A model generated the notes under the pieces. The model saw only the letters and a program-made list of their open reading frames with translations, was not told the DNA's origin and ran no database searches. This document shows, piece after piece, positions 1-35,569 of a stretch of 35,569 bases of DNA. The position numbers were made by a program, and so were the translations under genes. The stretch comes from Candidatus Kapaibacterium sp. (GTDB taxonomy: Bacteria; Bacteroidota; Ignavibacteria; Kapaibacteriales; Kapaibacteriaceae), in NCBI GenBank assembly GCA_026390655.1, contig JAPLFN010000059.1, positions 26,395-61,963 on the forward strand. The letters are read 5' to 3'. Position 1 is the first letter of the stretch; every line of letters begins with the position of its first letter.

Positions 1-1098
1 GAACATCACGCTCGTATTGTGCTGGAACGCTATCTAAAACGCCAGCTCATCAAGGTTGCGGGAGAGATCATCGGCGATTGCTATGATGATACAACTGACG
101 CGCTTGATGAAGTGGACCGTGCTGAACAGAGGATCTTTGAAGTGGCCGAGAAGAGATTACGTCGGTCGTATTCGGGCATGAAGAAGCTCACCAAGGATGC
201 AATCGAAAAGATCTTCGCGATAGCGAGTGGAGATGGCGACGGAATTACCGGAGTCCCGACAGGTTTTACACAACTCGATCAATTGCTCAGCGGACTTCAG
301 CCGTCTGATCTTGTGATTGTTGCAGCTAGACCTTCCATGGGAAAGACTGCTTTTGCGCTGTCCGTTGCGCGAGCAGCATCGCGCCGAGGAAAGTCAGTTG
401 GGATCTTCTCGTTAGAAATGTCCGCCCAACAGCTTGTTCTGCGATTGATCTCAGCAGATGCCAAGGTAGGTCTGCAAGCGCTTCGTAGTGGACGCCTCTC
501 AAGTACAGAGATGCATGAGATCGTGACGCGGGTTGATAGTCTTATGAATGCAAACATCTTCATTGATGATTCCGCTGCGCTTACACCGGTTGAGCTTCGA
601 GCGAAGTGCAGAAGAATGAAGGTGGAGCACAAGATCGACCTCGTCATCGTAGACTACCTGCAGCTCATGCATGCACCAAAAGCAGAAAGCCGAGAACGAG
701 AGATCTCTATGATCTCTCACACGCTAAAGGCTGTGGCAAAAGAGCTTGAAATCCCGATCGTAGCTCTCTCCCAGCTGAATCGGACATTGGAGGCCCGTGC
801 AGATAAACGGCCGATGCTGTCCGATCTTCGTGAATCCGGGTCCATTGAACAAGATGCAGACGTGGTAATGTTCATCCATAGGCCCGAGTATTACAAGATC
901 ACGGCCTTTGAGGACGGCAGGTCCACGGAGAATGTAGCAGAAATAATCGTCGGTAAGCAGCGGAACGGTCCTACAGGTGACGTACGGCTCTATTACCAAA
1001 AGGAGCTCGCGGCATTCCACGATCTCTCATTCCATCGTGATGCCTTTGACCCAGCCCCCGAGACTGGGCTACTTCCAGAGGGCAAATCCACGTTTTAA
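1..1098 (+). CDS. dnaB: Replicative DNA helicase DnaB (5'-truncated)
   Basis: This is the hexameric helicase that unwinds DNA at the replication fork and recruits primase. The frame is open from base 1, so the gene starts outside the window. About 365 residues remain: the end of the N-terminal/linker helices and the whole RecA-like C-terminal ATPase domain. Visible motifs in order are the linker (HARIVLERYLKR), the entry to the ATPase domain (GVPTGFTQLDQLLSGLQ), Walker A (ARPSMGKTAFAL), SLEMS, Walker B (VDYLQLM), LSQLNR, and the DLRESGSIEQDADVV signature with the following arginine-finger region. A GTG in frame at 19 is internal, since family-like sequence continues upstream of it. No intein or frameshift is seen. 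The missing part is the N-terminal domain. Confidence 0.97.
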   Translation, partial: EHHARIVLERYLKRQLIKVAGEIIGDCYDDTTDALDEVDRAEQRIFEVAEKRLRRSYSGMKKLTKDAIEKIFAIASGDGDGITGVPTGFTQLDQLLSGLQPSDLVIVAARPSMGKTAFALSVARAASRRGKSVGIFSLEMSAQQLVLRLISADAKVGLQALRSGRLSSTEMHEIVTRVDSLMNANIFIDDSAALTPVELRAKCRRMKVEHKIDLVIVDYLQLMHAPKAESREREISMISHTLKAVAKELEIPIVALSQLNRTLEARADKRPMLSDLRESGSIEQDADVVMFIHRPEYYKITAFEDGRSTENVAEIIVGKQRNGPTGDVRLYYQKELAAFHDLSFHRDAFDPAPETGLLPEGKSTF

Positions 1099-1110
1099 CC
1101 ACATTGTGGT

Positions 1111-1141
1111 TTCCTCGGCTAGGTCGTAGTTTACCGAGGAA
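1111..1141. terminator. Inverted repeat downstream of dnaB
   Basis: TTCCTCGG (1111-1118) and CCGAGGAA (1134-1141) form a perfect 8-bp stem around a 15-nt loop, between the dnaB stop and the next gene. No T-tract follows, so it may be a weak terminator or an mRNA-end stabiliser. The distal arm ends only six bases before the Shine-Dalgarno of the next gene, so it could also affect translation of that gene. Confidence 0.35.
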
Positions 1142-1159
1142 CACACGGGGAGCGTTATA

Positions 1160-3244
1160 GTGAACAGATCAGTAGCCTGGGCGGTGGGGATCGCTCTTGT
1201 TTTCCTTTTACAAGCATTGACCCTTCAAGCTCAGGACACAACGTTAACGTTGAAAGCACCGGCTGGGGGCGAGATATTCTACACCACGAGAGACACCACG
1301 GTTCAGATACGGTGGACAGGTGTGGATGATACGGTTAACGTTCGGCTTGAATACTCTTCAGACGATGGTAGGGCATGGCAGGTGATCTCTGACACCGCTG
1401 CGGGCGGATCATTTCTTTGGAATATAAAAGGCGTTCAGCCGAGTGCATCGTACCGCGTTCGGGTGTTGCAACTGCGCCCACCGGGAGCGCAAGACAATGT
1501 GATCTACAGTGGTCACAGTAGCCCCGTTGCAGATGCATGGTGGTCACCATCGTTTGATCGCGTTGTTAGTGTGGCGGCGGAAGCAGATATTTGGGATGCT
1601 CAGCAGAGCACCTCCTCTCCACTTGTATCACTTGCGGTCCCTCGGGCTACGTATTACAGCGTTCGTTGGAGCAAGGATAGCACGAAGATCGTTACCGGAT
1701 CTGATGACAACACGGCCCTCGTGGTTGACGTAGCGTCGAATACTGTTACGCAAACACTTACGCATCCAAATGTTGTGTCAAAGGTTGAGCTCGACCCCAC
1801 CGGTCTATGGCTGTTTACAAAATGCGATGACAACCGGACGCGCGTGTTCAACCTTCCTGGAACAGTAGCAAGAGCTACGCAAAATGCCGGCTCAACCATG
1901 GACGACATGGTTGTTAATGCTGACGTCTCCCGCGTTGTTTTATGCGCAACAGAAGCCCGCGTCTATGGGCGCTCCGTTGGCCTGCCTCTTGCATTCTCAC
2001 TTCATACAGTTGGCGTGATCTCCGGGGCCTGGAGTCCCGATGGAACGAAGGTTTGTACCGTTGGTGGCGACGCTACGATAAGACTGTGGAACTCAACCAC
2101 TGCGGTTCAGGTCTGGGTAGCAAACGACGCACGAGAAGGCGTTCGTAGCGTAACGTTCTCTCCTGATGGTCTTCTTGTTGCAACAGGCATGGCGGACTCA
2201 ACGGTTATTGTTTGGGACGCCACAAATGGCCAACGCCGTCTGACTTTTGGTGGCTATGGCGGAGCCGTGCGTATGGTGGCTTTTTCGCCTGACGGTGCAC
2301 TCCTGGCAGGAGCGTCCGATGACAATTTTGCTCGGATACATGAGATAGCAACAAGAAAAACAATCCGCAACCTTCAACATAACGATGACGTCGGAATTGT
2401 TCGTTGGAATGCAGCTGGCGATCGTGTCCTCACCACGTCAAGAGACGGCACTGCACGTATATGGCAGATCCGAGAGATCGTACTCCAGTCTGATACCAGC
2501 GGTCAGTTTTCGATCGCACCTCCGCCCCCTTCCTTTGCGCGACTCACTACCTCGGGCGACACATTGGCGATTCGAGATCTTACTACGATCAATGTTCGTC
2601 TTGAAGCAGCTCAGTTTCTCGATCTTGCCCGGATCGACAGTTTGACACTCCGTTTTGCGTATGATCCGTCGATACTTTTCCGCACGGCCTCATCTGTGCC
2701 GCTCGAGAAAGTGATTGACGACATCGTAACAGATACCAACGGGATTCGACGTAGCAAGCAATATTTTGAAGCCACCGTTCCGGTGCCGTTAACAGACGCG
2801 GATCTTCTCAACATTACGTTCCAGGGAACGTTGGGGCAGGATAGCGTCACTTCGCTTGAGATCGTCCGTGTTGACCAGATTGGAACCGGCCCGGGCATAC
2901 GTATCGAAACTCGATCGACTCCGATCCTCGTACGTGGCATCTGTAGGCTAGGGGGCGGTCCTCGGCTCTACACCACGCTCGGCACGCCACTGGACGTCCA
3001 GGCAATGTCTGTGAAGGAAGGTATTCGCATCCGCGTGAATCTGGCAGAGACAGGCTTTGCTGAAATGGCAGTATTCGACGTACGCGGAAATCGAGTATGG
3101 CACGGTACAGCAACTCCATCAGAGGAGGTCGATAGGGTCTTAGAGCGTGTAATTCCATTTGATGTGGTGAGCGGCCTCGTGATCTTCACCGTGATAACTC
3201 CCACACAACGCGCAAGCAAGCTTCTTCTTGAGGGGGCGCGATGA
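1160..3244 (+). CDS. Secreted WD40 propeller protein, probable T9SS cargo
   Basis: The start is GTG, chosen because GGGGAG lies 7 nt upstream and the resulting N-terminus is a signal peptide (about residues 1-25, ending LTLQAQ). Residues ~28-110 look like an Ig/FN3-type fold beginning with a GGEIFYTT..VQIRW pattern. Residues ~118-440 hold seven WD40-like repeats (for example WSPDGTKVCTVGGDATIRLW, FSPDGLLVATGMADSTVIVW), enough for one closed seven-bladed propeller. Residues ~455-610 resemble a cohesin-like beta domain. The last ~75 residues have the pattern of a T9SS type A sorting domain (MAVFDVRGNRVWHG ... GLVIFTV). It is probably exported and surface-bound or released; the ligand is unknown. 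Its stop overlaps the start of the next gene (ATGATG at 3241), so the two are translationally coupled. Confidence 0.85.
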   Translation: MNRSVAWAVGIALVFLLQALTLQAQDTTLTLKAPAGGEIFYTTRDTTVQIRWTGVDDTVNVRLEYSSDDGRAWQVISDTAAGGSFLWNIKGVQPSASYRVRVLQLRPPGAQDNVIYSGHSSPVADAWWSPSFDRVVSVAAEADIWDAQQSTSSPLVSLAVPRATYYSVRWSKDSTKIVTGSDDNTALVVDVASNTVTQTLTHPNVVSKVELDPTGLWLFTKCDDNRTRVFNLPGTVARATQNAGSTMDDMVVNADVSRVVLCATEARVYGRSVGLPLAFSLHTVGVISGAWSPDGTKVCTVGGDATIRLWNSTTAVQVWVANDAREGVRSVTFSPDGLLVATGMADSTVIVWDATNGQRRLTFGGYGGAVRMVAFSPDGALLAGASDDNFARIHEIATRKTIRNLQHNDDVGIVRWNAAGDRVLTTSRDGTARIWQIREIVLQSDTSGQFSIAPPPPSFARLTTSGDTLAIRDLTTINVRLEAAQFLDLARIDSLTLRFAYDPSILFRTASSVPLEKVIDDIVTDTNGIRRSKQYFEATVPVPLTDADLLNITFQGTLGQDSVTSLEIVRVDQIGTGPGIRIETRSTPILVRGICRLGGGPRLYTTLGTPLDVQAMSVKEGIRIRVNLAETGFAEMAVFDVRGNRVWHGTATPSEEVDRVLERVIPFDVVSGLVIFTVITPTQRASKLLLEGAR

Positions 3245-5319
3245 TGGACAATCGTTTTCTTCGAAGGTTCATTGCATTCGCTTGTTGCATAGTTATTCCA
3301 ATCGTTGCATCTGCCCAATGGTGGAAGGTTACGAAACCGGAAGATGTCTGGCTCTTTCAAATAGGTCTTAGTGCAGACCTCAACATGGTAATGCACAGTG
3401 GCGACTTTGTGCTACCCCAAGCACCAACGTGTTGCGTTGGGTATACTAGCGCACAAAGCTTTGGTCCGGCTATTTCTTTCTTTGCGCGCCAAGAGGTTAC
3501 AAAGATGTTCCGCCTAACCTTGCGTGGAACCTTTGCCCCCTATAGTGGCACGTTTGAAACGGATGAGAATATTTTTGTGACGAATGCAACGGAGGGTGTT
3601 ACTCGCCATTCACTCGATGCGCGCATGAACTGGTTGGGCGGGGAGTTTCTTGTAGATGTCCGCATTGTGAATCCAGTTCGCTTAATGGTAGGCGCCTCGG
3701 CAGGGTTTATGACCCAACCTACATTCACGCAGAATGAAACCTTGCAGACCCCAGGCACCGGCACTTTTGAGAATGGACGGCGCGTACGAAACGAAACTGT
3801 GAATGCTGCGATGACGGGCCTCACCTCGCCAATACTTGGTGCGGTTATCGGATTGGGATTTGACATTCCTCTAACGGAGAATCATTCGGTGATCCTCACG
3901 CCGGAGGTGCTTTATACGATCGGCCTGAGCAATATCATCGTAGGACAGAATTGGAAGGCAAACATGCTCCGTGTGGGAGCAAGTGTGGCGATGTCTCTCA
4001 ACGCACCGGAACCACCAACGCCGGTAGAGCGCAGACGTGAGGTGTTTGTTGATTCTGTATTTGTAGATGTGGCCCCCGATGCAGAGCGTAGAAGAGTTGA
4101 AGGTCCGGAGCGTATTGAAACGGATACTGTAGTGGCGTCCGACCTCGTCACCATAACGGATCGTGCGTATCGTACAGACACCGTCTTTTCCCCACCGCCT
4201 CCTGTGATTGTCGCCAAGATCGCGGCGCGAGCAGTTGAGGCGTCCGGTGCGATGAAGGATGTGTTTACGATCAATGTCTCAACGCAATTCATTACAGAAG
4301 CACTTCCGATTCTCCCTGTAGTGTTTTTCGAAGCTCAGTCGATCTCTTTGTCTTTCCGATATCATCAGATCACTAATGCGAAAGAGTATCAGCCGGACGC
4401 AATTGCGCCTCGTACAATCACTGTTCACCGTGAAATCCTCAACATTGTAGGTGAGCGCATGCAGTTGATGCCGAACACGACGATCAGACTTCGCGGAACG
4501 GCGGACCCGACCACGGAGGGAGGCGACTGTGATCTCGCCCGCAAACGTGCAACAGCCGTGAAGGACTATCTCACTCGCGTATGGGGAATCGGTGGCGAAC
4601 GCATCATTGTGGAAACGGGAACGGGATCGTGCGCACCTGAAAAGATCACGCGACAACAATCCGAAGACGGATACTCTGAGAACCGTCGTGTTGAGATCCA
4701 AACAACAGACCTTGCCCTGCTAGCATCGGTTGCAAAGCGGAGATTCAATGAAGCACAGACAGTGGATCCACCGAAGATCCTCTTCGATCCATATGGTACT
4801 AGCCAGAAGTACTTGACGGATTGGACGCTTGAAGCAACGTCAGGCGCTAACGTAGTGTTCTCTCAGTCTGGCAAGGGAGTTCCGGGGCAGATCACACAGG
4901 TTCTAACTCCTGCGACAGCTGACCTGATGCAGGATGGACGCCCGGTTGATGTGAAGCTGCACATCAATGCGATCCTTGAGCGTCTTACACTCACGCTGTT
5001 TGATGTCGCGAGCGATGAGATCACGCCTATCGCAGAAGAGCAGATCAAAACGTTCGTTGAGAACGTACCTGCCGGATCTACTGTTGTGGTGCGCGGTTAT
5101 GCGGACATGCTTGGCAATGCGGAGTTCAATAAAAAGCTGTCGCAGAAACGAGCCGACGCTGTGTGTGCAACGATCAAGACCCACCTCAAGAAACGCGTAG
5201 AACTTCAGTGCAATGAAATACGGACTGACAGATTCCCGCCTGGTATTGAGGCCTATGGTACTCCTGAAGAACGCTTTCTGAGCCGCACTGTTCAGATCGA
5301 GGTCAAGCGATCGAAGTAG
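3241..5319 (+). CDS. Outer-membrane beta-barrel with two OmpA-like domains
   Basis: Signal peptide at residues 1-25 (ending IVASAQ). Residues ~26-257 are an alternating beta-strand region typical of a porin-like barrel, with PTCCVGYT at residues 62-69. A linker rich in Val/Asp/Arg/Pro follows. Two OmpA-type peptidoglycan-binding domains come next: one at ~380-490 ending SENRRVEIQ, and one at ~590-690 with the classic spacing in YADMLGNAEFNKKLSQKRA and ending SRTVQIEV. The likely role is anchoring an outer-membrane barrel to the cell wall. It overlaps the preceding cargo gene by 4 nt. The barrel is homologous by eye to the protein at 27722-28498, which lacks the OmpA domains. The 3' end overlaps the convergent transporter gene by 17 bp. 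Confidence 0.85.
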   Translation: MMDNRFLRRFIAFACCIVIPIVASAQWWKVTKPEDVWLFQIGLSADLNMVMHSGDFVLPQAPTCCVGYTSAQSFGPAISFFARQEVTKMFRLTLRGTFAPYSGTFETDENIFVTNATEGVTRHSLDARMNWLGGEFLVDVRIVNPVRLMVGASAGFMTQPTFTQNETLQTPGTGTFENGRRVRNETVNAAMTGLTSPILGAVIGLGFDIPLTENHSVILTPEVLYTIGLSNIIVGQNWKANMLRVGASVAMSLNAPEPPTPVERRREVFVDSVFVDVAPDAERRRVEGPERIETDTVVASDLVTITDRAYRTDTVFSPPPPVIVAKIAARAVEASGAMKDVFTINVSTQFITEALPILPVVFFEAQSISLSFRYHQITNAKEYQPDAIAPRTITVHREILNIVGERMQLMPNTTIRLRGTADPTTEGGDCDLARKRATAVKDYLTRVWGIGGERIIVETGTGSCAPEKITRQQSEDGYSENRRVEIQTTDLALLASVAKRRFNEAQTVDPPKILFDPYGTSQKYLTDWTLEATSGANVVFSQSGKGVPGQITQVLTPATADLMQDGRPVDVKLHINAILERLTLTLFDVASDEITPIAEEQIKTFVENVPAGSTVVVRGYADMLGNAEFNKKLSQKRADAVCATIKTHLKKRVELQCNEIRTDRFPPGIEAYGTPEERFLSRTVQIEVKRSK

Positions 5320-6304
5320 GGGGCTGAATGGACTTCTTTACGGGACACGTAGAGCCCCCTGCATGCTCGCATTGATGATCGCATGGTGTAACATAAACGC
5401 GTGGGACAGCCGTAGGGAATTTGTCGTGAAGTCCCTTGAGAATGTCCGCCTCTAGCTGATAGAGATGTTCAAGGGTGTAATCGAACGGCATCACAAGGTC
5501 TATTTCGATGAATATGTCCTTGCCTGAACGTCTCGTGTGAACGCTCTTGAATTCACACATCCGGTCGTGATTGTCTGCGATCACAGCAAGAATTTCATAT
5601 TGCATCTCGTCCGGCAATGTGCGATCAAGCAATTGGCGGAAGGCCTCTGCACCATGTTTTAGGGGTACCTGGATGGCTGCCAGCAACAGCGCTATGGAAA
5701 CCACGCCGTCAAGAACGGCCGCGGTAGCATAGCTTCCGGTGAATTGCAATGCACCACTTAAGATCAAACTTGCAAAGACGCCGATCTCCATCCATGAGTC
5801 CACACGCCATAGTTCGGCGTCATAGCGCAGCATAGGCATGTGGAATCGATTGGCATAGGTATTCAGCAGGCGCCCCGTTATTCGCATTACAAAGAACGAG
5901 ATGGCGCTCCATGCAAGCAGGAGAAACGTGTTCCTGTTCTCTGGTGGGCTCTGAAAGATCACAACAGCTTCGCTGAGCGTAATGATGGTGAGGACGATCA
6001 GGAGGTTGGCACTGACGAGGATCGCGAGACTCTCATATTTACCATATCCGTAATTAAAGGTAATGTCTGGGTCACGCATTGACTGTTGAACGGCAGCCAA
6101 AAAAAGCAACGAGTTACCGATATCAATCAGCGCGATGTAGCCATTCGTTTGAATGATCAGGGATCTCTGAACAAGGCCGATCCCAAGTGAAACGGCAGCA
6201 AGGAAAATGCATGCGAAAAGCGAGATCGTTGAGGCGTACTGGGGCGCGTCACGCCTAAGCATGGGGCGTACGATGTGTCGGACGGTTGAGATCGCGTTGA
6301 ACAT
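5303..6304 (-). CDS. Cation diffusion facilitator (CDF) family metal transporter
   Basis: Inner-membrane metal/proton antiporter family. Six hydrophobic segments span about residues 25-45, 53-73, 90-118, 125-145, 170-188 and 195-213. A cytoplasmic C-terminal ferredoxin-like domain follows (KSVHTRRSGKDIFIEIDL), which is the usual CDF layout. The family sequence YGYGKYES after TM2 matches the conserved cytoplasmic loop. The metal-site residues are unusual: TM2 keeps D61 and TM5 keeps D169, but the other expected ligands (first Asp of TM2, His of TM5) are not seen. The C-terminus adds a Cys/His cluster, CDHQCEHAGGSTC (residues 308-320). I chose ATG 6304; a GTG at 6328 would add eight residues but lies inside a 20-bp palindrome. 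TATCTTCG just upstream of 6304 is one mismatch from a TAnnTTTG box. Confidence 0.8.
   Translation of the reverse strand: MFNAISTVRHIVRPMLRRDAPQYASTISLFACIFLAAVSLGIGLVQRSLIIQTNGYIALIDIGNSLLFLAAVQQSMRDPDITFNYGYGKYESLAILVSANLLIVLTIITLSEAVVIFQSPPENRNTFLLLAWSAISFFVMRITGRLLNTYANRFHMPMLRYDAELWRVDSWMEIGVFASLILSGALQFTGSYATAAVLDGVVSIALLLAAIQVPLKHGAEAFRQLLDRTLPDEMQYEILAVIADNHDRMCEFKSVHTRRSGKDIFIEIDLVMPFDYTLEHLYQLEADILKGLHDKFPTAVPRVYVTPCDHQCEHAGGSTCPVKKSIQPPTSIA
5318..5360. terminator. Inverted repeat at a convergent gene junction
   Basis: AGGGGGCT (5318-5325) and AGCCCCCT (5353-5360) are exact reverse complements separated by 27 nt. The left arm overlaps the stop codon of the OmpA-barrel gene, and the right arm lies inside the last codons of the convergent transporter gene. 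The position suits a bidirectional terminator, but there is no T-tract on either side. Confidence 0.3.
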
Positions 6305-6322
6305 GGACGCGAAGATACGTAG

Positions 6323-6342
6323 GGTCACGCCATGGCGTGACC
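6323..6342. promoter_or_regulatory. Perfect 20-bp palindrome upstream of the CDF gene
   Basis: GGTCACGCCATGGCGTGACC is its own reverse complement, with a further half-site-like GTGACC at 6345-6350. It lies between the FG-GAP gene stop (6361) and the transporter start (6304). It could be an operator for the transporter gene or a terminator hairpin for the upstream gene. The absence of a T-tract and the closeness to a TAnnTTTG-like box favour an operator. Confidence 0.4.
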
Positions 6343-6360
6343 GTGTGACCGTTAAACGGG

Positions 6361-9300
6361 TTACGGGGTTACGCGTGCTACGGCAGTGACTCTGCCCGAC
6401 CGAGACCGTTCAACACAGAAGACGAGCCCAGTGGTGCGCTCGAGTAACATGTCGCGTTGGGCTGCAGGCCCAGACGCTACCTGCCTCCCGAGTACATCAT
6501 AGAGTTCAATTGTCTCAGTGAGTTCATTATCTCGCCGTGCGTCTTCCTCAACAGAGGTTGTGGACGATGTAGTGAAAACATATACCTCGCTGTCCCTACC
6601 GGGTCCAGCAAGATTTACGCCCCGAATGCGCCAGTGGTATTGCTTGGATGGTTTGAGGGGCGGAGCGATGGCATATGAGGTGTCACTAGCCTTACGCTTG
6701 AGAGCTGTTGCAAAGGTCGCGCTAGTGTCGATTTCTAGCTCGTATCCTTTGTCCACCTCCGGCCGACGTGTCCATGAGAAACGCGGACGAATTGTGACGT
6801 TGTTGGCGTTGTTCTCAGGGAAGACCAGGCTCACGGGCCCCGGCACATCGTACGTTACGAATTGCCATGTATCTGACCAGGTGCCGTTCTGCCATTCGCT
6901 GTTTGCACGAACGCGCCAATAGTAGTGAGAATAGGGAGAGAGTCCTGTAACAACCAACGTGGTGTCAGTCACAGTGAATCGTTGAACCTGATCGACAAAG
7001 CCGTAATCGCGTGACAGTTCGAGTGCAAAGGTTGTGGGCAATGACAGTGAGCCTGGGAACATGGCAGGTCTCCATGCGAATGCGATCGTTGTAGGGACGT
7101 TGATTGCTTGGAATCGGGGTGTAACAGGAACGACCGGAAGTGCTGCCGGACGTCCCACTGTATAGTCCCAAACCGGTGACCAGGTCTGCCCGGAGATGCG
7201 CACTTGCCAGAAGTACGTTGTGCCTTGTGTGTCATTGATGTTCAATAGAGTGTCGGCTGTCTGTGACACCACGCTTACGATAGGCAGAGTTAGTGTTGGT
7301 TCCTTCCCAATTCGCACGTCATATTTCGATCCTCGTGGTCCTGTCCAACGTAGGGTCGTCGATGCAGGGTTATCAACTGATCCTCGTGCAGGAGACACTT
7401 GAAGCGCTCGTGAGCCTGTCAATAGCTTGGCAGTTCCATCGCTTGATACCACCCACGCTGAGTTTTCAGTGGCATTGGTGAAGCGGGTCTTACCTCCACT
7501 AGGCCATCGAACAACAACGCTGTCGATCTTGGCGTTGCCAATTCCGAAATGCAGGTCATGCGACATCTGCGACATCCGCCCGCCAGAGACGGTACCCGGC
7601 ATCCAGCGGTGGAACTGCTTGCCCCCTGCAAAGACAATGGCGTGCGCTCCATAGGCATCGAGATGTGAACCTGAGAGATCGCGAAGACGCAGGGTAACAC
7701 ACTTGCCTTGTTTTGGCATGTCATTGCGGAATAGCTTAACACTCTCGGTACCGCTCGAGCAAAGAAGATCCAGGTCTCCATCTCGGTCGAAATCTATCCG
7801 AACAGCAGTCCACGCCCCGTGGATGAACATTCCCGACTCCCACGCGTGATCAACAAACGACGTGTTTGGGGTAGTTGATCCAATGTAAAGGTGTGCTGGA
7901 CGGTTAGCACCCGTCCCATAGCCTTCATATGATATCTGCCCATGCCAAAGGTCTGTGCTTCCATCATGATCAAGGTCTCCAAAGCACATCCCTGAATTCA
8001 TTTCGCGAAACTTGACTCCGTGCCATCGGAGAATGCCTTGTGCGTCTGTGCTGTACCAATTTGTAAACGTTGGTGTGGCGTTCGTACCGGTGTTGCGGAG
8101 GATAAGCGACGGGTTGGAATATTGGGCGCGTGAATCAGGGTGTCCAAGATTGCCTACAGCGAGATCTACGTCGCCGTCATTGTCGATGTCAGCCCAATCA
8201 CTCCCCATGCCGTGCCCAAAATAATCTGGCTGCGTTGTCGGTATCCCAATCGCGCCTGTTTGTCGGGAGACTTCGGTGAACGTCCCGTTCTTGTTATTGC
8301 GATAGAGTCTGTCCGGTGCAAGGCGATAGGTAGCTACAAAGATGTCCGTCCAACCGTCGTCATTGAAGTCGCACAACGATGAGCCCCATGTATCGTAGAA
8401 GGGGCTTGGCTCTCCCGCAGCGATACCAGACGCTGTAGTTACGTCCGAGAAGATTAGGCCGCCATCGTTACGCCAGAGCTTGTCTTGAAAGTAGGTCTCC
8501 TGGCCGCTTACTTCTCGGCGACCGTTGCCAAGGAAGAGATCGAGATCGCCATCTTGATCCAGATCAAACCATAGTGCTGTCACAGTTGGTGCGTCATTGG
8601 TGATCTTCGATGAGGCTGTTACATCCACAAACTTCCCATTACCGTCGTTGCGCCAAAGTTTGTCATTCGTATTCCCGGCTGCCACAAAGCAGTCCATATC
8701 GCCGTCGTTGTCGACATCTGCCCAGGATGTTGGGCCGCCTGACATTGGCAATGAAGCGCGAGAGAATCGCTCGCCTCGTTCGTTATGGAAGTACAACGAC
8801 CCAACGCACACATCATCGAATCCGTCGTTGTCCCAATCAATCACACTTGCATGATCCGCAGAGATGGCTGCGCCGTTGTCACCGACCAGCCCCATAGCTT
8901 TAGAGACATCGGTTAGAGATGGAGCGGGCTGGAATTCGTACTCATCTTCCACGACGAGCCTGACCATGTAGTCGCCTGTAGACCGGTAATAGATGCCGGG
9001 TATGTTGTAGAAATTCGGGTTCGGTGTTATAGGGTCATAGAGGTATGAGGTGACCTCTGTCTGGCTATTGTTGTCCTGCGACCACACAGGTCCCCCGGTT
9101 CTCATAAGATGTTGTACCACGATACGATCGTAACCACCGATGATGAGCCCGTGAGCACTGACATCAATCTCTAACCACCCGGCTGCTACAACATTTACCG
9201 TCACTGCAGCCAAGGTGTTATAGGGGAAGCAATACTGTGTCGGTGGGATTGTTCCTTCGGAAGCATCTCCCGTAATGCGTATCTCGTCGGCACCTTTGCC

Positions 9301-9507
9301 TGAACCATAGTAGACAAGAATCTTCTTGAGTATGCACGGCCTGCCCGGCCCAAGAATAACTGACTCTTCCCATTGATCTCTACTTGTATTCGTGCTGCCT
9401 GGAAGGCCGTTGTCTCGTCCAACGGTATCGATGCGCGCAACTGCACTAGGGGCACCGAGCAATAGTGTTGTTAGGGAAATAGACAGCGCAAGCGCGAGAT
9501 TCTTCAT
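6361..9507 (-). CDS. Secreted FG-GAP/VCBS and ASPIC/UnbV protein, probable T9SS cargo
   Basis: The 1048-residue protein begins with a signal peptide (MKNLALALSISLTTLLLGAPSAVA). ATG 9507 was chosen because AAGGA lies 5 nt upstream; ATG 9525 overlaps the upstream stop codon by one base (TAATG) and is the alternative. Residues ~220-575 carry seven calcium-binding propeller loops of the FG-GAP/VCBS type (such as DWDNDGFDD, DVDNDGDMD, DLDQDGDLD, DFDRDGDLD). An ASPIC/UnbV (CRTAC1-like) domain follows at ~590-690, with LRDLSGSHLDAYGAHA and VRWPSGGKTRF. Three FN3-like modules with YYWRVRA/YHWRIRG signatures span ~695-980. A C-terminal segment (IELYDVLGRQVASG) fits a T9SS sorting domain. Likely a cell-surface calcium-stabilised adhesion or binding protein; the ligand is unknown. 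Confidence 0.88.
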   Translation of the reverse strand: MKNLALALSISLTTLLLGAPSAVARIDTVGRDNGLPGSTNTSRDQWEESVILGPGRPCILKKILVYYGSGKGADEIRITGDASEGTIPPTQYCFPYNTLAAVTVNVVAAGWLEIDVSAHGLIIGGYDRIVVQHLMRTGGPVWSQDNNSQTEVTSYLYDPITPNPNFYNIPGIYYRSTGDYMVRLVVEDEYEFQPAPSLTDVSKAMGLVGDNGAAISADHASVIDWDNDGFDDVCVGSLYFHNERGERFSRASLPMSGGPTSWADVDNDGDMDCFVAAGNTNDKLWRNDGNGKFVDVTASSKITNDAPTVTALWFDLDQDGDLDLFLGNGRREVSGQETYFQDKLWRNDGGLIFSDVTTASGIAAGEPSPFYDTWGSSLCDFNDDGWTDIFVATYRLAPDRLYRNNKNGTFTEVSRQTGAIGIPTTQPDYFGHGMGSDWADIDNDGDVDLAVGNLGHPDSRAQYSNPSLILRNTGTNATPTFTNWYSTDAQGILRWHGVKFREMNSGMCFGDLDHDGSTDLWHGQISYEGYGTGANRPAHLYIGSTTPNTSFVDHAWESGMFIHGAWTAVRIDFDRDGDLDLLCSSGTESVKLFRNDMPKQGKCVTLRLRDLSGSHLDAYGAHAIVFAGGKQFHRWMPGTVSGGRMSQMSHDLHFGIGNAKIDSVVVRWPSGGKTRFTNATENSAWVVSSDGTAKLLTGSRALQVSPARGSVDNPASTTLRWTGPRGSKYDVRIGKEPTLTLPIVSVVSQTADTLLNINDTQGTTYFWQVRISGQTWSPVWDYTVGRPAALPVVPVTPRFQAINVPTTIAFAWRPAMFPGSLSLPTTFALELSRDYGFVDQVQRFTVTDTTLVVTGLSPYSHYYWRVRANSEWQNGTWSDTWQFVTYDVPGPVSLVFPENNANNVTIRPRFSWTRRPEVDKGYELEIDTSATFATALKRKASDTSYAIAPPLKPSKQYHWRIRGVNLAGPGRDSEVYVFTTSSTTSVEEDARRDNELTETIELYDVLGRQVASGPAAQRDMLLERTTGLVFCVERSRSGRVTAVARVTP

Positions 9508-9524
9508 GGGTATCCTTGTCCGCA

Positions 9525-9950
9525 TTAGAACGAGACGATCAACCTTGTGTATTGCAGAATCAAAAGGACAATAGACGTGGCTAAACCGAGACCGAATAGC
9601 AGTGGAACGAAAACTCCCCAGAACCCACGTCGAAAAGTGATCATCGTGAAGAGCGCATTGTGGGCAACGACATCAGCGTACTCAACTTCACACGGGGGGA
9701 TGGCTTTAGCGTTCGCTGCGTTGATGATCACTGTCAATCTTTTTTGCTCTCGCTGATAGTCGAGGCCCCATAGCGTCATAAGGATAAAGTAGATCACGGA
9801 CTGTCCGGCGCGCAGAGGTGCGTGCTTCTCCAGCGGAAGCATGTAGATAGCAATCCAGTAAAGACCCGCAAGAGTGAAACACAGCCGAAGCAACCGGGTG
9901 TAGATCTTGCGCTGTTCAGTGTACCGAGAAGAAATGGACGGATGGAGCAT
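9525..9950 (-). CDS. Small integral membrane protein of unknown function
   Basis: A 141-residue protein with three hydrophobic segments (about residues 22-40, 47-64 and 108-135) and a charged cytoplasmic-looking stretch with Arg/Lys between the second and third (YQREQKRLTVII). I recognise no family. It starts with ATG; no clear Shine-Dalgarno is visible. Its stop overlaps by one base an ATG of the FG-GAP cargo gene, so the two are probably co-transcribed. It lies just downstream of the rpsP terminator and so probably has its own promoter. Confidence 0.7.
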   Translation of the reverse strand: MLHPSISSRYTEQRKIYTRLLRLCFTLAGLYWIAIYMLPLEKHAPLRAGQSVIYFILMTLWGLDYQREQKRLTVIINAANAKAIPPCEVEYADVVAHNALFTMITFRRGFWGVFVPLLFGLGLATSIVLLILQYTRLIVSF

Positions 9951-9960
9951 CTGATAAACT

Positions 9961-9984
9961 ACGAAATGACGAAGTGACGAATTA
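9961..9984. repeat. Three 8-bp direct repeats before the small membrane protein gene
   Basis: ACGAAATG, ACGAAGTG and ACGAATTA follow each other without gaps, on the upstream side of the membrane protein gene (start 9950) and next to the rpsP terminator. The phasing and position would allow a protein-binding site, but it is short and may be chance. Confidence 0.3.
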
Positions 9985-9989
9985 CTCTA

Positions 9990-10027
9990 AACAAAAAAGA
10001 CGCGTCCATCTTTCGATGAGCGCGTCT
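9990..10027 (-). terminator. Intrinsic terminator of the ffh-rpsP unit
   Basis: Read on the minus strand, a 13-bp stem with one mismatch and one wobble (arms 10015-10027 and 9998-10010) encloses a four-base loop. It is followed by a run of six T and then GTTTAG. It begins about 24 bp after the rpsP stop codon. This is the clearest rho-independent terminator in the window. Confidence 0.88.
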
Positions 10028-10050
10028 AGGAATCGATCTTTTGGGTCGAA

Positions 10051-10596
10051 TTATTCGGCTGATTCCGGAGCTGCTTCTGCTGTGGCTTCAGGAGCAACTT
10101 CAGGAGCTACATCAGCAACTACTTCGGGAGCTACTTCGGCGACGACTTCAGGAGCAGCCTCTGCTACGACTTCTGCAACAACCGGAGCTGGTGCTTCTTC
10201 GATCACAGGGGCTTTTGCTGCCTCGGCACGGGCCTTGTCACGATCGGCACGACGCTTCTTGAGGCGGTCGTGACGAGCCTGAGCAACCTCCTTGTGTTGG
10301 ATTACTGCAGCGTCGATCTCTTCTTCCGTCTTACCCTTGAAACCAAGGTGGCGACGTAGGAGGATCCCTTCGCGACTGAGGATCTCGTTGACAATATCCG
10401 TCGGTTGAGCGCCAACACTGAGCCAATAGATGGCACGTGAGACGTCGATGACGACGTTCTTAGGTTTAGTCATTGGGTCGATGTAGCCGACCCGTTCGAT
10501 CGAAGCGCCGTCACGACGAGCGCGTCCGTCGATCGCAACGATATCGTAGAAGGGGTGCTTCTTACGACCGCGGCGACGCAAGCGGAGTTTTACCAT
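10051..10596 (-). CDS. rpsP: 30S ribosomal protein S16 with long acidic C-terminal tail
   Basis: S16 binds 16S rRNA during assembly of the small ribosomal subunit. Residues 1-~85 are the conserved core (MVKLRLRRRGRKKHPFYDIV, DGRARRDGASIERVGYIDP). The protein is 181 residues, about twice the usual ~80-90. The extra part is a basic helical stretch (~105-125) and then a low-complexity Ala/Pro/Val/Glu tail (~126-181) built from APEVVA-type repeats. AAGGAG lies 5 nt upstream of the ATG. It follows ffh by 54 bp and is closed by a terminator, so the common downstream partners rimM, trmD and rplS are not adjacent here. Confidence 0.97.
   Translation of the reverse strand: MVKLRLRRRGRKKHPFYDIVAIDGRARRDGASIERVGYIDPMTKPKNVVIDVSRAIYWLSVGAQPTDIVNEILSREGILLRRHLGFKGKTEEEIDAAVIQHKEVAQARHDRLKKRRADRDKARAEAAKAPVIEEAPAPVVAEVVAEAAPEVVAEVAPEVVADVAPEVAPEATAEAAPESAE
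10126..10200 (-). repeat. Degenerate tandem repeats encoding the S16 tail
   Basis: The DNA repeats short units around GAAGTAGC/GAAGTCGT that encode APEVVAEV-like residues of S16. It is a coding low-complexity repeat prone to length change, not a CRISPR or mobile element. Limits are approximate, and weaker copies extend toward the 3' end of rpsP. Confidence 0.5.
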
Positions 10597-10650
10597 GATG
10601 TCTCCTTAAGGGACTTTAGGCATGAAAAAAAGGGAATTGAAAATCTTGTC

Positions 10651-11994
10651 TTACCGTCTCATGCTGAGAGGTGATTGCGGCTGACGGTTGCCCATCATGT
10701 TCGCCATCTTACCCTTCGTCATGTTCTTCATCATCTTCTGCATGTCTTCAAATTGCTTGATCAGTCTGTTCACGTCCTGAACGGATGTGCCACTTCCAGC
10801 CGCTATCCGCTTGCGGCGGCTACCATTAAGCACGCGCGGATTCCCACGCTCATCCTTTGTCATTGAGAGGATGATTGCTTCAACCCGACCAAACGCTTTA
10901 TCGTCTATCTGTACGTCACGCAAAGCCTTGTCAACACCCGGGATCATCCCAAGCAAATCACGTAACGACCCCATCTTCTTGATGATCTTCATCTGATCGA
11001 GAAAATCTTCAAACGTAAACTGATTCTTCTTGAGTTTCTCTTCGAGACGCTCCGCTTCTTTATCGTCTATCTGGGCTTGCGCCTTCTCAACGAGCGTTAC
11101 GATGTCTCCCATCCCGAGGATGCGTGACGCGATGCGCTCCGGATAGAAGGGCTCGAGGGCATCGATCTTCTCGCCGACACCCACGAACTTGATCGGCTTG
11201 CCCACTACCGCACGAATCGAAAGTGCTGCACCGCCGCGCGTGTCTCCATCCAGCTTCGTGAGAACAACGCCGGTGAGCTCGAGACGCTCATGGAAGGCCA
11301 GAGCAGTGTTTACCGCGTCCTGTCCCGTCATCGCATCGCACACAAAAAGGATCTCGTGTGGTTTAAGAAGTGTTTTGAGGTCGGCCACTTCTTGCATCAT
11401 TTCTTCATCGATGGTCAGGCGTCCAGCGGTGTCGACAATGACAACGTCTCTGCCATACTTCTTTGCGTAGACAAGAGCATCGGAGGCGATCTCTGCCGGC
11501 TTCGCGTTCTCCTTGGAGAAAACAGGCAACGAGATCGATTGTCCAAGCATGCGAAGTTGATCGATAGCAGCCGGTCGGTAGATGTCGCATGCCACGAGAA
11601 GGGGCTGACGACCCTTCTTCATGAGGCTGTTTGCAAGCTTCCCGCAGAATGTTGTTTTCCCTGAACCCTGAAGACCTGCGACCATGATGACCGTAGGAGC
11701 TTGCGGAGCCATGGTAAGATCCGACTTTGTCGCACCCATCAGCGCTACAAGCTCATCATGAATGAGCTTGATCATGAGTTGACCAGGGAGGAGGTTGCCC
11801 TTAACTTCTATGCCGAGTGACTTCTCTTTAACGTCATCAATGAACTTCTTGGTGACGTTGAAATTCACATCCGCATCGAGTAAGGCACGACGCACCTCAC
11901 TCAAGGCTTCATTCACGTTTTCTTCTGTCAGTTTATTCTGACCGCGAATGGCCTTGAGGGCGTAGTCGAGTTTGTCGCTTAGTGATTCAAACAT
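10651..11994 (-). CDS. ffh: Signal recognition particle protein Ffh (SRP54)
   Basis: GTPase that binds signal sequences and SRP RNA and delivers ribosomes to FtsY for co-translational membrane insertion. The 447-residue length is typical. The N domain (residues ~1-95) includes ALLDADVNF. The G domain has GLQGSGKTT (107-115), the VDTAGR and TKLDGD motifs and the GVGEKIDALEPF region. The C-terminal M domain is methionine-rich (QKMMKNMTKGKMANMMGN) with the SRP-RNA-binding part in RIAAGSGTSVQDVN. Upstream is a perfect TAnnTTTG box and a near-palindrome in the short leader. It is co-oriented with rpsP, which follows after 54 bp. Confidence 0.98.
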   Translation of the reverse strand: MFESLSDKLDYALKAIRGQNKLTEENVNEALSEVRRALLDADVNFNVTKKFIDDVKEKSLGIEVKGNLLPGQLMIKLIHDELVALMGATKSDLTMAPQAPTVIMVAGLQGSGKTTFCGKLANSLMKKGRQPLLVACDIYRPAAIDQLRMLGQSISLPVFSKENAKPAEIASDALVYAKKYGRDVVIVDTAGRLTIDEEMMQEVADLKTLLKPHEILFVCDAMTGQDAVNTALAFHERLELTGVVLTKLDGDTRGGAALSIRAVVGKPIKFVGVGEKIDALEPFYPERIASRILGMGDIVTLVEKAQAQIDDKEAERLEEKLKKNQFTFEDFLDQMKIIKKMGSLRDLLGMIPGVDKALRDVQIDDKAFGRVEAIILSMTKDERGNPRVLNGSRRKRIAAGSGTSVQDVNRLIKQFEDMQKMMKNMTKGKMANMMGNRQPQSPLSMRR

Positions 11995-11995
11995 T

Positions 11996-12014
11996 GTGGT
12001 TCTCGGAGAGCCAC
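11996..12014. promoter_or_regulatory. Near-palindrome in the ffh leader
   Basis: A 19-bp dyad with one mismatch (GTGGTTCTCGGAGAGCCAC on the plus strand) ends two bases from the ffh ATG and abuts the -7 box. It could be an operator over the transcription start or a structure at the mRNA 5' end. Confidence 0.35.
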
Positions 12015-12021
12015 AAATATA
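12014..12021 (-). promoter_or_regulatory. Bacteroidota-type -7 box of the ffh promoter
   Basis: TATATTTG on the minus strand matches the TAnnTTTG consensus exactly and lies about 20 bp before the ffh ATG. A TTG occurs 15 bp further upstream, shorter than the usual ~19-bp spacing, so the -33 element is uncertain. Confidence 0.5.
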
Positions 12022-12025
12022 CGAA

Positions 12026-13798
12026 TCATCTGGTCACAACCAGCCCTTTTGAGCCAAGAACGTGACCCCCGGATGAAACCACGCGAACGCGGTATGTGCC
12101 ATTAGCAATTGAAGTTACAGAGATCGAGGCTCGTAAGGATGTCCCGTCAGACACCATTGCCGCGCCACTAACGACGCTTCCAGCAATACTGATTACTTCA
12201 GCCCGATAGTCATTCTCCACGATCATCGGAGCGATCGGAAATGAAATGTTGAGAACATCGCCGGAGGGATTAGGGCCGATTGACCAGGTTGCTGAAACGT
12301 AGGCGTCCTCGTCAACCGAAACTGTCCCCGGATCTACTTCTACGAGGCTGGAGCTTACTGCACCACTGGCTTCCACAAGGATGAGCTTAAAGGCGGGGCC
12401 ATTGAGATTCGAGTCTGGCTTTGCGAAGCCAGATGCCAGCACGAGAAAAGACTTGTTGGTTCCACGGAGATCACAGACGTACCCCTTAACCTTTTTATCG
12501 GCCGAATCAACAACCCAAATGGTATCAATGCGCGGTGTGATCAGAGTGTACTCAGGCGCAGCATCTCCGTATGACATTTTAGAACCATATGTCGTTGTGG
12601 TGCTGGATAAGGTGATGGTTGGGCTGTCCGTTGAATAATGTCCTGCTCGAACTGCAGACTTTCCCGTCTCAGAAGACTGCTCCAACGCACCCTCAAGTAC
12701 ACTGACGTTAAGCTTGAATGGCCTGCCGTTAGGGTTGTGCTTAAACTTGGACGTATCCACCACCCCTGAAGCAACAAAAGTATAGCTACGGCCGGCGCGA
12801 AGTGGATCGAGTGTTATCGTCATCAAGGTGTCTTTATAGACCGTTGACGTTGGCGGAGCGAAACCGATCACGACAGGTGTGTTCGATGGGGTAACCGTAA
12901 AAACCGTGGCTTTCCGAAATCCAAGGTTGTCAAATGCTCGCACCCCATTCACCCATACATCGATCGTAGCGAGTGAAGGGTCTGCCGCATTGTGCACAAA
13001 CTGATATCGGCTCGTTTGCGATCCGGCGATCAATGGAGACTTAACGACTCGTCCATCTTCGAGTACCGACAAGAGTGCAAGTGTGTCCTTGCTGCCACTA
13101 TTGTCATCCGGCGCTTTAAATCCACTGATAACAGAGACGATGATCGCACTTGCAAGCGATGCGTAGTCCACACTAAACGATGCTATCACCTTTGTCTTGT
13201 CGCCGGTCTTTGTAAAGTCAATCGTTGTTGTTTTGCGATCTACAACTGTGGCTGTTAGGCTTCGATCTCCATACGGGATTGCCGACACCGCAGCCTTGCT
13301 GGCACCGCGCACCCAGATGTCGCCAGCCTCGAGATCCGTGGACCCATGAGCAAAATAGACGCCGGTCTTATTTGGATCTGCAACTGAGGGTTCAACAAGA
13401 AAAGAGAGGAATGCTAAAGCCGTGCTTTTGCCGTTTGGGTTCACCGCGTACGAAGCCGGGGTTTTGACACCGCTAACGATGACCATGTATCCCTTGTCCG
13501 GAGAAGGCGTGAACTTGTACTCTTTGAGCGCCTCGCCAGCATTGATACTTGACCCAGGTGCAATGGCAAACGTCACTTCGATATCACCAAAAATCGCCAC
13601 TGAGTTAAGGTTGTCAGCACTTTGAAATGCAATGTCCTCGATCTTCGTTGTGGTGCCCACCTGCGTCACGTAGAGGTCCGCTGTCTTTAGGGCAGGATCA
13701 GGACTGTTGTTGAGAAACGTAATGAGCGAAAGCTGTGCCATGCCGGGAGCGAATCCAACAACAAGAAAACAGCAGATAGTAGCGACACGACTTAGCAT
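12026..13798 (-). CDS. Secreted DUF4397-repeat protein, probable T9SS cargo
   Basis: The 590-residue protein starts with a signal peptide (MLSRVATICCFLVVGFAPGMAQ). ATG 13798 is preferred because GGAG lies 5 nt upstream; a further ATG at 13837 would add 13 residues and spoil the signal peptide. Four repeated units resemble DUF4397 domains, with patterns such as FLNNSPDPALKTADLYV, YFAHGSTDLEAGDIWV and FVHNAADPSLATIDVWVNG, each ending near an IVSG/VASG strand. The last ~85 residues (WSIGPNPSGDVLNISFP ... GTYRVRVVSSGGHVLGSKGLV) fit a T9SS type A sorting domain. Probably extracellular; the function is unknown. It lies 31 bp before ffh, but ffh appears to have its own promoter. Confidence 0.85.
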   Translation of the reverse strand: MLSRVATICCFLVVGFAPGMAQLSLITFLNNSPDPALKTADLYVTQVGTTTKIEDIAFQSADNLNSVAIFGDIEVTFAIAPGSSINAGEALKEYKFTPSPDKGYMVIVSGVKTPASYAVNPNGKSTALAFLSFLVEPSVADPNKTGVYFAHGSTDLEAGDIWVRGASKAAVSAIPYGDRSLTATVVDRKTTTIDFTKTGDKTKVIASFSVDYASLASAIIVSVISGFKAPDDNSGSKDTLALLSVLEDGRVVKSPLIAGSQTSRYQFVHNAADPSLATIDVWVNGVRAFDNLGFRKATVFTVTPSNTPVVIGFAPPTSTVYKDTLMTITLDPLRAGRSYTFVASGVVDTSKFKHNPNGRPFKLNVSVLEGALEQSSETGKSAVRAGHYSTDSPTITLSSTTTTYGSKMSYGDAAPEYTLITPRIDTIWVVDSADKKVKGYVCDLRGTNKSFLVLASGFAKPDSNLNGPAFKLILVEASGAVSSSLVEVDPGTVSVDEDAYVSATWSIGPNPSGDVLNISFPIAPMIVENDYRAEVISIAGSVVSGAAMVSDGTSLRASISVTSIANGTYRVRVVSSGGHVLGSKGLVVTR

Positions 13799-13866
13799 AC
13801 AAACTCCATTGATTCGACTGAATTGACAATTTCTCATCCTAATAAGCGAAACCCATTATGGAAGTT

Positions 13867-16425
13867 TCACGAAGTCATAATAGGGTAGGCAACCTTATGT
13901 GCGTCTGCTAATGACCGAAGTGCCGGATGGACGGGTACTACACGAACCGTGCATCCGTTCATCCCGCTGACATCACACTCGTACGACCCTTCAAAGATAG
14001 AGCCATGCTCGTCGTTTCGCACCAATGTCATGGGCGTTGACCTTGCGGGATCAATCTCTCCCTTTGAGTTTACCGTGCCATACACGATCTGCATCACAAC
14101 GGCATCCGTCGGAATTGCGCCAAGATTCACACGTGCGGTAACATGGATCCGCTTGCCCACATTGGCATGGGCTGCACCGTGCACCACAACGTCGGAAACC
14201 CGAACGGAAGGCCAATTGGCCTCGATTGCATCAAAGAAGCTCACCATTTCCTTCGCTTGACCGCCATTATTGGCGGTTATCGAGGCGAATCCATCCATAG
14301 CGGGTATGTATGCTTTGAGAGCGTAGTCGCGAACCATTCTATGAGCCGCAAATCGCCAAGCGTTTGTACGAATACTGTGCTTCATCATGTCCACCCAGCG
14401 ATCAGGAACCCTGCTGCTTCCGATGTCATAGAATAGCGGGACGATTGCATGCTCAAGGACGTCATAGAGGGTGATGCTATCTGCCTGATCTTGCTCCTCC
14501 GGGTCAAATACTTCGCCACGGCCTATCGCCCAACCGTTCTTTCCATCGTACCCCTCGGCCCACCAGCCATCGAGGATGGAGCAATGCAGCACGCCATTAA
14601 CGGCGGCTTTCATGCCCGATGTCCCAGAAGCCTCATGCGGGCGACGAGGCGTATTGAGCCATACGTCACAGCCACGCACCATGAGACGCGCCGTATCCAT
14701 GTCATAATCTTCAAGAAATACAATGCGTTTCTGTAGACGGAATTCCTTGATCTTTTGATGAACACTCTGAATGAGCTCTTTTCCTAGGGTGTCGTTGGGG
14801 TGTGCCTTCCCTGCAAGAATGATCTGTACTGGGCGATCGGCATTGAGAACTATTTTACTCAGGCGTTCCATGTCTCGCATCACCATGTCCGCTCTTTTGT
14901 AGGAAGCAAACCGGCGAGCGAATCCAATAGTTAAAACATCCGGATCTAGGCACTCGTTAATAGTTGACATTTGCTCTTGAGTGAGCGAAGCATGATGCTT
15001 ACTGAGAATGTGTTCTCGCGCTCCAAGAACGAGTCTGTCACGCCTGCGTTGGTGCACTCGCCAAAGTTCAATGTTGGGGATGGAGTCCACGCCTTCCCAT
15101 GATTCTTCCTTCCATGGCTCGGTACGCCATTCTGAGCCGAGGTAACGATCATAGATCTCTGCTAGTTCTGGAGCCACCCACGTAGGTGTGTGCACGCCAT
15201 TGACCAGCCCCTCTATGGGCACTTCTTCGAGGGCAAAGTCGCTCCAGACATCGCTCCACATGGAGCGCGCCACCTCGCCGTGAAGTGCGCTTACACCATT
15301 GCGGAATGAGGATCCCCGAAGGCCAAATACGGTCATTGAAAACCCATCTTCCTTCTTGGCTTCACCCATCTTACCGAGTTGAATGAACTCGTCCCATGGA
15401 AGCCCCATACCTTCAACATACTTTTTGAAATAGGGGGCGAGTGTTGCTACGTCGAATACCTCGTTACCAGCTGGTACAGGTGTATGAGTAGTGAACACAC
15501 TGCTTGCCTGGGTCATGCGCCACGCTTCCCTGAAGCTCATGGAGTAGGTCTCCATGAACTGATGAGTGCGCTCGAGCATAAAAAAAGCGGCGTGACCTTC
15601 ATTAGCGTGACAAACACTGGGATCGATGCCAAGAGCACGAAGAGCTCTCATGCCTCCAATGCCTAGCATCATTTCCTGCATGATCCTTGTGTCTATCGTG
15701 CCGCCATAGAGTCTGTCCGTTACGTCACGAAGTGCGGGAATTGTGTTCTCCGGCACGTTGGTGTCCAACAAATAGAGCGGAATGCGTCCAACATTTACCT
15801 TCCAAATTTGCGCATAGCACTTGCCAATGGGCATATCGACACTTATGAGAAGGGGCTTACCTTCAGAGCTTGTAACGGGAGTGAGCGCGAGTGAGAAGAA
15901 GTCAACCTCTTCGTATTGCTCATTCTGCCAGCCATTCTCTGTGAGATATTGGCGGAAGTACCCTTCTTGGTACAGGAGCCCCATGCCTACGAGGGGAAGT
16001 CCCAGATCGCTTGCGCTTTTCAAATGATCGCCAGCAAGGACACCCAGACCACCAGAATACGTTGAGAAGCTCTCATGAATGCCGAACTCCGCGCAGAAAT
16101 AGGCGATGTACGATGCAGGCCTAGCCTCTAACGTTGAGTACCAGCCACGAGTATCCATGTATGAGCGGAACTGAGTCAGCACAGCTGTTGCCGCGTTGAC
16201 GAATTCGGGGCGCTTGGCAAGATGTTGAAGGCGCTCTTGCGAGAGCTTACCAAGCATTGCCACGGGATTGTGCCGAACCTCCTCCCAGAGTTGGGAGTCG
16301 AGGCGGCGAAACAGCTCTATGGCTTCAGAATTCCAGCACCACCAATAATTGTATGCAAGTTCTTTGAGCGGGAGAAGTTCTGACGGGATGGATGGTGTTA
16401 CAACAAACGTTGAAACTGGACGCAT
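13867..16425 (-). CDS. glgP: Alpha-glucan (glycogen/maltodextrin) phosphorylase
   Basis: PLP-dependent GT35 enzyme that releases glucose-1-phosphate from alpha-1,4-glucans. The 852-residue length and N-terminal ~110-residue DUF3417-like region (LAYNYWWCWNSEAIELFRRLD) place it in the alpha-glucan family phosphorylases rather than the classical E. coli GlgP type. The core shows YSGGLGVLAGDHLKSASDLG, HANEGHAAFFMLER, FTTHTPVPAGNEVF, GFARRFASYKRADM, and the PLP-lysine motif EASGTSGMKAAVNG with K606. The C-terminus is a beta-rich extra domain. A TAnnTTTG box lies about 35 bp upstream of the ATG. It is transcribed away from an operon that encodes HPr and enzyme I. Confidence 0.96.
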   Translation of the reverse strand: MRPVSTFVVTPSIPSELLPLKELAYNYWWCWNSEAIELFRRLDSQLWEEVRHNPVAMLGKLSQERLQHLAKRPEFVNAATAVLTQFRSYMDTRGWYSTLEARPASYIAYFCAEFGIHESFSTYSGGLGVLAGDHLKSASDLGLPLVGMGLLYQEGYFRQYLTENGWQNEQYEEVDFFSLALTPVTSSEGKPLLISVDMPIGKCYAQIWKVNVGRIPLYLLDTNVPENTIPALRDVTDRLYGGTIDTRIMQEMMLGIGGMRALRALGIDPSVCHANEGHAAFFMLERTHQFMETYSMSFREAWRMTQASSVFTTHTPVPAGNEVFDVATLAPYFKKYVEGMGLPWDEFIQLGKMGEAKKEDGFSMTVFGLRGSSFRNGVSALHGEVARSMWSDVWSDFALEEVPIEGLVNGVHTPTWVAPELAEIYDRYLGSEWRTEPWKEESWEGVDSIPNIELWRVHQRRRDRLVLGAREHILSKHHASLTQEQMSTINECLDPDVLTIGFARRFASYKRADMVMRDMERLSKIVLNADRPVQIILAGKAHPNDTLGKELIQSVHQKIKEFRLQKRIVFLEDYDMDTARLMVRGCDVWLNTPRRPHEASGTSGMKAAVNGVLHCSILDGWWAEGYDGKNGWAIGRGEVFDPEEQDQADSITLYDVLEHAIVPLFYDIGSSRVPDRWVDMMKHSIRTNAWRFAAHRMVRDYALKAYIPAMDGFASITANNGGQAKEMVSFFDAIEANWPSVRVSDVVVHGAAHANVGKRIHVTARVNLGAIPTDAVVMQIVYGTVNSKGEIDPARSTPMTLVRNDEHGSIFEGSYECDVSGMNGCTVRVVPVHPALRSLADAHKVAYPIMTS

Positions 16426-16460
16426 GTAATCGTTCGATATCGTGAGGATGATGTGAACTG

Positions 16461-16468
16461 CAAAGGTA
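16461..16468 (-). promoter_or_regulatory. glgP: -7 box of the glgP promoter
   Basis: TACCTTTG on the minus strand matches TAnnTTTG exactly, about 35 bp before the glgP ATG, in the divergent region. No matching TTG element at ~19 bp is seen. The same bases read on the plus strand as CAAAGGTA, which can be mistaken for a Shine-Dalgarno of a longer Sua5 frame. Confidence 0.45.
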
Positions 16469-16487
16469 AGGTATGGCGTCCGTACAC

Positions 16488-16495
16488 TATACTTG
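16488..16495 (+). promoter_or_regulatory. Candidate -7 box of the sua5-ptsHI operon
   Basis: TATACTTG differs by one base from TAnnTTTG and ends five bases before ATG 16500, which would give an almost leaderless mRNA. No -33 TTG is seen at the right distance. Confidence 0.3.
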
Positions 16496-16499
16496 CCTG

Positions 16500-17474
16500 A
16501 TGATCATCGCGCCAACTTCTGAGAATATCTCCATCGCCGGCCGCGCCCTGCGCGAGGGGTCTATCGTGGCCATTCCCACGGAGACCGTTTACGGTCTGGC
16601 TGGCAGGATAGATAGTGAAGAGGCACTACGGACGATTTTTGCGGTTAAGGGGCGCCCGGCCGACAATCCCCTGATCGTTCATGTGGCCACCGTTGCTCAA
16701 GCTCACGCGTTGATTCTAGCTACGGAGCGCTCTATTGTAGATCTATTGGCTGCCGCGTTTTGGCCAGGTCCGCTTACTATTGTTCTACGGAAAGCTCCCG
16801 GGCTATCGGACCAGATTACCGCGGGATTAGACACCGTTGCCATTAGGATGCCGAGCCATCCGATAGCCCTTGAAGTCATCAAAGCGGCCGGAAGCCCCCT
16901 TGCAGCCCCAAGCGCTAATCGATCTGGAAGACCAAGTCCAACCATGGCTGTCCATGTTGAGAATGATCTTGGGAACTCGATTGTGATCCTCGATGGCGGG
17001 CCGTGCGAGATTGGAATTGAAAGCACGGTTGTGAGGGCCTTAGCAGATAATCTGCTGATCCTGCGTCCGGGTGTGATCTCGGCAGAGGCGCTGGCGTCCG
17101 CAACAGGAATGCAGGTTTCGGATCCAACCGGTGCGGAACCACTACGGGCCTCACCAGGAACGCGCTACCGCCACTATTCGCCAAACGCTGCGATTCAGAT
17201 TGCTCTCACGGTCGATGCTGCCCTGGAGGCGGTACGTGTCCATGGTGCCAACACGATGGTCCTTGCCCCACCGATGTATCTGGGTCGGTTCATTGGGTGC
17301 TTTACGGGTTCCTTGACAGAACATGATCTTTACGCCGAATTGCGTCGATCGGACGATTTGCATGTTGATCGCATTGTGGTACTTTGTGACGATTCACTGG
17401 CAAGACAACCGGCGCTGTTGAATAGGGTCCGGAAGGCCGCCGGTGAGGGTAACGAAGAGGATGCTGGCACATGA
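16500..17474 (+). CDS. L-threonylcarbamoyladenylate synthase (Sua5/YwlC type)
   Basis: Makes threonylcarbamoyl-AMP from Thr, bicarbonate and ATP, the first step of the tRNA t6A37 modification. The YrdC-type catalytic domain is clear: LREGSIVAIPTETVYGLAG, FAVKGRPADNPLIVHV, AFWPGPLTIVLR, AIRMPSHPIALEV, and SANRSGRPSPT. A linker with LRPGVIS and SPGTRYRHYSP leads to a C-terminal Sua5 domain, giving the long Sua5 form (324 residues). I use ATG 16500 because the protein then begins as family members do (MIIAPTSENISIAGR). ATG 16473 adds nine residues and has AAGG upstream, but that AAGG lies in the glgP promoter box. The stop overlaps the HPr start (ATGA). Confidence 0.93.
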   Translation: MIIAPTSENISIAGRALREGSIVAIPTETVYGLAGRIDSEEALRTIFAVKGRPADNPLIVHVATVAQAHALILATERSIVDLLAAAFWPGPLTIVLRKAPGLSDQITAGLDTVAIRMPSHPIALEVIKAAGSPLAAPSANRSGRPSPTMAVHVENDLGNSIVILDGGPCEIGIESTVVRALADNLLILRPGVISAEALASATGMQVSDPTGAEPLRASPGTRYRHYSPNAAIQIALTVDAALEAVRVHGANTMVLAPPMYLGRFIGCFTGSLTEHDLYAELRRSDDLHVDRIVVLCDDSLARQPALLNRVRKAAGEGNEEDAGT

Positions 17475-17770
17475 TCACCACCACTGTAATAGTCGCAAAT
17501 AGAGCCGGCGTCCATACCAGACCAGCAGCAATGCTGGTGAAGTTGGCAGCCCCAGCAGCAATGCTTGTGAAGTTGGCAGCCAAATGCAAGAGTGATATCT
17601 ATCTCATTCGTGACGGGTTTAATATCAATGCAAAGAGCATCATTGGAGTAATGACGCTCGCAGCCGAACAAGGCTGCGAGCTGGGACTCTTAGCGGAAGG
17701 AGCCGACGAAACAGAAGCTGTGGCTGCGATCACAGAGTTGTTCTCTACGGGATTTGGCGAACAGCTGTGA
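17471..17770 (+). CDS. ptsH: HPr phosphocarrier protein with duplicated active-site helix segment
   Basis: HPr passes phosphate from enzyme I to PTS permeases or regulators. Active-site His15 is in place (GVHTRPAA), and the regulatory serine is present as S56 in NAKSIIGVMTLA, which is Ser46 plus exactly ten. The shift comes from a perfect in-frame tandem duplication, PAAMLVKLAA at residues 18-27 and again at 28-37, in the helix after His15. The length is 99 residues; without the extra copy it would be 89, the normal HPr size. ATGA overlap with sua5 and GTGA overlap with ptsI show tight coupling. No PTS permease is in the window. Whether the lengthened helix still docks on enzyme I is unknown. 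Confidence 0.93.
   Translation: MITTTVIVANRAGVHTRPAAMLVKLAAPAAMLVKLAAKCKSDIYLIRDGFNINAKSIIGVMTLAAEQGCELGLLAEGADETEAVAAITELFSTGFGEQL
17522..17581 (+). repeat. ptsH: 30-bp in-frame tandem duplication inside ptsH
   Basis: Copy one is 17522-17551 and copy two 17552-17581, with no gap and one difference (G at 17536, T at 17566). The difference is synonymous, both codons being Leu. The unit length is a multiple of three and keeps the frame. Confidence 0.97.
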
Positions 17771-19515
17771 GTGCCTCAACGAGTGGGCGAGTCCTTAAGG
17801 GTATTCCTGCATCGCCCGGAATTGCCATTGGCAGGGCGTTCGTGCTCAGTTCCGACAGCCCAAGTGTGGAACCGGAAGTCCTCAACGTGCAGGACATACC
17901 TTCGGAGGTTGCCCGATTCAGGACTGCGCTGGACGCAACCACTATTGAACTCATGAACGCTATCGAGCTTGCACGGAAAGAGTCGAGCACGGTGATCTCG
18001 ATCATCGAATCCTATCTGCTTATAGCCAGCGATCCGATGATGACAACGTCAATCATTGATCGAATTCAAGCTGGATTTTCGGCGGAGTCTGCCGTATTGA
18101 ACGAGTTCGACGTACACAAAACGATACTCTACGGAGCCAAGGATCCGCTACTGCGAGAACGAGTTCAAGATTTTGAGCATGTGATGGAGCGAATCATCGC
18201 AGCACTGCGTAATAGGACGCTCTCGCACGAACTCGCAGGTGATAGCGTAGTAGTCTCGGGTTCGATCACGCCCCAGGATATGCTGTTCTTCAGACAGCTT
18301 CATACGCTGGGATACGTTACCGAAATCGGAGGTATCAATTCACACTCTTGCATTCTTGCACGCGACTTCGGAATTCCGGCCGTGATCGGCATTAGAAACG
18401 CAACCGAAATCATCAGTTCCGGATCGATCGTGATCGTAGATGGATTTGCGGGAATCGTGATCGTTGATCCTGAATCAGAAACGCTGAATGAATACATCTC
18501 GAAGCACCGCGAAGCTGCAGAGTATCGAGAACGCCTTGGTGCATTAGTTGGCCAACCGACGCGAACCACTGATGGGGTTGAGCTCGTCCTCAAGGCAAAC
18601 GTAGATTCTCCCGATCAGGTGGATGCGGCGATCATGGCCGGATGCCAAGGCATTGGCCTTGTGCGCACTGAAATGCTACTTGTGCGATGGGGTCGGTACC
18701 CAACGATTGACGAGCAGGTAGCATGGTATCGAGACATCGCAGAACGGGCGTACCCTTTACCTGTAACGTTTCGTGCTTTTGATGTTGGTAGTGACAAGTT
18801 CCGTGAAGGGATACCACATCATGAGGAGAATCCGGCGTTAGGACTTCGAGGTATTCGTTTCCTACTCTATCGCCCGGACATTTTTCAGAACCAGATCCTT
18901 GCCATACTGAGAACGTCTGCGAATCGAAACGTGCGGTTCATGTTGCCAATGATCTCTACGCTCGAAGAATTGGAACATGCAAAGGACATGATCGAGGAGT
19001 GCAAACTTCAGCTTGCCCGTGACGGCGTAGATTTCGATAGATCAATGCCTTTGGGCGTCATGGTTGAGACGCCGGCAGCTGCGCTCATGGCTCCGATCTT
19101 CGCTTCACGTGTTGATTTCTTGTCGATCGGCACAAATGATCTTGCGCAGTATACACTTGCTACAGACCGCACCAATGAACTTGTTGCCGACATCTTTGAT
19201 GCGATGCATCCAGCCGTTGTGCGACTAATATCAATGACCGTGAAAGCAGCCCATGCTGCAGGGGTAGTCGTAAGTGTGTGCGGCGAAATGGCCGGGCACG
19301 CAGCAGCAACGGAAATGCTTGTCGGCATTGGTATCCATGAGTTGAGTGTTTCGCCCCCTCTCCTCCTAGAATTGAAGCATCGCATACGATCCGTCTCGCA
19401 TGGAGATTGTCTTGATCTGGTAAAACGTATCGAAGAGTGCAACACCACAACAGAAGTGTACGCGGTTCTCGGGTCATTGAAATCATGGCGCGAAGGGGGA
19501 GATACTTCCGTATGA
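17767..19515 (+). CDS. ptsI: Phosphoenolpyruvate-protein phosphotransferase (PTS enzyme I)
   Basis: Transfers phosphate from PEP to HPr. The 582-residue length is normal. Residues ~10-145 are the HPr-binding/N-terminal domain (GIPASPGIAIGRAFVL). The phosphohistidine motif is GGINSHSCILARDFGIPAVIG with H193. The PEP-binding barrel shows GIGLVRTEMLL, FRAFDVGSDK, ENPALGLRGIRFLL, MLPMIST, MVETPAAALMA, FLSIGTNDLAQYTLATDR and VCGEMAG, so the enzyme looks intact. The usual TLDIGGDK is FDVGSDK here. The start is GTG overlapping the HPr stop (GTGA), and the stop overlaps the next gene (ATGA). A sugar-transporting EII is not present nearby, so the pair may serve a distant permease or a regulatory role. 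Confidence 0.97.
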   Translation: MSASTSGRVLKGIPASPGIAIGRAFVLSSDSPSVEPEVLNVQDIPSEVARFRTALDATTIELMNAIELARKESSTVISIIESYLLIASDPMMTTSIIDRIQAGFSAESAVLNEFDVHKTILYGAKDPLLRERVQDFEHVMERIIAALRNRTLSHELAGDSVVVSGSITPQDMLFFRQLHTLGYVTEIGGINSHSCILARDFGIPAVIGIRNATEIISSGSIVIVDGFAGIVIVDPESETLNEYISKHREAAEYRERLGALVGQPTRTTDGVELVLKANVDSPDQVDAAIMAGCQGIGLVRTEMLLVRWGRYPTIDEQVAWYRDIAERAYPLPVTFRAFDVGSDKFREGIPHHEENPALGLRGIRFLLYRPDIFQNQILAILRTSANRNVRFMLPMISTLEELEHAKDMIEECKLQLARDGVDFDRSMPLGVMVETPAAALMAPIFASRVDFLSIGTNDLAQYTLATDRTNELVADIFDAMHPAVVRLISMTVKAAHAAGVVVSVCGEMAGHAAATEMLVGIGIHELSVSPPLLLELKHRIRSVSHGDCLDLVKRIEECNTTTEVYAVLGSLKSWREGGDTSV

Positions 19516-21137
19516 AATGGATTGCCGGTGTACTCGTGCTCCTTGTTTCTGCCGTCGGTGGCGTGGCTCAACAAATCGACTCATTGCCGCTGATCATCCG
19601 ATCCATAATCGTTGAACGACGCGACATTTTTGATGAAGGCCATGCAGATTGGTTTTTTGGGGCACCGCTGTTGAATGCGCTCCATACAACCACGAAGCCA
19701 TATATCATTGAGGACGAGTTTCGCTTTGAGGAGGGAGACGATCTTGACACCACAGCCTTGCTCGAAACAGAACGGATACTCCGCCGAATGGGAATTTTCG
19801 CAAATGTGCGTGTTACGTATAAGCAGGTGGGGCAGGATAGTGCAGATGTAGAGGTGTTCACCCAGGATCGTTGGTCCCTCCGTCCTGCACTGCTCTTCGG
19901 AACCGGTGGTGGTGTTACAAGCTTGGGAGGCAAGCTGGAAGAAGTAAACCTCTTTGGCACGGCTACGCAGGCGATGGTGTATGGGCTCCACCGAACAGAG
20001 AACGACATCGGATGGGAGGGCATGGCTCAGATCACGCAAAGGAGATTGTTCCGAAGTGAGGTGAATCTCGTGGCAGCATTGAAGGCAAACCGCTTTCGTA
20101 CCGATCAGACGATTCAGTTCAATAAACCATACCGGACGATGACCACGCCGTGGGCATTCGGGTTAGGCGCTTGGAATGGATATGGAAGCGACTTCTTCTA
20201 TGATGGTTCGAGCGCTCAACCAACGCTACTCCCGTTTCACGACCGCGAGTATGTTGGATGGATCTCGCAAGCCTCTGGTGAACGTGATCGATTGTTCACA
20301 AGTGCCAGCGTGCGAATCTCTGATGTTGATCGAGGTATACCTTCTTCACGTCAGGCGTTTGACAACACAGGCCATTTCCTTGTTGCGTTCTCTTCGATTT
20401 CACAGACGTATAGGCGAAGCCAGTTTCTCAACGGGTATGAAACAGAGGATGTACAGGAAGGGGCATGGGGCTCTGCTATCATCGGACGAATCTTCTCGCT
20501 CGGTAATGGAGGACAGACGATGTGGTACATCGGAGCTCAGGCAGAACAATCACGATACGTTACATCTGATCTGTATCTCTTTGGGCATGTTGCAGGGGGC
20601 ACCGGTTTTGGCACGAACCGCGCACTCTACACCTATCTTGAGGTTACAGGACTTGGTCACTGGCGCCTTTCCGACAACTTTGTTCTGGCGGGTCGAGTTA
20701 AATCGCAGACGGCCTGGAATTGGACAGCCTTTCGACAGCTCGTGCTAGACTATGAATCTGGTCTCCGAGGTTATCAAGCAAACGGACTAAGTGGCGATAA
20801 TCGCATCATCACAAACACCGAGATACGATGGTTCCCTGGATGGAAGGCCTGGATCTTTGGCTTTAGCGGAGTCGCTTTTTATGATGCAGGCACGGTTTGG
20901 AATCAGGGTGTTGGACTACAGGCTGTCCGTTTTCATAACGCAGTTGGCCTCGGACTTCGCTTTCACAATCTCAAAGCTTCGGGCTCAGACGCAGTGTTCA
21001 GATTTGATGTTGCCTACAACATGGACACACGTAGTTTCTCCGGTCTGATCTTCACAGTGAGCCAGATGTTCTCTGCCTTCGGGACACATCAGTATCGCCC
21101 GCCCGACGAATTGGGCAGCGATCTTGACCTTCAATAA
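19512..21137 (+). CDS. Omp85-like outer-membrane protein with one POTRA domain
   Basis: ATG 19512 overlaps the ptsI stop (ATGA) and opens a signal peptide (MKWIAGVLVLLVSAVGGVAQ). The frame continues upstream to 19437, but that part lies inside ptsI and has no signal. Residues ~30-125 resemble a single POTRA domain (FEEGDDLDTTALLETERILR, MGIFANVRVTYK, DSADVEVFTQDRWSL). Residues ~126-541 form a beta-barrel with late motifs typical of BamA/TamA-type proteins (LRGYQANGLSGDNRIITNTE, FYDAGTVW, GLGLRF). It is much shorter than BamA and has only one recognisable POTRA. Probably an outer-membrane assembly or transport factor; the substrate is unknown. It sits inside the ptsHI-deoC operon. Confidence 0.82.
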   Translation: MKWIAGVLVLLVSAVGGVAQQIDSLPLIIRSIIVERRDIFDEGHADWFFGAPLLNALHTTTKPYIIEDEFRFEEGDDLDTTALLETERILRRMGIFANVRVTYKQVGQDSADVEVFTQDRWSLRPALLFGTGGGVTSLGGKLEEVNLFGTATQAMVYGLHRTENDIGWEGMAQITQRRLFRSEVNLVAALKANRFRTDQTIQFNKPYRTMTTPWAFGLGAWNGYGSDFFYDGSSAQPTLLPFHDREYVGWISQASGERDRLFTSASVRISDVDRGIPSSRQAFDNTGHFLVAFSSISQTYRRSQFLNGYETEDVQEGAWGSAIIGRIFSLGNGGQTMWYIGAQAEQSRYVTSDLYLFGHVAGGTGFGTNRALYTYLEVTGLGHWRLSDNFVLAGRVKSQTAWNWTAFRQLVLDYESGLRGYQANGLSGDNRIITNTEIRWFPGWKAWIFGFSGVAFYDAGTVWNQGVGLQAVRFHNAVGLGLRFHNLKASGSDAVFRFDVAYNMDTRSFSGLIFTVSQMFSAFGTHQYRPPDELGSDLDLQ

Positions 21138-21139
21138 GC

Positions 21140-21145
21140 AAGGAG
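21140..21145 (+). promoter_or_regulatory. deoC: Ribosome binding site of deoC
   Basis: AAGGAG stands 7 nt before the deoC ATG. It is the one internal junction of this operon that does not rely on stop-start overlap. Confidence 0.75.
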
Positions 21146-21152
21146 TAGCTCA

Positions 21153-21824
21153 ATGGACCTCGCATCATACATAGACCACACATTGCTCAAGCCTGATAGC
21201 ACGGCCCAGCAGATTGATGTGCTCTGTGCGGAGGCGCGCCAATATCAGTTTGCGAGCGTATGTATTCTTCCGTGGCATGTTGCGCGGGCGACGGCAATTC
21301 TAGCCGGAAGTGATGTGCTGATCTGCACCGTGATAGGCTTTCCTTTAGGAGCAACAACCACGCAGGCGAAGATTTCCGAAACACTTGACGCAATCTCCCG
21401 CGGCGCAAGCGAGATAGATATGGTCGCCTCACTCACAGCTCTGAAGAGCGGCATGCATGGCGATGTACTCGAAGACATTCGGGCAGTTACTGTGGCCGCA
21501 CACGATCATGGTGCGATCGTAAAGGTCATCATCGAAACATGTCTGCTAAACGATGCCGAGAAGAAGCAGATGTGTGCCATCGTTACGCAAGCAGGCTCGG
21601 ATTTCATAAAGACATCGACTGGATTTTCAACTGGCGGCGCAACGATCGAGGACGTTCGGCTACTGCGAGAACACGTTGGCGCCAAGGTTTTCGTGAAGGC
21701 CAGCGGAGGAATTCGTGACCGAGTTTCGGCACTCGCAATGATAGAAGCGGGGGCTGCGCGATTGGGCACGAGCAGTGGTGTGGTAATCCTAGGTTCTCAT
21801 GAAAGGAATAACGAAATCGAATGA
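21153..21824 (+). CDS. deoC: Deoxyribose-phosphate aldolase
   Basis: Class I aldolase that splits 2-deoxyribose-5-phosphate into glyceraldehyde-3-phosphate and acetaldehyde in deoxynucleoside catabolism. The 223-residue length fits the short DeoC form. Key residues are visible: the Schiff-base lysine K153 in DFIKTSTGF, the proton-relay lysine K182 in FVKASGGIR, D89 in SEIDMV, and the N-terminal IDHTLLKPD motif. It follows the Omp85-like gene by 15 bp, and its stop overlaps the pirin start (ATGA). Its product could feed glycolysis, near the PEP/HPr step encoded upstream. Confidence 0.97.
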   Translation: MDLASYIDHTLLKPDSTAQQIDVLCAEARQYQFASVCILPWHVARATAILAGSDVLICTVIGFPLGATTTQAKISETLDAISRGASEIDMVASLTALKSGMHGDVLEDIRAVTVAAHDHGAIVKVIIETCLLNDAEKKQMCAIVTQAGSDFIKTSTGFSTGGATIEDVRLLREHVGAKVFVKASGGIRDRVSALAMIEAGAARLGTSSGVVILGSHERNNEIE

Positions 21825-22687
21825 AACGCCCCGTCCGAATCATCACAAGCTCCCTCATGACTGGCGTCGGCCCACTTGTTGTGGCTCAACCACTCCCAGT
21901 CTCTGCGCTTCGAAACGCAGATCCATTTCTTCTCCTACATCATGCGGGACCGCAAACGTTTGACCCACAGGTAAAGGCTCATCGAATAGAACCGCATCCT
22001 CATCGTGGATTTGAGCCCGTGACATTTGTCTTTAAAGGTAGTGTGCTGCATCGTGATTCACTTGGCAATGAAGGACAGATCGGTGCCGGCGAGGTTCAAT
22101 GGATCACGAGTGGAAGCGGCATTGTCCACAGTGAAGGACCAACGCCAGAAGTTCAAGAATCTGGTGGAGAGCTCGAACTCATTCAACTGTGGGTGAATCT
22201 GCCAGCCAACAAGAAAATGATCACGCCTACCTACCAAGAACTACATCATGGCGATATCCCTCGCATACATGCTCTTGACGGAGCACTTACGCTGGATGTT
22301 GTGGCAGGTGAGTACGGTGGCGTAAGTGGTCCGGCTACAACACATAGCCCCCTGATGACAGCTATGGGTCATTTTACGAAAGGTGCTGTCGGGACCATCG
22401 CTGCTCCTCAATACGAGCAGGTGCTTCTCTATGTGCTCAATGGTTCATTGAGGATCAACGGTGAACATGTCGTTGACCGCCATCACCTTGCTGCGTTTGA
22501 CATTGCGGGTGATACAATTGACATTGAGACTCTGAGTGACGGCTCGTTGCTGTTGCTTGCTGGAGAACCTTTACGGGAGCCAATCGCAATGCATGGCCCA
22601 TTTGTGATGAACACAGATGATGAGCTTCGCACCGCCTTTCGAGATTTTGCCGGAGGCAAGATGGGAACGCTAGTGGACAACGAATGA
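21821..22687 (+). CDS. Pirin family protein
   Basis: A bicupin of the pirin family; members are metal-binding regulators or quercetin dioxygenase-like enzymes, and the role here is not known. The N-terminal cupin keeps the four metal ligands: H59 and H61 in PHPHRGFEPVTFVFKG, and H103 and E105 in SGIVHSEG. The length of 288 matches the family. The C-terminal cupin (QVLLYVLNGSLRINGEHV) lacks these ligands, as is usual. The start is coupled to deoC by an ATGA overlap. Its 3' end overlaps the convergent cargo gene by 18 bp. Confidence 0.94.
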   Translation: MKRPVRIITSSLMTGVGPLVVAQPLPVSALRNADPFLLLHHAGPQTFDPQVKAHRIEPHPHRGFEPVTFVFKGSVLHRDSLGNEGQIGAGEVQWITSGSGIVHSEGPTPEVQESGGELELIQLWVNLPANKKMITPTYQELHHGDIPRIHALDGALTLDVVAGEYGGVSGPATTHSPLMTAMGHFTKGAVGTIAAPQYEQVLLYVLNGSLRINGEHVVDRHHLAAFDIAGDTIDIETLSDGSLLLLAGEPLREPIAMHGPFVMNTDDELRTAFRDFAGGKMGTLVDNE

Positions 22688-25600
22688 TGATGCTCGATTG
22701 ACGCCGTCAATTGTTGCACGCAGGATGAACGTGCCTTGGGGCAAAGCGCTGATGTCGTATGAACATTCATGGAGTATGTTGCCGGCATGTGTATCTACGA
22801 TGCGCCCCATCACATCAATGATCTCAATCGAGATCGAATGAGAACGGTCGTTGTCTAGTCGCAGTGTCAGATGTTCATCGGCAGGAATGGGGCTTATCGC
22901 TAGCGTGCCTATCCCTGAGAATTGAACCGTGCGAATCTGACGACCCGCACATGGGTCATCAACAGTCAAAGTTCCATCGTCATATTCCACTGCCGAAACC
23001 TGATCGGTCCACAACAAGCCGGGTTCACGAACAAACAAAAGATCTGTCTTTGCAGCGTAAGACAAAAGTGTGTTTACGGGCAGAAGCGCAAGCGTGTCCG
23101 ATCCATCCCATCGGCCAACGATGTCAACAACAAACTGTTCCCCTTCTATCCTGCTGGTCCAACGTGAACGTTGGTCAGAACCCGACGCAATGCTCAGCTC
23201 ACGTGCCTTCCAGGTGACGTGTACGGTGAACTCATCGAGTAGAACACTGTCGATCTGCGGTCTCTGAATGAGCAGAACCGGCACGGTGTCTACCACACCA
23301 ATGCGAGATATGATATCAGGCATAGCGATAACGGTTCGCGCACTTGCCTCTGCTTCGAGCTGTGTTGTTAGAGAACCTAAACATGGGTCATCGATCGTCA
23401 CAACTACGCTATCACGATGAACGCCTACCTTCTGCTTGATCTCTACAAAAGCCGTCATTTGTGCATCAGGGACAAGCACGCAAGGTATTGCTGGTTCTGT
23501 CCGGAGAAGAGTGAAAGGGGCTTGTGGACCCCGGATGGCGCTAACTCGAAGATCGGCTGTGCCAGTATTGCGATAGATGGCCTGTAGCGTCTGCCGACGG
23601 CCAACAATGTTCTCCGTGTAAGCCAGTAACGGAGTGCCGTCGGACAACGCATTTACCGCGCTACCTCTGATGCGAATGACCACGCTCGTGTCACACGGCA
23701 AAAGACGAACGGTCATTACGATCTCATATGGGCCAACAGCAGCAGGCACTACGCTCACGCGAATAGTGCGTTTGCCAACGAATCGGTCGCCTCGTGCAAT
23801 ATCCGCTGTTGCTGTCCCCACTATCGAGATGTCAGAGACTTCCCACGTTGTGGTATCTGCCGACGTGAAGTCAACATCAACCTCTGCGCGTGAGTTTCTG
23901 CAGAGGATCAGGGTTGCCACATCAACAGTGGGTGATGCGGTAATCCTCGGTGCCGAAACCGGGCCATCAACGTCTACCCACAACGTATCGAGACATGCTC
24001 CATCACGAACAACAAACCCGATTCGTCCAGCCGTAGCACCTAATGATGGCAGCCATCGGATCCTGGTCTGTGTAGGTATTCCTGCAACTGTCTGGAATCT
24101 CTTCGCAGACAGGATTCGTGACGAGCCCATTTCGAGAACATCTACAACGTCTACTGCCGCACCATCGAAGAGAAAGCCAAGTGTGGTATCGCGCGAGGTG
24201 GCGGTACATACAACGATCGACGGCATTCTGATGTTCTTAGGGTTAACATCAAACGTTCGATCATTTCGACGAACAATGATGTTTGTGGACACAACCGTGT
24301 CACACGGGGTGATCGTTGCGTCAATACTGGCTGTAACAAGTGAGCCGTTCGTTGGTAGGCTCATCGCAACAGGTATGCGATAGCGCTCCCCAGGCTTGAG
24401 TAAGATTGGCGCCGGGAATGTTATAGCTACACCTGGTGAAGCCGAGGTGACCTTCGTTATCGTTGCATCGGACGCTGAATTGTTGAAGAGCCACAATGCT
24501 GTATCAACGGAATAGGTGCAGCCGAGTGCATTGAGATTGACAACCGGGAAGTCGATCTTCCAGCCATTGAGGACGTTGACAACTACCGTATCCGTTGCCA
24601 CACAGCCGAAAATGTCGGTGATTGATACTGTATATGTCTGCGTAGATGTTGCAACAAGCTGTAGATCTGTCTTCGAACTCACTACAATCCCGTTTGCTCT
24701 TTTCCATTCGATGGAAGAATACGTTCCCGTTGTTTTTGCAGTGAAGGAAATCGAGGTCCCGGGACACACAAGCGTGTCTCTTGGTGCTCGTACAGACAGG
24801 AGCGGGAATTGCCCGGTGTTCTCGGGTATGGACTGACCAAATGAACTGATTCCATCATCGCCGGGTGTTGCAAGGTATGCTTGGTTTACCGCGCTAGCCT
24901 GATTGACATTGCGTCCATTTGGTCCGGCGGTGACGGAAAACGTCAGACCACCGATAAGGTTCGCGCCGGAGAACAGGAACGATCCACCTCCACCACCTCC
25001 ACCGGGACCGTGCATTGCGCTCGTGCGCACATTGCCACCGCGTCCACCATCAGCACCAACGAACACTCCAGCAACAAGATTCCGAAGGACCAACAGAACC
25101 GTGCCCCCTGCACCACCTGCGCCGGCTCCATCGTTCTGTGCATCTGCCATAGGTCGAGTACCATTCGCAGTTATGCTTCGTGCATTACCGCCCAACGTCT
25201 GACATCTGATGATCACAATGCCACCGCCATTAGCGCCACCTGTACCAACGTTATCATTCATTTGGCCGGCACCGCCGCCGCCGCCACATCGAATGCGCGC
25301 AGTGTTGTTAACAACGGCCGGCGCGCTGACGCCACCAAGTCCGCCATTATCAAAAAACCGGCTGCAACCTTCCCATTGTGCTCCACCACGTCCGCCAGCA
25401 CCACCGTTGCCGCCCCCACCTCCACCGGAGTTGTGAGATACTCCGCCGCCACCACCGGAAAAAAGTTCTTGTCGACCAGAGACATTGCTTGCCTGTGGAT
25501 CCACATACGATTCTCCCTTCATGGCGGCCGATTGACTATTAATCCCATCGTTCGCCGTCATCGTTGAACAGGCGCCACCAGAGCGCCAGGAGGTTCCGCC

Positions 25601-26098
25601 ACGGAAACCAATGCCATCTGCGCTGATATTGGCATTGAGTCTGAGAGTGCCACGCACGTCGATCACGATCACGCCACCGATGGTACCATTCCACTGACTC
25701 CCGCTAAGTGGTTGGTTAACATCCGCATCAGCATAGACGGGTACTCTCACGATTTGAACACGGCCGTTGACATCGTAGACGTTCAAAAGCGGATGGAGGA
25801 GGTTGATCGTGTTGCCTGTGATGGAGGCTATTGTTGCAAATTCAAAAAGGCCGACTGCTTGTGTGTTATACGTGCCGCTTTGTAAAGCCCCCTTCATCTG
25901 AATGATCAGAACGAGATCTTTCGGTCTAAATGCAGTGGATGACGGCACAGTAATGTGAGACGCACAGTCTGCATTAACGATGTCTGTAACGGGCGCATAA
26001 ATGTTAACGATGCCACCAATTGAAGTTTGAGCGTGCGATGCTATTGCCGTAAAAAACACAGCAATGCTAAGCCAGAAGATGCGCCTTCGAAACTTCAT
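22670..26098 (-). CDS. Large secreted glycine-rich Ig-domain protein, probable T9SS cargo
   Basis: ATG 26098 was chosen because it opens a clean signal peptide (MKFRRRIFWLSIAVFFTAIASHAQ). The frame stays open upstream to 26218, but that part overlaps prfC. The protein has 1142 residues. Residues ~25-215 are a beta-rich N-terminal region. Residues ~216-383 are very rich in glycine (runs of five to seven Gly) with interspersed Asn, Ala and a few Cys. Residues ~420-510 form an Ig/PKD-like module beginning DTLVCPGTSISF, followed by several Ig-like modules with paired Cys. The last ~75 residues (ISPIPADEHLTLRLDN ... ISIEIIDVMGRIVDTHAG) fit a T9SS type A sorting domain. Probably a surface or matrix protein. 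Confidence 0.83.
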   Translation of the reverse strand: MKFRRRIFWLSIAVFFTAIASHAQTSIGGIVNIYAPVTDIVNADCASHITVPSSTAFRPKDLVLIIQMKGALQSGTYNTQAVGLFEFATIASITGNTINLLHPLLNVYDVNGRVQIVRVPVYADADVNQPLSGSQWNGTIGGVIVIDVRGTLRLNANISADGIGFRGGTSWRSGGACSTMTANDGINSQSAAMKGESYVDPQASNVSGRQELFSGGGGGVSHNSGGGGGGNGGAGGRGGAQWEGCSRFFDNGGLGGVSAPAVVNNTARIRCGGGGGAGQMNDNVGTGGANGGGIVIIRCQTLGGNARSITANGTRPMADAQNDGAGAGGAGGTVLLVLRNLVAGVFVGADGGRGGNVRTSAMHGPGGGGGGGSFLFSGANLIGGLTFSVTAGPNGRNVNQASAVNQAYLATPGDDGISSFGQSIPENTGQFPLLSVRAPRDTLVCPGTSISFTAKTTGTYSSIEWKRANGIVVSSKTDLQLVATSTQTYTVSITDIFGCVATDTVVVNVLNGWKIDFPVVNLNALGCTYSVDTALWLFNNSASDATITKVTSASPGVAITFPAPILLKPGERYRIPVAMSLPTNGSLVTASIDATITPCDTVVSTNIIVRRNDRTFDVNPKNIRMPSIVVCTATSRDTTLGFLFDGAAVDVVDVLEMGSSRILSAKRFQTVAGIPTQTRIRWLPSLGATAGRIGFVVRDGACLDTLWVDVDGPVSAPRITASPTVDVATLILCRNSRAEVDVDFTSADTTTWEVSDISIVGTATADIARGDRFVGKRTIRVSVVPAAVGPYEIVMTVRLLPCDTSVVIRIRGSAVNALSDGTPLLAYTENIVGRRQTLQAIYRNTGTADLRVSAIRGPQAPFTLLRTEPAIPCVLVPDAQMTAFVEIKQKVGVHRDSVVVTIDDPCLGSLTTQLEAEASARTVIAMPDIISRIGVVDTVPVLLIQRPQIDSVLLDEFTVHVTWKARELSIASGSDQRSRWTSRIEGEQFVVDIVGRWDGSDTLALLPVNTLLSYAAKTDLLFVREPGLLWTDQVSAVEYDDGTLTVDDPCAGRQIRTVQFSGIGTLAISPIPADEHLTLRLDNDRSHSISIEIIDVMGRIVDTHAGNILHECSYDISALPQGTFILRATIDGVNRASSFVVH
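22695..22713 (+). terminator. Possible terminator hairpin after the pirin gene
   Basis: On the plus strand an 8-bp stem with one G-T pair closes a three-base loop (arms 22695-22702 and 22706-22713), 8 bp past the pirin stop codon. It lies within the coding end of the convergent gene and has no T-tract, so termination is only possible. Confidence 0.25.
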
Positions 26099-26141
26099 GA
26101 GAAACGACTTCCCCAACGTGTTCTTCAACGTTACTGAATCC

Positions 26142-27710
26142 CTAGCTAACAACTGGGGGAACCTCAGAAAGTTCCAAGCCCTCGGAGCGTTGTTTAACGT
26201 AGTCGATTTCCCAATCATTCTTGAAGAGAACCACTAAACGGCCATTCTCGTCCCTCACAAGAGGGGCTGCAGTTGCTGGGCGCACCTCCGAAAGCAACCA
26301 CCGTGTTCTCGTATACGGAAGGCGTTCGAGCTTTACTTTTTCGTTGTACTCGTTCTCCATGCGCCATGCAAAGAGCTCTAGCTGTAGTTCCCCTACAACA
26401 CCAACGAGCGGAACGGGGCTTCCGTCAGCTTCGGTAAAGATCTGGATAACACCTTCTTCGCGAAGTTGGTCGATTCCTTTACGGAAAGACTTTGAGAAAG
26501 AGCCTGTAGCCGGCCAAACTTTTGAAAAGATTTCCGGGGCAAAACGAGGGAATGACGGAATAGTGGCGTTGGTCTTCTCCGTGATCGTGTCTCCAACCTG
26601 AAAAAGGCCTGGATTTGTAAGCCCGATCACGTCGCCGGGATAGGCCTCATCGATGATCTTTCGGTCGCGACCGAAAATCTCAAATGGATAGGTAAGCTTG
26701 GTTTCCCGTCCGCTACGCGGGTGGAATGCCGTCATGCCCCGCTCAAATCTACCGCTGACTATCCTCAAGAATGAGATGCGGTCGCGGTGAGACTTGTTCA
26801 TGTTCGCCTGAACCTTGTACACGAAGCCTACGAACTCCTTGCTGTTGGGTTCTACCGTGCCTGTAGACATTACAAACGGCTGAGGGCTTGGTGTGAGCGT
26901 AAGGATCGAGCGAAGAAAGTGCTCTAGTCCAAAGTTCGTGATCGCAGATCCCCAGAAAACAGGCGTACAGAGTTCATTGAGATAGGCCTCGCGATCGAAG
27001 GCCGGGATAACATGATCAACAAACTCTAGGTCCTCAAGAAGCTTGTCGTGCGCCATCTCGCCGATCGATGAGCGAAGTTCGGCCCCCCTGATATCGCCAA
27101 TACTTACCGGTGCTTTGTATCGGTTGCCAACGGTTCTCTCGAATCGATGGAACTCTTGGTCTTGACGATCGAAGATCCCTTTAAAGTCCGGACCATCACC
27201 GATTGGCCATGTTCGCGGAATAGCAGTAATCCCAAGAACCTGTTCAACTTCGTCCAGTAGCTCCAACGGTGCTCGCGCCGGACGATCCATCTTGTTCATA
27301 AATGTGACGATGGGGATGCCACGATCACGGCAGACCTTAAACAGCTTGATTGTCTGCTCTTGAATACCTCGGCCTGCATCGAGAAGCATGATGGCTGAGT
27401 CTACAGCCATCAGCGTACGGTACGTGTCTTCTGAAAAGTCTTGGTGGCCGGGAGTGTCGAGGATGTTGAGGAGAAGTCCGTCATACTCAACACGCATTGC
27501 GCTCGAAGAAACAGAGATACCCCTCTGCTGCTCGATCTCCATCCAGTCCGAGGTTGTGGACGTATGCTTACCGCCCGTAACGGCGCCAGCCCTATGGATG
27601 GCGCCCGAGTACAGGAGGAGTTTTTCGGTAAGAGTAGTCTTCCCCGCGTCGGGGTGACTAATGATGGCGACGGTTCTTCGTCGCCCGATTTCTGTTGCGA
27701 GGTCGGCCAT
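26142..27710 (-). CDS. prfC: Peptide chain release factor 3 (RF3)
   Basis: Translational GTPase that recycles RF1/RF2 after termination. The 522-residue length is close to E. coli RF3. Visible motifs are the P-loop SHPDAGKTT (18-26), the switch region with EIEQQRGISV, DTPGHQDFSEDTYR, and NKMDRPAR. RF3-specific sequence follows, such as the WPIGDGPDFKGIFDR segment, VFWGSAITNFGLEHFL and VVGELQLELF. I use ATG 27710 (MADLATEIGRRRTVAI); the frame is open to 27809, but that part overlaps the upstream barrel gene, whose stop is 11 bp away. No Shine-Dalgarno is visible, so reinitiation after the barrel gene is likely. Confidence 0.97.
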   Translation of the reverse strand: MADLATEIGRRRTVAIISHPDAGKTTLTEKLLLYSGAIHRAGAVTGGKHTSTTSDWMEIEQQRGISVSSSAMRVEYDGLLLNILDTPGHQDFSEDTYRTLMAVDSAIMLLDAGRGIQEQTIKLFKVCRDRGIPIVTFMNKMDRPARAPLELLDEVEQVLGITAIPRTWPIGDGPDFKGIFDRQDQEFHRFERTVGNRYKAPVSIGDIRGAELRSSIGEMAHDKLLEDLEFVDHVIPAFDREAYLNELCTPVFWGSAITNFGLEHFLRSILTLTPSPQPFVMSTGTVEPNSKEFVGFVYKVQANMNKSHRDRISFLRIVSGRFERGMTAFHPRSGRETKLTYPFEIFGRDRKIIDEAYPGDVIGLTNPGLFQVGDTITEKTNATIPSFPRFAPEIFSKVWPATGSFSKSFRKGIDQLREEGVIQIFTEADGSPVPLVGVVGELQLELFAWRMENEYNEKVKLERLPYTRTRWLLSEVRPATAAPLVRDENGRLVVLFKNDWEIDYVKQRSEGLELSEVPPVVS

Positions 27711-27721
27711 AGCCAACCAAG

Positions 27722-28498
27722 TTACGGACTCAGCGGCGTCGCTTCGTGCACTTCCTTCATTACGTCCATTAAAATCGATAGACCAATGCGTATAGGTGAG
27801 ATGGTCCAAGAGGCGTCTGTAACCACGTCTGTGAACATTGGCGAGAAGCTAACTTCGGGCACCAATGACAGTGATCCTGCCGCATTCATCGGAAGACGAT
27901 ACCGAGCTCCAAAGACCAACCCGGCCTGAAGACCGCTCATATTTGGCAGGTCACCGGAGCTCGCGTTGCGCACTGCCACTCCACCCGTGTAGTCATAGGG
28001 GAGTGATGGGTCTGCAAATGTCTCCTTTTGATCATATGTTCCGGACATTGACGTGCCGAGGCGCGCGCCGGCAAAGAGGGAGAGCCCTCCGGCAAATCGA
28101 TAGTCAAGCATCGGCTCGATCATTACGAATGATGCAGTAGTCTTCAGAGTATGGCGAAAGGCAGTCTCGATAGTCTGATTTCCAGATCTAAGGGTAGTTG
28201 GTTCGTCCGTGACAAACGTTGTTGAAGACGCCTGATACACAACGCGTCCCGTATATCCAGGGCAGCATGTCGGAACAGACGGCAACGTGAACGTTGACAC
28301 TCCGTTGAGCATAATCCCGTAGGCACCGGTCAAGCCGAGGGAGAATGACCTGACCGACGTTGTAGCAATAGGCACGGGTTTAGCTTTAGGGGCTTCTTGT
28401 GAGATAGCCTCCTGCGCAAGCACATTGCCTGTTGTCACGGTGAAGATTGAAAGGATAAGAGCGAGGGAGCGAATATTCATGGATGCGTCTTTCATCAT
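27722..28498 (-). CDS. Outer-membrane beta-barrel protein, PTCCxGYT family
   Basis: A 258-residue protein with a signal peptide (ending TTGNVLAQ) and then alternating hydrophobic strands suggesting an eight- or ten-strand barrel. PTCCPGYT (residues 76-83) and the following pattern match the N-terminal barrel of the protein at 3241-5319 (PTCCVGYT). The later strands LVPEVSFSPMFTDV and LTPEVLYTIGLSNI also correspond. It lacks the OmpA-like domains of that paralogue. The start at 28498 overlaps the stop of the giant cargo gene (ATGATG), so it is translationally coupled; internal ATGs at 28495 and 28480 are alternatives. A role as outer-membrane partner of the cargo is inference. Confidence 0.82.
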   Translation of the reverse strand: MMKDASMNIRSLALILSIFTVTTGNVLAQEAISQEAPKAKPVPIATTSVRSFSLGLTGAYGIMLNGVSTFTLPSVPTCCPGYTGRVVYQASSTTFVTDEPTTLRSGNQTIETAFRHTLKTTASFVMIEPMLDYRFAGGLSLFAGARLGTSMSGTYDQKETFADPSLPYDYTGGVAVRNASSGDLPNMSGLQAGLVFGARYRLPMNAAGSLSLVPEVSFSPMFTDVVTDASWTISPIRIGLSILMDVMKEVHEATPLSP

Positions 28499-31400
28499 CG
28501 TTGAATGAGCACAGTGTTCCGGTACGTTGTACCGCGTGCATCCATGGTGAGGAAATAAAGTCCGGAAGCATATGGTCTAACGTCTACTACCGCGGATCCG
28601 TTGCCAGTAGCATCAGGAATGATCGTACCGTTTGTGACCTCAATTCCAATGTAGTTAGAGAGTTTCCACGGAATGGGGCTTGTGCCGGCCCCCTTCACCT
28701 GAATGGTAAGATCCGTTGATGCAGGGGTAGGGAAGACATTGATAGAGAAACCGTCTGTCTTCGGTAAGAGGTACCTGTCTCCACCTTCGCGACAGATGTC
28801 GGTGATGACAACCTTGCCATCGATGGTGTTCACCTGAGCAGTAGGGGCACCGGTCCATGCAAAGTTGGAAAGTGTCAGCATAGTAAAGTCGGTGGTGCCG
28901 AGCACTGCAGTATAACTCAGTGTGAAGATCGTACCCACCGTGTCGTTTCCACGAGTGCCACTGATCTTTATCGAGCATGGAGTGAATTGCCCTGCTACAA
29001 AACAATCGGGAGTGGTGCCACCTGATCCAACAACAACCATTGGGTTGTATGTGAGGTCGGCGGTCCATTGACGAAGATTGTTTGAATTAAGGCCCAGCGA
29101 GGAAGTGATACGAATCGGAACGGCAAACTTGTCGCCGACTTTTACTGCAATCGTGTCAACCTTGATCGTGCTCTGTGCAGTGATACTTGCTGAACATGTG
29201 CCGGTGAGGATGCTGTTGACGCCTGTGCCACACGGGGAAAGAATTGTAGCATCGATCGTATCTGCTACAGCTGAACGTCCGGCACAATTCACCTGGTAGT
29301 CCGCCTCAACTTGTGCGCTCGGAAGGAGTCCGGTCAGATTCGTGGGGCGCGTTGTCGTAATTGTCGTATTGACGGACCGCGAAAGAACACTGATGTTGAT
29401 GGTATCTGTGCCGTTGTTCGTGAACCTCACTGTTCCAGTCACAGAACCAGGGATGTTCCCAAGCGCAACAATTGCATTCTCTGCGCGAAGCGACGGTCGT
29501 GTTCTCGTCCCGCTAACGCGTATCACTCGCCTAATACTGCACGGCTCAAACGTGATCACAATGCTGTCTACAAGTGGACCTTCAGCCACCGGCGTCCAAA
29601 CAACATTGAAACTCACGGGCTGATTAGGGTTGAGCACGAGACCATTTGTAAGAGTGGTTGTAAGTGTTGCTCCCGACGTAACACTGGCCACGGTAGCAGT
29701 GCCAGTGCCATCAAAGGACAACGAGGCAGTCCTTGTTGTAGAACCTCCAGGTGTGCATGTAGAGAATTCTCCGAAGTCCACAGAAGGGGGCGTTGTAAAC
29801 GCAATGCCATTCTTCTGCGCTGTAAACGTTACGGGAACATTTACCGCACAAGGATTTGCCACAAGAGTGGATGTCTGTGAGAACGCTCCAGAGGCAGACG
29901 GTCGGATTGTGACACGAACGTTCTGTGTTGATCGTGCACCGATTGTTATCGGGCCGGGCGGTGTGAAGATCACTTCCGGGGTTGCCGGGAGAGTAACGTT
30001 GACGGAGACTCCGGACGTGTTGTTGATCGTGATTGTTGTGTCGCGCTCACTCTCACAACCAGAGAGGGTTCCGATGTCGATAGTCGACGGTAGTGACGTA
30101 ACAGTAACAACCGAAGTCAGTGCTGTAACGTTAACGCGTAACGTGTCCGAACATGATCCCGACGTAAAGGCAAACTTGGCAACGTCAGAGAAATTCCCTG
30201 CTCCGGCAGGTGTATAAAGGAAGTAAACCTTCTGTTCTCCACCAGGGGCTAGATTCACAACGGCCGTGGGTGACGTGATGCTGAATGGGGCTCCTACAAC
30301 TCCTGGTTGAAGAACCATCATTGCTGTCCCACCATTACGAATGACCGTAGAGTCCATCTTTGCTGTTTGCTCGCACAAGACTCCGGCCCCAAAGCTTACG
30401 GTGCTCGGTATAACCGTAGCAGAGAGTTGGGCTTTATCTACCGTGTACGAGAAGTTCCCCAACCAGCCACAAGGTGTGCCGGTAACGACGAATGTGCCAA
30501 CACTGTTGCCGGCAACTGTCGGTGTTATGCGAACCTTAAGTTTTGCACTTGCTCCTGGTGCAACGGCGATTGGAGGAGTTAACGATGTAACAAGACTCAG
30601 GATGGGTTTGTCCGGAGTGAAGCCGCTGATCTGCAGCTCGTATGTTGTTGGATTCGTGACAGTGATCTCGGCATCAGCCGACGCGGTGCAAGCCCCCAAG
30701 GATCCAAAGTTCACAAGCGCAGGTGCAAAGGTTGGTTTAGGATTGATAACAGTCACAAGAACCGTGTCCTTGGCAATACAGCCGGAGGAGTCTGTTAAGG
30801 TGACTTCGTAGCGCGAGGTTGCACTCGGATTTACGCTCGGTGAGCGAAGTGTGTCGTCTGTTATGAACTCAGGTCCCGTCTCGATGCGGTTCCATTTGTA
30901 CTTGAACGGAGGCTTGCCAGCGCCTGGAGTTGCTGAAATCTGCACAGGCACATTCAAACAAGCAGATGTATCGATTCCTGCGGAAACGGTTGGCTTCGTA
31001 TTTCGTCCGATGTAAATGGAGCTCCGATATCTGCAGCCATCAAGTGTTTTGCAGAGCACTGAATAGGTGCCCGAGTCCGTTACCACAATTGAACGTGCAG
31101 TGCCCCCTGTAGACCATGTGTATTTATCAAAACCTGCCGGTGCAAGGAGTTGGCGGGAGTCGATATCGCACAGAGTGGCGGGGCCATTCGGGACAATCGT
31201 TACAATCGAGTCTTTACAATTGCTGAAGTATGAAAGGAAGTCGTTTGCTCGTAGCGTGTCCTTCTGGAGCTTCGACGAGTCCTGGTAGGCACCTGCCGTT
31301 GTGTCCATCCTGTATGAAGTTACAAGACCAACAACGGCTACGTAGGCATTTGCGTCGCAGATGATGTCATTCAGTACGTCAGCACCGAAATCCGAGTTGG

Positions 31401-33459
31401 GGGGCGGTGCGGGACCTCCCATACCGGGCAGCGGAGGCAGCGGATTCTGTGAAGGGGCTCCGTGGAACGAGCCATAGAGAACGGTGGTCCCCGTCGGGTT
31501 GAGTTTTGCCAAATACCCGTCGTACCCGGACAGACCGTTAGGCAATAGCTGAAATGCGTCAGGAGTTATGGGTATCAGCTTTGATTGATTTGAGTATCCC
31601 GCAACCCAAACATTGTTTGACTTATCAACCGCAACGCCGTTGAGTCCGCCGATTGAATCCGTGCCACCATAGTAGGTGGACCATTGAGCAGCGCCGTCTG
31701 CTCCTAACTTTCGAATGAAACCGCTTTGACGTCCGCTGGGTCCGGCGGCGCGAGTCGCCTGAAGTGGTGTAAGGGTAGGGAAGTTCGTCCCCTCCGTGCT
31801 GCCAACAACCACGGTTCCACCGGTTGCATCCACAGCAAGATTCCCAAAATCCTCGAACGATGACGAGCCAAACATCGTAGCCCATTGACGCACAGGCGTG
31901 GCTCCAAACTTCACAACCGTAATGTCTTCATAGTCTTTGTAGACGGTACCGTCTGTTACGGGGAAATTTGACGAGTAGGTAAACCCGCCGAGAATAATGT
32001 CGCCATTTTGATCAATTGCTACCTTGCTGCCGAAGTCTTCACCTTTTCCACCGTAAAAGATCAGGTAGTTGTTGCTCCATTTTGTGGGGTCACTGGCCTT
32101 CGGTTTCACAACACTTAAAAAAATATCGGTGTTGTTGAAGAAATTGGACGAGTCCTTGCGGTAGGGTAGGTCGCCCAAAAGATTTCCGAGCCGTGGGCTC
32201 CTCGTATATCCGATCACGGCCACGCGATCTGCAGTGACGGCAATTCCGGCTGCAATGTCACTTTCTCGACCATAGATCTGCCAAGAGTCGGCCCACGCCC
32301 CCGCCGGTGTCAATTTTAGGACGATTGCTTCTGCGCCGTTCACAGAGTCCCAATCTCCATATGGGCCACTTCCCACCAAAAGAAACGGAAGATCAGGAGA
32401 ATCAGTCTGCCCACATGCCCAGATGTTCCCTGAGGCGTCGGTGGTCACGTCCCGCAAACGATCGCTCTTCGATCCGCCATAGTAGGTGTGCCACAAGAAT
32501 GTGCCGGCCTCGCTGAACTTCGCTATGAATCCATCAAAGCCCGCCTTGTATCTTCTTTGTAGCACGCCTGCAACGTTTGGCATGTTCGTTGCCAATGTTG
32601 ATCCACTGGTAATCACGTTCCCGGAGGGATCGATGGTAAGGCGCGGTACTTCGATGTTTTGATTAAAACCATAATACGTCCCCCAAACGCGTTGAGGATC
32701 TACCACGAGCATAGTGGTCTTATCATAGTCTTCAATCGCGAATCGCACCGATTGTCCGCGAATGTCAAACGAAGCGTCAACAGTTTCCCCGAGTCCACCA
32801 TTTGCTCCTGCTTGGAACACATACGGTGCTTGCTCCCCTAGGGTGCCGAGTGGCGTAACAAGTTCGAGGTCACCGTTCGCCTTTACGGTAGGCGCAGTGC
32901 CCCCTATGTAGCGAAATGCGATCTGCTTTGGATCTGCGCCGGGGTGCACAAGGAAATCATACTTCACGCCGAGGGTGTTAACGTACATCCGAAGGTCGAT
33001 TCCGGGCCACACATCATGATAGATCATGGCGCTGTAACGCTCTGCCACAAGGCCATTGGCATCGGTGCCAGGTAGTAGGTACCGTGTGATACCAGGTGCC
33101 CGTTGTTGCCATTCGAGACGGGGCGAAGGGTTGCTCGCTATAAGCTGCATGTCCACGCGATATGCTTCAACGTCGAATTGAGGGTCGTGCTTGGGCGACA
33201 AAGGATCCTTCGTGATCCTTGTCTGAAGAACGTGGAGGCCACCTTTGTGGATGTACGCCAATACTCCGTTAACGCGTATGACAGCGTCAACGTATGAGGC
33301 GTCAGCGCCAGCATCGAATCGTGCCTGTCCAACATTGATCTCAAAAGCAGGCGGGGTGCTGCGTCCGCTCTTAGGGGAGGGGGCAGTACCCGCAAAAGCC
33401 AGTGATACAGCCGAAGCGATCACGGAAACGACCATCAATGAAAGGCGGGAAAGAGACAT
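28495..33459 (-). CDS. Giant SBBP-repeat, multi-Ig secreted protein, probable T9SS cargo
   Basis: A 1654-residue protein with a signal peptide (residues 1-23, ending SLAFA) and GGAG 5 nt before the ATG. Residues ~38-270 resemble the DUF7948 domain often found before SBBP repeats (FEINVGQARFDAGADASYV). Residues ~270-690 carry SBBP-type propeller repeats (WHTYYGGSKSDRLRDVTTDA, WSTYYGGTDSIGGLNGVAVD). Two PKD/Ig modules follow at ~740-905. Five tandem ASH-like Ig modules follow at ~910-1430, most with a Cys pair (FGSLGAC, FGAGVLC, IGTLSGC, FGEFSTC). A cohesin-like domain is at ~1430-1555 (KVGDKFAVPIRI ... ADLTYNPMVV). A T9SS type A sorting domain closes the protein (FPTPASTDLTIQVKG ... SGLYFLTMDARG). 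Likely a long surface-exposed adhesin. It is coupled to the barrel gene downstream and divergent from the GldL/GldM-like pair. Confidence 0.88.
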   Translation of the reverse strand: MSLSRLSLMVVSVIASAVSLAFAGTAPSPKSGRSTPPAFEINVGQARFDAGADASYVDAVIRVNGVLAYIHKGGLHVLQTRITKDPLSPKHDPQFDVEAYRVDMQLIASNPSPRLEWQQRAPGITRYLLPGTDANGLVAERYSAMIYHDVWPGIDLRMYVNTLGVKYDFLVHPGADPKQIAFRYIGGTAPTVKANGDLELVTPLGTLGEQAPYVFQAGANGGLGETVDASFDIRGQSVRFAIEDYDKTTMLVVDPQRVWGTYYGFNQNIEVPRLTIDPSGNVITSGSTLATNMPNVAGVLQRRYKAGFDGFIAKFSEAGTFLWHTYYGGSKSDRLRDVTTDASGNIWACGQTDSPDLPFLLVGSGPYGDWDSVNGAEAIVLKLTPAGAWADSWQIYGRESDIAAGIAVTADRVAVIGYTRSPRLGNLLGDLPYRKDSSNFFNNTDIFLSVVKPKASDPTKWSNNYLIFYGGKGEDFGSKVAIDQNGDIILGGFTYSSNFPVTDGTVYKDYEDITVVKFGATPVRQWATMFGSSSFEDFGNLAVDATGGTVVVGSTEGTNFPTLTPLQATRAAGPSGRQSGFIRKLGADGAAQWSTYYGGTDSIGGLNGVAVDKSNNVWVAGYSNQSKLIPITPDAFQLLPNGLSGYDGYLAKLNPTGTTVLYGSFHGAPSQNPLPPLPGMGGPAPPPNSDFGADVLNDIICDANAYVAVVGLVTSYRMDTTAGAYQDSSKLQKDTLRANDFLSYFSNCKDSIVTIVPNGPATLCDIDSRQLLAPAGFDKYTWSTGGTARSIVVTDSGTYSVLCKTLDGCRYRSSIYIGRNTKPTVSAGIDTSACLNVPVQISATPGAGKPPFKYKWNRIETGPEFITDDTLRSPSVNPSATSRYEVTLTDSSGCIAKDTVLVTVINPKPTFAPALVNFGSLGACTASADAEITVTNPTTYELQISGFTPDKPILSLVTSLTPPIAVAPGASAKLKVRITPTVAGNSVGTFVVTGTPCGWLGNFSYTVDKAQLSATVIPSTVSFGAGVLCEQTAKMDSTVIRNGGTAMMVLQPGVVGAPFSITSPTAVVNLAPGGEQKVYFLYTPAGAGNFSDVAKFAFTSGSCSDTLRVNVTALTSVVTVTSLPSTIDIGTLSGCESERDTTITINNTSGVSVNVTLPATPEVIFTPPGPITIGARSTQNVRVTIRPSASGAFSQTSTLVANPCAVNVPVTFTAQKNGIAFTTPPSVDFGEFSTCTPGGSTTRTASLSFDGTGTATVASVTSGATLTTTLTNGLVLNPNQPVSFNVVWTPVAEGPLVDSIVITFEPCSIRRVIRVSGTRTRPSLRAENAIVALGNIPGSVTGTVRFTNNGTDTINISVLSRSVNTTITTTRPTNLTGLLPSAQVEADYQVNCAGRSAVADTIDATILSPCGTGVNSILTGTCSASITAQSTIKVDTIAVKVGDKFAVPIRITSSLGLNSNNLRQWTADLTYNPMVVVGSGGTTPDCFVAGQFTPCSIKISGTRGNDTVGTIFTLSYTAVLGTTDFTMLTLSNFAWTGAPTAQVNTIDGKVVITDICREGGDRYLLPKTDGFSINVFPTPASTDLTIQVKGAGTSPIPWKLSNYIGIEVTNGTIIPDATGNGSAVVDVRPYASGLYFLTMDARGTTYRNTVLIQR

Positions 33460-33537
33460 TGGAACTCCATATGGCAGAACGGGACGCTAGGATACGACAG
33501 AAGCAGTTGATAGCAAAGGACAACCGCACAGATTCCG

Positions 33538-33545
33538 TATCATTG
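33538..33545 (+). promoter_or_regulatory. Candidate -7 box before the GldL-like gene
   Basis: TATCATTG is one base from TAnnTTTG and lies 30 bp before the chosen ATG, in the 116-bp divergent gap. The nearest upstream TTG is 28 bp away, so the promoter is weakly supported. Confidence 0.25.
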
Positions 33546-33575
33546 ACACTTCACCGACATGAACGTTCCAACAGT

Positions 33576-34391
33576 ATGACCACCATTGAAACGCTGGCAA
33601 GTGTACACGGCCGTACGCTCCTGCGCGACATATACCGAGAACTACGTTTCGAGCGCCAGGTGAGCGCGCTCGTGACGCTGACCACGTTGTGGCGTATCTG
33701 CACCACGGAGCGAGAGCTCATCAGGATGACTAAGCGAGATGTAGTGGTCCTCCACCCCCTCGGCCTCCTCTCCGGTACGGCTCTCTGGATGCAAGAAGTG
33801 GTAAACCGCTTCTTCTACTCGGCAGTAAACGCATTCGTCTATTTCGGCGCATCTATCCTCCTTGTTGCTGTTGGCCTTAACCGAACAAGAGTTATTGAGA
33901 CACCCGGTCTCGTAGTAGGAGGCGTGATTTTAGAAGCGCTGTTGCTTCTCCTGCTTTTTGTGGTGATGTTCTTTACTCCTCCTGAAGACCTTGAGTCTGC
34001 CTCGGCTTCAAGTGAACAGTCAGCAGCAACAGAAGAGCTGCTTCGAGAGTTGGGGGAGATCGGGCGCGACTATGCAGCGATGGCAGTCCAACTCGAAACC
34101 ATTGCCGGTACTCTGAATGACCTCGTGGAACGTCAGGACACAATGATCGTCCAAATGCGAGACGGTGTGGAAGCCGCGGTTAGCGCTGTTGCGCCAAATC
34201 CAAACCTTCTACATGCAATGCGAGATACCACCACATCACTTGAAAACTTTACCGGTAGTGTAGATGCCTTGGGTGAGCGATTAAAGGCTGTTGAGCAACA
34301 AGAAGTTGCGCGCCTCGTTCGAAGTGAACTGGAAAGAATACTCTCTCGCCATATACTGGATCGCGATGAACGATCGTCATCGGCCTCGTAG
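33576..34391 (+). CDS. Two-TM coiled-coil membrane protein, divergent GldL/PorL candidate
   Basis: A 271-residue protein from ATG 33576. The frame is open back to 33402, but the added part overlaps the divergent cargo gene and is very basic. Residues 1-~75 are a hydrophilic N-terminal extension. TM1 is ~80-101 and TM2 ~110-133. TM2 contains a buried glutamate (E120 in GGVILEALLLLLL) and ends FFTPPEDLE, which parallels the GldL pattern of a TM2 Glu followed by a Pro-Pro exit. Residues ~145-260 are a long heptad-rich coiled coil, also as in GldL. GldL and GldM together form the proton-driven inner-membrane motor of T9SS and gliding. The next gene overlaps by 26 bp and has a GldM-like N-terminus. 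The N-terminal extension is unusual for GldL, and overall identity looks low, so a different two-TM coiled-coil protein is possible. Confidence 0.6.
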   Translation: MTTIETLASVHGRTLLRDIYRELRFERQVSALVTLTTLWRICTTERELIRMTKRDVVVLHPLGLLSGTALWMQEVVNRFFYSAVNAFVYFGASILLVAVGLNRTRVIETPGLVVGGVILEALLLLLLFVVMFFTPPEDLESASASSEQSAATEELLRELGEIGRDYAAMAVQLETIAGTLNDLVERQDTMIVQMRDGVEAAVSAVAPNPNLLHAMRDTTTSLENFTGSVDALGERLKAVEQQEVARLVRSELERILSRHILDRDERSSSAS

Positions 34392-35569
34392 GCGAGTAGA
34401 GATCTACTTCGTGCTCTACTTGGTTGCGCTCGTCCTGCTGATGCCGGACAGGCTTGATCAGTTAGGGGTAAAAAGCGAGGCAGCCTCTCTTGCACATGCG
34501 CGACTTGAGTTCACTCCCGACAGAATGAGGTTGCTCTGCAGGCTCACGCGAGATAGTGTTGGGGGAGCTCGTGTGACAACGCTTGACTCGTTCAATGTTA
34601 TTCGGTACAGCGGAACCGTAACAGATATGCGCGTAAGCGCCCGAATCGAAGAAGTGGAGTCCGGCCAGATTTTAACGATTGAGCCGGGCGAGTCGGCAAC
34701 GCCGATGTTTGCTCTTGAGCATCAACCGCAACGCAATGCCGTAGTGTTTCATTGGCGTCCGGATCTGGCAAATGCGATCACGCGAACCTTCCGCGTAACT
34801 ATCCTCGGAAGCGGTTCTCCGGGCGTCCATTCCGGAGCAAACAGTGCGGACATCGATGAACTCCCGGCCGGCCTCCGTATGACGGGGTCTACCCAATTCG
34901 TGCTCACTACCATGGTTGAGAATGAGAATCCCGCCACGATCATCACGCTGCCCGGAGGTAGAGACACGGTAGTTGTTCGCGACACATCAGGGGGAAGCAA
35001 CACGATTGCTTCGCTCGGAGAGTTCTGGATAGATGCTGCGAGAGATAAGATCTCAACGATATCAACGCGTGAATGGACGAATCGTATCAGCGTTGGTGGT
35101 GCAGACCCGGCCCGTGATCTCGTTGGCCTTCCTCGGATTAGAGTGATCGGTGAGAGCATCGGTGATGTTCAACGCTACACGGACCAACGTACGATCATTG
35201 TTAAGGGGCGTGCACCACGCAGCGGAACAATCACGGTGGAGGTTTCGGCTCAACGACGAGATGGGCAAACTCGTACGGTTACATTTACGGTCAGCGCTCA
35301 GCCCCTTGCAGTAGTAGACGTGCCGGACGTGATGTATCCGAATATTGAATACACAGTAGATCCGAAGTTGCCATTGGTAGAGAATTCGCGTGCCGTGATT
35401 AAGGACGGGGAGCGTGAGATTGCATCAGCCAGTGAAGGCGTCCTACGCATCAAGCCACAGATGCGAGATACAGGACGAACCTTGAACTTCGAGCGAATTG
35501 TTGACGGAAGTAGAGAAGGATCCGTCCAGCAAATTCAAGTACGAAGCTATTCCGTGCCTGTGATTCGCG
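34366..35569 (+). CDS. One-TM periplasmic protein, divergent GldM/PorM candidate (3'-truncated)
   Basis: Open from ATG 34366 to the window end (401 codons, no stop), overlapping the preceding gene by 26 bp. The N-terminus has an arginine cluster followed by one TM helix (RPRRRVEIYFVLYLVALVLL, residues 6-25). This parallels the GldM start (SPRQKMINLMYLV...), where an Arg at the head of the helix pairs with the TM2 Glu of GldL. The remainder is predicted periplasmic and beta-rich, with Ig-like strand patterns (GTITVEVSAQRRDGQTRTVTFTV) and a segment VPDVMYPNIEYTVDP reminiscent of the GldM YxGxxNP strand. A long helical first periplasmic domain, present in characterised GldM, is not evident. The assignment rests on topology, gene order and the TM motif. 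Confidence 0.6.
   Translation, partial: MNDRHRPRRRVEIYFVLYLVALVLLMPDRLDQLGVKSEAASLAHARLEFTPDRMRLLCRLTRDSVGGARVTTLDSFNVIRYSGTVTDMRVSARIEEVESGQILTIEPGESATPMFALEHQPQRNAVVFHWRPDLANAITRTFRVTILGSGSPGVHSGANSADIDELPAGLRMTGSTQFVLTTMVENENPATIITLPGGRDTVVVRDTSGGSNTIASLGEFWIDAARDKISTISTREWTNRISVGGADPARDLVGLPRIRVIGESIGDVQRYTDQRTIIVKGRAPRSGTITVEVSAQRRDGQTRTVTFTVSAQPLAVVDVPDVMYPNIEYTVDPKLPLVENSRAVIKDGEREIASASEGVLRIKPQMRDTGRTLNFERIVDGSREGSVQQIQVRSYSVPVIR

Follow-up and report, generated by a model that had tools for sequence, protein, structure and literature searches.

A highly divergent GldL/GldM-like gene pair as a candidate type IX secretion motor in Candidatus Kapaibacterium

What drives the type IX secretion system (T9SS) in bacteria that carry SprA and in which the standard motor genes are not detected? 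The question is raised by two overlapping genes, here called A and B, situated at the far end of the window, the 35,569-nucleotide stretch of Candidatus Kapaibacterium DNA that was analysed. Of 97 Bacteroidetes genomes surveyed with GldK–N and other models, 60 had the T9SS, which turned up in no other clade, according to the available portion of the paper (PMC4793230), and the accessible text of a second source credits Melioribacter and Ignavibacterium with PorV, SprA and Plug and with no other T9SS protein (PMC11705866). NCBI lists the latter two genera under Ignavibacteriota and Kapaibacterium under Bacteroidota, class Eximiradiia; the kinship labels used below (order, class, phylum and families f1–f45) are those assigned by the genome-search tool. 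No description of the A–B pair was found in the accessible portions of the open-licence PMC literature on GldL/GldM, PorL/PorM, T9SS, Ignavibacteri, Kapabacteria, Chlorobi and Fibrobacter. A divergent motor in a SprA-positive order without the standard motor genes would mean that the motor can escape surveys that rely on current models. The A–B family would also furnish an independent set of sequences against which the importance of individual motor residues can be judged, and it makes the missing-motor question testable.

Two overlapping genes at a contig end

The first-pass annotation of this DNA, made from the sequence alone, had described A as a membrane protein with two transmembrane (TM) helices, a glutamate in the middle of the second, a Pro-Pro exit, a long coiled coil and an N-terminal extension of ~75 residues. 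An AlphaFold2 model of A built from 46 sequences (mean pLDDT 82.2, pTM 0.44) contains helices at residues 10–26, 31–43, 63–103, 110–132, 136–144, 148–204 and 209–268. The continuous helix 63–103 runs through TM1, and the last, long helices, extending up to residue 268, are read from the model as the probable coiled coil. E120 indeed lies within TM2 and is invariant in all 46 A proteins, as it is in 72 of 72 hairpins when 60 A proteins, 7 class relatives and 5 copies of C, a paralog discussed below, are pooled (Table 1). Equally invariant across the 46 are E74, R78, Y89, G91, A92, L124, F128, M131 and P135, and R103 is an arginine in 43 of them. The Pro-Pro exit survives by half: P135 belongs to this invariant set, but position 136 is a proline in just 16 of 46. 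About 82 residues stand before TM1, which in canonical GldL lies near the N-terminus, and this extension is real and conserved, with G12, R13, L62 and G63 invariant in addition to the E74 and R78 already named. The M1 column does not vary either in the 31 proteins aligned, the window's included, with the caveat that the starts in this alignment were picked by script near the match. The alignment itself comprises 28 of 30 A proteins and 3 more taken from fetched regions; L019, being mis-stranded, and L028, which has no B, had been dropped.

Gene B begins inside gene A, with an overlap of 26 nt. The window's final base is the end of contig C33 of a 2.63-Mb genome in 131 contigs, a point absent from the first-pass annotation, and B is consequently incomplete, missing ~90 residues; its nearest relatives are 493–494 aa in full length. 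Its N-terminus reads MNDRHRPRRR and is followed by one TM helix, as had been described. Position 8 of this head is basic in 46 of 47 B proteins, its register against the GldM arginine being one or two residues off by eye. All 47 have an acidic residue at position 12, the TM entrance, and just beyond it Y14, F15, L17 and Y18 are invariant in the same 47. The beta-rich periplasmic part that had been proposed for B agrees with the model of a full-length homolog, L070 (493 aa; pLDDT 85.3, pTM 0.52), in which the TM helix is followed by four mainly beta periplasmic domains at about 45–186, 220–311, 320–391 and 398–492. These borders are a by-eye reading of the DSSP string, and model confidence is low at 27–38, 156–163 and 188–213. 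That A and B constitute an overlapping pair with the topology first described is confirmed.

Table 1. Features of the A–B locus, in window coordinates
Feature	Position	Strand	Basis
Gene A, GldL-like membrane protein, 271 aa	33576..34391	+	ORF (ATG at first base, stop codon ending at last), alignment, model, profile match to GldL
Gene A N-terminal cytoplasmic extension, residues 1–82	33576..33821	+	Conserved across order; absent from canonical GldL
Gene A TM1, about residues 83–103, Y89-x-G-A motif, R103 at end	33822..33884	+	Model helix 63–103, span by hydrophobicity, conservation
Gene A TM2, residues 110–132	33903..33971	+	AlphaFold2 model, hydrophobicity
E120 codon, invariant mid-TM2 glutamate, aligned to GldL TM2 glutamate	33933..33935	+	Conservation and GldL alignment
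Gene B, GldM-like protein, 401 aa present of about 493	34366..35569	+	ORF (ATG at first base); truncated by contig end
Gene B single TM, about residues 12–27, Arg-rich head before, E12 at entrance	34399..34446	+	Model helix 13–24, extended by hydrophobicity
Gene B first periplasmic domain, about residues 45–186, mainly beta	34498..34923	+	Model of L070 homolog
Gene B residues 230–401, collinear with D2, D3 and start of D4 of canonical GldM	35053..35568	+	hhalign

Relationship of A to GldL and of B to GldM

The curated families are silent on both genes. Searched as a single sequence against Pfam and NCBIfam, the window's A returned no GldL family at E ≤ 10 and chance-level matches only, and across 46 A proteins the GldL model was absent among the 25 most frequent of 76 and of 137 families matched. 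Similarly, the window's B matched no GldM family in Pfam or NCBIfam and nothing above chance level, and in the full Pfam and NCBIfam lists the GldM model matched none of 47 B proteins. In the controls, Pfam GldL_N matched two canonical GldL proteins, and Pfam GldM_1st through GldM_4th all matched one canonical GldM.

Profile–profile comparison, in contrast, connects A to GldL. The canonical set was drawn from 18 phylum genomes and held 18 GldL, 18 GldM, 17 GldK and 17 GldN; deeper profile sets comprised 60 of 63 A proteins (length 255–280) and 51 of 56 B proteins. Each hhalign E-value given here is for one comparison. A aligned with canonical GldL at E 2.3e-6, and at 1.6e-6 with the deeper sets, such that TM1 falls on TM1 and E120 on the GldL TM2 glutamate. 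The decoys scored 0.19 (ExbB), 0.37 (reversed ExbB), 0.57 (GldK), 0.65 (GldN) and 0.0075 (reversed GldL). Because a coiled coil can inflate such scores, an HMM was built from the TM hairpin only, using 72 sequences, and run on 539 proteins. Behind 27 family members, ranks 28–44 were occupied entirely by canonical GldL (E 0.0019–0.49), with the 18th canonical GldL at rank 53. An HMM from A hairpins only had GldL as 14 of its top 18 non-family proteins, and one from 12 more distant hairpins had GldL as 8 of its top 18, with an ExbB fourth; hypergeometric values on these rankings are descriptive only, the 18 GldL being related. In the reciprocal direction, a GldL HMM run on 650 entries, some of them repeated, listed at ranks 19–58 nothing other than A proteins, class relatives or one C (E 6e-6 to 0.56).

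The same concern underlies the proposal that A and B are simply an unrelated membrane protein and a multi-Ig protein, whose likeness to GldLM arose by chance convergence of a TM hairpin and a coiled coil. A PDB sequence search with A gives this idea some substance: the GldL chain 7sax_C came second of 78 matches (E 4.8e-4), mostly through its coiled coil, with the hairpin and its glutamate also aligned as a weaker stretch of 8.4 bits. The top match was a designed coiled coil, coiled coils accounted for most matches, and one further match was to a B-cell receptor TM segment (E 0.78). Nevertheless, the hairpin-only HMMs, which contain no coiled coil, still place GldL first, and two genes match two partners in the same order, one of them collinearly, so that convergence appears very improbable to us. 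A Foldseek comparison, which the first-pass annotation had suggested, gave a weak signal for one gene and an uninformative list for the other. Four GldL/PorL chains, 7sax and 7sat included, were among the best 50 of 64 matches of A, weakly (rmsd 2.4–5.4 Å, E 3–8), but GldM was absent from the best 50 of 1974 matches of B, which were generic tandem Ig/Fn proteins, an uninformative outcome for a flexible multidomain protein. Overall, the profile evidence supports, with good certainty, the homology of A to GldL.

The corresponding signal for B is weaker and collinear. B aligned with GldM at E 9.3e-4, profile positions 246–424 on 247–416, and the addition of seven relatives from families f13, f34 and f35 gave E 7.2e-5 with 241–416 collinear on 249–416, the decoys standing at 0.085 or worse. 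An HMM of B reached GldM at E 0.044 and worse; the GldM HMM reached B at best at 7e-4, where B proteins were mixed with A and GldL proteins. The domain borders of GldM, as given in the available part of the structural report, are D1 32–232 (helices 1–5), D2 233–320, D3 321–405 and D4 406–513 (PMC5790014), and the aligned positions match D2, D3 and the start of D4. Since the model shows the first periplasmic domain of B as beta, this domain is not the counterpart of GldM D1. We regard B as a probable homolog of GldM over D2–D4, with moderate certainty. Given good certainty for A, moderate certainty for B and a first domain of B that differs, the two are best treated as probable homologs of GldLM and not filed inside the GldL and GldM families. 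The first-pass description of a highly divergent GldL/GldM-type pair that is hard to annotate therefore stands up well. It had added that profile searches returning neither family would speak against it; profile–profile comparison returns both, but the family models return neither.

The general topology of the pair, a multi-TM ring protein with a single-TM periplasmic partner, is shared by MotAB, ExbBD and TolQR, and a review of 5:2 motors describes GldLM, in the portion available, as without clear sequence homology to the others (PMC9389320). That A–B is itself a pair of the MotAB/ExbBD/TolQR type is barely credible: the ExbB decoy quoted above is accompanied by an equally poor E of 0.2 for B against ExbD, the TM of B lacks an Asp, and the genome's one MotA_ExbB match lies apart, on contig C23. 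Lack of profile similarity and this separate ExbB-type match led us to reject a MotA/ExbB identity of A.

Distribution and genomic context

A match to gene A occurs in every genome searched of its order, 60 of 60 at E ≤ 0.001 and 55 at E < 1e-20; the five weak matches all come from one genus, and at least two of them, judged by frame length, are to a paralog. From 67 named loci, 63 were examined, the fragments L128, L130, L132 and L133 being left out. In 54 of the 63 the start of B falls inside A or shortly past its end, in one the contig ends at the start of B and in another A is truncated; a motif or tblastn search of the flanks of A found no B at the remaining 7 of 63. The A–B pair is not a chance arrangement, as the distribution of A and the A–B loci demonstrate.

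Of 100 class genomes, 99 score above cut-off for SprA (TIGR04189), among them the one studied here; the remaining genome is 68% complete. Among 80 phylum genomes the same 18 have curated GldL, GldN and GldK above cut-off, and a model search found the three above cut-off in 0 of 20 genomes of the class. GldK matches below cut-off do occur in several class genomes, this one included; the best, at 2.5e-30, is confined to the FGE half of the model, and none was counted. With SprA present and GldK, GldL and GldN below cut-off, a translocon exists there without the known motor and ring. These searches answer the first-pass call to look for gldK, gldN and sprA, and they also bear on its question whether another gldLM copy exists; no canonical pair was detected elsewhere: in this genome TIGR03513 (GldL) reached at best 11.1 bits, not at A, against a cut-off of 68.3, and TIGR03517 (GldM), a model searched in this genome only, gave nothing above cut-off. 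In one class genome (G068), the GldL model matches a different site below cut-off (E 2.4e-4).

This combination favours a role of A–B in T9SS. An alternative holds that A–B is a GldLM-like 5:2 motor for some other trans-envelope process, such as gliding, outer-membrane energisation or envelope maintenance, as suggested by gene clusters in other class families, described below. A class profile (A4) detects relatives of A in only 46 of 100 class genomes, against the 99 with SprA, implying that SprA needs no detectable pair; many SprA-positive class genomes are therefore without a detectable A. Within the order, by contrast, A is matched in every searched genome, and the order is SprA-positive with canonical GldL above cut-off in none of the genomes sampled from it.

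The neighbourhood can be read both ways as well. The first-pass annotation had placed the pair beside T9SS cargo genes, which is weakly upheld: the tail of an AgmC-like protein at 22670–26218 (minus strand) matches the T9SS type A model with 24.1 bits, just above the cut-off of 23, but the adjacent 1654-aa protein gives no T9SS-tail match at E ≤ 0.001, its C-terminus being tail-like by eye. Most A–B loci read in the order have no T9SS neighbours, and G027 alone among the order regions read has the pair adjoining T9SS genes. There the gene order is LptG-like permease, A, B, C and PorU-like protein, with A–B–C–PorU contiguous, an arrangement that counts against a motor dedicated to another process.

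C is a paralog of A with the same hairpin and glutamate. It lies 21–114 bp before a PorU-like gene in all five order genomes fetched (G000, G014, G017, G024 and G027); the PorU-like calls rest on PorU models in two of the five, below cut-offs, and on blastp to the own PorU-like protein in the other three. Aligned alone, C scores E 0.034 against GldL vs 0.062 against ExbB, no clear GldL match, and the C-like genes of families f35 and f39 (L204, L197 and L198) have no PorU-like neighbour.

Families f12 and f13 hint at other uses. Their A and B relatives are followed by two unannotated genes, X and Y, in A–B1–B2–X–Y clusters, and one genome (G111) has three A–B loci (L192–L194). By eye, the C-termini of X and Y are outer-membrane-barrel-like, clearly so at L190, L191, L194 and L199, for X alone at L203 and doubtfully at L192 and L193. 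Since these A/B relatives precede barrel-like proteins, at least some such motors may serve another machine. X and Y were considered as equivalents of GldN and GldK and rejected: the best E was 0.016, in signal-peptide regions, and no Pfam or NCBIfam family matched them with a meaningful score (a doubtful X entry, f13a, and the f12b2 Y entry, a mis-picked ORF that is itself an X, were left out of the comparison set). B1 resembles B over 14 TM columns only (E 8e-5 and 2.6e-5) and does not match GldM (0.16), and B2 matches neither B (0.13 or worse) nor GldM (0.047). The idea that B1 and B2 are a split GldM, whose sole basis was gene order and size, was likewise discarded, B2 matching neither protein. 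Weighing all of this, and bearing in mind that the closest characterised homolog found is a T9SS motor, we think it unlikely that the A–B pair of the order serves a process other than T9SS.

A putative motor and its known counterparts

The reading we prefer is that A–B is probably the T9SS motor of this lineage, a GldLM homolog that works alike and lies outside the curated families. The first-pass claim to this effect gains from the GldL homology of A and the SprA-positive order; the part of A–B in driving secretion is a proposal drawn from co-occurrence and neighbourhood. If the analogy to GldLM holds, the TM helices of two B subunits would sit inside a ring of five A subunits. Protons may cross the A ring via E120 in TM2, a role proposed because a GldL E49A substitution in Flavobacterium johnsoniae abolishes SprB secretion, as stated in the accessible text of PMC8986121. 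The proton flow would then turn or tilt B, and the four domains of B could transmit this movement through the periplasm to the SprA machinery in the outer membrane. To judge from its topology, the N-terminal extension of A probably adds a further collar or anchor on the cytoplasmic side, encircling the ring's base.

A broader picture can be entertained tentatively, with doubts slightly outweighing confidence: the sampled class may keep the T9SS translocon and run it with a separate, old branch of the GldLM family, characterised by a shaft whose first domain is beta, a GldKN ring that is different or missing, and a radiation of GldL hairpins that includes four-TM forms (C and D), MotA-like in layout. 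If true, GldLM would be a single offshoot of a larger family of motors driven by a glutamate, and some members of that family may power non-T9SS machines, the A–B1–B2–X–Y clusters being candidates.

Set against known systems, the pair has the general plan of MotA/TolQ/ExbB with MotB/TolR/ExbD, namely a ring protein and a single-TM partner, and differs from them in profile and in the TM of B, which has no Asp. It also departs from the gldKLMN operon, as GldK and GldN are not above cut-off in the genome or the class sample. Unlike GldM/PorM (TIGR03517, PF12081, PF21601, PF21602 and PF12080), B has a predicted beta domain where GldM has the helical bundle D1, carries its acidic residue at the TM entrance in every B protein aligned and draws a curated-model match in none of them. 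Like GldM, it combines a short Arg-containing head, one TM and four periplasmic domains (borders by eye), and D2–D4 of GldM are collinear with B in the profile alignment. A, for its part, is set apart from GldL/PorL (TIGR03513, PF22827) by its conserved N-terminal extension of ~75–80 residues, by a TM2 about one turn longer after the glutamate, visible as a gap in the profile alignment, and, for the window's protein, by its silence towards the curated models. The features that A and GldL/PorL have in common are those at the core of the putative motor: a two-TM hairpin with a GAA-type TM1, a conserved glutamate in the middle of TM2, a proline at the exit, a cytoplasmic coiled coil and a gene placed directly upstream of that of the shaft protein.

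Paralogs carrying the hairpin

The GldL-type hairpin, two transmembrane helices including the mid-helix glutamate, is present in paralog C, a protein of ~450 aa with four or five hydrophobic segments, whose gene immediately precedes a PorU-like gene in all five genomes of the order that were fetched. Scans of two C proteins returned no family above cut-off. Paralog D (343–355 aa, four hydrophobic segments) shares the hairpin of paralog C. By eye, its gene sits between a dnaK-like gene on one side and an AAA-type ATPase-like gene on the other at both loci.

Coordinates of paralogs, arrays and AgmC-like protein (local to each locus)
Feature	Locus	Positions	Strand	Source	Remark
Paralog C	L042	2463-3818		own genome, contig C118	directly before PorU-like gene
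Paralog C	L044	11642-12955		order genome	directly before PorU-like gene
Paralog C	L206	7466-8809		order genome	directly before PorU-like gene
Paralog C	L207	5301-6824		order genome	directly before PorU-like gene
Paralog C	L208	7940-9286		order genome	directly before PorU-like gene
Paralog D	L043	4042-5109		own genome, contig C80	
Paralog D	L150	811-1842			
A-B-A-B array	L195	151-4980		family f34	genes on one strand
A-B-A-B array	L200	5657-10479		family f34	genes on one strand
AgmC-like protein	window	22670-26218	-		N-terminal domain, T9SS type A sorting tail

Arrangement of the A-B pair

In family f34, two A-like (GldL-like) and two B-like (GldM-like) genes alternate on one strand at both loci, which suggests duplicated motors. 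Class families f12 and f13 place two unannotated proteins, X (~500 aa) and then Y (~460 aa), after A-B or A-B1-B2 (L190, L191, L194, L199, L203), an arrangement less clear at L192 and L193; X-Y is repeated at L190 and L191. The C-termini of X and Y look barrel-like by eye. One genome of f12 and f13 (G111) holds three A-B loci. Gene B was not found in the fetched flanks of gene A at L091, L096, L097, L116, L117, L118 and L124.

Possible T9SS cargo and canonical components

The N-terminal domain of the AgmC-like protein scored 211 bits, under its 275 cut-off, and the sorting tail 24.1 bits against 23. Among 80 phylum genomes sampled, curated GldK, GldL and GldN exceeded cut-off in an identical set of 18, and in 0 of the 20 belonging to our genome's class; in contrast, the translocon protein SprA is present in 99 of 100 class genomes.
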